Of a stretch of 64,000 bases of DNA, positions 1 to 64,000 are shown one piece after another. Position numbers and translations under genes: made by a program. Position 1 is the stretch's first letter. Each line of letters starts with the position of its first letter. This DNA is from Alteracholeplasma palmae J233. GTDB lineage: Bacteria; Bacillota_I; Bacilli_A; Acholeplasmatales; Acholeplasmataceae. The stretch covers positions 965,499 to 1,029,498 of the forward strand of contig NC_022538.1 of NCBI RefSeq assembly GCF_000968055.1, read 5' to 3'. Below the pieces are notes generated by a model, which was not told where the DNA came from, ran no database searches, and worked only from the letters and a program-made list of their open reading frames with translations.

Positions 1-1
1 T

Positions 2-601
2 TATGGTGTAGAAAAAATTTTGAATTTAGTAAAAAATGTAGTTAACGTTTTTGATATGTATGTTTATAGCGAAGCATTTGAAGATGTTTTAGCATTTAAA
101 GCAGAAACAGTCTTAAAAGCTTTTGCCTTAGTTAAGGAAGCATACTTTAAAAAATATCCAGAAATGCTTGATGGATTTTATCAAATATCTAAAACTAGAC
201 TTAATGAAATTTCTAGATATATAGATGAATCTTTGGAATTACAACTATATTATAAAGATTTAAAAACCTATGTTCCAAAATATGTATTTTACACAACTCC
301 TAACAAAAGTGTTTTAGTATTAGTTGAATGGCAAGAAGGAACTTTAACGGTTTTTCCTCCATCAACTGACTATATCTTGTTAAGACAAAATAATCAGATA
401 AAAGAATTAAACTATAATGAATTTTTATCAGTTACAAACAAATTTTTACTAGACGTACCAGGTTTTTTAAAAGATACAAAAGTAATTGTTAAGAAAAATG
501 CTAGAAAAGTATTTAAACTAACAAAAAAACATAAATTCACAAAAACTGAATTTGATATTAAAGACTTAAAACATATTACATATCAACAATTGATTGATTA
601 A
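2..601 (+). CDS. unknown protein, 5' truncated by window start
   Basis: The reading frame is open from base 2 to the TAA at 599-601, so the gene begins upstream of the window and about 200 C-terminal residues are visible. A TTG at position 20 could be read as a start, but the frame has no stop before it and no Shine-Dalgarno sequence lies upstream, so I treat the gene as partial. The visible part is Lys- and Tyr-rich with alternating helices and strands, has no membrane segment, and ends in a basic stretch (KKNARKVFKLTKKHKF). I do not recognise the family. It lies 9 bases upstream of the YczE-type gene and is probably co-transcribed with it. Confidence 0.65.
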   Translation, partial: YGVEKILNLVKNVVNVFDMYVYSEAFEDVLAFKAETVLKAFALVKEAYFKKYPEMLDGFYQISKTRLNEISRYIDESLELQLYYKDLKTYVPKYVFYTTPNKSVLVLVEWQEGTLTVFPPSTDYILLRQNNQIKELNYNEFLSVTNKFLLDVPGFLKDTKVIVKKNARKVFKLTKKHKFTKTEFDIKDLKHITYQQLID

Positions 602-610
602 AGGAGCACT

Positions 611-1279
611 ATGCTAAAACGTACCACGATTCATATTTTTGGGCTCATACTGATCGCACTAGGTGTTGCCTTGATTATAAGCCAAAAAAAAGGTGTCTTC
701 CCATGGGATGCGGCAGGTTTAAACTTAGTTGATTTATTTGCTAGAATAAATATTCATATTGAAGTTGGAATTGCATCACTTATTTTAAACTCACTATTAG
801 GAGTTATTTGTATAGCGGTGACTAAGAACTTTAAATACTTATATAGCTATATCAACATTGCCATTTTTTCCTTGGCACTAGGACTTATTAACTGGGCTTT
901 AGGATTAATCAATTGGCCAGTATCAGATCAGATTACAGTTTTAAATGTAGTCATGCTATTTTCAGGACTCTTAACAATTGCAATAGGAACTAATTTTGTG
1001 GTGTTTTCTAAGTTAGTACCTTCTCCAGCAGAAGCGGCAATGCTTATTATTCACGAAAAATGGTTCCCAAAAAGTATTGGACTATCCAAAGTTGCCTTAG
1101 AAATCATGTTCTTCTTAGTCGCAATTACTTTTGGAGCTATCAATGGTAACGTTATGAGCAATATTTCGTGGTTTACTTTTATAGCAGTTGCTATTTTAAG
1201 CCCAATGATACAAATAACACATAAACCTATTAAACTACTATTTGGAGGAATGAAAAATGAGTCAAATGAAATTAAATGA
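611..1279 (+). CDS. YczE/YyaS/YitT-type integral membrane protein
   Basis: A 222-residue hydrophobic protein with about five or six membrane-spanning segments. The N-terminal hydrophobic helix is followed by GVFPWDA, close to the small-residue/PWDA motif typical of YczE-like proteins of Firmicutes. These are multi-pass membrane proteins of unproven function; some are thought to be transporters. The start ATG follows AAAGGAGC at good spacing. The end overlaps deoC by 23 bases, which implies translational coupling and co-transcription with deoC-deoD. A role linked to nucleoside or deoxyribose metabolism would be guilt by association only. Confidence 0.7.
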   Translation: MLKRTTIHIFGLILIALGVALIISQKKGVFPWDAAGLNLVDLFARINIHIEVGIASLILNSLLGVICIAVTKNFKYLYSYINIAIFSLALGLINWALGLINWPVSDQITVLNVVMLFSGLLTIAIGTNFVVFSKLVPSPAEAAMLIIHEKWFPKSIGLSKVALEIMFFLVAITFGAINGNVMSNISWFTFIAVAILSPMIQITHKPIKLLFGGMKNESNEIK

Positions 1280-1928
1280 GTATATCGATCATACTAAATT
1301 AGGTCCTATTGTTAGTAAAGAAGATATCGATAAATTAACACAAGAAGCAATCGAATACAGCTTTAAAAGCGTGTGTGTTTCACCAGTTTGGGTGTCATAT
1401 GCAGCATCATTACTAAAAGGAAAAAGTCCATTAGTATGTACAGTGATTGGTTTTCCTCACGGAACACATACAAAAGAAGTAAAGGCTTATGAAACTGCTG
1501 ATGCTATAAAAAATGGGGCTGATGAAATTGATATGGTTGTTAATGTAGCTTTAGTTAAAGCACATGATGCAAAAGGAATTTTTGAAGATATCAGTTCAGT
1601 TGTTAAAGCAGCATCTGGTAAAACAGTAAAAGTTATTATAGAAACTGCCTATTTATCAAAAGAAGAAATTATTTTAGTTTGTGAACAAGCAGTAAAAGCT
1701 AAAGCAAACTTTGTTAAAACATCAACAGGATATGCTTCAAGTGGTGCTACAAAAGATGATGTCGCACTTATGAAAGAAATTGTAAAAGATCATGCATTTG
1801 TTAAAGCCTCAGGTGGGGTTAGAACTTTTGAAGATGCGATGATTATGATTAATGCAGGAGCATCACGTATTGGGACTTCAAATGGAGTAGCGCTTGTAAA
1901 TCACAAAGAAGCTACATCAGGATATTAA
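1257..1928 (+). CDS. deoC: deoxyribose-phosphate aldolase
   Basis: Class I aldolase that splits 2-deoxy-D-ribose 5-phosphate into glyceraldehyde 3-phosphate and acetaldehyde, the last step of deoxynucleoside salvage. The 223-residue TIM barrel has the family length. Lys154 in FVKTSTG is the expected Schiff-base lysine, Lys183 in VKASGGVRT the second active-site lysine, and Asp92 in EIDMVVN the conserved acid. The N-terminal motif YIDHTKL is typical. The chosen ATG follows TTTGGAGGAATG and overlaps the upstream membrane-protein gene. deoD follows 24 bases downstream, so deoC-deoD form a nucleoside-catabolic operon. Confidence 0.95.
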   Translation: MSQMKLNEYIDHTKLGPIVSKEDIDKLTQEAIEYSFKSVCVSPVWVSYAASLLKGKSPLVCTVIGFPHGTHTKEVKAYETADAIKNGADEIDMVVNVALVKAHDAKGIFEDISSVVKAASGKTVKVIIETAYLSKEEIILVCEQAVKAKANFVKTSTGYASSGATKDDVALMKEIVKDHAFVKASGGVRTFEDAMIMINAGASRIGTSNGVALVNHKEATSGY

Positions 1929-1952
1929 AAAAAAGAAAAGGAAGGTCATATT

Positions 1953-2660
1953 ATGTCAACACCACATATTGGATTAGAAGATAAGACTTTAGTAGCAAAA
2001 ACAGTTTTAATGCCAGGAGATCCACTTAGAGCTAAATTTATTGCTGAAACATTCTTAAAGGATGTAGTACAAATTAATACTGTCAGAAATATGTTTGGTT
2101 ATACTGGTACTTATAAAGGTAAAAAAGTAACTGTTATGGGATCTGGAATGGGAATGCCTAGTATCGGAATTTATAGTTATGAATTATTTAAATTTTACGA
2201 TGTTGAAAATATCATTCGTATTGGTTCAGCAGGTTCTTATACCAAAGATTTAAATGTATATGATGTTTTACTTGCAACAGATGCATATAGTGAATCAAGC
2301 TTTGCAAAAACAATGGGAGTTTCTGAAAGCAATGTTTTACCAGCAACCCTTTTATTAAATGATAATTTGAAAGCATCTGCTAAAAAATTAGGATATAAAC
2401 TTCATGAAGGAAGAATTCATTCATCAGATGTTTTCTATCGTGTTAACCCAGACGATTATAAGAAAATTCTTTCTGATTATAATGCTCTTGCTGTTGAAAT
2501 GGAATCATTTGCATTATTTGCAAATGCAAAAGCTTTAGGTAAAAACGCCGCATGTTTATTAACCATTTCAGATTCATTTGTAACAAGCGATGTAACTACC
2601 CCTGAAGAAAGACAAACTTCATTTACTAAAATGATGGAAATAGCCTTAGAAAGTATCTAA
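1953..2660 (+). CDS. deoD: purine-nucleoside phosphorylase, DeoD type
   Basis: Cleaves purine (deoxy)ribonucleosides with phosphate to free base and (deoxy)ribose 1-phosphate. The 235-residue length matches the hexameric bacterial DeoD (PNP-II) class. Visible motifs are the phosphate-binding MPGDPLRAKFIAE near residue 21, RNMFGYTGTYKG, the glycine-rich MGSGMGMPS, the substrate-binding EMESFALF, and TISDSFVT carrying the catalytic Asp. AAAGGAAGG precedes the ATG. The stop TAA overlaps by one base the ATG of the first M16 peptidase gene, so transcription and possibly translation continue into that pair. Confidence 0.95.
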   Translation: MSTPHIGLEDKTLVAKTVLMPGDPLRAKFIAETFLKDVVQINTVRNMFGYTGTYKGKKVTVMGSGMGMPSIGIYSYELFKFYDVENIIRIGSAGSYTKDLNVYDVLLATDAYSESSFAKTMGVSESNVLPATLLLNDNLKASAKKLGYKLHEGRIHSSDVFYRVNPDDYKKILSDYNALAVEMESFALFANAKALGKNAACLLTISDSFVTSDVTTPEERQTSFTKMMEIALESI

Positions 2661-3886
2661 TGCTCACTATTAACCACAATCATACTTTTAAGACGATACA
2701 AATTGTTTTTTGGTACAATGAGGTACTAAATGAAAAAACAATCGCGTATCGTTTTTTGCTGGGTAAACTATTACGTTATTATACAGATGAATCAAAGACA
2801 GCTAAGAAACTAAATGAAGAGTTTTCTTATTTATATGGAGCAAGATTATCAGAAGGCGTTAAAATGTTTAAAGGCAATCATTATTTATATTACTGCCTAA
2901 CAATTGCTAATGCTGATATTGTGAATGAACCTAACTTGTTATTAGAAGCACTCAAACTTTATCAAAAAATTGTTTATAACAGACAAAGATTTGATAATAA
3001 AAATGTTAACATTGTTAAAAAACAACTACTAGAATTAATAGAAAAAAGAAAAGAAGATAAATCAGAAATTGCAAAATTAGGATATTACAATAAAGTATTT
3101 TCTAATCATATATTTGGAAAAGATTTAATTGGAACTAAAGAAGAAGTAAGTGAAATCACAAGTGAAAAACTTTATGATTATTATCAAAATTCTTTTTTAA
3201 ACAATGAATTAACAATTACTATTAATGGTGATATTTCTGAAAGTGATGAAGCATTTATTAGAAACAATTTTCCTATTGCTAAAGATTTACCAAAACCCAA
3301 TTTAGAATTAGAAACATTTGTCAAAAATACTGAAATACAACTCCATGAAGAATATACAAAGATGCATCAAGCTCTTATTTATATTGGTTATTTTAGTGAC
3401 ATCACCTATGATAGTAAGAATTATGAGGCAATGGTTTTAATGTATATCTTACTTGGAAGCTCACCAGATTCAAGGCTTTTTAGAATTATTAGAGAACAGA
3501 TGATGTTAGCATATGAAGTAGACGCAGAATATGATATTGATAGGAAACTACTGACTGTATATGCTGGAGTTGAACTTAGCAAAAAAGAACTTGCTCAAGA
3601 AAAAATTCTAGATATTATGGAAAATCTAATTCAATATGGACCTACCGTAAGTGAACTTGATTCTGCTAAAAAATACTTAAAATCTGTGATGTATACCTCA
3701 CAAGATTATCAGTTATCTCAAACATTTAGAGAGTTTTTAAATTTATTTTTTACAGAAAATAAAACTCTTGAAGAAAAAATTAAGAAAATAGATGCTGTTA
3801 CTATTAATGATGTCAAAGAAGTCTTAAATGGACTTGAACTCACTGGAATATATATATTACATGGAGATGATGAGAATGAAGAATAA
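2660..3886 (+). CDS. M16-family peptidase homologue lacking the zinc motif (YmfF-like)
   Basis: A 408-residue protein with the two-domain layout of M16B peptidases but without any HxxEH zinc-binding motif, so it is probably the non-catalytic partner of the active subunit encoded next. In Bacillus the equivalent pair is YmfF/YmfH, and two-subunit M16B proteases typically pair an active with an inactive chain. The start ATG overlaps the deoD stop by one base and the 3' end overlaps the next gene by 11 bases. The natural substrate is unknown. The link to the deo genes is positional only. Confidence 0.8.
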   Translation: MLTINHNHTFKTIQIVFWYNEVLNEKTIAYRFLLGKLLRYYTDESKTAKKLNEEFSYLYGARLSEGVKMFKGNHYLYYCLTIANADIVNEPNLLLEALKLYQKIVYNRQRFDNKNVNIVKKQLLELIEKRKEDKSEIAKLGYYNKVFSNHIFGKDLIGTKEEVSEITSEKLYDYYQNSFLNNELTITINGDISESDEAFIRNNFPIAKDLPKPNLELETFVKNTEIQLHEEYTKMHQALIYIGYFSDITYDSKNYEAMVLMYILLGSSPDSRLFRIIREQMMLAYEVDAEYDIDRKLLTVYAGVELSKKELAQEKILDIMENLIQYGPTVSELDSAKKYLKSVMYTSQDYQLSQTFREFLNLFFTENKTLEEKIKKIDAVTINDVKEVLNGLELTGIYILHGDDENEE

Positions 3887-5147
3887 TCTAAATTACAATG
3901 AAAGATATTCATTTAAAACAAAAAATGGAATGGAAGTTATTCTTTTAAAAGATCATAGTGCTTCTATATATGTTCAATTAGATGTTTCTTTTGGTTCACT
4001 TGATCTAACTTATATTAAAGATGAACAAGAATATGACTTAAGTCCTGGAATAGCTCACTTTTTAGAGCATAAAATATTTGCGATGGCAGATGGCACAGAT
4101 GCATTTATGAAACTAACAAGCCTTGGACTTCAAGCGAATGCAATGACATCTTATCAAACAACTTCATACACATTAGTTGGAAATGATAATATTAAAGAAG
4201 GTCTCAAATATTTACTAGAAATGCTTGATAATCCTTACTTCACAGATGAAAATATAGATCAAGAATATAATATCATCGCAGAAGAAATAAAAATGTATGA
4301 CGATGATGTTGATTCATACATTCAAAATATTGTTTTAAATATGATGTACCATGATCATTCAATTAAACATGATATTGCAGGAACTATAGAAACAATCGAA
4401 TTTATCACTCCACAAATGTTAGAAGAAACATATAATTATTTTTATCAACCAGTCAATAGAAAGCTCTATATTAGTGGAAATTTTGATTTTAAAGAAATGG
4501 AAGACTTTTTAAATGAAGTTTACCCTACTTTAAATGAAAATCAAAGCCCTGTTAAAAAGACTTTATTATACGAACATTACGAAGTCAAAGAAGCCTTTAA
4601 ATCAATAGAACTTTCTAATATAAAAAATAAGTTATCTATGGGTATTAAGTTTGACTATAAAACAGATAATAAAATCTACTTACTTAAAGAAGAAATTAAA
4701 GCAGTAATAGCACTTAATCTATTGGTAGGATCATTATCAGATTTTTATGAAAAAACAATAGAAGAAGGTATTTTAAGTGAACAACTATCGTTTCAACTGA
4801 TTAATGAAAGAAATGTTTTTTCTATCTTTTTACAAGCTGATACAAACGATATTGAAACACTAGATTTTTTAATTAAAAAAGTATTAATAACGCCTCCCAG
4901 TGAATCACTAACAGAGGATGCATTAGAAAAAGTTAAACGCATTTTAATTGGTCATCATATCTTTTCAGTCAATGAATTTGAGTATAAACTATACCTGTTT
5001 AGCAAATACTACCCATTAGGTGTTACACTAGATGACATTATTCTATTTGTTAAAGAGGTTTCAATTGATGATATTAAAGCATTTTTAGCTAATATTAATG
5101 CTGATATGTTTTCTACTTTATACGTTTATTCAAATGACGAATTTTAA
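3876..5147 (+). CDS. M16-family zinc metallopeptidase, catalytic subunit (YmfH-like)
   Basis: About 423 residues. The sequence PGIAHFLEHKIF carries the inverted zinc motif HxxEH (His61, Glu64, His65 from the chosen start), and IIAEEIKMYDD downstream supplies the expected third ligand, a Glu. I chose the ATG at 3876 because GGAG lies nine bases upstream; in-frame ATG codons at 3828, 3861, 3867 and 3870 lack this spacing. The gene overlaps its YmfF-like partner by 11 bases, as expected for subunits of one enzyme. The likely role is clearance of small peptides or processing of a secreted peptide. A hairpin terminator follows. Confidence 0.88.
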   Translation: MKNNLNYNERYSFKTKNGMEVILLKDHSASIYVQLDVSFGSLDLTYIKDEQEYDLSPGIAHFLEHKIFAMADGTDAFMKLTSLGLQANAMTSYQTTSYTLVGNDNIKEGLKYLLEMLDNPYFTDENIDQEYNIIAEEIKMYDDDVDSYIQNIVLNMMYHDHSIKHDIAGTIETIEFITPQMLEETYNYFYQPVNRKLYISGNFDFKEMEDFLNEVYPTLNENQSPVKKTLLYEHYEVKEAFKSIELSNIKNKLSMGIKFDYKTDNKIYLLKEEIKAVIALNLLVGSLSDFYEKTIEEGILSEQLSFQLINERNVFSIFLQADTNDIETLDFLIKKVLITPPSESLTEDALEKVKRILIGHHIFSVNEFEYKLYLFSKYYPLGVTLDDIILFVKEVSIDDIKAFLANINADMFSTLYVYSNDEF

Positions 5148-5166
5148 GATAATTTATTCAAAAAGC

Positions 5167-5206
5167 AAGATATTCTCCTAAATAATGGGAATATCTTATT
5201 TTTTTT
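5167..5206 (+). terminator. intrinsic terminator after the M16 pair
   Basis: Perfect 9-bp stem AAGATATTC/GAATATCTT with a 13-nt loop, followed by a T-run. It ends the deoC-deoD-M16 transcription unit. Confidence 0.85.
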
Positions 5207-5311
5207 AAAATAAAAAAAGTAATTTTCTCTTTTCTTACTATTATAAATAGTGAATTCACCTTTTTACTTAAAAAAGAATGAACGTTAGAATGATAGGGAA
5301 GGAGAGATAAA

Positions 5312-5653
5312 ATGCTAAATCAAGTAGTTTTAGTTGGACGACTAACAAAGGATCCAGAAATAGTTAAATTAGTAGATGGTAGAAAAGTTTCAGAAATAAC
5401 AATTGCAGTTAAAAGAGCGTTTAAGAATTATGATGGTGAGTATGAAACTGATTTTATTAAATGTGTCTTATGGGAGAATTTAGCAGTATATCTACATAAA
5501 TATTGTCATAAAGGAGACTTGATTGCGGTCAAAGGTAGATTACAAATTAAAAAAATAGAAAAAGATAATAAGATAAACCAAACATTAGAACTCATTGGTG
5601 AAAAAATAAGTTATTTATCTGGAAATAAGAATACTGAAGAAATTGAATCTTAA
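5312..5653 (+). CDS. ssb: single-stranded DNA-binding protein, short form
   Basis: A 113-residue protein consisting only of the OB fold. The start MLNQVVLVGRLTKDPE and the later DFIKCVLWENLA and KGDLIAVKGRLQIK are characteristic of bacterial SSB. It lacks the long flexible tail and the acidic Asp-Phe-type tip that recruits partners in full-length SSB, so it is probably an accessory SSB (compare SsbB/YwpH of Bacillus) and not the replication SSB. AAGGAGAG gives a strong ribosome site. It is a single-gene unit with terminators on both sides. Confidence 0.88.
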   Translation: MLNQVVLVGRLTKDPEIVKLVDGRKVSEITIAVKRAFKNYDGEYETDFIKCVLWENLAVYLHKYCHKGDLIAVKGRLQIKKIEKDNKINQTLELIGEKISYLSGNKNTEEIES

Positions 5654-5670
5654 CAAGATTCTTTTTTTTT
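5645..5670 (+). terminator. intrinsic terminator of ssb
   Basis: Stem GAATCTT/AAGATTC with a three-base loop, followed by a run of nine T. The left arm overlaps the ssb stop codon. Confidence 0.85.
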
Positions 5671-5710
5671 CGTTTTTTTAAAATAAGTATTAGTTTACAC
5701 TACTTTGTGA

Positions 5711-5716
5711 TACAAT
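5711..5716 (+). promoter_or_regulatory. extended -10 promoter of pepV
   Basis: TACAAT preceded by TGA gives an extended -10 (TGnTACAAT), 22 bases before the pepV ATG at 5738. No good -35 hexamer is visible at 16-18 bases upstream, as is common with extended -10 promoters. Confidence 0.5.
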
Positions 5717-5737
5717 AAAACAAGGAGATGATACAAT

Positions 5738-7120
5738 ATGTCAATTGATTTTGAAAAAGAAGTATTAAAAAGAAAAGATGAAATTATTAAGGATTTACAA
5801 GAACTTATAAAAATAAATTCTGAACTAACTACTTTTGATCCAAGTAGAGTTGGAGCTCCTTTTGGCGAAGGTAATAAAGAAGCTTTAGATTGGATGTTAG
5901 CTCTTGGTAAAAAAGATGGTTTTAAAACCGTCAATGTAGATGGTTATGCAGGTCATATTGAATATGGTGATGCTAAAGAATTTGTAGGAATGATTGGTCA
6001 TTTAGATGTTGTTCCTGCTGGTAATGATTGGACATACCCTGCTTATGGTGCTGAAATTCACGATGGTAAAATGTATGGCCGTGGAACAGAAGATGACAAA
6101 GGACCTACAATTGCGGCTTATTACGCTTTAAAAATCCTAAAAGAATTAGGAGTGAAACTTTCTAAAAGAGTTAAACTTATTTTAGGGATTGATGAAGAAA
6201 GCGGATGGAGATGTGTAAGACATTACTTTAGTAAATATCCAGAATCACCAGTTTCAGGATTTATTCCTGATGCCGATTTCCCTTTAATCTATGCTGAAAA
6301 AGGTATTACAAGAACAGTTTTAAAATCAAGTTTTATTGATGAAAGAATTATTAAGCTTGAAGGTGGATTCAGAGATAATATGGTTCCTGATTTTGCTGAA
6401 GCTGTTTTAGTATATAATGCATCATATCAACAACTTTTTGATAAATATGTTAAAGAAAATAACCTAGATGCAACATTTAAAGAAGAAAATAATCAAATTA
6501 ATATCAGAGTTAAAGGTATTTCAGCTCATGGTTCTTTACCAGAGCTAGGAAAAAATGCCATCGATCTATTATTTGATATCTTAAAAGCATTAAAGATTGA
6601 AAATAATTTAACTTTATTAGCTGATAAATATTTAACTCATGATAACTATGGTAAAAAACTAGGCGTTAATTACCATGATGAAGAAATGGGCGATTTAACG
6701 GTTAATTTTGGTGTATTAAAATATGATGGTAAAGACGCTTTAATCTACCTTAACTTAAGATATCCAAATAATGTTAATTACGATAAAGATGTTTTACCTA
6801 AAATTAATAATGAGATTAAAGAATTTAACTTTGTTGCAACCGTTGAACATCATCAACAATTATTATATAAAGATCCAAATTCAGAAATGATTCAAAAATT
6901 AATGAATGTATATAAGAAACATACAAACGATGTTGACGCAAAACCACTTAGCATTGGTGGAGGTACATTTGCTCGTGCGATGCCAAATGTAGTTGCATTT
7001 GGACCACACTTTTTAGATAAACCAAGTTATATTCACCAAAAAAATGAATTTATCATTATTGAAGATTTAATTAAAGCAACCATTATTTATACAGAAAGCT
7101 TATATGAATTAGCAAAATAA
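5738..7120 (+). CDS. pepV: M20-family dipeptidase PepV
   Basis: A 460-residue cytoplasmic dinuclear zinc dipeptidase that releases amino acids from imported dipeptides. Residue positions match the well-studied Lactobacillus enzyme almost exactly: His88 and Asp90 in GHLDVVPAGNDW, the bridging Asp in GTEDDKGP (residues 117-123), Glu153/Glu154 in DEESGW, the Asp in PDADFP near 178, and the C-terminal His in SYIHQKNEF. A lid domain lies in the middle third. AAGGAG precedes the ATG. Its own promoter and the upstream terminator suggest it begins a new unit; thyA follows 19 bases downstream and may be co-transcribed. Confidence 0.93.
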   Translation: MSIDFEKEVLKRKDEIIKDLQELIKINSELTTFDPSRVGAPFGEGNKEALDWMLALGKKDGFKTVNVDGYAGHIEYGDAKEFVGMIGHLDVVPAGNDWTYPAYGAEIHDGKMYGRGTEDDKGPTIAAYYALKILKELGVKLSKRVKLILGIDEESGWRCVRHYFSKYPESPVSGFIPDADFPLIYAEKGITRTVLKSSFIDERIIKLEGGFRDNMVPDFAEAVLVYNASYQQLFDKYVKENNLDATFKEENNQINIRVKGISAHGSLPELGKNAIDLLFDILKALKIENNLTLLADKYLTHDNYGKKLGVNYHDEEMGDLTVNFGVLKYDGKDALIYLNLRYPNNVNYDKDVLPKINNEIKEFNFVATVEHHQQLLYKDPNSEMIQKLMNVYKKHTNDVDAKPLSIGGGTFARAMPNVVAFGPHFLDKPSYIHQKNEFIIIEDLIKATIIYTESLYELAK

Positions 7121-7139
7121 TTATAATTAAGGAGTTACT

Positions 7140-8006
7140 ATGAAGACGTATTTAGACTTATGCCGTCATATACTTGAAAACGGACAAGAAAAAGATGATA
7201 GAACAAATACTGGAACAAAAAGTGTATTTGGCTACCAAATGCGTTTTGATCTACAAGAAGGCTTTCCCTTACTAACCACTAAAAAAGTGCATTTAAAGTC
7301 AATTATTCATGAACTATTATGGTTTATAAAAGGGGATACTAATATTAAATATTTAGTAGATAATGATGTTAAAATATGGACTGACTGGCCATACCAAAAA
7401 TATAAACAATCAATGGACTATAAGAATGAAACGATTGAAGAATTTTCAGAAAAAATTAAAACTGATTCTGAATTTGCATCTAAATACGGTGATTTAGGTC
7501 CTGTTTATGGAGCACAATGGAGAAATTTTAATGGTGTAGATCAACTTTCTTATATCTTAAATGAAATTAAGACAAATCCAAGTTCAAGAAGACTTATTTT
7601 ATCTGCTTGGAATCCAGCAGAAATAAAAAATATGGCTCTTCCACCTTGTCATACCTTAATCCAATTTTATGTTAATAAAGGAAAACTATCTTTACAACTT
7701 TATCAAAGAAGTGGTGATGTATTTTTAGGCATCCCATTTAATATTGCTTCATATGCTTTATTACTCTTAATGGTTGCTCAAGTCACTAACTTAGAACCAG
7801 GAGAATTCGTGCATACAATAGGAGATGCTCATATCTATTCTAATCACTACGAACAAATTAATAAACAACTTACTAGAACGCCTAGAGCCTTACCTAAAAT
7901 GTCATTAAATAAGAATATAAGACACTTAGAAGACTTTAGAATAGAAGACTTTACCTTAAGTGATTACAACCCTTATAGCGGCATAAAAGGCAAGGTTGCT
8001 GTATGA
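7140..8006 (+). CDS. thyA: thymidylate synthase
   Basis: Converts dUMP to dTMP with methylene-tetrahydrofolate as methyl donor. 288 residues. Cys170 in [11 protein letters not shown] is the nucleophile; [16 protein letters not shown] is the substrate- and folate-binding block; the N-terminal [11 protein letters not shown] loop carries the phosphate-binding Arg. AAGGAG precedes the ATG. The last codons overlap dfrA by four bases (ATGA), the usual thyA-dfrA coupling: dihydrofolate made by ThyA is recycled by the next gene product. Confidence 0.97.
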
Positions 8007-8476
8007 TTATACTGATATGGGCAATGGATACTAACTTTCTTATAGGAAAAGATAATAAACTGCCTTGGAGATATAAAGAAGATTTAAAATATTTTAAAGC
8101 TACTGTAGAAAATAAGACAGTTTTAATGGGAGATATGACCTATTTATCATTAAAAGGTTACTATAAAGATAAGCCTCTTCCTTACGGAAAAATCTATGTT
8201 GCTAGTAAAAATAATGACTTTAAAGATTCAAATGTTACAATCATTGATAATTTAGAATACTTTTTGAAAAATACTAAAGAAGATATATATGTGATTGGAG
8301 GAAGAACTATTTATCAAGTAGCCCTTCCTTATGCAGATAGACTATATATTACACATATTTTAAAACGACATGAAGGAAATATTTACTTTCCTAAATTTGA
8401 TTTAAACCAATATAAAGTGATTCAAAAAAGGTATTCTGCCGAGCTTATATTTTCAATATACGAGAAGAAGGACTGA
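8003..8476 (+). CDS. dfrA: dihydrofolate reductase
   Basis: NADPH-dependent reduction of dihydrofolate to tetrahydrofolate. 157 residues. [19 protein letters not shown] is the N-terminal strand and Met20-type loop, Trp22 and Asp27 (KEDLKYF) are the conserved substrate-binding residues, and [13 protein letters not shown] is the NADPH-binding GG motif. Its start overlaps the thyA stop by four bases. The gene ends in TGA, one of the places showing that UGA is read as stop here. plsC begins five bases downstream. Confidence 0.95.
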
Positions 8477-8480
8477 TAAG

Positions 8481-9269
8481 ATGTTTACAGTATTATTTTT
8501 ATTAACTTGGATTAGTTTCTCCTCGTTAATGTCAATTTTTGTTTTAGGAAGTTACTATATTATTTTATGGATTATACTAGGCTTTGCCTTAGGATATATA
8601 ATGACTTTTTTATGTTTATTTATTAATTTAAATTTGATGCGCTTTATGTCACTTAATAATCGTTATAGAGGTTATTTGTTAAGAAGTGCTGCTAGATTTA
8701 TCAATCGATTTATCTTAAATATGACGGTAAAAGTTAAAAACAGAAACTACATTCCTAAAAATGGTAGTTTAGTAGTCTATGGAAATCATAAATCTTATGT
8801 AGATCCTTTTGTAATATTACAAATAATGAATCGTCCAGTTGCCTTTACACCTAAAGGACAATTATACGACTTGCCTTTTATGGGTGGATGGTTTGATGCT
8901 GCTGGATGTATGAAAGTTACAAGAGGCGATGACAGAGCAACTGCTAAAGCATTAGTTACAGCTATTAAAAATGTTAAAAATGGACTTTCAATGACAATCT
9001 TTCCTGAAGGTGGCATAAAGTCAAGAGAAGATGAATCTGTTAAAGAAATGCGTGCCGGAGCCTTTAAAATGGCATTAAAAGGTGAAGCCAATATTTTACC
9101 AGTTACGCTGAACCACACAACTTTAGTTAAGCATAATGCTCCTTGGAAAAAAACAAAAGTAACAGTAGTGGTACATCCAGTTATTCCATTTGAAAAAATT
9201 AAGGATTTAAATACAAGTGAGATTGCAGATTTAGTAATGGATGTTATCAATTCTGGTTTAGAAGAATAA
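8481..9269 (+). CDS. plsC: 1-acyl-sn-glycerol-3-phosphate acyltransferase
   Basis: Membrane enzyme that adds the second acyl chain to lysophosphatidic acid, giving phosphatidic acid. 262 residues. Two N-terminal hydrophobic segments (about 1-25 and 27-50) precede the catalytic HX4D motif, NHKSYVD (His103, Asp108), the acceptor-site FPEGGIKSR block and VTLNHTTL near the C-terminus. It is the last gene of the thyA-dfrA-plsC unit and is followed by a hairpin and then a bidirectional terminator. Confidence 0.92.
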   Translation: MFTVLFLLTWISFSSLMSIFVLGSYYIILWIILGFALGYIMTFLCLFINLNLMRFMSLNNRYRGYLLRSAARFINRFILNMTVKVKNRNYIPKNGSLVVYGNHKSYVDPFVILQIMNRPVAFTPKGQLYDLPFMGGWFDAAGCMKVTRGDDRATAKALVTAIKNVKNGLSMTIFPEGGIKSREDESVKEMRAGAFKMALKGEANILPVTLNHTTLVKHNAPWKKTKVTVVVHPVIPFEKIKDLNTSEIADLVMDVINSGLEE

Positions 9270-9307
9270 AAAAAGATTAAGAAAAATCTTAATCTAATAT
9301 AAGATAC

Positions 9308-9340
9308 ATACTCCCAAAGATATAATGGGAGTATTTTTTT
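9308..9340. terminator. bidirectional terminator between plsC and the phosphatase gene
   Basis: Perfect 8-bp stem ATACTCCC/GGGAGTAT with a T-run on the plus side. It separates two converging genes. A second perfect 9-bp hairpin without a T-run (AGATTAAGA/TCTTAATCT) lies just upstream at 9274-9295. Confidence 0.85.
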
Positions 9341-9911
9341 ATTCTAAATCTATTTTTTTTATAAACTTAATTGTGCTTTCAGAAATATCAAAATAGTAAA
9401 TAGAAGAATTACTAACATAATAATTCATAAAAGAATAAGTCTTAGGATCAACTAGAATCAGTGCTGATTTTATAACATGAGAATGACAGACAAATAAAAC
9501 TTTCTTATCAGTATATTTTTGGTTTAATTCAAATAAAGCATTCTTAACTCTTTCAAGCAGTAAAGAGTCATTTTCAAATCCCTCAACTTTATAATCCTTT
9601 TGTTTAAATATATCTTTAACTACAGATACATCTTTGCCATCAAAAGGGCCAAAATCGCGTTCTATTAGTTTTTTATATGCAAATGATAACTTTATATTAA
9701 GAAAGCTATTTAAAATAGTAGCAGACTCATATGCACGCTTTAAAGGAGTGTATCCGATATAGTCCCATGATTTATCATACTGTTTTAAGTGAATTCCCAA
9801 TTTTTTAACTTGATTTATCCCTTCTTTATTAAGAGGGTTATCAATATGACCTTGAATGATTCCTTTTTTATTAAAGTCAGTTTGACCATGTCTAACAAGA
9901 CCTATAATCAT
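9339..9911 (-). CDS. histidine phosphatase (phosphoglycerate-mutase-like)
   Basis: A 190-residue protein of the histidine phosphatase superfamily. The N-terminal LVRHGQTDFN holds the phosphorylated His8 and conserved Arg; IQGHIDNPLNKEG, the acid in LIERDFGPFDG and the second catalytic His in VCHSHVIKS complete the site. I chose the ATG at 9911, which gives the family-typical N-terminus MIIGLVRHG; upstream codons read into A/T-rich sequence without homology. Members act on sugar phosphates or other small phosphoesters and the substrate cannot be told from sequence. It stands alone on the minus strand. Confidence 0.85.
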   Translation of the reverse strand: MIIGLVRHGQTDFNKKGIIQGHIDNPLNKEGINQVKKLGIHLKQYDKSWDYIGYTPLKRAYESATILNSFLNIKLSFAYKKLIERDFGPFDGKDVSVVKDIFKQKDYKVEGFENDSLLLERVKNALFELNQKYTDKKVLFVCHSHVIKSALILVDPKTYSFMNYYVSNSSIYYFDISESTIKFIKKIDLE

Positions 9912-10023
9912 TTTTTTCACATCCCATTCTAGATAAATTATAGCATACTTTTTACACATCAAATAATAGCAATATATAATATTTAATGATATAATAAATC
10001 ATATTTGAAAGAAGGTGTATATT

Positions 10024-10335
10024 ATGTGGCATTTATTTACAGAAGACTCTAATTTTTTTGTAAGAATATGGGAAGCTATTGTTAATTTTTTTAACCAAGT
10101 AGGGACAAAAATTAATGAATGGCTAGCAAATACAATATCATTTGATCAAAAAATGCAAGGATTATATGACACTTTCATAGCGCCAATGCCAGAAATATAC
10201 AAAATACTAGGGTCAATATTTATTTTATTACTTCTAGTTTTAGGTGTTATTTCATTTATAAAGAAGGCTTTAAAACTATTTATTGTCATTATTATCATAG
10301 GAGTTATCATTTTCCTATTTATGCAATTTACTTAA
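10024..10335 (+). CDS. small membrane protein of unknown function
   Basis: 103 residues. The first 60 residues are amphipathic and aromatic-rich; the last 45 form two hydrophobic segments (about 58-77 and 83-101) separated by KKALK. ATG at 10024 is preferred over GTG at 10015 because GAAAGAAGG lies eight bases upstream. I recognise no family. It has its own short unit: a TATAAT-like box upstream near 9991 and a hairpin terminator downstream. Confidence 0.6.
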   Translation: MWHLFTEDSNFFVRIWEAIVNFFNQVGTKINEWLANTISFDQKMQGLYDTFIAPMPEIYKILGSIFILLLLVLGVISFIKKALKLFIVIIIIGVIIFLFMQFT

Positions 10336-10340
10336 AAAAT

Positions 10341-10370
10341 AAAAGAGCTTTAGTCAAAAGCTTTTTTATT
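10341..10370 (+). terminator. intrinsic terminator of the small membrane-protein gene
   Basis: AGCTT/AAGCT stem flanked by A-run and T-run, 7 bases after the stop codon. The pyrimidine-nucleoside phosphorylase gene follows after a TATAAT-like -10 near 10375. Confidence 0.7.
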
Positions 10371-10398
10371 TTGATATAATATAAATGGAGGCGGTTTA

Positions 10399-11694
10399 AT
10401 GCGAGCAACAGATATAATAGAAAAAAAAAGAGACGGTTATCCATTAAGTAAAGATGAAATATCTTTTATGATTAATGGGTATACTAAAAATTTAATCCCA
10501 GATTATCAAATGAGTGCATTTCTTATGGCAGTCTTTTTCAAAGGAATGACAGATGAAGAAGCTACTCATTTAGCATTATTAATGAGAGATTCAGGTGATG
10601 TTGTTAATCTTGATTCCATAAAAGGAATTAAAGTTGATAAACATTCAACTGGTGGTGTAGGTGATAAGGTAACATTAGTCTTAGCACCACTTGTTTCATA
10701 CTTAGGTGCTAAGGTAGCTAAAATGAGTGGTAGAGGTCTTGGTCATACAGGTGGAACACTTGATAAACTTGAATCTATACCAGGTTATAAAATTGAAATA
10801 GGCCTAAATGAATTTAAAGAACAAGTGAATAAAATTGGGTTAGCTGTTATTGGTCAAACAGGTGATGTAGCTCCAGCAGATAAAAAAATATATGCATTAA
10901 GAGATGTTACTGCAACAGTTGATTCTATACCACTTATTGCCGCAAGCATTATGTCTAAAAAATTAGCTAGTGGATCTGATGCGATTTGTTTAGATGTTAA
11001 GTTTGGAAATGGTGCTTTCATGAAAACAGTAGAGGATGCGACTAAGTTAGCTACTTTAATGGTAAACATTGGGAACTTATCAGGTAAAAAAATGCGTGCT
11101 GTTTTAACTAATATGAATGAGCCTTTAGGTCATAAAATTGGTAATGGCTTAGAAGTCTATGAAGCTATTGAAACGCTTAAAGGAAAAGGGCCTGAAGACT
11201 TAAATATAGTAACATCTGTCATATCAGGACATTTATTAACATTAGCAGGGATTACAAAAACCTATGAAGAAGGTTATGATATTTCGCTAAAAACACTAAA
11301 AGATGGAAAAGCTTTACCAAAATTAATTGAAATGGTAGAAGCCCAAGGTGGCGATATCAGTTATGTTAAAGACCCAGAAAAACTGATTGAGGGTACGAAA
11401 AAGGTTGAAATTAAGGCTACTAACAGTGGTTATATAGAAAGTATTGATGCTTTAGCAATTGGTCATGCGGCTATGATACTGGGAGCTGGAAGAGCAACTA
11501 AAGAAGATTCTGTAGATTTAAAAGTTGGGCTTGACTTAAGATTGAAAATTGGAGATAAAGTCAATGTTGGCGATACAATCGCAATTATATACCATCATGA
11601 TAAAGGTGTTGTAGAAGCAAGTAAGATTCTTGAAAAGGCAATTAGTATAGGAAATAAAAAAGTAGCCTTTAAATTAATAGAAAAAGTGATTTAA
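10399..11694 (+). CDS. pdp: pyrimidine-nucleoside phosphorylase
   Basis: Phosphorolysis of uridine, thymidine or deoxyuridine to base and (deoxy)ribose 1-phosphate. 431 residues of the thymidine/pyrimidine phosphorylase family. The signature block at 80-113 includes KHSTGGVGDK, which contacts phosphate, and SGRGLGHTGGTLDKLE. The length (431) and TGGVGDKV fit the Gram-positive pyrimidine-nucleoside phosphorylase better than the strict DeoA of enterics. AUGGAGGCGG gives a strong ribosome site. Together with DeoB, DeoC and DeoD elsewhere in the window it completes nucleoside salvage. Confidence 0.93.
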   Translation: MRATDIIEKKRDGYPLSKDEISFMINGYTKNLIPDYQMSAFLMAVFFKGMTDEEATHLALLMRDSGDVVNLDSIKGIKVDKHSTGGVGDKVTLVLAPLVSYLGAKVAKMSGRGLGHTGGTLDKLESIPGYKIEIGLNEFKEQVNKIGLAVIGQTGDVAPADKKIYALRDVTATVDSIPLIAASIMSKKLASGSDAICLDVKFGNGAFMKTVEDATKLATLMVNIGNLSGKKMRAVLTNMNEPLGHKIGNGLEVYEAIETLKGKGPEDLNIVTSVISGHLLTLAGITKTYEEGYDISLKTLKDGKALPKLIEMVEAQGGDISYVKDPEKLIEGTKKVEIKATNSGYIESIDALAIGHAAMILGAGRATKEDSVDLKVGLDLRLKIGDKVNVGDTIAIIYHHDKGVVEASKILEKAISIGNKKVAFKLIEKVI

Positions 11695-11709
11695 ATAAAT
11701 CCAGCAAGG

Positions 11710-11741
11710 AAAGCTCATTTAAAATTAAGTGAGCTTTTTTT
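11710..11741 (+). terminator. intrinsic terminator of pdp
   Basis: AAGCTCATTT/AAGTGAGCTT stem (one G-U pair) and T-run. Confidence 0.85.
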
Positions 11742-11750
11742 ATTTATTAC

Positions 11751-11779
11751 TTGCAAAAAGAAGTTGTTTGATTTACAAT
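11751..11779 (+). promoter_or_regulatory. promoter of the arsR-copA-copZ operon
   Basis: -35 TTGCAA at 11751-11756 and -10 TACAAT at 11774-11779 with a 17-bp spacer. The -10 abuts the palindromic operator. Confidence 0.75.
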
Positions 11780-11804
11780 ATAGTTGAACGAATACTCAAC
11801 TATA
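11779..11804. promoter_or_regulatory. palindromic ArsR-family operator
   Basis: Perfect inverted repeat TATAGTTGA - 8 bp - TCAACTATA located from the end of the -10 box over the transcription start and just before the ribosome site of arsR. Its position and architecture fit CadC/SmtB-type operators, where metal-free repressor blocks RNA polymerase and metal binding releases it. Confidence 0.8.
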
Positions 11805-11813
11805 GGAGGGCAT

Positions 11814-12176
11814 ATGAACTGTAAAGAAAATTGTAATTGTACTATTTTTCATAAAGATGTATTAGAAGAAGTTGAACAAGCGATGTATGAAAAAACTGAA
11901 TTAGATAATATTTCAGATATTTTTAAAATCATCGGAGATCCAACAAGATTAATGATTTTACATGCGATAGAATTTCATGAGCTTTGTGTTTGTGATTTAG
12001 GGCACTTAGTTGGAGTAACTAAAAGTGCTATTTCACATCAAATGAAGTTACTTAAAAAGTATGGATTAGTAAAGGGCCGAAAAGTCGGTAAAATGGTTTA
12101 CTATTCTGTTATAGATGATAATGTCAAAAATTTGATTCATGCAGGATATAACCATGTGAAAGGAGCTAGCCTATGA
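11814..12176 (+). CDS. ArsR/CadC-type metal-sensing repressor
   Basis: 120-residue winged-helix regulator. ELCVCDL (Cys58, Cys60, Asp61) is the classic alpha-3 metal site, and N-terminal Cys3, Cys7 and Cys9 resemble the N-terminal thiols of CadC, which uses Cys7/11/58/60 for Cd, Pb or Bi. TKSAISHQMKLLKKYGLV is the recognition helix region. ATG at 11814 follows ATAGGAGGG; an upstream in-frame start would put coding sequence over the operator. It overlaps the ATPase gene by four bases. The expected action is autorepression plus repression of the pump genes, relieved by a thiophilic metal. Confidence 0.92.
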   Translation: MNCKENCNCTIFHKDVLEEVEQAMYEKTELDNISDIFKIIGDPTRLMILHAIEFHELCVCDLGHLVGVTKSAISHQMKLLKKYGLVKGRKVGKMVYYSVIDDNVKNLIHAGYNHVKGASL

Positions 12177-14323
12177 GAAAGAGTGTAAAAGTAAGTAATA
12201 TAACATGTGCACAATGTGCTAAGACAATTGAGAACTACTATAAAAAACAAGATGGTGTAGATGCCAAAGTATTAGTAAGTGCTAAAAAAGTGATTTTTAA
12301 TTATGACGAAAGAAAAACAAACGAGCATACACTGTTAGAAGGACTTCAAAGTATTGGTTACTACCCAGTCATTAATAGTGAAGATCAAATAAAGGCACTT
12401 AGGAAAGACAGAATAGATCTATTTATTGCAGTTATATTTTCTATTCCATTATTATGGACTATGTTTGCTCACTTAAACATTCCTCTACCAGTACCTGATA
12501 TTTTAATGAATGGATATTTTCAATGGATCATTACTACCCCAGTTCAATTTTACGCAGGGAGAAGATTTTATAAAGCTGCTTATGAACAACTTAAGAATAA
12601 AGCTTTTGGAATGGATGTTTTAGTAGTTATTGGTACTATGGCTGCCTATATTTACAGTATATACCAAGTATTTATGCACCATGGTACATCACATCACTAT
12701 GATTTGTACTTTGAAACAAGTGCAGTTATCTTCTTGATGGTTTTAATAGGTAATTACTTTGAAAGCCGTGTAAAAGAAAAAACAAGTGACTCCTTACAAG
12801 CCTTAATGAGTCTAGGAGCTAAAGAAGCTAGAATAAAAATTAATAATGAAACTCAAACTGTATTAGTTGAAGAAGTTAAAATAGGCGACATCGTTGTTGT
12901 ACTAGCAAATGAAAAAATTCCTTTAGATGGAACTGTAGTATCAGGAACAAGTTATTTAGATGAATCTATGATTACAGGAGAATCAATGCCAGCCTTTAAA
13001 GAAATAGGATCAAAGGTTGTCGGCGCTTCAATGAATTTAACTGAAACCTTAGAAATAAGCGTGAGCGCAACCGGAAGTGATACTGTACTTTCTAAAATTA
13101 TTCAAACGGTTGAGGAAACTGCACTTATCAAACCTAAAGTACAAAGGGTTGCTGATAGAATCGCAAATTATTTTGTGCCAGCTGTTATTGTAATTAGTAT
13201 TTTGGTTTTTATTATTCAATTAATTATTTCTAAAGACATTAATATTGCCTTTAGCACTTCAATTGCTGTCTTAGTGATTAGTTGTCCGTGTGCCTTAGGA
13301 CTAGCAACACCTACAAGCATTTCAGTTGCTAGTGGCATATCATTTAAAAAAGGTATTTTATATAAAGGTGGAGAATTCTTTGAAATAGCTCATGAACTAA
13401 AAGCAATCGCCTTTGATAAAACTGGAACACTAACTAATGGTACACCTAAAGTTGTTGGTTTCTATGGAGATAAAAGCACATATGCATATACGGCATCACT
13501 AGAAGCTCACTCTAATCATCCACTTGCACTTGCAGTACTAGAAGACTTTACAGATGAATACTTAGAAGTAAAAAGTTTTAATGTGCTTTTAGGGATTGGA
13601 CTAAACGGAATGATTAATGGAAAAAATATCTATGTGGGGTCTAAGAAGATTTTAGATCAATTAAAGATTGAACAAACATTTGATACCTACGAAACTTTAA
13701 GTTCTGAAGGTAAAACAGTTATCTTTACAATTGTTGATGGGATACTAGTGAATATGATTGCTATCCAGGATGAACTTAAAGAAAGTGCTAAGAATTTGAT
13801 TTTAGAACTTAAAAGAAGAAATATTACACCTTACATGATTACTGGAGATAATGAAAAAACTGCCACCTATATTGCAAGTCAAGTAGGGATTGATAAAGTC
13901 TTTTCAGAAGTCCTACCACATCAAAAAGCAGAGATCATTAAAGATATTCAAAAACAAGGTTTTAAGACTGCGTTTGTTGGGGATGGAATAAATGATGCTC
14001 CAGCACTTAAAATGGCAGACATTGGGTTTGCAATTGGCAGTGGAAGCGATATAGCAATTGATACATCTGATGTAACCTTAATGTCGTCAAGCTTAGGATT
14101 AGTAGTAGATGCAATTGATTTATCGAAAGCAACATTAAGGAATATTTATTTGAATTTTTTCTGGGCTTTCATATATAATATAATTATGATTCCAGTTGCG
14201 GCAATGGGTTTTATCAATCCTGCACTTGCTGGAATTGGAATGGGATTTTCAAGTATCGCAGTAGTGCTTAATGCACTCAGCTTAAAGTTATTTAAATTTA
14301 AATATAAGGAGAATGAAGAATGA
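12173..14323 (+). CDS. copA: P1B-type Cu(I)-transporting ATPase
   Basis: 716-residue metal efflux ATPase. An N-terminal HMA domain carries TCAQC (Cys12, Cys15). Then come membrane helices, the TGESMP actuator loop, the membrane CPC site (371-373), phosphorylated Asp415 in DKTGT, the SNHPLA nucleotide-binding HP motif and GDGINDAP. Helix 7 has FIYN and helix 8 MGFSS followed by NALSL, the TM signatures of Cu(I) (P1B-1) pumps and not of the Zn/Cd/Pb class. The gene overlaps arsR by four bases and copZ by four bases. The pump should export Cu(I), possibly Ag(I), under control of the CadC-like regulator. Confidence 0.92.
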   Translation: MRKSVKVSNITCAQCAKTIENYYKKQDGVDAKVLVSAKKVIFNYDERKTNEHTLLEGLQSIGYYPVINSEDQIKALRKDRIDLFIAVIFSIPLLWTMFAHLNIPLPVPDILMNGYFQWIITTPVQFYAGRRFYKAAYEQLKNKAFGMDVLVVIGTMAAYIYSIYQVFMHHGTSHHYDLYFETSAVIFLMVLIGNYFESRVKEKTSDSLQALMSLGAKEARIKINNETQTVLVEEVKIGDIVVVLANEKIPLDGTVVSGTSYLDESMITGESMPAFKEIGSKVVGASMNLTETLEISVSATGSDTVLSKIIQTVEETALIKPKVQRVADRIANYFVPAVIVISILVFIIQLIISKDINIAFSTSIAVLVISCPCALGLATPTSISVASGISFKKGILYKGGEFFEIAHELKAIAFDKTGTLTNGTPKVVGFYGDKSTYAYTASLEAHSNHPLALAVLEDFTDEYLEVKSFNVLLGIGLNGMINGKNIYVGSKKILDQLKIEQTFDTYETLSSEGKTVIFTIVDGILVNMIAIQDELKESAKNLILELKRRNITPYMITGDNEKTATYIASQVGIDKVFSEVLPHQKAEIIKDIQKQGFKTAFVGDGINDAPALKMADIGFAIGSGSDIAIDTSDVTLMSSSLGLVVDAIDLSKATLRNIYLNFFWAFIYNIIMIPVAAMGFINPALAGIGMGFSSIAVVLNALSLKLFKFKYKENEE

Positions 14324-14505
14324 AAGTAATTACTGTAACAGATATGTCATGTCAACATTGTGTTGCCAAAATTAATAAAGCTCTTTTAACAAAAGGAGTT
14401 GTAGGTAAAATAGATTTAGCAGGTCATACAGTTTCTGTCAAAGAAGCAGATGAAGAAAAAGCTCTAGTTGCAATTGAAGAAGCTGGATATACACCAACAC
14501 TCTAA
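14320..14505 (+). CDS. copZ: copper chaperone, HMA domain
   Basis: 61-residue single heavy-metal-associated domain. MSCQHC supplies the MxCxxC Cu(I)-binding loop. Such proteins carry Cu(I) to the CopA pump and buffer it in the cytosol. The start overlaps copA by four bases, and the last base of its stop is the first base of rsmD, so all are in one operon. Its presence supports copper as the substrate of the adjacent ATPase. Confidence 0.9.
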   Translation: MKVITVTDMSCQHCVAKINKALLTKGVVGKIDLAGHTVSVKEADEEKALVAIEEAGYTPTL

Positions 14506-15053
14506 TGAGAATTATAGCAGGAGAATTTAGAGGAAGAACTATTTCTATGGTTCCTAGTGATGATACTAAAGAAACGTCTGATAAAGTTAGAGGGGCTGTA
14601 TTTAACAGCCTTTCTAATTTTGTACATGATTCAATAGTTTTAGACTTGTTTTCAGGTAGTGGTGCATATGGACTTGAAGCAATCAGCCGAGGTGCAAGAA
14701 AAGCATATATGGTTGATTCAAACAAGGTTGCCGTAAAAGTTATCAATGAAAATAAAAAGGCTCTTAAAATTGAAGAAAAGGCCACTATACTGAATTTAGA
14801 TTATTTAGTTGCACTTGAAAAATTTAAGCAAGAAAATATAATATTTGATATTGTTATACTTGATCCACCTTATGCTAAAGGACTCTACGAATCTGCAATA
14901 GAACAGCTAGAAACTCTTGTACATGAAGATACAATAATTGTATGTGAGATGCATAAAGATAATCATCTGGCTGATGAGATTTTAAGTTTTAAAGCCTATA
15001 AAGAAAAGGTATATGGCATCAAAAAAATCAAGTACTATGAAAGAGTGTTTTAA
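14505..15053 (+). CDS. rsmD: 16S rRNA (guanine966-N2)-methyltransferase
   Basis: 182 residues. N-terminal MRIIAGEFRGR, then DKVRGAVFN, SAM-binding LDLFSGSGAYGLEA (47-59) and the catalytic DPPY (120-123) define the RsmD family, which methylates G966 of 16S rRNA in the assembling 30S subunit. It overlaps copZ by one base, so this housekeeping gene is at least partly transcribed from the metal-responsive promoter; a separate promoter inside copZ cannot be excluded. Confidence 0.93.
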   Translation: MRIIAGEFRGRTISMVPSDDTKETSDKVRGAVFNSLSNFVHDSIVLDLFSGSGAYGLEAISRGARKAYMVDSNKVAVKVINENKKALKIEEKATILNLDYLVALEKFKQENIIFDIVILDPPYAKGLYESAIEQLETLVHEDTIIVCEMHKDNHLADEILSFKAYKEKVYGIKKIKYYERVF

Positions 15054-15080
15054 AGAAAATTTAAAGCACTTTTTATTAAA

Positions 15081-15111
15081 AATGTAAGTTTAGTATATCT
15101 AATTTTTGTTT
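15081..15111 (+). repeat. AT-rich interspersed repeat, copy 1 (plus orientation)
   Basis: Starts AATGTAAGTTTAGTAT and then diverges from the other copies. It lies 27 bases after the rsmD stop. Member of a family of about 31-nt repeats with core AAGTTTAGTATTTATAA found only between here and 18.1 kb, apart from one weak relative near 53.35 kb. Confidence 0.6.
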
Positions 15112-15181
15112 AGTAAAAATATATACTTGTCTTTTAGTAAAATTTAAAGTAAAATATAAATATAAAGTTAGGAGTGATGAT

Positions 15182-15397
15182 ATGCAAGTTTGGCAAATCG
15201 TTGTATCAATCATTGGGGCACTAATCGTTGGAGCTATCTTAGGTTTCTTTATAGCAAGAATTTGGTTCAAAAAATATCTTGAAAAAAACCCACCAATCAA
15301 TGAACAACAAATTCGTGAAATGTTTAGACAAATGGGTCGTACAGCTTCTGAAAAACAAATCAGACAAGTTATGGCTTCTATGAAACAAAGTAAGTAG
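15182..15397 (+). CDS. yneF: UPF0154 family membrane protein (YneF-like)
   Basis: 71-residue protein with one N-terminal membrane helix (about 5-27), then a short basic region and the conserved tail NEQQIREMFRQMGRTASEKQIRQVM. This is the layout of the UPF0154 family (YneF of Bacillus), widespread in Firmicutes and Mollicutes and of unknown function. AGGAGTGAT precedes the ATG. It is a single-gene unit ended by a strong hairpin. Confidence 0.92.
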   Translation: MQVWQIVVSIIGALIVGAILGFFIARIWFKKYLEKNPPINEQQIREMFRQMGRTASEKQIRQVMASMKQSK

Positions 15398-15403
15398 AAA
15401 AAT

Positions 15404-15428
15404 ATAGCGCTTAAGGCGCTATTTTTTT
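15404..15428 (+). terminator. intrinsic terminator of yneF
   Basis: ATAGCGC/GCGCTAT stem with a 5-nt loop and T-run, a few bases after the stop codon. Confidence 0.88.
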
Positions 15429-15433
15429 ATATT

Positions 15434-15464
15434 CTTTAAGTTTAGTATTTATAACCTTTTATTT
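15434..15464 (+). repeat. AT-rich interspersed repeat, copy 2 (plus orientation, partial)
   Basis: Contains TAAGTTTAGTATTTATAAC exactly as in the better copies; both outer parts have diverged. It begins directly after the yneF terminator. Confidence 0.55.
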
Positions 15465-15775
15465 ATATTTACTATACATAGGTTTTTTAATAAAATTACA
15501 CTTTTTATGGATTCAAGTAGTAGAAGATATTAATCTGCTGGTAGAAATAATTTGAGCATTAACTAAAGAGAGCATAAACATGTAGATTGATAAAAATCAG
15601 ATGCTAATTTTAATAATGAGAAAATTTTAATTTTGATGAGATGCGATATAAAAATAAAAAGTTACATAATATTTTAGTATCCAAATTTTAAAAGTTAAAA
15701 AGTATAGGTAGCATGAATGATAAAAAGCAATTATATAAGAAAAATTAAGTAGCAAGAAAGAGATCTATATTAAAA

Positions 15776-15806
15776 AATGTAAGTTTAGTATTTATAATTA
15801 AAGTTT
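15776..15806 (+). repeat. AT-rich interspersed repeat, copy 3 (plus orientation)
   Basis: Matches the inverted copy at 17792-17822 at about 30 of 31 positions (a single T/C difference), with core AAGTTTAGTATTTATAA. Copies 3 and 4 bracket the asparaginase pseudogene and the intact asparaginase as inverted repeats 2.05 kb apart end to end. Confidence 0.75.
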
Positions 15807-16014
15807 AATAATATAAAACTAATAAAAAACAGTTTTTTTAGGACATCACCAGGGAAAAGGAGATATGTTTTATAACTGTAATTATCCAACTTAAAATTCA
15901 ATCATAATAATTTCATATTTATTTTCATAGTTTATTAGGAGAGATAAAGTGGATGGTTTTTTTGATTTTTGATTTCCAAAGATTTATGGCCTATAAAAAA
16001 GGATTGGTAAAAAA

Positions 16015-16430
16015 AGGCATCTATTATTTAACTTAATAAGGATCATAGTTTTAATAAATAGGGTAAATCTGAAATCTATATTTAAAGCAATAAAATTCAA
16101 GACGCGCTGTGAGCAATCGAGAATTACTTAAGTTTATAATCATCCATCTCGATTTAATCAAGATTTAAAAGGTTACTATAACTATACTTTATTTAGTACT
16201 TGAAAAAGGAAAAATCTAGAATCTAGTAACCCTCTCAGAAGTAAATTATTGAGCTCAAGCTAGTTTTCTAATGACATACGATATGAGAAATAGAAGTAGT
16301 AGAGAAGCTAATGTAAGAGTAACTTAAAAAGTAGAAGCACTACATGTTTCTTAAGATATTAATGTAACACTGATTTATGATGATAAATTACTGTATAAAC
16401 AAGCTAGGAGCGATTTAAGGGATTGAATCA
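16015..16430 (+). pseudogene. decayed 5' fragment of a second asparaginase gene
   Basis: The segment at 16098-16123 matches the intact gene at 16936-16961 in 24 of 26 positions, including the otherwise rare GACGCGCT and GAGCAATCGA. Further matching islands keep the same order and nearly the same spacing: 16248 with 17095, 16283 with 17164, 16350 with 17259, 16387 with 17299 and 16407 with 17343. The reading frame is broken by many stops and indels, and the last 400 or so bases of the gene are missing. It is a remnant of a tandem duplication or a horizontally gained paralogue, with diffuse edges. Confidence 0.65.
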
Positions 16431-16466
16431 GAGAGAAGGCAGTCTTTTTTTATTAAAAAGCTAACA

Positions 16467-16497
16467 AAACATCTCTTCTAAATACTAAATATAATCA
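16467..16497 (-). repeat. AT-rich interspersed repeat, copy 6 (minus orientation, decayed)
   Basis: Shares TAAATACTAAA and scattered flanking positions with the minus-oriented copies. It lies just downstream of the asparaginase remnant, the same place that copy 4 occupies after the intact gene. Confidence 0.4.
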
Positions 16498-16507
16498 TTT
16501 AAATAGG

Positions 16508-16645
<138 letters not shown>

Positions 16646-16818
16646 TTTGATTAGAACCTTAACTGAGCCATCAAGTCAATCAGTGTGGAAAAGTGTATAA
16701 CTATAATTCTTTAATAATTCACTTCCATTAGATCAATATCTCTATAAACCTAACTTAAATCGACTTCAATTCAGCATACAAATTTTAAATTTCGTTGTAT
16801 AATAAATTAGGTGATAGA

Positions 16819-17793
16819 ATGAATAAAAAGAAAATATTAGTCATCTTAACAGGTGGCACAATATCTATGAAAAATGATGCAGTGAATCATAAAGCTGTCG
16901 TTGATCAAGATACTACTGATTTAACAACTGCTTTACAAGACGCGCTAGGAGCAATCGAAATTGATTTTATTGAACAACCATTAAAGCCATCTCCTTATAT
17001 TACCCCTAATGATATGTTTAATTTTGCTAAACTTATAGAATTTCAACAAAGTAAACATTACGATGGATATGTACTTACTCACGGAACAGATACTATTGAA
17101 GAAACAGCTTATTTTTTAGATTTATACTTAGCAATACACGAACCTGTTGTCCTAACTGGATCAATGAGAAATCGTTCAGAGTTAGGCTATGATGGTATAC
17201 TTAATTTGGCTTCAGCAATCTTAGTTGCAGCAAGCGAACAGTCAAAAGATCGAGGTGTCTTAGTTGTATTAAATGATGAAATCAATTCAGCATCTGAAGT
17301 TACTAAAACACATACTGTGGCATTAGATACATTCAAATCAATGGAGTTCGGGCCACTTGGAATCGTAGATCAACAAGATGTTTTATATTATCGTGAGTCT
17401 ACTAAAAGTAAACAAGATTTTAGTTTTAGTAAACTTAACGATTCTGTTGAAATTGTCAAAATCTCTGCAGGAACTACTTCTAACATTATAAATTTCTTAG
17501 TATCTGAAGGTGTTTCAGGAATTATTGTTGAAGCTTTGGGTAGAGGTAATGTTCCACCTACTGTTGTTCCTGGAATTAAAAATGCAATCAAAAATAATAT
17601 TCCTGTTATTCTAACTTCTCGTTGTTTTAAAGGGAGAGTCTTAGATACTTACGGATATGAAGGTGGAGGTTATCATTTGAAACAATTAGGTGTCATTTTA
17701 GGTGGCAACTTGAGTAGTCAAAAAGCGAGAATAAAGCTCATGATGCTTCTTTCAAGTAAAAAAGATAAAAAAGACTATGTTTATTATTTTTAA
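16819..17793 (+). CDS. ansA: L-asparaginase, type I
   Basis: Hydrolyses asparagine to aspartate and ammonia. 324 residues without a signal peptide, so cytoplasmic. ILVILTGGTISM holds the first catalytic Thr (Thr14) in the flexible N-terminal loop; YVLTHGTDTIEE holds Thr90 and Asp91; a Lys follows in ASEVTKTHT. I chose ATG 16819 because AGGTGA lies at good spacing and an upstream TATAAT (16797-16802) would otherwise be coding. An inverted repeat copy begins inside the stop codon. With AsnA (37.8 kb) the cell can both make and break asparagine. A decayed second copy lies immediately upstream. Confidence 0.92.
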   Translation: MNKKKILVILTGGTISMKNDAVNHKAVVDQDTTDLTTALQDALGAIEIDFIEQPLKPSPYITPNDMFNFAKLIEFQQSKHYDGYVLTHGTDTIEETAYFLDLYLAIHEPVVLTGSMRNRSELGYDGILNLASAILVAASEQSKDRGVLVVLNDEINSASEVTKTHTVALDTFKSMEFGPLGIVDQQDVLYYRESTKSKQDFSFSKLNDSVEIVKISAGTTSNIINFLVSEGVSGIIVEALGRGNVPPTVVPGIKNAIKNNIPVILTSRCFKGRVLDTYGYEGGGYHLKQLGVILGGNLSSQKARIKLMMLLSSKKDKKDYVYYF

Positions 17794-17822
17794 ACTTTAG
17801 TTATAAATACTAAACTTACATT
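17792..17822 (-). repeat. AT-rich interspersed repeat, copy 4 (minus orientation)
   Basis: Reverse complement of the copy at 15776-15806 with one difference. It begins at the second base of the ansA stop codon. Confidence 0.75.
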
Positions 17823-17895
17823 TTTATGAATTTTTACACTCTATATAGTTATAAAAACAGTTATATGCTATATCAACTTCTTATAGCTCACTAAT

Positions 17896-17963
17896 AAAAA
17901 TATTGATATTTCTGGATAGATTTTCAAATAGAAAAGTGCTCTAGAGAATATCAATATTTTTTT
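17896..17963 (+). terminator. long hairpin with T-run downstream of ansA
   Basis: Perfect 15-bp inverted repeat, left arm 17896-17910 and right arm 17947-17961, with a 36-nt loop and a T-run on the plus side. Probably the ansA terminator or the end of a small transcript; the large loop is unusual compared with the other terminators here. Confidence 0.5.
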
Positions 17964-18091
17964 ATAAATAACGATCATCTTCTCTTCTTAAAGTTACATA
18001 TAGAAATGATCATTATAATAAAGATAAGTTATTTAAAAAACATAGTCATATAAGCAGCCAAAATTAGTTTATATCTATGTTTAGTAAAATA

Positions 18092-18122
18092 ATACTTTAA
18101 TTACAAATACTAAACTTACATT
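18092..18122 (-). repeat. AT-rich interspersed repeat, copy 5 (minus orientation)
   Basis: Differs from copy 4 at four or so positions and keeps core ACAAATACTAAACTTACATT. It lies 300 bases downstream of copy 4 in the same orientation. Confidence 0.7.
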
Positions 18123-18181
18123 ATTTCACTAATTTTCCCTTTAATCAGATTTAGAATCCCTATAATGCCTAAAAAAGATAT

Positions 18182-18210
18182 AAAAAAATAAGAGCAATTA
18201 AGCTCTTATT
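18182..18210 (-). terminator. intrinsic terminator of the hemW-xerD-deoB unit
   Basis: Stem AATAAGAGC/GCTCTTATT with U-run on the minus strand, 12 bases beyond deoB. Confidence 0.88.
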
Positions 18211-18222
18211 AGTTAAGATAAA

Positions 18223-19401
18223 TTATTTAAGTTTATCTAAAAATGAAGTCCCATATTTTGGTTTTTCTGTATTAAAGTTGTCATTGATGGTATATCCAAT
18301 ATCAGCAAATGTTTTTCCGATTGGTAATGCTTTTCCACCTTGAATTTTTTTACTATAAGCAATCAATGGAACATATTCTCTAGTATGATCAGTTCCATGA
18401 TGTATTGGATCGTTTCCATGATCTGCAGTAATTAATAACAAATCATCTTCTTTTAATTCTTTTAATAAATAAGGTAAATCTAAATCAAATTTTTCTATTG
18501 CTTTACCATAACCAATTGGATCTCTTCTATGACCATATAATGCATCAAAGTCTACTAAGTTTAAGAAACAAAGTCCTGTAAAATCTTTTTTTGCAAGTTC
18601 TGTAATTTGAACCATTCCATCATCATTTGACTTTGTTTTACTAAATTCAGTAATTCCATAACCATCAAAGATATCATTGATTTTTCCTAAGGCAATCACA
18701 TCATAAGATGCTTCTGATAGATAGTTTAGAGTTGTTTTATCAAAAGGTTTAAGAGCATAATCATGTCTATTAGGAGTACGTTTAAAATCGTTTTTATTAG
18801 ATCCTAAGAAAGGTCTAGCAATTACTCTACCTACTTTCCATTCTGGTTTCATAGTGATTTCTCTTGCTATTTCACATATTCTATATTGTTCTTCTATTGG
18901 AATAATATCTTCGTGCATGGCTATTTGTAAGACTGAATCTGCTGAAGTATAAACAATTAAATCACCAGTTTTCATATGTTGCTCACCAAGTTCAACTAAT
19001 ATATCTGTTCCTGAAGCAGCTTTATTTCCTATAACTTTTCTTCCAGTTTTTTCTTCTAATTCTTTAATCAATTCATCAGGAAATCCATTATCAGTAAACG
19101 TTTGAAACGGTTTTGTAATATATAAACCCATCATTTCCCAATGGCCAGTCATTGTATCTTTACCAAGTGAAGCTTCTTGAATTTTTGAATAATAAGCTAG
19201 AGGTTTAGCAACTGGTTCTACTTTCTTTATAGGAGCGATATTTGCATAACCTAAGCTTTGTAAATTAGGAATATGTAAATCCATACGTTCAGCAATGTGA
19301 CCTATTGTATTTGCTCCTTTATCATTGTAATCTGCTGCGTCTGGTGCCTCACCAATTCCAAGGCTATCCATAACAATTAAAAAGATTCTTTTAAATTTCA
19401 T
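18223..19401 (-). CDS. deoB: phosphopentomutase
   Basis: Interconverts (deoxy)ribose 1- and 5-phosphate, linking the nucleoside phosphorylases to DeoC. 392 residues of the alkaline-phosphatase superfamily. [18 protein letters not shown] carries the first metal-binding Asp, [10 protein letters not shown] the phosphorylated Thr, and ADHGNDP the C-terminal metal site. The ATG at 19401 follows AAGGAGG at correct spacing and gives the canonical N-terminus; an apparent 33-residue extension upstream overlaps xerD and is not believable. The start overlaps the xerD stop by 11 bases. It is separated from deoC/deoD by 16 kb. Confidence 0.95.
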
Positions 19402-20302
19402 TTTCTTCCTCCTTAGCACGTGGATGTGCTTTATTATATATTTCTTTAATTCTCTTTTGACTGATATGAGTATATATCTGAGTAGTTGATATATCTTCAT
19501 GTCCTAATAAATTTTGTAACGTTCTTAAATCCATTCCATTTTCTAAAAGATGAGTAGCAAACGAATGTCTTAATGTATGTGCAGAAAACTCTGTTTCTAT
19601 GTTTGAGTCACTACCTAATTTTTTTAATAGTTTGTGAAAGCCTTGTCTAGATAAACGTTCTCCGTATTGATTAACAAATAAAAAGCTATGTTTTTTACCC
19701 TTAAGTAAAGTTTCTCTTGATTTGATAATATAGTTTTTAATTGCAACACTGGCCATATCTGAAATAGGAACCATACGCTCTTTAGAACCCTTGCCAGTAA
19801 CAATCACATAAGATTGATTAATATGAATATCACTAATTTTCAACTCTAGCAGTTCAGAAACTCTTAACCCAGATCCATATATCAATTCTAGTAAAGCCGT
19901 ATTTCTAATACCTAATTCAGTTGTTTTATCTACTGCTTCTAAAAGTCTAACAACCTCTTCTATAGATAAAACAGTTGGTAAGCTTTTGGATATTTTAGGT
20001 GTATTAAAATGAACAGATACATCATCATCTACTTCTTTTTCAATGAGTAGAAAGTGATGAAATTTCTTAATAGAGGTTAATTTTCTGGAAATTGATTTAC
20101 TATTGATCTCTTTTCTCTTTAACGAACTTAAGTATGATTCAATATGCTTTTTTTCTATTTTAGAAACTTTAGTTACTTTTTGGTATTTATTTAAGAACTC
20201 AACATATTGTTCTAGATCTCTAATATATGCCAGAATAGTGTTTTTAGATAAGCCGAGCTCATTGGATAGATAGTATTTGAAATCATTAATGATATATTTC
20301 AT
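19391..20302 (-). CDS. xerD: tyrosine recombinase, XerC/XerD type
   Basis: 303 residues. An N-terminal SAM-like core-binding domain (about 1-90) precedes a catalytic domain with the full set Arg147 (GSGLRVSE), Lys171 (TGKGSKER), His242 and Arg245 (HTLRHSFAT), His268 (LLGHED) and Tyr277 (QIYTH). The length and lack of cargo genes fit the chromosomal dimer-resolution recombinase, not a phage integrase. Only one Xer is visible here, so XerC against XerD cannot be decided. It overlaps both neighbours (deoB by 11 bases, hemW by 4). Confidence 0.9.
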
Positions 20303-21390
20303 ATAAATAGAACAAACACTTGATTACCTAGCATCATACCACGTTCAGTAAGTGATAAATGATCGTTTTCTATTTTAAGTAATCCATAGTCCATTTTTTC
20401 TTTTAATTTAGGATATTTTTCAAACAAATCAATTCCATATCTATCTTTCACATAAGAAATAGAGATTCCTTTAGTTTTTCTAAGTCCGAAAATCAGATCA
20501 TCTTGTAATAAATCTTCGTTAGTTTGTGGCATTTCAGATGCTTTAAAGTGATCTAAATATTTAGGCATGGATTTTTCATTTAAGGTTCTGACATTATTAA
20601 TAAATCCATGGGCACCTAGGCCTACACCAATATATTCATCTAAGTTCCAATAAATCATATTATGTTTTGAATAATCACCATTTTTCGCATAGTTTGAGAT
20701 TTCATAGTGTTCAAATCCGTTTTCTTTTAAATACTTTGTTACATACTCAAACATCTCAGCTTCGGTGTCTTCACTAGCAGGTTCAAAATTTCCTTTTAAA
20801 TACTGATGATAAAAATAAGTCTTATCTTCTAGTATCAGTGAGTAACAAGAAACGTGAGTGATGCCTAATTGCATCGTGTAATCTAGATCTTTTTTGATAT
20901 GTTCTAACGTCTGACCTGGTATTGCATATATTAAGTCAATACTTAAATGAGGAATACCAATACTCTTTAAATGATTTACAACATCAAAAACTTGGTCTTT
21001 AGTATGTTGTCTATTCACATATTTTAAGATATCATCATCAAAACTTTGAACACCCAAACTCACACGATTAATACCATATTTTTTAAAGACTTTTCCTTTT
21101 TCTTCACTATAACTATCAGGATTAACTTCAATTGAAAATTCACCTGGATGAATACCTTGTAAGGCAGTTAGTAATTTTTCTAACTGAACTGGGCTAAGCA
21201 TACTAGGTGTCCCACCTCCTATATATATAGTCTCTATTTTGGAAAAACTATCTTTATATAAATTTATTTCATCTATTAAACGGTCTAGATAAGTTTCTAT
21301 CATTTCATTATTTTTAGGAACTCTTTTTACAAAGTCACAATAGTGACAAATATATTCACAAAATGGAATATGTATGTATAAACCTCTAAT
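20299..21390 (-). CDS. hemW: HemW-type radical SAM protein, probable ATT start
   Basis: About 363 residues. The N-terminal RGLYIHIPFCEYICHYCDF has the radical-SAM CxxxCxxC cluster motif preceded by the HemW-typical YIHIPFC, followed by IYIGGGTPS and, later, the HemW-type C-terminal domain. HemW proteins are haem chaperones; related HemN acts in porphyrin synthesis. No ATG, GTG or TTG lies at the expected start. AGAGGTGA is seven bases before an ATT codon that gives the family N-terminus, while the only upstream ATG (21459) would place a TATAAT-like promoter inside the coding region. Overlaps xerD by four bases. Confidence 0.85.
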   Translation of the reverse strand: MRGLYIHIPFCEYICHYCDFVKRVPKNNEMIETYLDRLIDEINLYKDSFSKIETIYIGGGTPSMLSPVQLEKLLTALQGIHPGEFSIEVNPDSYSEEKGKVFKKYGINRVSLGVQSFDDDILKYVNRQHTKDQVFDVVNHLKSIGIPHLSIDLIYAIPGQTLEHIKKDLDYTMQLGITHVSCYSLILEDKTYFYHQYLKGNFEPASEDTEAEMFEYVTKYLKENGFEHYEISNYAKNGDYSKHNMIYWNLDEYIGVGLGAHGFINNVRTLNEKSMPKYLDHFKASEMPQTNEDLLQDDLIFGLRKTKGISISYVKDRYGIDLFEKYPKLKEKMDYGLLKIENDHLSLTERGMMLGNQVFVLFI

Positions 21391-21470
21391 ATTATCACCT
21401 CTTTTATCTATAGTTATATTATACAACAGTTTTATTAAATCTAATTTTAACAGAACCATTTCTATAAATT

Positions 21471-21500
21471 AAAAAAGTGATTCTAATAGAACCACTCTTT
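21471..21500 (-). terminator. intrinsic terminator of the lipoprotein gene
   Basis: AGTG-TTCT/AGAA-CACT stem with a 3-nt loop and U-run on the minus strand, separating the lipoprotein gene from hemW. Confidence 0.75.
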
Positions 21501-21515
21501 TGTTATTAGTTTTAT

Positions 21516-22064
21516 TTATTTTTTCAATTCCCATCTACCATATAAAGTAGTATCTTTACCAAAAACTGTATTTTGAAGTTTTATTTGACTATCAGAGCTA
21601 AAATCTGATTTTAAATACCAACCTTTAAAGCTATAACCTTCTTTATTTGGGTTATAAGCACTCGCTTTTTTATTAATAGGAGTTTCAACTGTTTCTACAG
21701 TTTCTGTATCATCCTCCATATTTTTTATAACAAATGTAAGAGTTCTTGTTTGATTAGTTGTAGGCTCTTCTTGCCATTTAGCATAAAGTACACTATTTTC
21801 TAAAAATGGTTCAGCAATATCAACTCTATCAGTGAATTCTAAGTTTGTGTACCAACCGATAAAAACAAAGCCTTCTTTAGTAGGAACAAAATATCTAATG
21901 TGTTGCCCTTTATCAATGGTAACCTCTTTGATTTCAGTTGTTTCATCTTGCATTAACTTAATTGTTAGGCTGCTAACTTCTTGTTCCTTTTTATCATTAT
22001 TTTGACACCCAACTAATAGGATTGAACCTATCAAAGTTAGGATTAATAAACTAATTTTTTTCAT
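21516..22064 (-). CDS. lipoprotein with two InlB-type (Listeria-Bacteroides) repeats
   Basis: 182 residues. The N-terminus MKKISLLILTLIGSILLVGC is a lipoprotein signal with lipobox LVGC and lipidated Cys20. Two copies of the InlB B-repeat/flg_new type beta module follow, each with the pattern KEG-F-GWY ... LYAKW/LYGRW (about residues 51-94 and 136-180). Such modules are found on surface proteins and often mediate adhesion. The gene begins 10 bases after the pectate lyase gene, so both are made together; a cell-surface accessory role in pectin binding or use is inference. Confidence 0.82.
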   Translation of the reverse strand: MKKISLLILTLIGSILLVGCQNNDKKEQEVSSLTIKLMQDETTEIKEVTIDKGQHIRYFVPTKEGFVFIGWYTNLEFTDRVDIAEPFLENSVLYAKWQEEPTTNQTRTLTFVIKNMEDDTETVETVETPINKKASAYNPNKEGYSFKGWYLKSDFSSDSQIKLQNTVFGKDTTLYGRWELKK

Positions 22065-22074
22065 AATGTACTCC

Positions 22075-23592
22075 TTAGTATGCTACTTTTAACCAATTAA
22101 GGTCAGTAGAAAGAGTTCCTGATTGTTCGTTTAAGATTTTAGATAAATCTTCTAGATCAATTAGAATCACTTTATAATCAATTGTTTTAGATTCAGTATT
22201 CCAAACAAATTTTGGTTCTGCTATTCTAGTAGATGATACAAACGGTGTTTCTATATCCCATGAATTACCTTTAGCATTTAATACGTTTTCAATTTTCCAA
22301 ACAACATTTTCAACTAAATATGAACCTGTATGAACTGTTGAAGTTGTATCATAATTGTTTGTCTTAATAAGTTCTCTTACACCTTCAAATATTGAATTTT
22401 CATATTTAACTGAACCACCATTAGTGGTAACCATACCTTGATTAGTAAATGCAAGTTTCCAGTTGTTTGCAACAATACCGTTAACTAGATCTTTATATAA
22501 ACTATAAGATTTAATTCTTCTTTGAGTTTCATAAATTTCGTTATTATCGACATGAACATTATATATATGTGAACTACCGCCTCTTAAACGAGGTAATCTA
22601 TCCTGTAAATTTTTAAAGTATGTATTAATAATAGAAAATTCTAATTGTTTGTTAGTTGTCCATTCGTCTTTCTTAACATCATCACTACCACCAATCATGA
22701 ATCCTTTTTTCTGACCTTTAAATAGTTCATAGATATCAGTAGCACTTAAACCACTGTCACGTAGATATTTGTAGTATACATATTTAATTGTTTGATCTAA
22801 ATAACTTTTTTCTAATCCAGACATTACATCCTTATAATATGAACTTGCATCACCTGCTAAGAATTGACACCATGAAATAGTTACTCCTGTTGAGCTATTT
22901 TCTGCATCAATTAAGCCATCATAAGATTTACCAAAAACTAAGTGATCTAACCAAATATTATGGGAGAAATTGATTTTAAAGTAACTCCACCCTTGTAAAT
23001 CATAATCTCCAATTTTGTATGTATCTGCACTTAGACTATCTTCCCATTGCCATAATTCATCAAATTTTAAATTTCTGATGACTAAGTCATTAGTTTGATT
23101 GATTTTAAAACCTACGTGTTTTAGTGTTGCACCATTTTGTGAAAAAATAGTCATTCCCTTAACATTTGAAATTTCTATTTGACTAATTCCACTTTTTTCG
23201 ATTGCTTCACTTGTCACTAATTTATTTCTTGATTGGAAATTAGTAACTTTTAGTTTTTTTAGATCATTTTCAGATTTTTTTGTCTCTGCTTGAATAACTT
23301 TAAATCCTAAGTCAAGATCGTTTTTGATTTCAATAATTTCTTTTTTATTATTGATTGCGTCTATAAACTCAGCTGAATTAGTCACTGAAGCGTAATTATC
23401 TTCTGTTTTGATTCTTTCTTTTACTTTTCCTTCTACAAACGATTGTGCTGAAAATTGTTTATTAGAAAAAGATTCAGATGTTACTACAGTATTATTAGTT
23501 GAAATAATACTGTTAGAGCTTTTATTGCCACCAGAAATGCTTAGTGTAAATAATGCAACAAAAACTAAAAAAATAGATGTTATTTTTTTCAT
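22075..23592 (-). CDS. secreted pectate lyase, polysaccharide lyase family 1
   Basis: 505 residues with an N-terminal signal peptide (MKKITSIFLVFVALFTLSIS) and no lipobox Cys, so exported. The parallel beta-helix carries the PL1 signature NIWLDHLVFGKSYDGLIDA with conserved Asp residues, and RLPRLRGGSSHIYN, containing the catalytic Arg region. It should cleave polygalacturonate by beta-elimination. ATG 23592 follows AAGGAGA; an upstream in-frame ATG at 23643 would overlap the -10 box and gives no signal peptide at the N-terminus. The promoter carries a cre-like catabolite-repression site on its -35 box. Co-transcribed with the InlB-repeat lipoprotein. Confidence 0.88.
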   Translation of the reverse strand: MKKITSIFLVFVALFTLSISGGNKSSNSIISTNNTVVTSESFSNKQFSAQSFVEGKVKERIKTEDNYASVTNSAEFIDAINNKKEIIEIKNDLDLGFKVIQAETKKSENDLKKLKVTNFQSRNKLVTSEAIEKSGISQIEISNVKGMTIFSQNGATLKHVGFKINQTNDLVIRNLKFDELWQWEDSLSADTYKIGDYDLQGWSYFKINFSHNIWLDHLVFGKSYDGLIDAENSSTGVTISWCQFLAGDASSYYKDVMSGLEKSYLDQTIKYVYYKYLRDSGLSATDIYELFKGQKKGFMIGGSDDVKKDEWTTNKQLEFSIINTYFKNLQDRLPRLRGGSSHIYNVHVDNNEIYETQRRIKSYSLYKDLVNGIVANNWKLAFTNQGMVTTNGGSVKYENSIFEGVRELIKTNNYDTTSTVHTGSYLVENVVWKIENVLNAKGNSWDIETPFVSSTRIAEPKFVWNTESKTIDYKVILIDLEDLSKILNEQSGTLSTDLNWLKVAY

Positions 23593-23633
23593 GTTGTCTC
23601 CTTGTTTTCGTATTTTTTCGTGATTACAAGAAA

Positions 23634-23662
23634 ATAGTAGCATGATTAAAATTATATGTCAA
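23634..23662 (-). promoter_or_regulatory. promoter of the pectate lyase operon
   Basis: On the minus strand, -35 TTGACA (23657-23662) and extended -10 TGCTACTAT (hexamer 23634-23639), spacer 17 bp. The -35 is the perfect consensus. Confidence 0.8.
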
Positions 23663-23670
23663 CGCTTTCA
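23657..23670 (-). promoter_or_regulatory. cre-like CcpA site overlapping the pectate lyase -35 box
   Basis: TGAAAGCGTTGACA on the minus strand fits the catabolite-responsive element pattern TGWAARCGYTWNCW with one deviation and contains the whole -35 hexamer. A repressor bound here would exclude RNA polymerase. This assumes that a CcpA-like protein exists in the genome; it is not in this window. Confidence 0.65.
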
Positions 23671-23836
23671 TCACCAAATGTATGCGATTTCAACTGTGCT
23701 TTTGTGTGCCTTTTATTATAATATCTACAATCGACATATCTAATATACTTAAGATTGGATTTAATCAAGAATAGTAGTTTTTATAATTGTTATCAGTGTT
23801 AGTTAAACTGCAATTTTAACTTTTTATATTAAAGCA

Positions 23837-23865
23837 TAAAAAAAACTAGAATTTCTTCTAGTTTT
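23837..23865 (-). terminator. intrinsic terminator of lepA
   Basis: 10-bp stem AAAACTAGAA/TTCTAGTTTT overlapping the lepA stop codon, with U-run on the minus strand. Confidence 0.85.
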
Positions 23866-25684
23866 AATCTTCATCATTAGATAAAATAGCTAAGAAAGCC
23901 TCTTGTGGTACTTCTACTTTACCAACTGACTTCATCTTCTTTTTACCCTCTTTTTGTTTATTCAATAATTTTTTCTTACGTGTGATATCTCCACCATAAC
24001 ATTTAGCTAAAACGTCCTTACGCATAGCCTTGATTGTCTCACGTGCAATAATTTTATTTCCTAAAGCTGCTTGGACGGGTACTTCAAACATTTGTCTAGG
24101 AATTAAAGTGCGTAATTTTTCACAAATAACTTTCCCTCTTTGGTATGCAAAATCTCTATGCACAATAAGTGATAAAGCATCTACTACTTCTCCATTTAAA
24201 AGAATATCCATTTTTTGTAAATTAGATGGGTGATAATTTTCAATTTCATAGTCAAATGATGCATAACCTTTTGTTGATGATTTTAACTTATCAAAATAAT
24301 CATATACAATTTCAGATAACGGTAATAAGTAATTTAGCATGACTCTATTAGCATCAATATATTTCATATCCTTAAAGATACCACGCTTCTTTTGAGAAAT
24401 ATCCATTACTGCTCCAACGTAATCTTTAGGACACATAATGCTTGCTTTAACGTAAGGTTCTTCGATGCGATCAATTTGTTGTGGACTAGGTAATTTTGCA
24501 GGGTTATCTACTAATACCATTGTATTATCTGTTTGATAAACATGGTAAATAACAGAAGGTGCTGTTGCAATCAATTCAATGCCGAATTCTCTGGTAATTC
24601 TTTCTTGGATAATTTCCATGTGTAATAGACCTAAGAATCCACTTCTAAATCCAAAACCTAAAGCTTGTGAAGTTTCTGGTTCATAAACTAAGGATGCATC
24701 GTTTAATTTAAGTTTTTCTAAAGCTTCTTTTAAATCTTCGTATTTATTAGGTTCAATTGGATATAAACCACAGAAAACAACAGGATTCATTGTTCTATAA
24801 CCAGGAAGGCTTGCTGTAGCAGGTTTATTATTATGAGTAATCGTATCCCCTACACGAACATGTCCCATTGATTTAATAGAGGCTGTTAAATACCCAACAT
24901 CTCCAGGTCCTAAAATTTCTTTTTTAACTTCTTTAGGATTATAAACACCAACTTCGATGACTTCATAAACGGCCTTACTTGCCATAAATCTTATTTCATC
25001 ACCCTTTTTAACTGTTCCATTAACAACTCTAATTGAAGGAATAACTCCTCTATAAGCATCAAAATATGAATCAAACACCATTGCTTGTAAGGGTTCGTTT
25101 TCATCTCCTGTTGGTGCTGGTATATCTGTAACAATTTTTTCTAAAATATCAATAACACCAAGACCAGACTTTCCACTAGCCATAATTGCATCATGTGCAG
25201 GGATTCCAATTACTTCTTCAATTTCTTTTCTAACTTTTTCAGGATCTGCACTTGGCAAATCTACTTTATTTAACACGGGTATAATTTCTAAGTCATTATC
25301 AATAGCAAGGTATACATTCGCAAGCGTTTGTGCTTGAATTCCCTGTGCAGCATCCACGACCAAAATAGCACCTTCACAAGCTGCTAAAGATCGTGAAACT
25401 TCATATGTAAAGTCTACGTGTCCTGGGGTATCTATTAAATGCATGATGTATTCTTTACCGTCTCTTGCGGTATAATTCAGTTCTACTGCATTTAGCTTAA
25501 TTGTAATTCCACGTTCTCTTTCTAATTCCATAGAATCAAGAAGCTGTGATTTCATTTCGCGTGTTTGTACTGTATTAGTTAACTCTAAAATTCTGTCAGC
25601 TAATGTTGATTTCCCATGGTCAATATGAGCCACAATTGAAAAGTTTCTTATTCTCTTTTGTCTTTCATTTAATGTTTCTTTCAT
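23864..25684 (-). CDS. lepA: elongation factor 4 (LepA), translational GTPase
   Basis: 606 residues, full family length. G1 [11 protein letters not shown]2 RERGITIK, G3 DTPGHVDF and G4 NKVD are present, and the C-terminal LepA-specific domain ends in [14 protein letters not shown]. The C-terminal [16 protein letters not shown] is the conserved basic tail. EF4 acts on stalled or initiating ribosomes. The motif ITRKKKLL and domain order exclude EF-G or TypA. A yqeY-like gene lies 104 bases upstream on the same strand. Confidence 0.97.
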
Positions 25685-25788
25685 CGTATCTACCTTTCTT
25701 GCCTATCATATTTTAACATTATTTTTAGTATACAACAAGGCTAATCTTTTTATATCAAAAGATTAACTTCATATAATAGTTAAAAAGG

Positions 25789-26193
25789 TTATTTTGACAT
25801 AACAATTCTAGCAACTAGCCCTTTATCATATTGTCCTTTTAAATTTAATGATTGATCTAAATACTCCATAAATTCTTTAGGGGTAGGTTTTTCATTAGTT
25901 TTCTTAAATTCCATAAAATGTTTTTTAATTTCTGATTCATCTAATTGTTTTGGTAAAAGATTATTTAATAATTCTAATTCTCTACTAACGTCTTTGCTTA
26001 GAGACATTTCAGTATATATTTTGATTTCTTTTTTTATTAGATCAACAACTTTGGCATCATCAATCACATAATCACTGCTTTCTCTTCCTTTAAGAGTTTG
26101 AGCAGCACTATAAACTGATTCGTATGTATTTCTGGCAACTAAATCTTTTTCTTTCATTGCTTTTATTCTAAGTTCTTTAATTTTATTTAACAT
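25789..26193 (-). CDS. yqeY: YqeY-like GatB/YqeY domain protein
   Basis: 134 residues, slightly shorter than the usual 145-150. LNKIKELRIKAMKEKDLVARNTYESVYSAAQ is the family N-terminal helical bundle, followed by the GatB-type C-terminal region (LPKQLDESEIKKHF, then LNLKGQYDKGLVARIV). Related to the tRNA-binding tail of the amidotransferase GatB; its cellular function is not firmly established. AAGGAT precedes the ATG. Upstream of lepA on the same strand. Confidence 0.88.
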   Translation of the reverse strand: MLNKIKELRIKAMKEKDLVARNTYESVYSAAQTLKGRESSDYVIDDAKVVDLIKKEIKIYTEMSLSKDVSRELELLNNLLPKQLDESEIKKHFMEFKKTNEKPTPKEFMEYLDQSLNLKGQYDKGLVARIVMSK

Positions 26194-26304
26194 ATTTGTA
26201 TCCTTCCTGACTCCATTACTTATATTAATTATAATCTAAAAAGGCTATTTTTTATAGAAATTTGATATCATTTTTCAATATTATTTGCAAGATTATAGAA
26301 ATCC

Positions 26305-26333
26305 TTGTATAAACTCATTAAATCCTATATAAT
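26305..26333 (+). promoter_or_regulatory. promoter of the FMN-binding-type lipoprotein gene
   Basis: -35 TTGTAT (26305-26310), 17-bp spacer, -10 TATAAT (26328-26333), 31 bases before the ATG. Confidence 0.75.
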
Positions 26334-26364
26334 TAAAGTAAATTAAACGTTTCGGAGGTATATA

Positions 26365-27480
26365 ATGAAAATTAAAAAATTGTTATTATCATTTTTATTT
26401 GTAACATCACTTTTACTATTAGCAGCTTGTGGCAGTAAAACTGAATACTATTTTGCTCAAGCTACACCTAATCAAAACTCTGAATGGGTAAGTTATGTTA
26501 TTGTAGAAAAACAAGGTAATAAAATAACTGATGTAAAATGGAATGCTTATCATATTGCAGGGGATCTTGCTGGATGGAATTACTTAAGTAAACAAAATTA
26601 TAATGGAAAAGATAAGTACACCCAATCAAAGGAAGGCATTTATATGATGACTTCTGATGAAACTACAGGAAAGAAACTTAAATGGCATGAACAAGCTGAT
26701 TTACTTTCAAAAAAATTGATTGAGACACAAGATTATAATGATAGAAAACCAGTTCCTGCTGGGGCAAGCATTAGTTCTGATGATTTTTATGTTTTAGTTG
26801 AAAAAGCTTTAAGTTCTCCTGCTGTTCAAAAAGGTTCTTATGTAGATGGATTTCATTATATTTCTTTAAAAGACACTGCTTCTGATAGAACAGTTACCTC
26901 TTACTGGGATCCTATTGAAAATAAAGTTCTCAGTGATACCTTTAAAGCTTATAAATTTGGATCTTTTGTAGTAGTCAATGGAACAATCGTTCTAGCTTAT
27001 TATAATGAAGCTTATACTGGCTATCTAGTTGACTTTGATGCTGATGGTAAAGCAATTAACCATGTATACCAAGAAGATGGTAAAGAAGTTAAAAAAGCGA
27101 TTGCTAAAGTTGAAGTATCTGAAACTGTCACAACTACAACTAAAGAAATAGGCCGTGAAACTATTATTGACCCTGAGACAAATAAAAAAACAGTTATCGT
27201 TACTACTGAAACAACAACTGAAACAAATGAAGTTAAATCTATTTTAAAAAGTAAAAAATTAACAAAAAATCAACTTGGACTAAGTTATTTGATGAAAAAA
27301 CCAAATGGACCTGCTACATATGAATTCTTTGAAGCGGCTAAGTTTGCTGGTGACTATTTAATAGAAAATCAAAACTTAGATGTAGCATTTAATACATCGG
27401 GAAAAACAGATGCTATTGCAGGTGTAACTATTACAGCCAAAGATTTTCAAACAATAGCTTTAAAAATACCTAAAAAGTAA
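26365..27480 (+). CDS. lipoprotein with degenerate FMN-binding domains (PplA-like)
   Basis: 371 residues. The lipoprotein signal ends in LLLAAC (Cys22). The mature part resembles tandem FMN_bind domains of the PplA type: VSYVIVEKQGNKITDVKWNAY, then WHEQADLLSKKLIETQDY in the first, and the C-terminal DAIAGVTITAKDF in the second. In flavinylated homologues a Thr in the DxxSGAT motif is modified by ApbE. Here the C-terminal motif keeps the Thr (AGVT) but not the preceding residues, and the first domain reads PAGASIS with no Thr. A Thr/Glu-rich linker (residues 250-290) separates the two. Extracellular electron transfer is possible, not shown. Confidence 0.72.
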   Translation: MKIKKLLLSFLFVTSLLLLAACGSKTEYYFAQATPNQNSEWVSYVIVEKQGNKITDVKWNAYHIAGDLAGWNYLSKQNYNGKDKYTQSKEGIYMMTSDETTGKKLKWHEQADLLSKKLIETQDYNDRKPVPAGASISSDDFYVLVEKALSSPAVQKGSYVDGFHYISLKDTASDRTVTSYWDPIENKVLSDTFKAYKFGSFVVVNGTIVLAYYNEAYTGYLVDFDADGKAINHVYQEDGKEVKKAIAKVEVSETVTTTTKEIGRETIIDPETNKKTVIVTTETTTETNEVKSILKSKKLTKNQLGLSYLMKKPNGPATYEFFEAAKFAGDYLIENQNLDVAFNTSGKTDAIAGVTITAKDFQTIALKIPKK

Positions 27481-27494
27481 GTTTATTAAGTTTA

Positions 27495-27536
27495 AAAGCC
27501 TATAAGTAAGGATTCTTACAAATAGGCTTTTTTTAT
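27495..27536. terminator. bidirectional terminator between two converging genes
   Basis: AAAGCCTAT/ATAGGCTTT outer stem with an inner GTAAG/CTTAC stem and T-run on the plus side. Confidence 0.85.
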
Positions 27537-28319
27537 TTATATATGATTATTTAACCAAGTGATAACATCTTCTGTAACTAATTGATAATCTAGATCATTA
27601 AATAGATTATGTAAATTGTTTTCATATAATTTGAGTGTCTTATCTTCTAACTTTAGACGATTATAAAAGGTTTCTGTCATTTGGTATGGCACTACTATAT
27701 CACTTAGCCCATGTAAAAATAAAACGGGAACAGTATATTTGTTTATATTTTTCTTAAGATATCTAATATTAGAAACTAGTATATTTCCAAGAAGTCTAGG
27801 TTTAATATAATCAAGATGATATGGATAATACCCTTCTTTAAATGGTATTCTTGATAGACCAGGACCTGAAAAATTGGTTTTAATTTTCTTAAAATTTAAA
27901 AGTTTGTAGGGGATTTTTCGCATGAAACTCACCTTGGGAAGAAAATCATTAGGAGCTGCACTAATAATTACTCCATCAACATCTTGATATTTAACAACAT
28001 AACTATTAGTAATATTTCCACCCATACTATGTCCTAAGAGGAAAACCTTTTTATCACTGATTGTTTTCATATATGATACAAGTTCATGTAAATCATCTAA
28101 AAACAAGTGAAAACTTTGAACATCTCCTCTTTTCCCTGAACTTCTTCCATGTCCTCTAACATCGTATAAAAGAACGTTATATCCGTTTTCTTCTAAAGTT
28201 TTAGCTAATCTTTCATATTCTTCTGAACTTTCAGCTATTCCATGTGTAATAATGACATTTCCTTTTTCATTTTTTGCTTCAAGTAGCTTTGTATATAATA
28301 TATTTTTATTTATAAGCAT
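27537..28319 (-). CDS. alpha/beta hydrolase, monoacylglycerol lipase/lysophospholipase type
   Basis: 260 residues, cytoplasmic. VIITHGIAE is the oxyanion HG motif, RGHGRSSGKRG the monoglyceride-lipase-type loop, GHSMGG holds nucleophile Ser98, and the acid (LHGLSDIVVP) and His (NNLHNLFND) follow in order. Homologues release fatty acids from monoacylglycerol or lysophospholipid. It is a single-gene unit between a bidirectional terminator and the folC end. Confidence 0.85.
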   Translation of the reverse strand: MLINKNILYTKLLEAKNEKGNVIITHGIAESSEEYERLAKTLEENGYNVLLYDVRGHGRSSGKRGDVQSFHLFLDDLHELVSYMKTISDKKVFLLGHSMGGNITNSYVVKYQDVDGVIISAAPNDFLPKVSFMRKIPYKLLNFKKIKTNFSGPGLSRIPFKEGYYPYHLDYIKPRLLGNILVSNIRYLKKNINKYTVPVLFLHGLSDIVVPYQMTETFYNRLKLEDKTLKLYENNLHNLFNDLDYQLVTEDVITWLNNHI

Positions 28320-28365
28320 TATTTCACCTCATTTATGTACAACTATATTTTAACTTAATTAAATT

Positions 28366-28391
28366 AAAAAATCTAAGTTTCTACTTAGATT
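28366..28391 (-). terminator. intrinsic terminator of the GNAT-valS-folC operon
   Basis: AATCTAAGT/ACTTAGATT stem overlapping the folC stop codon, with U-run on the minus strand. Confidence 0.85.
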
Positions 28392-29607
28392 CGTTAATTA
28401 AAATTTTTCTTATATATCCAATAAAATGAATCGATCCAGTTATGATAATTACATCTAGAACACTATTTTTTAAATAGTTATAGGCTTCTATTGGGTTTTC
28501 TATAAAGTTAAATCCCTCATTTTTTAAGTTAGATAGATCTTTATATCTAAAATCAACAAATGATGTAACAACCATATTTGAACTTATCTTTTTTAATGCA
28601 TTTAACATTTGAGTAAATTCTTTATCACCCAATGCACTAAATAAAACACCTATTTTTTTATTTTCAAATAAAAGTCTAGAACTATTGATAAGTGCTTCTA
28701 TTGCATGCATATTATGAGCGCCATCAATATAGGTATGAGGCAAGATTTCTTCTAACCTTCCAGGCCATTTAGTTTTTTCTATACCATTTTTAATCACTTC
28801 ATTACTGATGTTAGGATAAAGACTTTTGATTGTTTCTATTGCTAGTAAGGCGTTATTTATTTGATAATCTCCTAAAAGAATTTGATATTTGGTATTTTCA
28901 TACAAAATAACATGAGGTATCTCAGATATAACCTTAACATTTTTTTTATTAATCCAATGAAACTGAGCCCCAATTTTATTAGTATACTTATAAAAATAAT
29001 CATATAAATCAAAATCTACTGTTGAAAACAGGATATCTTTACTAGATTTAATAATACCTAATTTTTGAGCAGCAATCAATTCTTTTGTATCCCCTAATTG
29101 TTTCATATGATCCATTCCAATATTTGTAATAACAGAACGATCATATGAAGTAATATTAGTAGAATCTAAAAGTCCCCCAATACCCACTTCAATTACCATG
29201 ACATCTACCTTTATATCAGAAAAGTATTTAAATGATAGTAGCGTAATGATTTCAAAAAAAGACAGTTTAGTTTCTAAATTCTCATTAAAATGATACATAA
29301 AATTAATATATTCTAATAAAACTACATCTGAAATAGGTATCATATTTACTCTAATACGTTCGTTAAACTGAGTCAAATAAGGAGATGTAAAACTCCCTAC
29401 CTTTACACCAGTTTCTAATAAAATATAACTAAGATATGCACTTGTTGAACCTTTGCCGTTTGTACCAGCTACGTGAATTTTTTTTATTTTATCTAAATTG
29501 AGGTCTAATTTTTCTAATGCAGTTTTTAAATAAGACAAATCTGCTTTTTCTTTAAATCGGGGTTGGCTTTCAACCCAATGGATTGCCTCTGAAACTGCTT
29601 TAAACAT
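28381..29607 (-). CDS. folC: folylpolyglutamate synthase / dihydrofolate synthase
   Basis: 408 residues of the Mur-ligase superfamily. HVAGTNGKGSTSAYLS (45-58) is the folate-type P-loop; SFTSPYLTQFNERI and VIEVGIGGLLDSTN follow; DGAHNMHAIEAL is the start of the C-terminal domain. It adds glutamates to tetrahydrofolate and may also make dihydrofolate. Overlaps valS by eight bases in one operon, an arrangement common in Firmicutes. Confidence 0.94.
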   Translation of the reverse strand: MFKAVSEAIHWVESQPRFKEKADLSYLKTALEKLDLNLDKIKKIHVAGTNGKGSTSAYLSYILLETGVKVGSFTSPYLTQFNERIRVNMIPISDVVLLEYINFMYHFNENLETKLSFFEIITLLSFKYFSDIKVDVMVIEVGIGGLLDSTNITSYDRSVITNIGMDHMKQLGDTKELIAAQKLGIIKSSKDILFSTVDFDLYDYFYKYTNKIGAQFHWINKKNVKVISEIPHVILYENTKYQILLGDYQINNALLAIETIKSLYPNISNEVIKNGIEKTKWPGRLEEILPHTYIDGAHNMHAIEALINSSRLLFENKKIGVLFSALGDKEFTQMLNALKKISSNMVVTSFVDFRYKDLSNLKNEGFNFIENPIEAYNYLKNSVLDVIIITGSIHFIGYIRKILINESK

Positions 29608-32173
29608 ATAACTCCAATTTCTTAACTACTTCTTTATATTGAGCTAAGTAATTTTCATATTTTTCTTTTTCTAATGCCAGTTTTTGTTCTGGAGCTTTTT
29701 TAACAAAACTCTCATTATTTAATAGAGCTTCACTTCTTTTGATTTCATTTTCTAAATCTGTTTTTTGTTTTAGCAATGCTTCTTTTTCTTTAACTGGATC
29801 AATTAAATCTGATTTTAAAACATGAATATTAATCTCATTACCTGCAATAAAAATCGTTTCTAAGGCTTCTTCTAAGTTTTCTGTGATAACTAACTTGTTT
29901 GCCCCTAAAAACTTCTTAAAATAAGTTTCTTGTTCGTTGTATAGCACTACATCAGTTTTAACTTCTAAGTAAATATCTAATGGTTTACTAGGAATAACAT
30001 TATTTTCATTTCTTAGTGTTCTTACCTTAGTAATGACATCTTTTATTTCATTGAATTTTAATAGGGCTGATTCATCATAAAAGCTTTCTTCTGGCCAAGC
30101 AGATAGCATGATAGTTTCTTCATTTGAAATTTCAAGATATAATTTTTCTGTAACAAATGGTATAAATGGATGCATTAATTTTAAAACTGATTTTAACACA
30201 TGTAATAAGACAGCTTGTGTATTGGTCTTTTTATCACTATTTAAGGTAATTTTTGCAAACTCAACATACCAGTTAGCGAAATCTTCCCATATAAAATGAT
30301 ATAAGCTTCTACCAGCTTCACCAAATTCATATTTTTCGTAATTATAATCAGCTTCTTTTATGGTTTGATTTAATCTAGTTAAGATATACTTATCAGAAAG
30401 GGTTAAATTATCATAGTCAACTTTTACATCAATCGAATCTAGATTCATCGTAATAAAACGAGTAATATTCCATAACTTATTAATAAAGTTCCAACTAGAT
30501 TCAATTTTTTCTTGGTCAAATCTTAAATCCATACCAGGAGCTGAATTAGTCGTTAAAAAGTATCTTAATGTATCTACACCGTATTTTTCTATAATATCCA
30601 TAGGATCAATACCATTTCCTAAAGATTTGCTCATTTTTCTTCCTTCTGAGTCTCTTATTAACCCATGTAATAAGACATCTTTAAATGGATCTTGGTCTGT
30701 AAATTCTAGTCCTTGGAAAACCATTCTTGAAACCCAGAAAGTTAAAATATCATAACCTGTTACCATGACATCAGTTGGATAGTATCTTTTTAAGTCATCT
30801 GTTTGTTCCGGCCAACCTAATGTACTAAATGGCCATAAAGCTGATGAAAACCATGTGTCTAAAACATCTTCATCTTGTTTCCAGCCTTCGCCTGGTGATT
30901 CTATTTGAACTTTTACTTCATCATTTTTATACCATGCAGGAATTCTGTGTCCCCACCATAATTGACGGGATACACACCAATCTTGTATGTTTTCCATCCA
31001 GTTATCAAAAAGTTTTTTAAATCTATTTGGATAATAGTTAACTTTAGATTCTTCTAATGTTCTATCAGCTAGTTTTTCCATGGCAATAAACCATTGTAAT
31101 GAAAGTCTTGGCTCAACTACTACTCCAGTTCTTTCTGAATAACCTACTTGGTTTGTATAATCTTCTATTTTTTCAACTAGATTCAATTTCTCTAAATCTT
31201 TAATGAGTTCTTCACGACAAACAAATCTATCAAGTCCATTATATTTATGAGCCATTTGATTCATGGTACCATCTTCATTCATACATAAAGGTGTATCTAG
31301 GTTATGTCTTTTAGCAACTTCAAAGTCATTTGGATCATGAGCAGGGGTTACTTTAACAACTCCTGTACCAAATGCTTTATCTACATAATCATCACTAATG
31401 ATTGGAATTAATCTATCAGTTCCTGGAATAAATGCTTTTTTTCCAACTAAATGCATGTATCTTTCATCTTCTGGATGAACCATTAACGCTTGATCCGCAA
31501 ACATTGTTTCAGGTCTTGTGGTTGCGATAACTACATAGTCTTTTTTATTTTCTAATTGATATCTAAAGTAATAGAGTTTACCATGGGTTTCTTTATAGTC
31601 TACTTCAATATTTGATAAAGCAGTTTTAGCTTCTGAATCCCAGTTAATAATGCGATTACCTCTATATAATAGACCTTTTTCATATAGCGTAATAAATACT
31701 TTATTCACAGCATCATTCAGTTTTTCATCTAAAGTAAATCTTTCTTTGGAATAATCAACACTTAATCCTAGTGCTTTCCATTGAGTACGAATATGTTGAG
31801 CATATTCTTCTTTCCAACTCCAAGCGTGTTCTAAGAATTTTTCTCTACCAATGTCGTGTCTAGAAATACCCATTTCTTTTAATTTTTGGTCTACTTTTGC
31901 TTGTGTTGCAATCCCTGCATGATCCATTCCTGGTAAATAAAGAGCATCAAAGCCTTGCATTCTTTTTCTTCTAATAATCATATCTTGTAAAGTATTATCC
32001 CATGCATGACCTAAGTGTAGTTTTCCTGTAACATTTGGTGGTGGAATAACAATTGTAAATGGTTTTGCCTTTTTTCTTATTCCAGATTTAAAATAGCCTT
32101 TTTCAAGCCATGTTTCATATCTTTTTTCTTCTACTTCTTTAAAATCATATTTTGTTTTTAAGTTAGTTTCCAT
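29600..32173 (-). CDS. valS: valyl-tRNA synthetase
   Basis: 857 residues of class Ia. HLGH (53-56) in PPPNVTGKLHLGHAWDN is the HIGH motif, and GRKMSKSLGNGIDP the KMSKS loop. The editing domain carries TTRPETMFADQAL, and a C-terminal coiled coil (about 800-857, rich in Lys and Glu) is the ValS-specific tRNA arm. Its start overlaps the preceding GNAT stop by one base. A T-box leader with a probable GUA specifier heads the operon, so expression should rise when tRNA-Val is uncharged. Confidence 0.97.
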   Translation of the reverse strand: METNLKTKYDFKEVEEKRYETWLEKGYFKSGIRKKAKPFTIVIPPPNVTGKLHLGHAWDNTLQDMIIRRKRMQGFDALYLPGMDHAGIATQAKVDQKLKEMGISRHDIGREKFLEHAWSWKEEYAQHIRTQWKALGLSVDYSKERFTLDEKLNDAVNKVFITLYEKGLLYRGNRIINWDSEAKTALSNIEVDYKETHGKLYYFRYQLENKKDYVVIATTRPETMFADQALMVHPEDERYMHLVGKKAFIPGTDRLIPIISDDYVDKAFGTGVVKVTPAHDPNDFEVAKRHNLDTPLCMNEDGTMNQMAHKYNGLDRFVCREELIKDLEKLNLVEKIEDYTNQVGYSERTGVVVEPRLSLQWFIAMEKLADRTLEESKVNYYPNRFKKLFDNWMENIQDWCVSRQLWWGHRIPAWYKNDEVKVQIESPGEGWKQDEDVLDTWFSSALWPFSTLGWPEQTDDLKRYYPTDVMVTGYDILTFWVSRMVFQGLEFTDQDPFKDVLLHGLIRDSEGRKMSKSLGNGIDPMDIIEKYGVDTLRYFLTTNSAPGMDLRFDQEKIESSWNFINKLWNITRFITMNLDSIDVKVDYDNLTLSDKYILTRLNQTIKEADYNYEKYEFGEAGRSLYHFIWEDFANWYVEFAKITLNSDKKTNTQAVLLHVLKSVLKLMHPFIPFVTEKLYLEISNEETIMLSAWPEESFYDESALLKFNEIKDVITKVRTLRNENNVIPSKPLDIYLEVKTDVVLYNEQETYFKKFLGANKLVITENLEEALETIFIAGNEINIHVLKSDLIDPVKEKEALLKQKTDLENEIKRSEALLNNESFVKKAPEQKLALEKEKYENYLAQYKEVVKKLELYV

Positions 32174-32712
32174 TATTTATTCTTCCTTTTATTTTTTATT
32201 TCATAGTAATATAGTTCATTAATGCCAAAACTAAGGTACTTATTTGTTTTTTCAATGTGAGTAAATATAAACCCATTTTTCAGTAAAACTTTTTTTGATG
32301 CTTCATTAAAAGGCGCATGAGATGCGATGACTTTAGTCGCCCCCATTTTAGCAAAGGCATATTCTAAAACTGCTTGAATTGCCTCTGTCATATATCCTTT
32401 ATTCCAATAAATATCATTTAATGAATAGCCTATTTCATAAGTACCTTCTAACGCATCAAAGAAGTCTAAAACTTTAAGATCAATAGTCCCTATGATTTCA
32501 TTATAAGGTTTAACTGTAATTGCCCAAGTTTCGTTTTCATTAATAAAACTTTTGAGTATGATTTTAGTTTCAATGATAGATTGATGTGGGTGCCATCCAG
32601 CCTGTGGTCCAACGTTAGGTTTTATTGCATATTCATGAAACTTTGTAAGATCATTTGTTTCAGGCATTCTTAATATGAGCCGTTTTGTCTCTAAGGTATC
32701 CAAAAAAATCAC
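32173..32712 (-). CDS. RimJ/RimL-type GNAT acetyltransferase
   Basis: 179 residues. LETKRLILRMPETNDL is the typical N-terminus of ribosomal-protein-acetyltransferase-like GNATs; EIGYSLNDIYWNKGYMTEAIQAVLEYAF holds the acetyl-CoA binding motif A and ASHAPFNEASKKVLLKNGF the C-terminal block. The substrate is unknown. It is the first gene after the valine T-box and couples directly to valS by a one-base overlap, so it is controlled by valine status. The GNAT at 32990 is a different subfamily. Confidence 0.85.
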   Translation of the reverse strand: MIFLDTLETKRLILRMPETNDLTKFHEYAIKPNVGPQAGWHPHQSIIETKIILKSFINENETWAITVKPYNEIIGTIDLKVLDFFDALEGTYEIGYSLNDIYWNKGYMTEAIQAVLEYAFAKMGATKVIASHAPFNEASKKVLLKNGFIFTHIEKTNKYLSFGINELYYYEIKNKRKNK

Positions 32713-32726
32713 ATCCTTTTATAAAT

Positions 32727-32950
32727 AAAAAAAGTCCCTAGATATAAATATCTAAGGACGAATCATCGCGGTACCACCTTAGTTCTATAACAATTGTTAT
32801 AGCACTTAATGTCTTTAACGCAGACGCTACGAATAAATTTACTACTATTTCAATCTATCAACTCCAAGGCTACCTTCACTAACTGATTATATCTATTTTC
32901 ACCAAACATAGACTCTCTACTATAATATAGTTAATTACTCTTCCTCTTCT
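32727..32950 (-). ncRNA. T-box leader (valine) of the GNAT-valS-folC operon
   Basis: On the minus strand the conserved T-box AAGGTGGTACCGCG (32767-32780) is followed by a terminator, with arms around GTCCTTAGATAT/ATATCTAGGGAC and a U-run (32728-32760). Upstream lie GAGAGTC, an AGTGAA segment and GGTAGCCTTGGAGTTG of stem I. I read GUA in GGTAGCC as the Val specifier codon; GCC (Ala) directly after it is a poorer fit to the usual position. The UGGU in the T-box would pair with the ACCA end of tRNA-Val. Uncharged tRNA-Val should stabilise the antiterminator and allow expression. Confidence 0.92.
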
Positions 32951-32989
32951 TTGTAATTATAATTATTTTATTCTAAATCATTTGATTTG

Positions 32990-33442
32990 TCAATCGTTTA
33001 GTGGATATGACATGATAATCTCATGGTTATCCTCATCTTTATCCACTTCTATAAAGCCTAGAGTTTTTAAAAGATGTTCCATTTGAGTATTACCCTCAAC
33101 ATAATCAGCTGTTACATTTTCAAATTGAGCCATTTTTTTAGCTTTTTCAATTGTCTTTAGAATAACTTTTTTGCCATATCCTTTATTTTGATACTTCTTA
33201 TCAATCATCATTCGCCAAATCAAAAATTCTTTTTCTTCTATATCTAAATCAATTAAAATAAACCCAACAATGATTTCATCTATAACGATTGCATAAGGGA
33301 AAACATCATTATTATGACGATATAAATAACATTCAGCAAGAGACTTTACATTAGATGAAACAAAATTTTTTTGAGACTCATTTACTTCTAATTTTAATAC
33401 TTCATAAAAATTATCTTTATTGATTTCATCAAATCTTATCAT
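32990..33442 (-). CDS. GNAT-family N-acetyltransferase
   Basis: 150 residues. The acetyl-CoA binding motif is RMMIDKKYQNKGYGKKVILKTI, preceded by the beta strands FILIDLDIEEKEFLIWR; LLKTLGFIEVDKDEDN closes the fold. Similar small GNATs include spermidine/spermine-type acetyltransferases (compare PaiA/BltD), but the substrate cannot be told. It begins four bases after the polygalacturonase gene and is the last gene of that operon. Confidence 0.82.
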   Translation of the reverse strand: MIRFDEINKDNFYEVLKLEVNESQKNFVSSNVKSLAECYLYRHNNDVFPYAIVIDEIIVGFILIDLDIEEKEFLIWRMMIDKKYQNKGYGKKVILKTIEKAKKMAQFENVTADYVEGNTQMEHLLKTLGFIEVDKDEDNHEIIMSYPLND

Positions 33443-33446
33443 TTTT

Positions 33447-34988
33447 TTAACTCTTATATTCTTCTTTAATAGGACCTACTTGTCCTTGCATAGTAATATT
33501 TTCTAATTTAACATTTTCTACGTTATAAAAAATTAGTCCTTTTTTAACAACAGTTTCAGCATCTTTCATCATAGCTGGTTCACCAGGTTTTGCATCTTTT
33601 TTAAAACTAAATTCTATATTTTCCATTTTGATCTCTTTTATAGGTTGTTCTGGCAAGCCATAAAAATAACCAGCTGCCCATTCACAATCAATTGCTTTCA
33701 TATCATGAAAGTGGAAACTTCCAATAAATGGTGTTCTATCATCAATCGGTAATTTTTCTTTCGTAGATACATAATCATCCATTCCACCAGGACCCCACTT
33801 ATAAAATGAGTCTACTACAAATGGAACTTTAACATTTTTCATTAAAATATTGCTAAAACTAATGCCATCGATGACAGCATATTTACCTCTGCCTCGTCTT
33901 GTCTTAATTCTTAATCCTCTATCTGTTGTGTCAAAGATACATTGGCAGACATCAAGATTTTTAACACCACCACTCATTTCACTACCTAAAACAACACCAC
34001 CATGCCCATCTTTCATGTGACAATTTCTTATTGTTATATTTTGTGAGGGCGTTTGGTATTTCATGCCCATTTCAAATGTACCTGATTTAATGGCGATACA
34101 GTCGTCTCCAACTGAGATTGTTACACCAATAATATCTACTCCATCACAACTTTCAGGATCGCATCCATCTGTTGTTGGGGAATTTTTAGGACTTTCTAAA
34201 TGCATTTGAATAAATCTAATATTTTTAGAAAAATAAGGGTGTAAATTCCAAGATGGTGTATTTTTTACAGTAATCCCTTGAATTTGAATATTTTCACAAT
34301 GATTTAAAAAGATGCCTTTAGGTCTTCTAGCAATTCTTTTTGTTCTGTGATCTATCCACCAATCAGAGTTATGAGCATTTTCATCAATAATTCCTTTACC
34401 AATGATTTTAGCATTCTTAATAAAAAGTCCTGTAATAATACTTGCAAAAGTTTCTTCTGGTTGACCCTCCCAAGTTCCTAATATATATTCATCTTTTTGA
34501 TTATTAAACATTAACTTATTTGGTAATATAGGATATTTTGTTCTATCTGTATTCCCTAAAAGTGTGGCATTTTCAGTTAATTCAATTGTGATATCATCTT
34601 TTAAGAAAAGAGGTCTAACATGATAAATACCTTCAGGAATAAGTATTCTTGAGTGTTTTGGTGCAGCGTGAATAGCAGTTTGGATAGCTAATGTATCATC
34701 ATTAACGCCATCACCTATTGCATTAAAATCTTTAACATTTAAAGTAATTGATTCAAACTCAGTTTCAAAGTTTAAATTAGCTATTTTATTTGATTTTGAT
34801 CTTAATGTTAAACTGTAATTTGTTTCAGGGTTAAGATTATATAATGAAAAAACATTTTTTTCTTCATTTTTAATTTTTAACTCATCATTTAAGTAAACAT
34901 CAAATGATTCATCATTAAAATAAATATGTTTATTTTCTAACTCAAAGCTAGCACTCCTGCTAGATATAAATAATAAATTAACTTTCAA
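33447..34988 (-). CDS. polygalacturonase-like glycoside hydrolase, family 28, without signal peptide
   Basis: 513 residues. After an N-terminal beta module (about 1-80, FN3-like), the right-handed beta-helix carries the GH28 motifs in order: TDGCDP (Asp274), GDDCIAIKSG (Asp295/Asp296), GHGG (His329) and RIK (360-362). These give the three catalytic Asp residues and the substrate-binding Arg/Lys. There is no signal peptide or membrane segment, so it likely acts on imported oligogalacturonides or related oligosaccharides, for instance as an exo-enzyme. It lies between an AEC transporter gene and a GNAT gene in one operon. Confidence 0.92.
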   Translation of the reverse strand: MKVNLLFISSRSASFELENKHIYFNDESFDVYLNDELKIKNEEKNVFSLYNLNPETNYSLTLRSKSNKIANLNFETEFESITLNVKDFNAIGDGVNDDTLAIQTAIHAAPKHSRILIPEGIYHVRPLFLKDDITIELTENATLLGNTDRTKYPILPNKLMFNNQKDEYILGTWEGQPEETFASIITGLFIKNAKIIGKGIIDENAHNSDWWIDHRTKRIARRPKGIFLNHCENIQIQGITVKNTPSWNLHPYFSKNIRFIQMHLESPKNSPTTDGCDPESCDGVDIIGVTISVGDDCIAIKSGTFEMGMKYQTPSQNITIRNCHMKDGHGGVVLGSEMSGGVKNLDVCQCIFDTTDRGLRIKTRRGRGKYAVIDGISFSNILMKNVKVPFVVDSFYKWGPGGMDDYVSTKEKLPIDDRTPFIGSFHFHDMKAIDCEWAAGYFYGLPEQPIKEIKMENIEFSFKKDAKPGEPAMMKDAETVVKKGLIFYNVENVKLENITMQGQVGPIKEEYKS

Positions 34989-34998
34989 TGTAATCTCC

Positions 34999-35994
34999 TT
35001 ATAATAAATTAATATTTTTTAATACAACAATCGAAAAAAAGATGGTAAATACTGACATAATAGCGGTCCAAACAACAAGTTGTCCTGCTAATTTTTCATC
35101 ATTATTCATTTCATAGGCCATAATTGCACTTGATACTGCCGCTGGAGCTCCAAATAATGCAATAAGTGATGGGAAAGCTTCAGCACCAAAATGTAATACA
35201 CCAGTTTTAATGAGTAATACTGCTAAGCCTAATCCAATAAATGGTCCAATTAAGTTTCTATATAAACATCCATGAATAATGTGTTTTAACATCGGTCTTA
35301 CATCACCAAACGTAAATCCAGCTCCTAATACAATTAAAGAAAGTGGAGATGATAATGAACCTAGTTGATCAAATGCTGTATAAACAAATTTCAAATCATT
35401 TTTGATTGTAAATCCATTAAACAATGGTCTAATTAAAAGTACGATAATCCCTAGAAAAACCCCTATAATCAGCGGGTTTTTAACTATTTTTAGTAATAAT
35501 TCTTTCAAACTAATTCCTTTACCACTTTCATCTTTAATAAAGATAGTTAAAGAGACAACTGCTAGAATATTAAAAACAGGAATTGTAAAGGCAGCAACTA
35601 AAGCTGAAATTGCGATTGCATCGCTATTTCCATTGGCAATAAATATTACTAATGGCGTTCCAATAACTGCGTAATTAGATCTAAATATATCTTGTAGGAT
35701 AACTCCTTTTTTTCTTGGATCTTTTGTAAATATTAAAACAGATGCAAGACCAATGATAAATAGTAAAATAATTACTAGAACTGAGTATAAAATAATTGAC
35801 CAGTCAATAGATGCTAAACTACCTTTATAAATATTTAGAAAAAGCGCTACAGGTAGAGCAACTTTGAAAACTATTTTATTTCCTATTGTAATAAAATTTT
35901 CATTAATAAAATTAATTCTTTTTAAAAAATAGCCAAGTGCAATTAATAGCACTAAAGGCATGACTGCGTTTAACGCAAAAATTATGATATCCAT
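34999..35994 (-). CDS. AEC-family transporter (auxin efflux carrier-like)
   Basis: 331 residues with about ten hydrophobic helices in two bundles of five, each broken around Asn/Pro-containing motifs (FRSNYAVIGTPLVI and LFGAPAAVSSAIMAYEM). This is the AEC family; characterised bacterial members move malonate, malate or other carboxylates. GGAG lies before the ATG. As first gene of an operon with GH28, a role in moving an acidic product such as a uronate or carboxylate is plausible but not shown. Confidence 0.85.
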   Translation of the reverse strand: MDIIIFALNAVMPLVLLIALGYFLKRINFINENFITIGNKIVFKVALPVALFLNIYKGSLASIDWSIILYSVLVIILLFIIGLASVLIFTKDPRKKGVILQDIFRSNYAVIGTPLVIFIANGNSDAIAISALVAAFTIPVFNILAVVSLTIFIKDESGKGISLKELLLKIVKNPLIIGVFLGIIVLLIRPLFNGFTIKNDLKFVYTAFDQLGSLSSPLSLIVLGAGFTFGDVRPMLKHIIHGCLYRNLIGPFIGLGLAVLLIKTGVLHFGAEAFPSLIALFGAPAAVSSAIMAYEMNNDEKLAGQLVVWTAIMSVFTIFFSIVVLKNINLL

Positions 35995-36043
35995 GTTTTC
36001 TCCTCGTGTTTATTATGCTGAACCTCGTTTGTCATTCTTAACT

Positions 36044-36072
36044 ATTATAACTTAAATTATAGATTTTATCAA
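36044..36072 (-). promoter_or_regulatory. promoter of the AEC-GH28-GNAT operon
   Basis: Minus strand -35 TTGATA (36067-36072) and -10 TATAAT (36044-36049), spacer 17 bp, 50 bases before the AEC ATG and only 16 bases from the edge of the insertion sequence. Confidence 0.75.
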
Positions 36073-36122
36073 CCTGAGTAAAATAAAAGGAGCTGTAAAG
36101 AAATGAAGTAATTCACTACTTC

Positions 36123-36146
36123 AAGAACTTAACAGTTCTTTTTTTC
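36123..36146 (+). terminator. terminator inside the left end of the insertion sequence
   Basis: AAGAAC/GTTCTT stem with T-run on the plus strand; it would stop plus-strand transcripts entering the element. Confidence 0.7.
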
Positions 36147-36245
36147 TTATATCTACCGTGAACTATGTGGATAAAATCAAAAAACATCTACTTTTAGGCG
36201 TCAAAAAAGAAGATTCTATTAAAATCTTAAGTTTATTGTAGATAT

Positions 36246-37745
36246 CTATTCTGTTATTCTATACTTTTTATTATGATATTTTCTCAAATTATACCCAATC
36301 GCTGTTAAATAAAACTCCATTTTAACATTATGAGTTAATCTTCGTCTAAATCTTCTTACTTTAAATGCTTCTTTAATCACTCCAAAGGCACCCTCAACTT
36401 GAATTGACCTTTGAACTCTTAATTCAATTCCTAATGGTGATGTAAGATTTTTAATAACCTCTTTTTGGTATGTAAGATTTTCATCATTAATCTCTTTACG
36501 CTTACCATTTGGTAATTCATATACATCATTACCTCGATTATTTCTATACAGATACTTTAAAGTATCTCCATTAGGTGTTAAATAATCATTACCTGATTTA
36601 GTAAGGTTAAATGGAAAATATGGATCTTTCATTCTTTTTTTGTCATGCGTATCTTTAGCATACATTGCATATTTTTGATAAAGCTCCATATCGTTTAGTT
36701 TTAAATAACGATAATTCGTTAATCCACCATATCCAGCATCCGCTACTGGATATTTTGGATAGAAGTCATAACTTTTCTTAAATCCTTCTAAAAAAGGAAT
36801 CAAAGTTTTATAATCACTACGTTCTTTATAGATATCTAGATGTAGGATATATTCATTTGATACACCAATTTGTATATTATACCCTGGTTTTAATTGACTA
36901 TTACGCATATGATCTTCTTTCATATGCATAAAAGTCGCGTCTATATCTGTTTTAGCATATGAGTTTCTATCATTACCCATAATCTTTAAATGTCTTTCAT
37001 ACTCTACAAGTTTAGCTAAATATTCTAAGATATGTTCATAATCTCTTTGTAAAGTAGTTTTTCTTTGACCTTTACCATATTTAAACTCTATTAATTCCCT
37101 ATCTATCTCATTAAGTAGAAAGTCTTTGATGCTATTTAAATTATCAGTGTTATATGTTTCATGTATTGGAAAGAAGATATCTGAGTCTTCATATCTTTTA
37201 TTTAAGGATTCTATCTGTTTGGTTATTTTTTTATATAACTTATCTCTAAACTTTTCAATAGAACCACGCCATGTAAAACTATATTTATTAGCCACCGATT
37301 CTATTTTAGTACCATCTATATATAATTTATCTGTATCAATAGATTCTTTTTTTATTAAGTACTTACTTAGTTCATAAAAGATTTCATCTATTCCTTTAAC
37401 TAAGTATTTATCCATAAAGGTTTTTATTGTTTGATGACTTGGCATTAATTCATCTGTAAGCCACATGATTCTAATATCATTTTTAGCAGCTTTTGCCATA
37501 TCTCTTAAAGATTGAATCTTTTCCATTTGACAAAACATGATCAGTTTTAACATTTGAACCGGATTATAACCCATACGACCTCTTGGGTCTTTTGAGCTAT
37601 TTAAGTATTTTTTTATCTCCAATTTTCTAAATACTTCATCAAATGTACGAACTTCACTATCAAAAGGAATTTTTATGTCTAATTGTAGTGGTAATTTTAA
37701 CTGTTTTGGGTTAAAATTATGTTGTATATTTTGTTGTGTTTGCAT
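36246..37745 (-). CDS. IS1182-family DDE transposase
   Basis: 499 residues. The N-terminal DUF772-like region (GRMGYNPVQMLKLIMFCQME) is followed by the DDE catalytic core: Asp144 in YIDGTKIESVANKYSFTWRG, an Asp in YPVADAGYGGLTNY and a Glu in VEGAFGVIKEAF, the last in the IS1182-type context. No frameshift is visible. The start ATG precedes TQQNIQHNFNPKQ, typical of the family. Codon use is similar to neighbours, so acquisition need not be from a very different host. Confidence 0.93.
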   Translation of the reverse strand: MQTQQNIQHNFNPKQLKLPLQLDIKIPFDSEVRTFDEVFRKLEIKKYLNSSKDPRGRMGYNPVQMLKLIMFCQMEKIQSLRDMAKAAKNDIRIMWLTDELMPSHQTIKTFMDKYLVKGIDEIFYELSKYLIKKESIDTDKLYIDGTKIESVANKYSFTWRGSIEKFRDKLYKKITKQIESLNKRYEDSDIFFPIHETYNTDNLNSIKDFLLNEIDRELIEFKYGKGQRKTTLQRDYEHILEYLAKLVEYERHLKIMGNDRNSYAKTDIDATFMHMKEDHMRNSQLKPGYNIQIGVSNEYILHLDIYKERSDYKTLIPFLEGFKKSYDFYPKYPVADAGYGGLTNYRYLKLNDMELYQKYAMYAKDTHDKKRMKDPYFPFNLTKSGNDYLTPNGDTLKYLYRNNRGNDVYELPNGKRKEINDENLTYQKEVIKNLTSPLGIELRVQRSIQVEGAFGVIKEAFKVRRFRRRLTHNVKMEFYLTAIGYNLRKYHNKKYRITE

Positions 37746-37759
37746 ACTATAATTATACC

Positions 37760-37795
37760 AAAAAACCGCCCTAGGATTCTAGAGCGGCTTTTTTG
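37760..37795 (-). terminator. terminator inside the right end of the insertion sequence
   Basis: CCGC-CTAG/CTAG-GCGG stem with T-rich tracts on both sides. On the minus strand it lies between the element's right edge and the transposase start, so it can stop asnA read-through into the transposase. Confidence 0.8.
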
Positions 37796-37845
37796 TTTTA
37801 TAGACTGTTACTTTTATTTCGTTACAGTCCCTTCTGTTTGATGTC

Positions 37846-38796
37846 TTACTTTTCTAATTTTAAATGTTTATATTTTTCTACTTCTTCTTTTGGCCAATAA
37901 GAGTTTTGTACTTCTCCAATATGTTCTTTATCTAAAAAATACATACACATTCTAGATTGTCCAATTCCACCACCTATTGTATAACAGCTAACTTCATTTA
38001 AAATATTCTGATGGTATCTTGATGATAATTCTTTATTTTTGATACTTGCTTGTCTTAAAAGCGATGCTTTATCCACTCTAATTCCCATAGATGAAAGTTC
38101 TAAAGCTATATCTAACTTTTCATAGTACACTAATAAATCACCATTTAAGGTCCAATCATCATAGTCATAACTTCTAACATCATGGCTTATGCCACTTTTT
38201 AACTTATCTCCTATACCAATAATAAATACTGTTGTTTTTTCTTTAGTTATTTTATATTCTCTTTCTTTAGAAGTTAGATTAGGATATAAATCTTCTAATT
38301 CTTGACTTGTAATAAAAAAGATTTCAGAATTAAGTTTTTTCTTAATGTTAAAATTTGTTTCAAGATACTTGCTTGTTTCTAAAAAAGACTGATATATTTT
38401 TTTTACGATACTTTTTAAAAATGAAATAGTTCGATCTTTTTTATCAATATGTAGTTCCCAGTCCCATTGATCAACATAAATAGAATGGATGGCATCTATA
38501 TCATCATCTTTTCTAATGGCATTCATATCAGTATAGAGCCCTTTATATAAAGGTATATTATATAATTCAATCGCATGTCTTTTCCACTTAGCTAATGAAT
38601 GAATAATCTCTAATTTTTCGCCTGAAACTTCAAATGTCACTGGTTGTTCTAAACCACTTAATTCATCATTTAGTTTATCTTTACTTTTTAAAAAGACGGG
38701 TGCTGTTACACGATATAAGTTCAAATTTTTACTTAGTGAAGATTCAAAAAAATCTTTTATTTCTTTAATATATAATTCTGTTTCTAATAATGTCAT
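37846..38796 (-). CDS. asnA: aspartate-ammonia ligase (asparagine synthetase A)
   Basis: Makes asparagine from aspartate and ammonia with ATP. 316 residues, close to the usual 330. The fold is class II aminoacyl-tRNA-synthetase-like: VFEVSGEKLEIIHSLAKWKRHAI near 76-92, VDQWDWE near 105, and the C-terminal motif 3-like GGGIGQSRMCMYFL. VTFEVSGE and SKDKLNDELSGLEQPV are family-typical. The insertion sequence lies 15 bases beyond its stop and may have removed the original terminator. Confidence 0.95.
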   Translation of the reverse strand: MTLLETELYIKEIKDFFESSLSKNLNLYRVTAPVFLKSKDKLNDELSGLEQPVTFEVSGEKLEIIHSLAKWKRHAIELYNIPLYKGLYTDMNAIRKDDDIDAIHSIYVDQWDWELHIDKKDRTISFLKSIVKKIYQSFLETSKYLETNFNIKKKLNSEIFFITSQELEDLYPNLTSKEREYKITKEKTTVFIIGIGDKLKSGISHDVRSYDYDDWTLNGDLLVYYEKLDIALELSSMGIRVDKASLLRQASIKNKELSSRYHQNILNEVSCYTIGGGIGQSRMCMYFLDKEHIGEVQNSYWPKEEVEKYKHLKLEK

Positions 38797-38811
38797 AATG
38801 CCACCTTATAA

Positions 38812-38837
38812 AAATAAGCACCCTATGGATGCTTATG
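38812..38837 (-). terminator. intrinsic terminator of the ldh unit
   Basis: ATAAGCA/TGCTTAT stem with U-run on the minus strand, downstream of the NAD(P)-binding protein gene and upstream of asnA. Confidence 0.8.
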
Positions 38838-38877
38838 CATATTTATATTCTATTATAGATGTTTCCTTTTGTCAATT

Positions 38878-39513
38878 TTACTTATAACCTAAAGTAAATC
38901 TCTTTTGTTTATATTTTGGATTTTCTATTTCTAATATGACAGCTTCTGCTAAATCTTGTGTGCTAATTCTACTAACGTCCTTACTATCAACAATTAAGGT
39001 ATTTTCACCAATAGCATAATTGCCAGTTTTAACAGTATCAATTACTTCTGCAGCAGGAGCTAGGTAAGTCCAATCAAAACTCTTATCATCTTTGATTAAC
39101 TCATAAAGTTTTCTAGTGCCTTCAAGGGCATCTTTCCATGGTGCAGGGAAAAAGCCTTCAACAACTGGTGTACCGTCAGCTAGATCAAGATTAGTTGATC
39201 CACCAATGATAATTAACCTTTTGTTTAATTCTTTTGCCAATTTAATGATAATTTCGTATCCTTCTAAATATCTGTTAACTGGATCAACATGATACCATCC
39301 TGGATGATATGCTGAAACAATAACATCTACATCTTTAAGAATTTTTTTAAGTTTAGTAGGTTCAAAAATAGTTTGTTGAAATCCTTTTAGATTCTTATCT
39401 TTTTTTATCTGGCTAGCTCTAGTAATAGCTACTACTTCATGATTTTTTAGCAACGCTTCATCTCTAATTTTAGATCCAATAAAGCCGTTTGCTCCAATAA
39501 TTGCAATTTTCAT
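38878..39513 (-). CDS. NAD(P)-binding oxidoreductase, atypical SDR type
   Basis: 211 residues. The Rossmann motif is IIGANGFIGSKI near the N-terminus. There is no classical Tyr-x3-Lys pair of SDRs; the pattern with DVIVSAYHPGW, LIIIGGSTNLDL and FDWTYLAPAAEV fits the atypical-SDR/NmrA-like group, such as YwnB of Bacillus. The physiological substrate is unknown. It starts 10 bases after ldh and is in the same operon. Confidence 0.85.
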   Translation of the reverse strand: MKIAIIGANGFIGSKIRDEALLKNHEVVAITRASQIKKDKNLKGFQQTIFEPTKLKKILKDVDVIVSAYHPGWYHVDPVNRYLEGYEIIIKLAKELNKRLIIIGGSTNLDLADGTPVVEGFFPAPWKDALEGTRKLYELIKDDKSFDWTYLAPAAEVIDTVKTGNYAIGENTLIVDSKDVSRISTQDLAEAVILEIENPKYKQKRFTLGYK

Positions 39514-39522
39514 AATTACTCC

Positions 39523-40458
39523 TTACTGTAGATTAGATTTATTAATAATATCTTTAATGATTTTAGCAGAGTTTTTAAAAGCAGTTAATTCTTCTTCTGC
39601 TAAAGGTATTTCTATAATTTCTTCTATACCATTTTCACCAATAATACTAGGAACACTTAAGTAAATATCATCTGTACCATAATGTCCTTCAAGGTAAGAT
39701 GAAGTTGTTAGAATCGATTTTTCATCTCTTAAAATAGCAGTACAAATTCTAGTAACAGCAACCGCTACAGCATAATTTGTAAATCCTTTTCTCTTAATAA
39801 TTTCATAGGCTGCATGTTTTACTTCATCGGTAATTCTTTGCTCAAAATCAATTTCACAATTACCTTCTTTAGCACAATATTCATCTAAAGTTAACCCACC
39901 AACGTTAGCTCTACTCCAAACAGCAATTTCGCTATCACCATGTTCTCCAATAATATTGGCATGAACATTTCTTGAATCAATGAAAAACTCTCTTGCAAGA
40001 GCAGATCTAAATCTAGCAGTATCTAATACTGTTCCTGATCCAATGACTCTATTTTTAGGAAAACCTGATAGTTTATATGTAATATATGTCAAAATATCTA
40101 CGGGATTTGATACAACAAGTAAGATAGCATTAGGATTGTATTTTGCTATTTCTGGAATAAGCGTATTATAAATAGCAATATTTTTATTGACTAAATCTAG
40201 TCTAGTTTCTCCTGGTTTTTGTGCTAACCCTGCAGTAATAATAACAATATCTGAATCTTTAGTATCTGAAACTTCTCCTGCTTTTATCTCAACTGGCGCA
40301 ACCAAACTAGTTCCATGGAAAATATCCATTACTTCCCCTTCAGCGCGATCTTTGTTAATATCAACTAAAACAATATCTGATGCCACTTTATTCAACATTA
40401 TACTGAATGCTGTTGCTGCACCTACTGCTCCAGCACCTATAATTGAAATTTTACTCAT
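39523..40458 (-). CDS. ldh: L-lactate dehydrogenase
   Basis: Reduces pyruvate to lactate and regenerates NAD+, a key fermentation step. 311 residues. IIGAGAVGAATAF is the NAD-binding loop, QKPGETRLDL (80-89) has Gln80, which specifies lactate over malate, VSNPVDI, Asp146/Arg149, and catalytic His173 in GEHGDSE. AACGGAGG precedes the ATG. Confidence 0.95.
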   Translation of the reverse strand: MSKISIIGAGAVGAATAFSIMLNKVASDIVLVDINKDRAEGEVMDIFHGTSLVAPVEIKAGEVSDTKDSDIVIITAGLAQKPGETRLDLVNKNIAIYNTLIPEIAKYNPNAILLVVSNPVDILTYITYKLSGFPKNRVIGSGTVLDTARFRSALAREFFIDSRNVHANIIGEHGDSEIAVWSRANVGGLTLDEYCAKEGNCEIDFEQRITDEVKHAAYEIIKRKGFTNYAVAVAVTRICTAILRDEKSILTTSSYLEGHYGTDDIYLSVPSIIGENGIEEIIEIPLAEEELTAFKNSAKIIKDIINKSNLQ

Positions 40459-40515
40459 AATGAAAAACCTCCGTTTCGTATACTATTATTTTATCATAAT
40501 CAGAACTTATTAAAA

Positions 40516-40542
40516 AGAAAAAGGCCTTTTGTAAGCCTTTTA
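40516..40542 (-). terminator. intrinsic terminator of ysxC
   Basis: AAAAGGC/GCCTTTT stem with U-run on the minus strand. Confidence 0.8.
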
Positions 40543-40566
40543 ATTCTAATTATTTTTATTTTTTAC

Positions 40567-41142
40567 TTATTCTAATGTTAAAATCATCTCTTGATATACT
40601 TTATCATAACCATCCTTTGTTTGACTTGATGTGATAAATATTTTTTCTGGTTGATTCATCTTATCTTTAATCATTTTTTCATGTTTGCTTCTTAAACTAG
40701 ATTTTACTTTATCTTTCTTAGTTACTATAACAGAAACATCAAATCCACCTTCTAAAAGAGCATCATACATTTCTAAGTCATCTTCTGTTGGACCTACTTT
40801 AAAGTCGATAAATTGGAATACTTTCTTTAAGTTAGGTGATAATTCTAAGTAAGCTAATAACATTTGAATAAAAGTTTGTTGTAAAGATTTACTTCTTCTA
40901 GCATAACCATAGCCAGGTGCATCCACCAAATAAAAACTATTATCCATCATATAGTAATTTAAAGTAATTGTTTTTCCAGGTGTAGCAGATACCCTTGCAA
41001 TTGATTTTCTATTTGCGATGCCGTTAATAAAGGAACTTTTCCCTACATTACTTCTTCCAACTAATACAATTTCAGGTAAATTTGTATCTGGCGCATCTTT
41101 AATATCTGTAATACTTTTAATAAATTCAGCGTGTTTAATCAT
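40567..41142 (-). CDS. ysxC: ribosome-biogenesis GTPase YsxC/EngB
   Basis: 191 residues. G1 GRSNVGKSSFING, the G2 Thr in ATPGKTITLNYY, G3 DAPGYGYA and G4 TKKDK are in order; the overall layout is the EngB family, needed for 50S subunit assembly. I chose ATG 41142 (MIKHAEFIKSITD) because GGAG lies five bases upstream; the ATG at 41157 overlaps the upstream gene by four bases and has no such site. In Bacillus ysxC follows lonA. Here an alpha/beta hydrolase gene separates it from lon. Confidence 0.94.
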   Translation of the reverse strand: MIKHAEFIKSITDIKDAPDTNLPEIVLVGRSNVGKSSFINGIANRKSIARVSATPGKTITLNYYMMDNSFYLVDAPGYGYARRSKSLQQTFIQMLLAYLELSPNLKKVFQFIDFKVGPTEDDLEMYDALLEGGFDVSVIVTKKDKVKSSLRSKHEKMIKDKMNQPEKIFITSSQTKDGYDKVYQEMILTLE

Positions 41143-41153
41143 TTTTACTCCAT

Positions 41154-42077
41154 TCATAGGCCAACTAGCATATTATGAATTCTTTCTTGGTATTCATCTT
41201 TCTTTAAAACATATGCTCCTAAATGGGGACAATCTTCGATATACCATACATCAGGTATAATTTTCATATGCTTCTGAATCTTTTTAATATGTTTTGACTT
41301 AACTATTTTATCATTTAATCCTGAAATTAACAGTGTTTTTGTAGAAATATTTTCTACTTTATCTAAAATGTTTATGTCATTTACATAAAAGCCTAGTCTT
41401 TTTTTGGCAATTCGTCCAATAAATAGGGTGAATAAAAATGTAATTGGTTGAACAATATATGGGATATTATCTTTCATATTATCCTTTAATCGTCCATAAG
41501 GAGAGTCAGCTATTATCCCAGAAACAGGATAAACACTGCCTATCCATAAAGCAATAACAGATCCCATTGAACATCCGTGAACATAAACTTGGTAATCATG
41601 TTCAGCTCTTAGACTTTGTATTAAATTAATAATATACTTATGATCATAATAACCAAAATTAATGTATTCTGAATCTGATTGACCGTGACCAAGTAGTTCT
41701 ACTAATAAGACATCTACATTTTCTTTTTCATAGTAATAGTTCGCCATACTATTAAGTTGTTTTTTGTTTGCCCGATAGCCATGGATTAAAACAACCAGTT
41801 GAGATGATTTTTTTTCATGACCGATATAAAATGCATTGGCATTTCCAAACTTTGTTTCAATCCAAAGATGTTCTTTAGTGATATTTTCTAACCATGCAGC
41901 ATTTTCTTTTTCTAAAACTTGCATAATTTTTATATCAGGTTGTAATCTTTTAGGAATTAACTTGTCTGAATTAGAACTTACATCTCTACCAAATATAAGT
42001 TTGAACAGAATCTGTGAAGTAATAAAAAATGCTAATAAACTGACTAATATACCTACGGTTACATAAATTGCTGTCAT
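41154..42077 (-). CDS. membrane-anchored alpha/beta hydrolase
   Basis: 307 residues. One N-terminal membrane helix (about 3-27) is followed by an alpha/beta-hydrolase fold: VVLIHGYRANKK (oxyanion loop), LLGHGQSD, GCSMGS with nucleophile Ser170, then the acid in LLISGLNDKIV and the His in ECPHLG-like DCPHLGAY. Resembles YqkD-type hydrolases of Firmicutes; the substrate is unknown. It lies between lon and ysxC on the same strand and ends over the ysxC ribosome site, so it is probably co-transcribed with ysxC. Confidence 0.82.
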   Translation of the reverse strand: MTAIYVTVGILVSLLAFFITSQILFKLIFGRDVSSNSDKLIPKRLQPDIKIMQVLEKENAAWLENITKEHLWIETKFGNANAFYIGHEKKSSQLVVLIHGYRANKKQLNSMANYYYEKENVDVLLVELLGHGQSDSEYINFGYYDHKYIINLIQSLRAEHDYQVYVHGCSMGSVIALWIGSVYPVSGIIADSPYGRLKDNMKDNIPYIVQPITFLFTLFIGRIAKKRLGFYVNDINILDKVENISTKTLLISGLNDKIVKSKHIKKIQKHMKIIPDVWYIEDCPHLGAYVLKKDEYQERIHNMLVGL

Positions 42078-42161
42078 AATTGCTTAATATTCCTCCGTTG
42101 TGTTTATTAGTCTTATTATAAGACAAATTATTTTTTTTTCAAAATATTTGAATATGAAAAA

Positions 42162-42194
42162 AGATACAATTATATTTTTATTATAATCGTATCT
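42162..42194 (-). terminator. intrinsic terminator of lon
   Basis: AGATAC..TATA stem (14 bp with one G-U) around an ATTTTT loop and U-run on the minus strand, just after the lon stop. Confidence 0.8.
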
Positions 42195-42205
42195 ATCATT
42201 TTCAG

Positions 42206-44518
42206 TTAGACAAATGCTTTACCAAATACGTCATTTACGTTTTCTACTGGAATAATTTCTAAGACATTTCTTACTTCTTCTGGAATATCTTCAATGTCTC
42301 TTACATTATCTTTTGGAATTAAAATAGTATTTAGACCACTTCTATGTGCAGCGATTGCTTTTTCTTTTAATCCACCAATTGGTAAGACATAACCTCTTAG
42401 TGTAATTTCACCAGTCATTCCTAAATCTTTTCTGACATATTTATGGCTAACGGCTGACATAATAGCAGTTGCCATAGTAATACCTGCAGATGGACCGTCT
42501 TTTGGAATTGCACCTTCTGGCACGTGAACGTGGAAATCATTTTCATTAAATATTTGAGAATCAATATTAAATTCTGCAGCATGTGATTTTACAAAGCTTA
42601 GTGCTGTAATTGCACTTTCTTTCATCACATCGCCTAATTTACCGGTTAAAACAAGTTGTCCTTTACCTTTGTAATAAGTAACTTCAACTGGTAATGTGTC
42701 TCCACCAAATGCTGTATAAGCTAATCCGGTTGCTACACCAATTTGTTGTTTTTCATCAGCTAAGTTATGAACAAATCTTGGTTTTCCAATATAATTTTCA
42801 ATGTTTTGTCTAGTAATTCCAACTGATGTTGCTTTTTTCATTAAGATTTCTTTAACAACTTTTCTAATAAGAGCACCAATGTATCTATTTAATTCACGAA
42901 CACCAGCTTCTCTTGTGTAGTGTCTAACAATAAAGTATAAACTTTCTTCATCAATTGTAAATTCCTTTTCAGTGATTCCGTGAGCTTTTAATTGTTTTTT
43001 CAATAAGTGTTGTCTTGCGATTTCTACTTTTTCATGTTCTGTGTATGAACTTAATTCAACAATTTCCATTCTATCTCTTAATGGAGCTGGAACGTTTTCA
43101 AGGTAATTTGCAGTTGTAATAAATAATACTTGAGATAAATCGTAAGATTCTTCTAAATAGTGGTCACTAAATTTAGAATTTTGTTCTGGATCTAGAACTT
43201 CTAACATAGCTGAAGCTGGATCTCCTTTGTAATCAGATGCCATTTTATCAATTTCATCTAATAAAAATACTGGATTAACTGTTCCTGCATCTTTCATTCC
43301 TTTTAGAATTCTACCAGGCATAGCTCCAACATAAGTACGTCTGTGTCCTCTTATTTCAGATTCATCTTTAACTCCACCAAGAGATTGTTTAACAAACTTA
43401 CGTCCTAAACTTTCAGCAATTGATGTAGCTAATGAAGTTTTACCTACTCCTGGAGGCCCTGCAAGACATAAAATGGTTTGTGGATTTTTACCAGTCATCA
43501 TTTTAACTGCTAAGTATTCAATAATTCTATCTTTAACTTTTTCTAGTCCATAGTGATTTTCATCTAATTTTTGTTGAACTTTTTCTAAATCATTTAAATC
43601 CTTACTTGCTTTTTTCCATGGTAATGCAACTAAAAAATCCAAATAAGTTTTAATAATTGTTGATTCTGCCATAGCAGATGGAGTAGATTGATATCTTGAT
43701 AACTCTTGTAAAGCTTTTTCCTCAATTTCTTTAGGCATCTTAGCTTTTTTAATTTGTTCTCTTAATTCTTCAATTTCGTCTTCTTTTTTAGCTTTGTCAC
43801 CTAATTCATTTTGAATAGCACGCATTTTTTCTCTTAAGTAGTACTCTTTTTGACTTTCATCAATAGAGCGCTTAACATCTTCATTAATACGTTGTTCTAA
43901 ATCAGCAATCATAGCTTGTTTATGGATATCTTCTAAAATAAGTTTTAATCTAACATTTAAATTAAGTTCACTTAAGTATTTATATTTTTCTTGATCTGCT
44001 ATTTTAAGATTATAAGCAATCATATCAGCAACTTTATCTGATGTAAGACCGTTTTGAATTTGTTCTATGACAGTTGATCCATTTTGTAACATTTGACTTG
44101 GGTTATTAACTAACTCTTGTGCAATCATCTTCACTAAAGTTAATTCCTCATCAACATCACCTTGTATAGTTTGGACTTCTTCATAGTCAGCCACAAAATA
44201 TGGATCAGTTAAAAAGTATTCTTTTACTTTAACACGTGAAACAATATTAAATTTAACTTTATAATTATTATTAGGAAGTTTAATTTTCATTGCTACTTTG
44301 GCTAAAACTCCATAAGCTTCAATATCCTCAATAGTTGGATTTTCAATTAGTGGATTTTTTTGTACTAAAACTAGTACATACGATCCAAATCCTTTTTCAG
44401 CTTCTTCTACTGCTTTTAGGGATAATTTACGGCCTACTTCAATTCTAAAATCATTATTTGGTATTGGTACAACGCCACGCACTACAACAGCCGGTAAACT
44501 TTTTTGTATTTCTTCCAT
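42206..44518 (-). CDS. lon: ATP-dependent protease Lon
   Basis: 770 residues, full length. An N-terminal LAN substrate-binding domain (about 1-200) and a coiled coil precede Walker [12 protein letters not shown], Walker [12 protein letters not shown], sensor and arginine residues, and the C-terminal protease domain with the Ser of PKDGPSAGI and a Lys in [12 protein letters not shown] as the Ser-Lys dyad. It degrades damaged and regulatory proteins. The promoter carries a CIRCE-like inverted repeat, so heat control by HrcA is likely. Confidence 0.97.
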
Positions 44519-44549
44519 GTTTTCACATCCCTTCGACTTTCTAGTTACT

Positions 44550-44577
44550 ATTATAGCATGTTATAAATAATTTGCAA
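44550..44577 (-). promoter_or_regulatory. promoter of lon
   Basis: Minus strand -35 TTGCAA (44572-44577) and extended -10 TGCTATAAT (hexamer 44550-44555), spacer 16 bp. Confidence 0.75.
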
Positions 44578-44597
44578 TCAATATGATAGAGTGCCAA
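44571..44597 (-). promoter_or_regulatory. CIRCE-like HrcA operator at lon
   Basis: Minus strand TTGGCACTC - 9 bp - GATTGCAAA against consensus TTAGCACTC - 9 bp - GAGTGCTAA: 8 of 9 and 7 of 9 positions match with exact spacing. It overlaps the -35 hexamer of lon. CIRCE control of lon is known in mycoplasmas. Confidence 0.7.
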
Positions 44598-44626
44598 TTA
44601 CTTTTTTTGCTATTTTTGTAAAAATA

Positions 44627-44650
44627 AGGGAACAATTAAGTTCCCTTTAA
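44627..44650 (-). terminator. intrinsic terminator of tig
   Basis: AAGGGAAC/GTTCCCTT stem with U-run on the minus strand. Confidence 0.87.
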
Positions 44651-44656
44651 GTTTTA

Positions 44657-45943
44657 TTACTTTTGAACTGCTGAATCAACCATAAAGTCTACTGCTTTTT
44701 GGAAAACAACATCTCTTTCAACTAGGTCATTTGTTACATATTTTTTAATTTCTTCAAGTGACATATTATATTGATTAGCAAGACTTTCGTATCTTTCACT
44801 TAATTCTTGTTCTGTTGCTTTTAAAGCTTCTTTTTTACCAACAGCTTCAATTACTAATGATTGATTAACGCGTTTTGTCGCTTGTTCTAATGCTTGTTGT
44901 TCAAATATTTCTTTTGTTAATCCAGATAATTGAATAAATGTATCTAAATCTAATTGATATTGTTTAGCTTGTGCTTCAACATTTTGTTTGAAGTAATCAA
45001 TTTCAGTATCAATCATTTCTTTTGGAACATCTACTTTAGCATTAGCAACTGCTTTATCAATTACTTCATCAATTAATTGATTTTTCGCTTGTGCAGCTTT
45101 ATTAGTTTCTAATGATTTTCTGATTTCTGCATTTAATGCTTCAACAGTTTCTACATTTGGACGGTTTAAAGTTTTAACCCATTCATCTGTAAGTTCAGCA
45201 CCTTTTTTAACTTTAATTTCATGTAAAGTTACTTTAAATACTGCTTTTTTACCTGCTAAATTTTCTGCATGGTATTCTGTAGGGAATGTTACATCAACAT
45301 CTTTACTAGCACCTACTTCTAAGCCAACCATTCCTTCTTCAAATCCTGGAATAAATTGACCTGATCCGATTTCTAAACTAAAGTTTTCTGCTTTACCACC
45401 ATCAAATGCTTCACCATCTACAAATCCTTCAAAATCAAAAATTGCAGTGTCTCCATTTTCAAGGCTACCAGTTTCTTTTACTTCTAAGACTGCGTTTTGT
45501 TCTAATAAAGCTTTAACTTCTTTTTCAACATCAGCATCTGTTACAGTTGCATCGACTTTAGCAACTTCTAACCCTTTATATTGTCCTAATTCAACTTCTG
45601 GTTTAATTGCTACTTCTAATGCAAAGCTAAATGATTCTTCACGTTTAATACTTGCAAAGTCTAAGTCAACAACTTGAGGTTGTCCAACAACTTCGATTTC
45701 TTTATTGCTTAATACTTCATCAAATTTATGACCAATTACATGGTTTAAAGCATCTTCATATAAACTTTCAACACCAAATTTTTGTTCAAATATATTTCTT
45801 GGAACGTGACCTTTTCTAAATCCTTTTACTTCTACAGTTTCTTTTGCATGGTCAAATGCATGGTCTAAACCGTGTTCAAATTCTGCTGGTGTAACATCAA
45901 ATGTTACTTTAACACGGTTATTACTTATTTTTTCTAATTTCAT
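44657..45943 (-). CDS. tig: trigger factor
   Basis: 428 residues. The N-terminal ribosome-binding domain contains GFRKGHVPRNIFEQKFG, the ribosome-docking GFRxGxxP signature (residues 43-48). An FKBP-type prolyl isomerase domain spans about 150-240 (GDTAIFDFEGFVDGEAFDGG), and a helical C-terminal domain follows. It chaperones nascent chains. ATG 45943 follows AAGGAGG. A TTG one codon earlier is in frame but unnecessary. It is a single-gene unit upstream of lon on the same strand. Confidence 0.96.
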   Translation of the reverse strand: MKLEKISNNRVKVTFDVTPAEFEHGLDHAFDHAKETVEVKGFRKGHVPRNIFEQKFGVESLYEDALNHVIGHKFDEVLSNKEIEVVGQPQVVDLDFASIKREESFSFALEVAIKPEVELGQYKGLEVAKVDATVTDADVEKEVKALLEQNAVLEVKETGSLENGDTAIFDFEGFVDGEAFDGGKAENFSLEIGSGQFIPGFEEGMVGLEVGASKDVDVTFPTEYHAENLAGKKAVFKVTLHEIKVKKGAELTDEWVKTLNRPNVETVEALNAEIRKSLETNKAAQAKNQLIDEVIDKAVANAKVDVPKEMIDTEIDYFKQNVEAQAKQYQLDLDTFIQLSGLTKEIFEQQALEQATKRVNQSLVIEAVGKKEALKATEQELSERYESLANQYNMSLEEIKKYVTNDLVERDVVFQKAVDFMVDSAVQK

Positions 45944-46072
45944 CAAATGAATCCTCCTTGTATATTTACGTTTTTAATTATAACATAGTTTTTAAAAGAA
46001 AAAAGAAATATATTCCTAAAACTTCAAAACTAATGATATAATAGTTAGAGAGACAATAAATGAGGGCATTTT

Positions 46073-47194
46073 ATGTATAAAATAATTGAAGTAACAAACA
46101 AAAGATTAGGAAAAAAGTTTACTGATTTTCCAAATATCTTGTATAAAAACAACGAAAACTATGTACCTGCACTAAGTGCAGATGAAAATACTGTTTTCAA
46201 TCCAAAGAAAAATCCAGTACATGAGTATTGTGAAAGTATTAGATTTCTTGCGTTAGATGAAAATAATAAAATTGTTGGAAGAATTGCAGGCATCATTAAC
46301 CATAAGTTTAATGATGCTAAAAATGAGAAAGTATTACGTTTTTCTAGATTAGATATGATAGATGATATCAAAGTCACTGAACTTTTATTTGATACCGTTA
46401 TAAAATGGGGTAAAGCTAAAGGGATGTCAACAATCATAGGACCTATTGGTTTTACAGACTTAGACCTTCAAGGTCTTTTAGTAGAAGGATTCAATGAATT
46501 TGGTTCTTTTATTACTATTTATAATGATTCATATTATATGCACCATCTTGAAAGACTTGGTTTTGTAAAAGATGTTGACTGGCTTGAAAAGAAAATTAAA
46601 TGGCCAACTGAAGTGCCTGAAAAAATAAAAAAAGGTGCTGAAATTGTACAAAAGCGTTATGGCTATAGAGTTGTTAAACCTACTTCTAGAAAAGATGCTT
46701 TAATCAAAGCTGATATCGCTTTTGGCGTATATAATAAGGCTTTTAATGACTTATATGGTTTCTTCCCAATTTCTGAAAAAGTAAAACACTACTATCTTAA
46801 ACAAGTAGCGCTCATTTTACAATTAGATTATATTTGGTTTATTTATGATAAAACAGATGAAATTGTAGGGTTTGGTGTCATGATGCCATCGCTTGCTGCA
46901 GCTAGCAAAAAAAATAATGGTAAGCTTATTCCATTTGGCTGGCTAAGAATCTTAAAAGCACTTAAAAAGCATGATGTAATTGATTTTTACTTTATTGCAG
47001 TTGATCCAAAACACCAAGGAAAAGGTGTAGCAACACTTATTTTAAATGATGGTATTATTGTTGGAAATAAACACAATGTTAAATATGCCGAAACTGGTCC
47101 TGAATTAGAAGAAAATCATGCAATACATGCACAGTGGAAAGCATTTGATGTCGATGAACATAAAAGACGTCGCTGTTATAAAAAAGCTATGTAA
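46073..47194 (+). CDS. tandem-GNAT acetyltransferase-like protein
   Basis: 373 residues with two GNAT-type halves. The N-terminal half includes YVPALSADENTVFNPKKNP and FLALDENNKIVGRIAGIINH. The C-terminal half has a recognisable acetyl-CoA loop, FYFIAVDPKHQGKGVATLIL, near residues 305-325. Similar proteins (YghO-like) are conserved in many bacteria but no substrate is known. It has its own plus-strand unit with a TATAAT-like box near 46037 and a bidirectional terminator after it. Confidence 0.78.
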   Translation: MYKIIEVTNKRLGKKFTDFPNILYKNNENYVPALSADENTVFNPKKNPVHEYCESIRFLALDENNKIVGRIAGIINHKFNDAKNEKVLRFSRLDMIDDIKVTELLFDTVIKWGKAKGMSTIIGPIGFTDLDLQGLLVEGFNEFGSFITIYNDSYYMHHLERLGFVKDVDWLEKKIKWPTEVPEKIKKGAEIVQKRYGYRVVKPTSRKDALIKADIAFGVYNKAFNDLYGFFPISEKVKHYYLKQVALILQLDYIWFIYDKTDEIVGFGVMMPSLAAASKKNNGKLIPFGWLRILKALKKHDVIDFYFIAVDPKHQGKGVATLILNDGIIVGNKHNVKYAETGPELEENHAIHAQWKAFDVDEHKRRRCYKKAM

Positions 47195-47202
47195 AAAAAA
47201 TT

Positions 47203-47242
47203 AAGACTATACTTAGATTAATTCTAAATATAGTCTTTTTTT
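47203..47242. terminator. bidirectional terminator between converging genes
   Basis: AAGACTATA/TATAGTCTT stem extended by TTAGA/TCTAA with T-run on the plus strand. Confidence 0.85.
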
Positions 47243-47249
47243 ATGATAT

Positions 47250-49670
47250 TTAATCAAATGATTTCAAACTAGTCAGCATATCTATTTTACCAATTCTAGT
47301 TGACATTAATAAATTAATAATAAGATTGAGTCCAAATGTGATACCTCCAGATAATAGATAACTACTTAAATATACTGTTCTGTCAAACATAACAATATCT
47401 ACTTCTGCTGAAACAATAATATAAATAGATAAAATATAACCAAAAACTGATCCAACAAGAATACTGAGCAAACTTGTAATAATATTTTCTCTTATCACAT
47501 AAGCAACAAGTTCTTTCTGATAAAAGCCTAGTACTTTTAGAGTAGCTAGTTCTTTACTTCTTTCTGCCAAAGTCATAGAAACTAATGTAACAATCACAAA
47601 GGTTGCTAATAACATTGCAGAAATAATGACTACTAAGATAACTACATTTAATGATTCCATTTGTTTTTCATAAAGTTCTAACATCTCTTTTGTTCTCGCA
47701 ATAGAGACAACACTTGGTGTGTTTAATAAATCTTTTGTTACTGTTTCATTATCAAATTTATCATCTATTTTTATAAATATTGTATTTAAAAGAGGTGTTT
47801 CTTTTGTTACTTCTTTATAATAATCAAGGCTCATAAAACCATAGTGATATAAATAGTTTTCACTTATACCTTTTACTTTAAGTGAGACAACTTTATTGTT
47901 AATCGTTAGTTCAAAGTTATCTTGTACTTTTAGTTTTAATAGATTAGCCATTTTTTGGGTAATGATGATACCCTCATCATTTGTTTGGCTTGTTAAATTT
48001 TGGGTAATCATTTCAGTTAAAGGCACTTCTTTTTCATCAGGTGTAGGTGCTTTTAAATCTACATAAATAACAACTGGATTAATTGCTTGATTAGTCATAA
48101 AATTAGTTGTAAAAGCATATACTGGATTATAACTATCGATATATTCTTTGTTATTTAATGCATTTTTTAGATTTGATTCTTCTACATTTAAAGTATTAAT
48201 TCTAAAATCATATTGTTCAATTTCATAGAATTGTTTTTTTGGAATTGCATTAACTGATTCTCTTAATGAGAAACCTGTCATAATTAATCCCATACATCCA
48301 GCAAGTCCTAGTAACATCATTAAAAATCGTGATTTTGACCTGAATAAATTTCTAAAAGAAACTTTATATAAAAAACTAAGGCGATTCCAAATAAAGCCAA
48401 CTTTTTCTAATAAAATACGTTTTCCTGCTTTAGGGGTTTTCATTCTTAATAACTCTGAAGTCTTAACAGCTGCCAAAGTATAACCTTTGATATAGGCAAT
48501 CACTACACTTGAAAAAATCGCTATGATTGTTGGAAAGACTAAAAAAGTTATTTCAAATGATATGATAATATCTGGCATTTCATAAAGAATTCTATAAGCG
48601 TCATAAATAATCTTAGGAAGAATGATATACCCTAGTATAGATCCCATAATAAGTCCTAAAATAAGAGATAATAAAGGAATAGGTATAAATCTCATTGCAA
48701 TCTTATTTGAACTATATCCAAGTGATTTATAAATACCACTTTGGTTTCTTTCCTCATCTACCATTCTAGTAACCGAATTAAAAGTAACAAGTGCAGCTAC
48801 TAAGAAAAATATTAATGGAAAAACTGTTCCGATTGCTGTAATGCGGTCTGAATCATCATAAAAAGCTGAATAACCTATGATTTTACTTGTTCTAGGTTGA
48901 ACTAAATAAGTATCATCTTTATTTTGTTTTTCTAATTCTTCTTTATATTGATTAATAGCCAACTGATAATCATTCTCATAACTTTTTTCTTTAGTTAAAT
49001 TAGAATATTTAAGTCTAATATCTGTATAAAACTTTCCTAAAGGCTTAAATAATTCTTCATTCAAATTACCTTCAGGCATATAAATATACCCTGATAGCTT
49101 ACCATCTAATAAATCAGTGGTACCTCTATCTACATTAATAAATAATGCTGAGTGTATAAACCCAGAAACTTTAAATTCCTTTTCTTCAAAAATGACGATA
49201 TCAGTTCCTAAAAAGGTCATTTGTTTAGTTTTAATTTTTATAGAATCATTTAATTTAATATTGTGTACTAAAGCATATTGATTATCTAATAAGATTTCAT
49301 TTTTTGATCCCGGTACTTTTCCTTCAAGTAATACAGTATCATTTTTTGTTACTTCATTAATTTCAATTAAGGTTACTACATCTTCATATTCGCTAATAAA
49401 ATCAAGTTGAAAGATTCCTGTTGCCTCTATTGTCTCATTTTGAAATTTTTCTATATCACTTTTAAAGAAAGGAAAGCTTGTGGCTTTTAAGTTTAAATCA
49501 AATAGATTGCTTTCTTTATAATAGGTATCTCCTGTTTGTTTCATGTTATATCCAGTAACAGAAATACCTATATAAAAACCAACTCCTAAAGCTAAAATAA
49601 GAGCTATAGATAAAATAAGCAGGCTTCTTTTCTTAATCATTCTAAAAACATCTTTTAAATAAGATTTCAT
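47250..49670 (-). CDS. ABC transporter permease, FtsX/MacB type
   Basis: About 806 residues. It has an N-terminal membrane helix, a long extracytoplasmic domain (about 35-280), then three helices with FtsX-type motifs (VTFNSVTRMVDEERNQSGIYKSLGYS), a second large outside domain, and a final three-helix FtsX repeat (SMTLAERSKELATLKVLGF). This duplicated layout fits MacB-like exporters of peptides, lipoproteins or toxic compounds. ATG 49670 follows GTGGTGAT and overlaps the ATPase gene; the earlier TTG at 49685 is unnecessary. Last gene of the operon. Confidence 0.87.
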   Translation of the reverse strand: MKSYLKDVFRMIKKRSLLILSIALILALGVGFYIGISVTGYNMKQTGDTYYKESNLFDLNLKATSFPFFKSDIEKFQNETIEATGIFQLDFISEYEDVVTLIEINEVTKNDTVLLEGKVPGSKNEILLDNQYALVHNIKLNDSIKIKTKQMTFLGTDIVIFEEKEFKVSGFIHSALFINVDRGTTDLLDGKLSGYIYMPEGNLNEELFKPLGKFYTDIRLKYSNLTKEKSYENDYQLAINQYKEELEKQNKDDTYLVQPRTSKIIGYSAFYDDSDRITAIGTVFPLIFFLVAALVTFNSVTRMVDEERNQSGIYKSLGYSSNKIAMRFIPIPLLSLILGLIMGSILGYIILPKIIYDAYRILYEMPDIIISFEITFLVFPTIIAIFSSVVIAYIKGYTLAAVKTSELLRMKTPKAGKRILLEKVGFIWNRLSFLYKVSFRNLFRSKSRFLMMLLGLAGCMGLIMTGFSLRESVNAIPKKQFYEIEQYDFRINTLNVEESNLKNALNNKEYIDSYNPVYAFTTNFMTNQAINPVVIYVDLKAPTPDEKEVPLTEMITQNLTSQTNDEGIIITQKMANLLKLKVQDNFELTINNKVVSLKVKGISENYLYHYGFMSLDYYKEVTKETPLLNTIFIKIDDKFDNETVTKDLLNTPSVVSIARTKEMLELYEKQMESLNVVILVVIISAMLLATFVIVTLVSMTLAERSKELATLKVLGFYQKELVAYVIRENIITSLLSILVGSVFGYILSIYIIVSAEVDIVMFDRTVYLSSYLLSGGITFGLNLIINLLMSTRIGKIDMLTSLKSFD

Positions 49671-49674
49671 GATA

Positions 49675-50373
49675 TCACCACGCAATATCTTTAATATCTT
49701 TTGGTTCTTGGGTTACTTGAGAAAAAACTTTACCATTAACAATTCTAATCACTCTATCAGCAAGTTCAGCAATCACTTGGTTATGAGTAATAACAATCAC
49801 CGTCATTTGTTCTTCTTTTGCCAATTGCTTTAATAAGAGTAAAACAGTTTTACCAGTATTTGTATCAAGGGCACCAGTTGGTTCATCGCATAATAGTAAT
49901 TTAGGATTTTTAGCAACAGCACGAGCGATTGCTACTCTTTGTTGTTCTCCACCTGATAACTGAGCAGGAAAATTATTCATTCTGTCAGACAGTCCAACTA
50001 TTTTTAATACATCTTTAGGTCTTTTCGCATTTGGAGAGATTTGGGTAGCTAGTTCTACATTTTCTAGTGCTGTTAGATTTTGAATTAAATTATAATTTTG
50101 AAAAACAAATCCAACATCTTCTCTTCTATATTGTGTTAAAGTCTTTTCTTTTTTCTTATTAATGATCACTTCATCTATGATAATACTACCACTTGTTAAT
50201 TCATCCATACCACCTAATATATTAAGTAAAGTAGTTTTACCTGCTCCAGAAGGCCCTAAAATAACTACAAACTCGCCTTTATTAATAGTAAAATCAACAC
50301 CATTTAAGGCATTAATTTCTATTTGCCCAACTTTATAACTTTTTTTAATCTCTTTAGCATCTATGTAAGCCAT
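49675..50373 (-). CDS. ABC transporter ATP-binding protein, MacB/LolD type
   Basis: 232 residues. Walker A GPSGAGKTTLLN, Q-loop FQNYNLIQNLTALENVEL, signature LSGGEQQRVAIARA, Walker B LLLCDEPTGALD and the H-loop ITHNQ are complete. The FQNYNLI pattern is typical of MacB/LolD/FtsE-like ATPases, matching the permease encoded next. It starts two bases from the NUDIX gene stop, in one minus-strand operon with GT8 and NUDIX genes. Confidence 0.92.
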   Translation of the reverse strand: MAYIDAKEIKKSYKVGQIEINALNGVDFTINKGEFVVILGPSGAGKTTLLNILGGMDELTSGSIIIDEVIINKKKEKTLTQYRREDVGFVFQNYNLIQNLTALENVELATQISPNAKRPKDVLKIVGLSDRMNNFPAQLSGGEQQRVAIARAVAKNPKLLLCDEPTGALDTNTGKTVLLLLKQLAKEEQMTVIVITHNQVIAELADRVIRIVNGKVFSQVTQEPKDIKDIAW

Positions 50374-50374
50374 A

Positions 50375-50950
50375 TTATCCCTCCAATGCCTTATTCTTTA
50401 ATCTATTAATGACAGTAATAGCCTTTTGATATATGATTAACATTTTTTCTTCTCTTACTTGAGTTAAAAAATCTGGTATTTTAATCCATTTAATATCACT
50501 ATTTTCATCTGGTTTGATTGCTATTTCTTCACTTTCATCGGCTTCAAAAAAATAAGTTAAATTCATATGGATATGTTTCTTAATAAACTTTCCACTTTTA
50601 TAATGATCATCTACTTGTATATTATCTAACATGAGTGGTTTTTCTGATAATAGTTTGATATTTTTAAGATTACTTTCTTCTAATGCTTCTTTTTGAGCTA
50701 CTCTTAAAAAATCTGAATCCCCATCACAATGTCCACCAAGCCAAGACCATGATTGAAAAATAAGATGATAAGCAAATAAAACTTTAGTTTTATCTTTATT
50801 AAGAATAATGGCAGAGGAAGTAAAGTGTGCTTTTTCATTAGTTCTATAAAAAGCATCTTCATTGTTTTCTAAAAATTTGATCATTACTTCTTTATCTTCT
50901 GCTTCTTGTTTATTTGTAGGAACATAACTATTAAGTATGTTTGATGTCAT
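50375..50950 (-). CDS. NUDIX hydrolase
   Basis: 191 residues. The NUDIX box is SWLGGHCDGDSDFLRVAQKEALEESNL: the start Gly, the REUxEE helix (KEALEES) and spacing are recognisable, though the usual Glu of GX5E is Asp. About 60 extra N-terminal residues precede the domain. The substrate is unknown (nucleoside diphosphate derivative expected). It overlaps the GT8 gene by four bases and the ABC ATPase follows two bases later, so it is in the middle of this operon. Confidence 0.8.
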   Translation of the reverse strand: MTSNILNSYVPTNKQEAEDKEVMIKFLENNEDAFYRTNEKAHFTSSAIILNKDKTKVLFAYHLIFQSWSWLGGHCDGDSDFLRVAQKEALEESNLKNIKLLSEKPLMLDNIQVDDHYKSGKFIKKHIHMNLTYFFEADESEEIAIKPDENSDIKWIKIPDFLTQVREEKMLIIYQKAITVINRLKNKALEG

Positions 50951-51774
50951 ATAGTTTCAACCAACTTTTTTCTATAATTTTCATAGAAGAAATAATATTC
51001 TGATAAGATTCCTTTATATTTTTCATTCCATGGTTTATTTTTACCGTAATAATGAATGATACATGAATTTTTATTTACCCAATCTAAATCTATTTTATTT
51101 GCTTTTCCAAAATTATGTTTCATTAATGCTCTATCACTTAAATTATATAATAAATGATCAACAAGCTTAACTTTATTGCCATAAAGTGCATTTAAGACGT
51201 CTTGATCTGGTAAAAATAGTGTTTTATCATGCTTGATAATGTATTCATTTAAAAGGTCGATATCTTGATTTTTTCTTAAACCTTCAACATTAATCAATAA
51301 AACTCCAGTATTAAGGTAGTGTGAATCATACGTTGCTTTATTTTTTATATTATTAAATTTTGTTAGTGCTTTTTTTATATTTGTTGAACCAATAAAAAAC
51401 TTATCTTCAAAATTAAGTTTATATAGATGTCTTAAATTTTTTATAACAATAGTATCAACATCTAAGTATAAAATTCTATCTACATCATCTTTCAAATAGC
51501 ACTTAGCAAAGAGTCGATAATAGATTTCTTGTGGGTATCTATAAGTTGTTTTTGCATTTTCTAGAACGTCATTAGTGTAGGAATAAAATGTATACTTATA
51601 ATGTCCTGATAATTCTTTTTTAAGTATTTCTAAGTCTTCTTCTACAATATCATTACTAACAATATGAAAATGCATCTGGTCATTTTTATGATGCTTTCCA
51701 ATCGATAATAAGCATGTAAATAGAAGATTGATGTATTTTTTGTTTAAAGTAAATAAGATATTCAATGTGTTCAT
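50947..51774 (-). CDS. glycosyltransferase family 8
   Basis: 275 residues. YLDVDTIVIKNL has the DxD metal motif of GT-A enzymes, NTGVLLINVEGL and LPDQDVLNALYGN are GT8 blocks, and IIHYYGKNKPWNE is the C-terminal GT8 HxxGxxKPW-type motif. GT8 enzymes transfer glucose or galactose from UDP-sugar, often onto surface glycans or glycolipids. It is the first gene of the operon with NUDIX and ABC genes; a surface-glycan role is inference. Confidence 0.87.
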   Translation of the reverse strand: MNTLNILFTLNKKYINLLFTCLLSIGKHHKNDQMHFHIVSNDIVEEDLEILKKELSGHYKYTFYSYTNDVLENAKTTYRYPQEIYYRLFAKCYLKDDVDRILYLDVDTIVIKNLRHLYKLNFEDKFFIGSTNIKKALTKFNNIKNKATYDSHYLNTGVLLINVEGLRKNQDIDLLNEYIIKHDKTLFLPDQDVLNALYGNKVKLVDHLLYNLSDRALMKHNFGKANKIDLDWVNKNSCIIHYYGKNKPWNEKYKGILSEYYFFYENYRKKLVETI

Positions 51775-51807
51775 TCTCCCCGTACTATTTTACTATTTGA
51801 TCTAAAA

Positions 51808-51834
51808 ATTTATTTATTTATTTATTTATTTAAT
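51808..51834. repeat. TTTA tetranucleotide tract over the ogt stop codon
   Basis: Five to six tandem TTTA units spanning the end and stop of the methyltransferase gene. Slippage here would alter only the extreme C-terminus and 3' end. Confidence 0.8.
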
Positions 51835-52295
51835 GATTCCAATTCTAAAAAGTGTTGCTTATTTTCTATTCCTGAACTAAAGCCACCTAATTTTTTATTC
51901 TTATATAAAATTCTGTGACATGGAACAACTAATAATAAAGGGTTTTTACCAATGGCATTTGCTGCAGCTCTTACCTTATTTTTATCTCCAAGAGACTCAG
52001 CTATTGTTTGGTAAGATGTAGTTGTTCCATATGGAATTTTAAGTAATTCATTCCAAACATTTTTTTGAAAATCGGTTCCAATCATATGGATTTTAAAGGT
52101 AAATTCTTTTCTTTTCCCTAATAAATATTCATTTAATTGTTGGATTACTTCTTTGAATTGTGTTAAATCTGTTGTTTTTATACTTTCTTTAAATTCTTTT
52201 TCAACAGGGGTTAATATATCGATATATGTAATTCCAACTGAATCTTTTGCTATATAAAAAGTATAGTTATGAATCTTTGTTTCTATATGTATCAT
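51822..52295 (-). CDS. ogt: methylated-DNA-[protein]-cysteine S-methyltransferase
   Basis: 157 residues. VPCHRIL (Cys126 as methyl acceptor), IPYGTTTSYQTIAESLGD (arginine-finger/helix region) and ANAIGKNPLLLV are the O6-alkylguanine transferase signature. It repairs O6-alkylguanine by suicide transfer. It lacks the Ada regulatory domain, so this is the Ogt form. Confidence 0.93.
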   Translation of the reverse strand: MIHIETKIHNYTFYIAKDSVGITYIDILTPVEKEFKESIKTTDLTQFKEVIQQLNEYLLGKRKEFTFKIHMIGTDFQKNVWNELLKIPYGTTTSYQTIAESLGDKNKVRAAANAIGKNPLLLVVPCHRILYKNKKLGGFSSGIENKQHFLELESLNK

Positions 52296-52308
52296 TTAAA
52301 CTCCTTAT

Positions 52309-52334
52309 GAAAAAATACCCTTAAAGGATATTTT
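52309..52334 (-). terminator. intrinsic terminator of the panE-like gene
   Basis: AAATATCC/AGGGTATTT stem (one G-U pair) with U-run on the minus strand. Confidence 0.65.
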
Positions 52335-53262
52335 ATTTATTTGATTGAATAAACTCTTTTGCGTGAATTAAATAAGTGATTAATTCACATACAGGTGTTT
52401 TGATACCATTTTTTCTACCAAGATCAGCAATCGCACCATTGAGATAATCAATTTCAGTTAATCGTTTATTTTTCATGTCTTGGTATAAAGAAGGGTAATG
52501 ATTTCTTTTATTTCCTGTAAATAAATTAGTAATGATAGTTTCTACATAATTTCTATCATAATCTATGCCCTCTTTAATCGCAACAGCTTGTATTTCATCA
52601 AGAATTAATTGAGTTATCTTGTCATGATCAGAAAAATCACCATACCCACCAATATTTGTATCAATGAGTGTTGTCATTGTATTAATAACACAATTTAAGG
52701 ATACTTTATGCCAAATTGAACTAAATACTTTTTTTGATAATTCTGAGAATAGTTCTGCTTGATTTAAAACTTCAATGATTTCATTTTTCTTTTTATCATC
52801 TGAGTCTTCTAGTAGCATTAATTCAATTAAGCCGCTGCCATGTCCAATTACATTTCCTGGTCCATTTAATCCAGCAGAAAATCTGGTTGCCCCTAAAAAG
52901 ATATGTTTTTTATCAAGATAATTGACAAGCACTTTATCATGCCCTAATCCATTTAAAAGGCATAAAATATAAGTATCTTTTGTAATAACTTTTTTAATAC
53001 TTTGAAGCATGCTATCTAGTTGCATTGATTTTGTAAATAAAATAATAAAATCAAAAGTGCCCTCTACTTCTTCAGGGTAGGCAATTGGTATATTAAATTG
53101 GCCTAAGTATTGTCCATCTTGAGTGACTGAAAGACCATCTTTTCTAATTTTTTCAACATGTTCTTTCCATGTATCTACTAATAAAACATCGTTTCCACTT
53201 TTTTGAAGCATATAACCAAATCTTGATCCCATTGCTCCAGCACCGGCTACTAATATTTTCAT
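52333..53262 (-). CDS. 2-dehydropantoate 2-reductase family protein
   Basis: 309 residues. ILVAGAGAMGSRFGYML is the Rossmann NADPH motif. ILCLLNGLGHDKVL, then the central Lys in IWHKVSLNCVINTMTTL and a C-terminal helical domain (EIDYLNGAIADLGRKNGIKTP) match ApbA/PanE. In Mollicutes and Firmicutes such proteins are not all ketopantoate reductases. No other pantothenate gene is nearby, so the exact substrate is uncertain. Its promoter region contains palindromes. Confidence 0.87.
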   Translation of the reverse strand: MKILVAGAGAMGSRFGYMLQKSGNDVLLVDTWKEHVEKIRKDGLSVTQDGQYLGQFNIPIAYPEEVEGTFDFIILFTKSMQLDSMLQSIKKVITKDTYILCLLNGLGHDKVLVNYLDKKHIFLGATRFSAGLNGPGNVIGHGSGLIELMLLEDSDDKKKNEIIEVLNQAELFSELSKKVFSSIWHKVSLNCVINTMTTLIDTNIGGYGDFSDHDKITQLILDEIQAVAIKEGIDYDRNYVETIITNLFTGNKRNHYPSLYQDMKNKRLTEIDYLNGAIADLGRKNGIKTPVCELITYLIHAKEFIQSNK

Positions 53263-53286
53263 AATTTCAACTCCTAATCTATCTTA

Positions 53287-53338
53287 ATTATACACTATAT
53301 TGTAACTATTGTGATAGTTTAGTTTACTTACACTATCA
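53287..53338 (-). promoter_or_regulatory. promoter with overlapping palindromes upstream of the panE-like gene
   Basis: Minus strand TATAAT (53287-53292). In the -35 zone lie a perfect palindrome AACTAT-TGTG-ATAGTT (53304-53319) and an overlapping wider repeat TGATAGT...ACTATCA (arms 53312-53318 and 53332-53338). Probably an operator. The regulator is unknown. Confidence 0.45.
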
Positions 53339-53423
53339 TATAAGTTAGTATTTAGTTCTAAAAAACAATAGCTTTAACATAGTATTTTAAATTTTATTAG
53401 TAAGAAAAGACCCTATAATTATT

Positions 53424-53450
53424 TAAAAACCACCTATTCCTAGATGGTCA
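53424..53450 (-). terminator. intrinsic terminator of the AAC(3)-like gene
   Basis: ACCATCT/AGGTGGT stem (one mismatch or G-U) with U-run on the minus strand. Confidence 0.65.
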
Positions 53451-53472
53451 AATACTGTTAAAAGTTCTTGTT

Positions 53473-54276
53473 TTATTTATCTAAATAGCCTACTGCAAAA
53501 TCAACTATTTTTTTAAATTGATATAGCTTTGTCTCAGCTAAGCCAAGCGTGATAGTATTTACTTTATGTTTTTTTAAAAATTCAGTCTCAATTTCTACAA
53601 ATTGATCGCTATCATATGCTTTATCTTCGTATGTAACCCATTGTCTTTTATTGTCTATGTTCATAGCACATCCTGAAGTTTCTTTAACTTTATATTTAGT
53701 TGAAAGAGCTTCTGCTAAGTGTAATGATGTATTTGTAGTAGCATCTGTTCCTATCATGAGTATTTTAACATCATCTAAGTTATAAAGGGCTCCAAGAGGT
53801 GTTTGCATACCAAATTTTGGAGTTAAAACGTGTGTCTTTACTATTTTCTTTGCATGAAATCCAAAAGCTGCAAATGAAACTTGAGGATGGCTTGATCTTT
53901 CAGTACCAGGGTAATTTCTAATATATTCTGCAAATTTCCCCATACTTCTAGTAGGAGTAGTCTTTTTATCATATGCTGGAATTAATTCTCTTATTTTATC
54001 ATGCCAAGATTCAGGGACAGCTGGATTTTGCCAATTTTTAGGATCTGAATTATCCATTGTTTGTGTAGGTACTATGATTGTCCCTAAAGCACCTACTACT
54101 TTTAAGATTGCTTTAAATAAAGTTTCTATACCGCCTATAACATATCCAATTTTTGATAATGAGGCATGTACGATAACAGTGTCACCTTGATAAAGTCCTA
54201 GTTTTTTTAAAGATTCAACAAGCGTGTCAATTGTTTGAGGTTCACTTGTATTTTTAATCATTTCATTTAATATCAT
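53473..54276 (-). CDS. AAC(3)-family N-acetyltransferase (YokD-like)
   Basis: 267 residues of the antibiotic N-acetyltransferase family. IVHASLSKIGYVIGG, VPTQTMDNSDP, RSSHPQVSFAAFG and TNTSLHLAE are the conserved blocks; the His of SSHP is near the active site. Chromosomal members often do not confer aminoglycoside resistance and may act on other amines. The gene is intact and solitary. Confidence 0.88.
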   Translation of the reverse strand: MILNEMIKNTSEPQTIDTLVESLKKLGLYQGDTVIVHASLSKIGYVIGGIETLFKAILKVVGALGTIIVPTQTMDNSDPKNWQNPAVPESWHDKIRELIPAYDKKTTPTRSMGKFAEYIRNYPGTERSSHPQVSFAAFGFHAKKIVKTHVLTPKFGMQTPLGALYNLDDVKILMIGTDATTNTSLHLAEALSTKYKVKETSGCAMNIDNKRQWVTYEDKAYDSDQFVEIETEFLKKHKVNTITLGLAETKLYQFKKIVDFAVGYLDK

Positions 54277-54380
54277 ATCTGATTTTATACTAAAAATAGT
54301 ATATTCCTTCCATGTTTATATATTAACTATTGTACTTGAATTTTTTAAGATTGCAAATAACAATATACTTAAATCTATAA

Positions 54381-54402
54381 AAAAGAGTGCTATGAGCACT
54401 CT
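54381..54402 (-). terminator. intrinsic terminator of pnp
   Basis: AGAGTGC/GCACTCT stem with a short loop and U-run on the minus strand. Confidence 0.87.
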
Positions 54403-54414
54403 AATTTATCTATT

Positions 54415-56565
54415 TTATTTTTTGTCTAAAGCATCTTTTCTTGATAAATCAATTCTTCCTTTTTCATCAATCTTAATGCATTTAACTAATACAACATCAC
54501 CAATAGAAACAACATCTTCAACTTTCTCAACACGTTCGTTAGCAAGTTTTGATATATGAATTAATCCTTCAGTTCCTGGCCATAATTCAGCGAAAGCACC
54601 AGCAGATTTTCCTTGTTTATCCATTAATAATCTTGTAATTTTAGCTTCATATATTTCTCCAACTTTAGCTTCTTTAATTAAGTTTTGAATATATTCTGCT
54701 GTATCTTTAATAATTTGAGAATTTGAATGCATGATAAATACTCTACCATCTTGTTCAATATCAATTTTAACATTGTCATGATCTTCAATAATTTGAGTAA
54801 TGATTTTACCACCTGCACCAATAATATCACGAATTTTATCTGGGTTAACTTTAATCATCTTAACTTTAGGTGCGTATTCTGATAATTCAGGTCTTACTTC
54901 ACTGATTGTTTCTAACATATGATTTAAAATGTGTAATCTGCCTTTTTTAGCTTGTTCTAATGCTTCTTTTAAGATTTCTTTTGTAATTCCTGAGATTTTG
55001 ATATCCATTTGTAAAGCAGTAATACCATCTTTAGTACCAGCTACTTTAAAATCCATATCTCCTTCATGGTCTTCCATACCTTGAATATCTGTTAAGATTG
55101 TATAGTTTTTACCATCCATAATAAGTCCCATAGCAATTCCTGCAACTGGAGCCTTAATTGGAACACCTGCAGCCATTAATGCCATTGTTCCTGAACAGAT
55201 GGTTGCTTGTGATGAAGAACCATTAGATTCTAAGATTTCTGATACAATACGAATTGAGTATGGGAAATCTTCTTCACTAGGTAATACTTGTAATAATGCT
55301 CTTTCACCTAGGGCACCATGTCCAATTTCACGACGTCCAGGAGCACCATAACGCCCTGTTTCTCCAACTGAGAAAGGAGGGAAGTTATAATGTAACATAA
55401 ATCTTTTAGTTCCTTCTTCACCAAGTCCATCAATAATTTGATTTTCACCTAAAGATCCTAAAGTTACTACACCTAAACTTTGGGTTTGACCTCTAGTAAA
55501 TAATGCAGAACCATGTGTTCTTGGTAATAAATCAACTTTTGATGTTAATTGTCTGATTTCATCAACTTTACGTCCATCAGGTCTTACTTTATCTTCAGTG
55601 ATTAAGCGTCTTACTTCTTTTGTAACGATTGCATCAACAACTCTAGCAACTTGGCTTAAATATGAACTTTGAGCTTCACTATCAAATACTTTTACTCCAT
55701 CAATGTCTTTGAAGAAAGATTTTTTGCCAAATTCATCTATTGCTTCTGCTTTTAATTTATCTATTGCTTCATATCTTTCAAGTTTATCAAAGATTGAAAC
55801 AGCTTTAACTAATGATTTTTCATATTTAGATGATACTAATTGACTAATTGTTTCATCAATTTGGAATAAATCTGGTGTCACTTTTGTAGGGTTAATCGCT
55901 TTGATTAATTCTTCTTGGAATTCACACATTTTTTTAATTTCTTCATGTCCAAAAAGAATAGCTTCTAACATAATTTCTTCACTAATTTCTTTAGCACCAG
56001 CTTCAACCATATTAATAGCTGTTTTAGTTCCAGCGATAATTAATTCTAAATCTGATTTTTCTAATTGTTCAGGAGTTGGGTTAATAACAAATTCGTTATC
56101 AATTCTACCAACAGTAACACCAGCAATTGGTCCTAAAAATGGGATATCAGAAATACATAAAGCTACTGATGAACCAATAATAGATGCCATTTCACTTGGA
56201 TTTACTGCATCACTACTTAATACAGTATTTACAACTTGAACTTCATTTCTAAAACCTTCTTCAAAAAGTGGTCTAATTGGTCTATCAATTAGTCTTGATG
56301 TAAGTGTTTCATGTTCAGAAGGTCTACCTTCTCTTCTTAAAAATCCACCTGGGATTTTACCAGCTGCATATAATTTTTCTTGGTATATAACCATCAATGG
56401 GAAAAAATCTGCTGTACTTGCAACATTTTTTGAAACAGCTGTACTTAAAACAACTGTATCTCCATAATAAATTAATGCTGATCCGTTTGCTTGTTTAGCA
56501 ACTTCACCAATTTCAACTCTTAATGGTCTACCACCAAAAGTTGTTTCGAAAATTTTCTTTTCCAT
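54415..56565 (-). CDS. pnp: polynucleotide phosphorylase
   Basis: 716 residues. Two RNase PH domains (the second with [21 protein letters not shown], where phosphate and RNA bind), a linking alpha domain, a KH domain ([17 protein letters not shown]) and a C-terminal S1 domain ([12 protein letters not shown]...[12 protein letters not shown]). It degrades RNA 3'-5' with phosphate. AAGGAGAT precedes the ATG. In many Firmicutes pnp follows rpsO, and here the order rpsO-NUDIX-pnp is kept on the minus strand with one gene inserted. Confidence 0.97.
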
Positions 56566-56655
56566 ATAAAATCTCCTTCATTTTATATTCATATTTTTGT
56601 ATTTTTATTACCTATTACATATTACCACAGTTTAAAGAAAAAAGATATATAAACT

Positions 56656-57123
56656 TTATGAATTTATATATCTCCATTTGTTATCTATTTCATCAAAATA
56701 ATTAAAATTTTCGCTCAATTCTTCTTTATTAAAAATTTCATATAATTCATGAAAATCTGGAACTGCTTGATACTTTTCTAAATCGTTTTTATTAATCCAA
56801 AATACTTTTCCTTCATTTGAACTTTGAAGTTCTCCTTCAAATTCATTTGTTTTGTATAAGAAAACAATATAGCGGTATTCTTTATTTTTACTTGTAAACT
56901 GTTTCATACCACATATTCTAGGGTTTTTAATTGTCAGACCTGTTTCTTCAAATACTTCTCTTATAACAGATTGGTTAAATGATTCATCTTTTTCGACATG
57001 TCCTCCAGGAAAAGTGAGTCCTTTCCAATTTGGGTCTATTCTATCTAAAACTAATATTTCATCACCTTTGTATACCATACACATGTTTGTTAAAATACAT
57101 TTTTCAGTTCTATCCATTTTCAA
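56656..57123 (-). CDS. NUDIX hydrolase, MutT/8-oxo-dGTP type
   Basis: 155 residues. The complete NUDIX box GGHVEKDESFNQSVIREVFEETGL agrees with GX5EX7REUXEEXGU. The NMCMVYKGDEILVLDRIDPNWKGLTFPGG start is like MutT-type 8-oxo-dGTP diphosphatases of Gram-positive bacteria (MutX-like). It lies between rpsO and pnp on the same strand. Confidence 0.88.
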   Translation of the reverse strand: MKMDRTEKCILTNMCMVYKGDEILVLDRIDPNWKGLTFPGGHVEKDESFNQSVIREVFEETGLTIKNPRICGMKQFTSKNKEYRYIVFLYKTNEFEGELQSSNEGKVFWINKNDLEKYQAVPDFHELYEIFNKEELSENFNYFDEIDNKWRYINS

Positions 57124-57136
57124 TAACCTTTCTTTA

Positions 57137-57164
57137 GAAAAAAAGACTTGAATATCAAGTCTTT
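57137..57164 (-). terminator. intrinsic terminator of rpsO
   Basis: AAAGACTTG/CAAGTCTTT stem overlapping the rpsO stop, with U-run on the minus strand. Confidence 0.87.
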
Positions 57165-57432
57165 ATCTACGTAATCCTAATTTTGCAATTAATTCTTGGT
57201 AACGTGTAACATCTGAGTTACGTAAGTATTTAAGTAGATTACGTCTGTGACCAATCTTCATAAATAAACCACGTTTAGAGTGGAAATCATGAATATGATT
57301 TTGTAAGTGAGCGTTTAAATCGTTGATTTCACTTGTTAAAATAGCGATTTGAACTTCTGGTGAACCAGTGTCTCCTTCAAAACGTGCATATTCTTTGATA
57401 ATTGCTTGTTTAGCTTCTTTAGATAATGCCAT
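57163..57432 (-). CDS. rpsO: 30S ribosomal protein S15
   Basis: 89 residues, exact family length. [39 protein letters not shown] and [27 protein letters not shown] are the S15 signature, which binds the central domain of 16S rRNA. GGAGG precedes the ATG. The leader holds a perfect hairpin (57467-57488) at a place where S15 autoregulatory structures are often found. Confidence 0.98.
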
Positions 57433-57466
57433 TGTATTTCCTCCATTGTCTCATTTAACTGAAGAT

Positions 57467-57488
57467 AAGCATGCATGGCATGATGCTT
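57467..57488 (-). promoter_or_regulatory. hairpin in the rpsO leader
   Basis: AAGCAT/ATGCTT stem, extendable to an imperfect inner stem, 35 bases before the rpsO ATG and with no U-run, so unlike a terminator. A possible S15 autoregulation element, or a processing site. Confidence 0.4.
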
Positions 57489-57554
57489 TCCTCGTTAACG
57501 ACTATTAATATTTTATCATAATATCATATTTTGTCAATAAACATTATTAAAAAT

Positions 57555-57578
57555 TAAAAAGACGAATCATCGTCTTTA
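57555..57578 (-). terminator. intrinsic terminator of darA
   Basis: AAAGACG/CGTCTTT stem with a 6-nt loop and U-run on the minus strand. Confidence 0.82.
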
Positions 57579-57584
57579 TATTTA

Positions 57585-57908
57585 TTATAATTTAATGAAT
57601 TGATCCACGTTTAAAATAAACACTGTTGCCCCACCAATTGATACTTCAATTGGTAAAGAAGAAAATGCACCAAATTCGTTAACAATTGTATTTGGAACTA
57701 TTTTAGAACGCTTTTTACTATGTTTTTCAATAACATCTAAAACTTCAGGTACTTTTTCATCATTAACACCAATAATGAATGTTGCGTTACCTTCTCTTAA
57801 GAAGTTACCTTTGGTTGCGAGTCTAGTTGCAAAAAATTTTTCTTTTACTAATCCTTTTTGAACTTTACTTGCATCATCATTTGAAACTACTGCTAATACT
57901 AATTTCAT
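57585..57908 (-). CDS. darA: cyclic-di-AMP receptor DarA/PstA (PII-like, DUF970)
   Basis: 107 residues. LVLAVVSNDDASKVQKGLVKEKFFATRLATKGNFLREGNATFIIG and KRSKIVPNTI...GGATVFILNVD match the small PII-like cyclic-di-AMP receptors of Firmicutes (DarA/YaaQ, PstA). They bind c-di-AMP at the trimer interface and link potassium and osmotic signalling to unknown targets. Presence implies c-di-AMP signalling in this organism. Neighbour of ribF and truB on the same strand. Confidence 0.93.
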   Translation of the reverse strand: MKLVLAVVSNDDASKVQKGLVKEKFFATRLATKGNFLREGNATFIIGVNDEKVPEVLDVIEKHSKKRSKIVPNTIVNEFGAFSSLPIEVSIGGATVFILNVDQFIKL

Positions 57909-57933
57909 AATATCACCTCATATTGTTATTATA

Positions 57934-58839
57934 TCATATGTTCTTTTTTTTGTTAATTATTTTTGTTTGTAGGATATCATCATTAATTTGTTTAATTAAT
58001 TCTTCTTTACTAGAAAACTTCAATTCAGTTCTCAAATAGTTGATAAATTTAACTTCTATTGCTTTACCGTAGATATTTTCATTAAAATCATGAATAAAAA
58101 CTTCTAATCGCTTCTTTTTTACATTATTAAGCGTGGGATTATATCCAAGGCTTGCTGTCCCTACATATTCTTTATTATCAATTACCACTTTAACGTAGTA
58201 AACACCTATTTTAGGTAGATAATAGTTTTTATAGTCAACATTAGCCGTTGGAAAGCCAATAGTTCTTCCTACTTTATCCCCATGTTCAATAATGCCTTTA
58301 ATACTATATTCATGACCTAAAGCTTCTTTTACTTCATCAAGTTTTCCATTATCTAATAATTGTTTGATATACGTTGTTGAAATTTTATTTAAATTAACAT
58401 TATAATCTTCTAAAAGTACAACATCAAAATGGTTAAGCAAATCTAAATATGTGCCTGCACCTTTATGTCCAAATTTAGCATCTTTACCAACAACTACACG
58501 TTTAACATTGTATTTTTTAAGTAACTCTATAAATTGCTCTTTCGTTAGACTTGAAAAATCACTGTCAAATTTAAGTAAAAAAAGATAATCTATTCCATAT
58601 TCTGAAAAAATTTGTTTTTTATCATCGCTAGTAGTTAATCTAGGCTCATCAGTTTTTTTAAAAAAATCAATCGGATGTGGATCAAAAGTCATCAAAGCGT
58701 GTTGAGTATCCTTAAAAGATATAACTGTTTGAATCATTTTTTGATGTCCTAAATGAACACCGTCAAAATTACCAATAGCAAGTGTTAATTCCGGATTTGA
58801 GAAAGCTGGATTAAGTTCAAGTTTATTAATTATTTTCAT
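57934..58839 (-). CDS. ribF: bifunctional riboflavin kinase / FAD synthetase
   Basis: 301 residues. The N-terminal adenylyltransferase domain has GNFDGVHLGHQKMI with the HxGH motif, and RVVVGKDAKFGHKGAG. The C-terminal flavokinase domain has GRTIGFPTANVDYKN and IHDFNENIYGK. It makes FMN and FAD from riboflavin. truB is immediately upstream on the same strand, as in many Firmicutes. FMN is relevant to the FMN-binding-type lipoprotein at 26.4 kb, although no ApbE gene is in this window. Confidence 0.95.
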   Translation of the reverse strand: MKIINKLELNPAFSNPELTLAIGNFDGVHLGHQKMIQTVISFKDTQHALMTFDPHPIDFFKKTDEPRLTTSDDKKQIFSEYGIDYLFLLKFDSDFSSLTKEQFIELLKKYNVKRVVVGKDAKFGHKGAGTYLDLLNHFDVVLLEDYNVNLNKISTTYIKQLLDNGKLDEVKEALGHEYSIKGIIEHGDKVGRTIGFPTANVDYKNYYLPKIGVYYVKVVIDNKEYVGTASLGYNPTLNNVKKKRLEVFIHDFNENIYGKAIEVKFINYLRTELKFSSKEELIKQINDDILQTKIINKKKNI

Positions 58840-58857
58840 TTTATACCTTCTTACTTC

Positions 58858-59715
58858 TTAGAAAAAATAGACTGGTTTATATTTTGTAGTATTTTTTTCT
58901 ACTACATCATAATAAGCAATCCATTGTTTATTTTGGTCTACAACAATAAATGGTTCCTCAGTTACAATTTGTCTTTCATCTAGATAAACACCATTTTTTA
59001 CTAATTTTATTAAATAAGGTGATAATTCTAGTTTATTACTTTTTTCTAATAATGACTGATCTGTTATTAAGTCTTTTTCTGTTACCTCATCAATTGATTT
59101 AGCGTCTTTCAGAAAATAAGTTCCTATTTGTGTTCGGTTCAGTTCTTTTAAGGTCCCTACTGTATTCACTTTTAAAGCAATATCTAAAGCAAGGCTTCTA
59201 ATATAGGTACCTTTTGAAACATGAGCATCAAAAGAAAATTCATTATTCATTAATTCAGATGTTTGTTTTAATTGATATATTGTAACATTTCGTTTAGGGA
59301 TATCGACTTCAATGCCTTTTCTTGCTAAATCATACATCTTTTGTCCTTTGATTTTAATAGCTGAATACATTGGAGGCTTTTGATCATATGTTAATCCATT
59401 ATAAAAATGAATAGCATTTTTCAGTTTGTCTTGTGACACAATAATGTCTTTTTTTTCTACTAAATTACCGGTTATATCGTAAGTATCATATTTTTCATTT
59501 AGAATCATTACTGCAGAATAGGCTTTATCTAAGTCATCAAATAAAAAAGATAATTTAGTGGCATTCCCAACCATAATAATTAAAAGTCCTGTAGCAAACG
59601 GATCTAAAGTCCCAGTATGACCCACTTTTTTTAGATTAAACTTTTTTTTAATTTTAAAAACTACATCATGAGAAGTCATCCCAGAAGGTTTATTAATAAG
59701 AAAGATTCCGTTCAT
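58858..59715 (-). CDS. truB: tRNA pseudouridine synthase B
   Basis: 285 residues. GIFLINKPSGMTSHDVV, then GHTGTLDPFATGLL with catalytic Asp38, MYSAIKIKGQKMYDLARKG and KGTYIRSLALD. It makes pseudouridine 55 in tRNA. ATG 59715 has TAGGTGA upstream at good spacing; the TTG two codons earlier is unnecessary. ribF follows 18 bases downstream in one operon. Confidence 0.96.
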   Translation of the reverse strand: MNGIFLINKPSGMTSHDVVFKIKKKFNLKKVGHTGTLDPFATGLLIIMVGNATKLSFLFDDLDKAYSAVMILNEKYDTYDITGNLVEKKDIIVSQDKLKNAIHFYNGLTYDQKPPMYSAIKIKGQKMYDLARKGIEVDIPKRNVTIYQLKQTSELMNNEFSFDAHVSKGTYIRSLALDIALKVNTVGTLKELNRTQIGTYFLKDAKSIDEVTEKDLITDQSLLEKSNKLELSPYLIKLVKNGVYLDERQIVTEEPFIVVDQNKQWIAYYDVVEKNTTKYKPVYFF

Positions 59716-59787
59716 TTTCAATCACCTATACTATTATAACATTAAGAGAAGTATATTTATGAAATAAACTTTTTATATTTAAAATAA

Positions 59788-59808
59788 AAAAACATGCATC
59801 GCATGTTT
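59788..59808 (-). terminator. intrinsic terminator of trxA
   Basis: AACATGC/GCATGTT stem with a 3-nt loop and U-run on the minus strand. Confidence 0.87.
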
Positions 59809-59818
59809 TAATTATTTT

Positions 59819-60127
59819 TTATTTATATTGTTCGATCCAAGCTTCTAGCTTTTCACGTGGTTGGTAGCCGCTTTGTCTAGCTACTTCTTTACCATCTTTG
59901 TAAAGAACAAGTGTTGGAACGCTTTTGATTTGACTATCAATTGCTAAAGGACGGAATTTGTCTATATCAACTTTATAAACTGGCATCTCAGTCACTTCAT
60001 TACTCATTTCTTCTAAAACTGGCATCAACATCTTACATGGCCCACACCATGTAGCAAAATAATCAACTAAAACAAGACCCTTGTTGTCAATTACTTCTTT
60101 GTAATCTTCACCGCGATATTCAATCAT
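59819..60127 (-). CDS. trxA: thioredoxin
   Basis: 102 residues. ATWCGPCKMLMPVLEE holds the redox pair Cys28/Cys31, and SVPTLVLYKDGKEV the cis-Pro loop. Reduces protein disulfides. AAGGAGG precedes the ATG. A TATAAT-like box lies at 60171-60176 on the minus strand, so trxA probably has its own promoter and is not only read from mutS2. Confidence 0.97.
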   Translation of the reverse strand: MIEYRGEDYKEVIDNKGLVLVDYFATWCGPCKMLMPVLEEMSNEVTEMPVYKVDIDKFRPLAIDSQIKSVPTLVLYKDGKEVARQSGYQPREKLEAWIEQYK

Positions 60128-60198
60128 CGTTGGCGCCTCCTTCTTAATTTTCCTACTTTTATTATATGCTTTAAATCCTTTTTTTTCAAGCCTTACGC

Positions 60199-62511
60199 TT
60201 ACTTTAGGCTTACAACTGTCACTCCGTTTAGCCCTTCTCCTTCTTTTCCGAAGCGATATGAGTCAACATAGGGTGATTTTTTCAAATATTCATAAACTGC
60301 ATTTCTTACAGCACCTGTACCAAAACCATGGATAATTCTGATAAAAGGCATGTTTGCCAAGAAGGCTTTATCCATTGCCTTATCGATAGCATCACCTACT
60401 TCTTCGTATCTGTATCCTCTTAAGTCAAGTTCGATGGATGCATTTTTATTAGGAGTTTGTCCCTGAAGTTTAACCTTTTTTTCTATCTTAGTTTTAGTTT
60501 TACTTTGATTTTTTTCAAGTTCTAAATCATTTTTAGGAAAACTTAAAGTAAAACTACCAAATTCTACTAGATACTTATTATTCGTGATTTTTTTGACAAT
60601 CCCTCTTTGTTGGTAGGATTTAATTAAGACAATATCATTTACCTTAATCTCTTCTTTATTTTCTAGTTTAGGAGTTGTTATTTCTTTATTAATTTGATGC
60701 TTAGCTTTTGCTAATTCAGGTTGACTTAGTTTTTCTTTTTGTTTCAGTTCTTCAATTAAAGAACTTGCTTGTGCTTTTAGTTCATGCCACTTAATTTCTT
60801 CTTTTTCTTTAACTTTTTTAAGTTCATTTTCAAATTCTACTTGTTGTTTTTTAAGTTCATTTTCATATGATAATTTAGCATTTAGTAATTCTTTTTTACT
60901 TTGTTCTAAAGATAATTTTTCTTCTTCAAGCATTTTTTTCTCATGATTCAGTCTATCAATCACTTTAGTTAAATCAGACTCATATCTTTTACTTAACTCA
61001 GTTGCCTCTTTGATAACTGACTCTTTTAATCCAAGGCTTTTAGCAATTAATAAAGCATTAGATGAACCACTAATTCCCATTTGTAGTTTATAAAGTGGTT
61101 TTAATGTTTCATGATCAAAAGCCATGCTAGCTGGAATAATTTCTTTATGTTCAAAGCCGTATTGCTTAATTTCAGAATAGTGGGTTGTTACTAGCAAAGT
61201 TACTTTGTGTTTTCTAATTTCATTTAACAATGCCATCGCAAGAGAAACACCTTCATTAGGATCTGTTCCGCTTCCAATTTCATCAATTAAAATAAGTTGG
61301 TTATCATCTAGGGTATCAATCATTTTTTTAAGTTTAACTAGATGTGATGAGAATGTAGATAAGGATTGTTCAATCGATTGTTCATCACCAATATCAGAAA
61401 ATATTTTATGATAAATACTAAGTTCACTTTCACTATCTAGTGGAACTAAGATTCCTGATTGCATCATTAATGTTAAGAGTCCTACTGTTTTTAAAACAAC
61501 TGTTTTACCACCCGTATTAGGTCCTGTAATAAGCATAATTGGTCGTTCTTTAGTTAATTTTAAATTCAAAGGGACAATCTTGTCTTTATCAATTAAAGGG
61601 TGTCTACCATTAATAATATGGATGTTACCATTACTATTAATTTTAGGAATACTTGCCTCAATTTCTATTGCATAACATGCCTTTGCATGAACAAAGTCAA
61701 GGTAAGTTAATTGTTTTAAATTTTTATATAAATTTTCTTTTTCTGCAAGAATATCGCTTGTAATAATCATTAAAACTCTATTGATTTCTTGTTGTTCTAA
61801 ATTATTCAAGTGTTCTAAATCTTGAGTTGCTTGTCTAATATCTTCAGGCTCAATATAGATAGTTTGTCCAGTTTGAGAAACATCATGGATAATCCCATTA
61901 ACTTTATTTTTATAAGTTTCTTTTATTCCAATACAATATCTAGAATTTCTTAGTACAATAACAGATTCATTTAGGTAACTTGAATATTTTGTTAAAAGTT
62001 TGCTTAAAACATCATTTATTTTTTCGTTTTGTTTTTTAATTGATTTTCTTATACCAAATAATTCTACTGTTGCTTGATCTTTAATTAAATTTTTATCATC
62101 AATATAGTGATCTAATTTTTTAATCAAGGTATCGTTATTTTCTAAATTAAATAGTTCTTCAATTTGAGTATATGATTTTTTATCTTTTATACGTTGGTAG
62201 TACTCTTTTACTTCTTTTTCTAGTTTTAAGTATAGTTTTACTAAGAGAATTTCTTCTAAATTTAAAAAACCTGTTTTATCACTTTTCTCAATCAAATAAA
62301 AAATATCAAAGTCTTGCACAAAAGGAACTTTACCATAAGCATAGTTTAATCTTAAAAGCTCATCGGTTTCCGCAAGTAACTTTTTTATTTTTGTTATATC
62401 AGTAATTGGGCTTAATAAAGTTATATGTTTCTTTGCAGTTTGCGTGTATGCATATTTCAATATTCTTTCTTGAATTTCCAAGAACTCTAGAGTTTTTAAA
62501 TCAAAGGTCAT
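60199..62511 (-). CDS. mutS2: MutS2 family ATPase with Smr endonuclease domain
   Basis: 770 residues. The MutS core and clamp (about 1-300) precede Walker A GPNTGGKTVVLKT, LIDEIGSGTDPNEG (Walker B) and the TTHYSE block. A long Lys/Glu coiled coil (about 510-620) and a KOW-like part lead to the C-terminal Smr domain with LDLRGYRYEEV and IIHGFGTGAVR. It lacks the mismatch-recognition domain I. In Bacillus MutS2 acts in ribosome collision rescue, and elsewhere it suppresses recombination. It diverges from the rnhC-like gene. Confidence 0.95.
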   Translation of the reverse strand: MTFDLKTLEFLEIQERILKYAYTQTAKKHITLLSPITDITKIKKLLAETDELLRLNYAYGKVPFVQDFDIFYLIEKSDKTGFLNLEEILLVKLYLKLEKEVKEYYQRIKDKKSYTQIEELFNLENNDTLIKKLDHYIDDKNLIKDQATVELFGIRKSIKKQNEKINDVLSKLLTKYSSYLNESVIVLRNSRYCIGIKETYKNKVNGIIHDVSQTGQTIYIEPEDIRQATQDLEHLNNLEQQEINRVLMIITSDILAEKENLYKNLKQLTYLDFVHAKACYAIEIEASIPKINSNGNIHIINGRHPLIDKDKIVPLNLKLTKERPIMLITGPNTGGKTVVLKTVGLLTLMMQSGILVPLDSESELSIYHKIFSDIGDEQSIEQSLSTFSSHLVKLKKMIDTLDDNQLILIDEIGSGTDPNEGVSLAMALLNEIRKHKVTLLVTTHYSEIKQYGFEHKEIIPASMAFDHETLKPLYKLQMGISGSSNALLIAKSLGLKESVIKEATELSKRYESDLTKVIDRLNHEKKMLEEEKLSLEQSKKELLNAKLSYENELKKQQVEFENELKKVKEKEEIKWHELKAQASSLIEELKQKEKLSQPELAKAKHQINKEITTPKLENKEEIKVNDIVLIKSYQQRGIVKKITNNKYLVEFGSFTLSFPKNDLELEKNQSKTKTKIEKKVKLQGQTPNKNASIELDLRGYRYEEVGDAIDKAMDKAFLANMPFIRIIHGFGTGAVRNAVYEYLKKSPYVDSYRFGKEGEGLNGVTVVSLK

Positions 62512-62567
62512 TTCCTTAGCCTACAACTTTTCTTAATTTTATGTTATAATGTAATTGAGGTGTGTCC

Positions 62568-63428
62568 ATGAAACATTATACAATGAATTTGTCTGAGTCT
62601 CAACTAAATCAATTAAAAAATGGTTATAGCAGTTTTATAAAGGCTTCTGATAGTGAAGCTGTCTTTTTTATTGCAGAGCATAATCAGACCACTATCACAG
62701 CTTTAAAAAATGGTAAAGTTACCATTGAAGGAATTGAAATTAATAATGAATTAGTTTTAATTAAGAATTTTTTAAATATTAAGGATTACGAGGCAGTTGG
62801 TTCTAGTGATGCTGGATCACTAGATGTTTTTGGCCCTGTTGTCATTTGTTCTACTTATGTCTCTTTGGAAGATATTGCTTTTTTAGAAACCCTTGATATC
62901 GGTATTCAAAGAACTATTTCAATGAAAAAAATAGTTGAGATTGCCCCTATTATAGCAAAAAGGCTTACTCACTCAATTGTCATACTAAAACCTTTTAAGT
63001 ATAACGAGTTATCTAAAAATGGATTTAACATGAATAAGATTAAATCGCTTCTTAATAACCATATGATTATTAAAACAACGGCTAAAATTGATAAAACTAT
63101 TCCTGTTATTCTAGAACAATACTGTAATCCAAATAATTATTTCAATTATTTAAAGGAAGAAAAATTAGTCTATAGAGATATTGAGTTTAGTGAAAAATCA
63201 GAAACTCCACATATTAGTGTTTTAGTCTCTTCTATTATCGCTAAGTATGCTTACTTAGTTGAGATGCATAGACTGAGTAAAAAACTTAATCTGAAATTGA
63301 AACTTGGTGCTACAAAAGATGTTGATGAACAAATTCTTGAAGTCGTTAATACTCATGGTTCTAAAGTTTTAATTGAAGTGGCTAAGTGCAATTTCAAAAA
63401 CATCACTAAGCAAAATATTGAATTTTAA
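62568..63428 (+). CDS. rnhC: RNase HIII homologue with altered catalytic residues
   Basis: 286 residues with the RNase HIII layout: an N-terminal TBP-like RNA/DNA-binding domain (about 1-65), then the RNase H domain. The normal GSDEVGTGDxFGP reads GSSDAGSLDVFGP here (S80 D81 where D-E stands). The DSKK block reads IQRTISMKK. The DQF-type Asp is Glu183 in ILEQY. Only the late Asp region near 251-253 and the closing EVAKCNFKNIT are conserved. It is probably catalytically dead or changed, yet the frame is intact. ATG 62568 follows GAGGTG; GTG 62562 is inside that site. Divergent from mutS2. Confidence 0.8.
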   Translation: MKHYTMNLSESQLNQLKNGYSSFIKASDSEAVFFIAEHNQTTITALKNGKVTIEGIEINNELVLIKNFLNIKDYEAVGSSDAGSLDVFGPVVICSTYVSLEDIAFLETLDIGIQRTISMKKIVEIAPIIAKRLTHSIVILKPFKYNELSKNGFNMNKIKSLLNNHMIIKTTAKIDKTIPVILEQYCNPNNYFNYLKEEKLVYRDIEFSEKSETPHISVLVSSIIAKYAYLVEMHRLSKKLNLKLKLGATKDVDEQILEVVNTHGSKVLIEVAKCNFKNITKQNIEF

Positions 63429-63433
63429 CATTA

Positions 63434-63476
63434 AACAATCTACCCATTTTTAAAATTTGAGTAGATTGTTTTTTAT
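63434..63476. terminator. bidirectional terminator between the rnhC-like gene and the end gene
   Basis: 11-bp perfect stem AAACAATCTAC/GTAGATTGTTT with a 17-nt loop; A/T-runs on both sides allow use in both directions. Confidence 0.87.
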
Positions 63477-63477
63477 T

Positions 63478-64000
63478 TTATATTTGATTCTTTTCAAGTT
63501 TAATTGATTCTATTTTTATGCGATCTGGAAGGATAATTTCAAGGGCATTGATGCCATTAATTAAATTTACTTGAGTTTGATAAAGATCTTCTTGTGACTG
63601 AATGAGTGTTGTTAAGATAACCTTTTTGTTTAATAAAATAAGAATTGTATTTTGTTCAATAAACTGAGTTATTTTTTTTATTTGGATAGATAGAGTTGTT
63701 TCTAGATATTTTTTAGAAATAATCTTATAATTGTATGGTTTTTCAATTTTAAGTTCTATTTTTTCTTCTAAAAAATCAATTTCTTCAGTGTATTCTAAGA
63801 GTTTTTCTACTTTGTTTTGTTTAATTTTATAAGTATCTACTCTTTCTTCTTGATAATTTACAGCTTGTATTATATTTTCTTTTTCTTGTTTTATCTCATA
63901 TTTTGTTTCATCAAATTCGTTTATTAAATAGTTTGACTGATATTTTTTAAAATCTATTTCTTTTACTCTTAATTCTTTATAATCATCGTTGAAATTAAAA
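63478..64000 (-). CDS. unknown protein, 5' part beyond the window end
   Basis: The minus frame ending at TAA (63478-63480) is open to the last base, so at least 173 C-terminal residues are visible. It is very rich in Lys, Glu, Ile and Asn. The middle (KQEKENIIQAV ... ELKIEKPYNYK) is predominantly helical or charged, and the last part (IEQNTILILLNKKVILTTL) has alternating beta-like hydrophobics. No membrane helix is seen. I do not recognise the family. It is separated from the rnhC-like gene by a bidirectional terminator. Confidence 0.6.
   Translation of the reverse strand, partial: FNFNDDYKELRVKEIDFKKYQSNYLINEFDETKYEIKQEKENIIQAVNYQEERVDTYKIKQNKVEKLLEYTEEIDFLEEKIELKIEKPYNYKIISKKYLETTLSIQIKKITQFIEQNTILILLNKKVILTTLIQSQEDLYQTQVNLINGINALEIILPDRIKIESIKLEKNQI

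Follow-up and report, generated by a model that had tools for sequence, protein, structure and literature searches.

How does an RNase HIII gene keep its reading frame open when most of the active-site residues that it encodes have been replaced, and what might still select for its product? The question is raised by a gene near the end of the window (the whole 64-kb stretch of DNA that was analysed), in which it stands divergent to mutS2. The gene and its surroundings comprise the following features.

60199..62511, minus strand: mutS2, divergent head-to-head neighbour of rnhC, separated from it by a 56 bp gap
62542-62550, plus strand: extended -10-like box TGTTATAAT upstream of rnhC, identified by eye
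62557-62562, plus strand: ribosome site GAGGTG, 5 nt ahead of the rnhC ATG, identified by eye
62568..63428, plus strand: rnhC ortholog (RNase HIII), catalytically altered, 286 aa, with AlphaFold2 and PDB matches
62568..62777, plus strand: TBP-like N-domain, residues 1-70, with the fold kept and hybrid-contact residues changed
63434..63470, no strand assigned: terminator-like repeat, inverted arms AACAATCTAC...GTAGATTGTT with a T run after them, identified by eye

By fold, length and locus beside mutS2, the frame at 62568-63428 is a true, vertically inherited RNase HIII ortholog. It runs uninterrupted for 286 aa and, as it holds no in-frame TGA, codes 4 and 11 give one protein, so that a separate code 4 reading was dropped. 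In a profile search the product matches TIGR00716 over positions 2-284 of 284 (E=8.7e-46), its 156.5 bits falling narrowly under the curated equivalog cut-off of 161.2 bits, and further matches are found to PF01351 (E=2.8e-20) and, N-terminally, to DUF3378 (E=1.8e-6). The nearest solved structures (2d0a, 3asm, 3vn5 and 4py5) are all RNase HIII, and an AlphaFold2 model of the product (pLDDT 92.2, pTM 0.82) is almost identical to an intact relative in secondary structure and has 3asm and 2d0a, the RNase HIII of Bst, as its top Foldseek matches. The initial annotation had described an intact frame of RNase HIII length with its own ribosome site, and such a frame is what we find. The -10-like box was not picked up by a simple promoter scan, which needs a -35 hexamer, and the terminator-like repeat, which sits between rnhC and a convergent GH3-like gene, was missed by a hairpin scan for which its loop is too long.

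The site at which RNase H3 cuts is well described: in T. ammonificans (Ta) it comprises Asp78, Glu79, Asp180 and Glu206, together with a GxG motif and a DSK loop, and in the Bst and Aae enzymes all four carboxylates matter, while the DSK is termed essential (PMC4132731). Aligned to intact enzymes, the corresponding parts of the window gene are as follows.

62802..62825, plus strand: motif 1, codons 79-86, S-S-D-A-G-S-L-D for S-D-E-V-G-T-G-D
62904..62912, plus strand: codons 113-115, I-Q-R for D-S-K (substrate-phosphate loop)
63114..63116, plus strand: codon 183, Glu for the third catalytic Asp (Bst Asp202, Ta Asp180)
63201..63203, plus strand: codon 212, the fourth catalytic carboxylate (Ta Glu206), Glu unchanged

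The metal-site residues of the product are S80-D81-E183-E212, as against D-E-D-E in intact RNase HIII: the first catalytic Asp has become Ser, positions 81 and 183 each exchange one acid for the other, and E212 is as before. Motif 1 is altered at the first two catalytic acids and at the second Gly of GxG, a motif that now reads GxL (G83-S84-L85). As judged from the alignment, the active site, that is metal site, GxG and DSK together, is dismantled. The residues singled out beforehand (S80-D81, the missing DSK block and E183) are borne out, the DSK now reading I113-Q114-R115; it had also been said that most of the catalytic acids were lost, and here the loss of the first Asp stands but 'most' does not, because three of the four positions are still acidic and only the first Asp is truly gone. 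We considered whether a DEDE arrangement could be restored from shifted residues, since codon 81 may, at the DNA level, be the old GAT of the first Asp, displaced by an inserted AGT and a later loss; the D81 so derived stands at the Glu position in the protein alignment, and no DEDE arrangement is recovered.

Changes extend to the N-terminal domain. It had been called conserved, which describes its fold and not its hybrid contacts. Position 46, at which Tyr or Phe of RNase H3 stacks on the DNA sugar (PMC4132731), is Leu in the window product, and 89 of the 90 intact homologs have an aromatic residue there. Position 54 is Glu as against Gln in 76 of the 90, and replacement of the Q54 equivalent in the Bst enzyme led to a 40-fold loss of activity and lower affinity (PMC4132731). 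N48 was ruled out as a third lost contact, Asn being common there in intact relatives.

Motif 1 is also unusual at the level of DNA, where its codons coincide with an inverted repeat.

62802-62824, plus strand: perfect 9-bp hairpin TCTAGTGAT-GCTGG-ATCACTAGA, over codons S79 to D86

Because these codons now form a perfect hairpin, motif 1 was perhaps wrecked by one template-switch event; we suggest that a switch at a near-palindrome could have altered several of its codons in one step. The predicted RNA fold of the 51 nt around the hairpin has -16.4 kcal/mol (z -2.3). Its sequence is missing from the DNA of the sister genus and occurs once in the genome, which rules out a repeated element at motif 1. 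Some 16 separate perfect 9-bp hairpins lie across the 64 kb window, from which we estimate the chance of one falling exactly on motif 1 at roughly 0.5%. A T-rich stretch follows the hairpin, so that the whole resembles an intrinsic terminator inside rnhC.

How common is such a gene? Nine key positions were scored across the order Acholeplasmatales, in 95 sequences of RNase HIII, a set in which some genomes appear twice. An unbroken DEGG-DSK-DE or DEGG-ESK-DD signature was present in 91, and the active site is complete in all eight genomes of the sister genus (g12); the suggestion of a dead RNase HIII conserved across the lineage finds no support in these counts. The four broken signatures belong to the window gene and to genomes G019, G045 and G006, each differing from the others and with nearly all positions hit. 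No relative among the 95 sequences shares the lesions of the window gene, nor does any intact relative in this order-wide set tolerate any of its active-site changes. Thirteen of the 34 columns that do not vary among 43 intact relatives have changed in the window gene, far more than chance would give; at columns invariant among the others, no single intact relative shows more than three changes. The broken sites of G019 (L060) and G045 (L061) lie in open frames, that of G045 far more eroded than the window copy, and the G006 gene (L062) is truncated; neither G019 nor G045, both with a dead RNase HIII, has an RNase HI match, which speaks against redundancy with RNase HI as the cause. The sole congener (G001) gave no RNase HIII match, and its contig stops inside truB, before trxA-mutS2-rnhC, with mutS2 absent as well; it is therefore uninformative on rnhC loss and was dropped as evidence of it. 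In a phytoplasma subgroup (L002, L004, L005, L053-L055) a DSK to ESK change is paired with Glu to Asp at the fourth catalytic position, this ESK/DD type comprising 11 sequences, some of them duplicates.

How RNase HIII could come to lose its catalysis is simply explained by the rest of the genome (a single contig of 1,554,229 bp, 99.87% complete), in which the presence of another RNase H had been put forward as a point to check. It encodes a predicted RNase HI (L014), a 146-codon frame in which all DEDD residues are present, and a predicted RNase HII (L012) with complete DEDD and DSK (GTDEAGRG, DSKKL, TDAMP, GDQ). Kochiwa et al. (2007; PMC1950709) described mutual exclusion of RNases HI and HIII through functional redundancy and reported no mollicute with genes for both. 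RNase HI is rare in f1 and f5 genomes; among those at least 85% complete it occurs in three of six with broken or not-found HIII as against four of 71 whose HIII is intact (Fisher p=0.008, or p=0.016 without genomes that merely lack a match, statistics that ignore kinship). Family f3 has intact HIII in none of 36 genomes and RNase HI in 28 of the 36, again uncorrected for relatedness. Counter-examples to exclusion exist, as RNase HI coexists with intact HIII in G004, G050, G026 and G075; two of these, G050 (L063) and G004 (L064), hold a stand-alone RNase HI, which shares about 62-65% identity with that of the window genome, beside intact HIII, contrary to strict exclusion (PMC1950709). In G006 (L066, on C10) a 666-aa frame joins the RNase HI domain to a C-terminal part that is helicase-like, and in G026 (L067) RNase HI lies in a 341-aa frame. 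The window genome resembles the exclusion model (PMC1950709) in being an RNase HI lineage in which RNase HIII function appears lost, and differs from it in that both genes are present, HIII as a broken intermediate with an intact frame. Takeover of hybrid cutting by RNase HI is probably the reason for the loss of the RNase HIII site.

If the enzyme became dispensable, its gene might simply be decaying, and its rate of change would at first sight agree. The tree branch of the window HIII has 0.96 changes per column, and those of the sister genus have 0.28-0.46; the mutS2 branches are alike (0.96 in the window genome, 0.93-1.01 in the sister genus), so that HIII alone is accelerated, 2-3.5 times over the sister-genus rate. 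We simulated neutral change starting from three sister genes until an equal number of invariant residues had changed. The simulations predict 7.5-9.3 stops where none is observed (P of no stop at most 0.0025), and 6.4-6.9 stops with the same bound on P when motif 1, as one possible event, is left out. Ten of the 13 changes at invariant sites are BLOSUM62-positive, with a mean of +0.92 as against about -0.9 under neutrality; without motif 1, eight of nine are conservative and the mean is +1.44 as against -0.9, a value as high being reached in none of 2000 simulations. Among columns at least 90% conserved, 10 of 14 at functional sites are changed as compared with eight of 44 others (p=0.0004, for a set chosen with the lesions in view), and A219L is the only non-conservative change there outside functional sites. 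The three codon positions remain clearly unequal in their divergence from G034 (0.34, 0.24 and 0.54). Free neutral decay of rnhC is rejected by this test, which presumes no selection throughout the period of invariant-site change. The pattern would be that of a protein whose catalysis is lost while selection on its fold is kept, one that slow weakening followed by recent death would partly resemble. As no second genome has the same dead form, maintenance is inferred here from one sequence and from models.

The reading that we favour, and to which we give about an even chance, is that the window rnhC encodes a former RNase HIII turned pseudoenzyme, released from catalysis by redundancy, with its fold still under selection. 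RNase HI would have taken over the bulk of hybrid removal and so relieved RNase HIII of its catalytic task; motif 1 would have been lost through a small cluster of changes, perhaps in the single template switch considered above; and purifying selection would persist on the folded protein. The selected role would be non-catalytic and based on the fold, most likely the binding of another protein or of a nucleic acid other than a classic hybrid. Alternatively, selection may act to keep an expressed protein harmless.

A less probable but still serious explanation is plain decay, in which RNase HI made HIII dispensable, the enzyme weakened gradually, and the death of motif 1 is so recent that there has been too little time for stops. 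This account draws on the intact RNase HI and HII genes of the same genome, on the published mutual exclusion (PMC1950709) and on the accelerated HIII branch; the truncated G006 and more eroded G045 copies could be its later stages, and conservative swaps fit an enzyme that retained some activity while it weakened. Against it are the six to nine stops simulated at the observed level of change and conserved scaffold residues that, outside functional sites, are nearly untouched. Moreover, any one of three lesions (IQR in place of DSK, D183E and the altered N-domain) should have been enough to disable the enzyme, which makes it improbable that activity ended only with the most recent one.

The initial annotation had proposed a retained, non-nucleolytic role in binding R-loops or hybrids, perhaps with MutS2 at collisions or in recombination. 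Selection on the frame, the more general part of this proposal, is supported by the simulation and the substitution pattern; binding of R-loops as the selected role we consider improbable. In its favour, frame and predicted fold are kept, an RNase H3 N-domain taken by itself does bind RNA/DNA hybrid, though weakly (PMC4132731), and the head-to-head pairing of rnhC with mutS2 recurs in all 40 genomes in which both were located on one contig, G045 included, with gaps of 38-171 bp. But R-loop binding is weakened because substitutions affect hybrid-holding residues of both domains: Leu at position 46 and Q54E in the N-domain, Leu for the second Gly of GxG and Arg for the Lys of DSK in the catalytic domain. 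The same neighbourhood also surrounds intact enzymes; the head-to-head order is ancestral and order-wide, an ordinary arrangement that lends no support to a special partnership of the dead form with MutS2, so that the adjacency is not the sign of a MutS2-linked role for which it had been taken. Elsewhere in the order, the mutS2 of G050 (C1:986750-989063) appears split, with query residues 1-555 in an open frame and 528-770 carrying four stops, so that the gene may be broken while the adjoining rnhC is intact, and three phytoplasma-type genomes (G008, G021 and G030) retain rnhC but gave no match for mutS2.

There is similarly little chance, in our view, that the protein is a still active nuclease with a rebuilt S-D-E-E metal site, perhaps with a new choice of metal or substrate. 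Three of the four positions still carry a carboxylate, the D to E, E to D, K to R and F to Y changes are conservative, and at the DNA level motif 1 can be read as an insertion ahead of a retained GAT codon. However, the first Asp is now Ser where all four carboxylates matter in Bst and Aae (PMC4132731), and DSK and GxG are lost together, when no intact relative tolerates any such change. A sequencing or assembly artefact at motif 1, to which a perfect hairpin found once in the genome and precisely over the motif might point, is very improbable given the lesions elsewhere (DSK, E183, A219L and the N-domain), which respect codons and leave the frame open, in a nearly complete single-contig genome.

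Compared with known systems, the window protein is like RNase HIII (RnhC; TIGR00716; Bst 2d0a, Ta 4py5, Aae 3vn5) in length, two-domain fold, full-length sequence and mutS2 neighbour, and unlike it in having SDEE for DEDE, GxL for GxG, IQR for DSK and two changed N-domain contacts. Pseudoenzymes are enzyme folds without catalysis that are retained for binding or regulation. The window rnhC resembles them, at the level of sequence and predicted fold, in that functional-site residues are lost while scaffold and frame are kept. Our literature search found no inactive RNase H homologs, nor the term 'pseudoenzyme' together with RNase HIII. A broader and rather doubtful reading is that RNase HIII has more than once in the Acholeplasmatales (in this genome, in G019 and perhaps in G045, with different lesions and an open frame in each) become a protein that no longer cuts but is maintained for a new function of its fold, which may lie, for example, in replication or transcription conflicts.

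We regard the proposed redundancy-released pseudoenzyme as being of moderate interest, a tidy intermediate in a kind of evolution that is already known; the chance that it has a genuinely new function is small. If the reading is right, the published model of HI/HIII redundancy would here be caught in mid-course, with RNase HIII broken yet not gone and apparently selected. The RNase HIII fold would then be useful beyond cutting, and the gene would be a case for annotation in which 'RNase HIII' should not imply an active enzyme.
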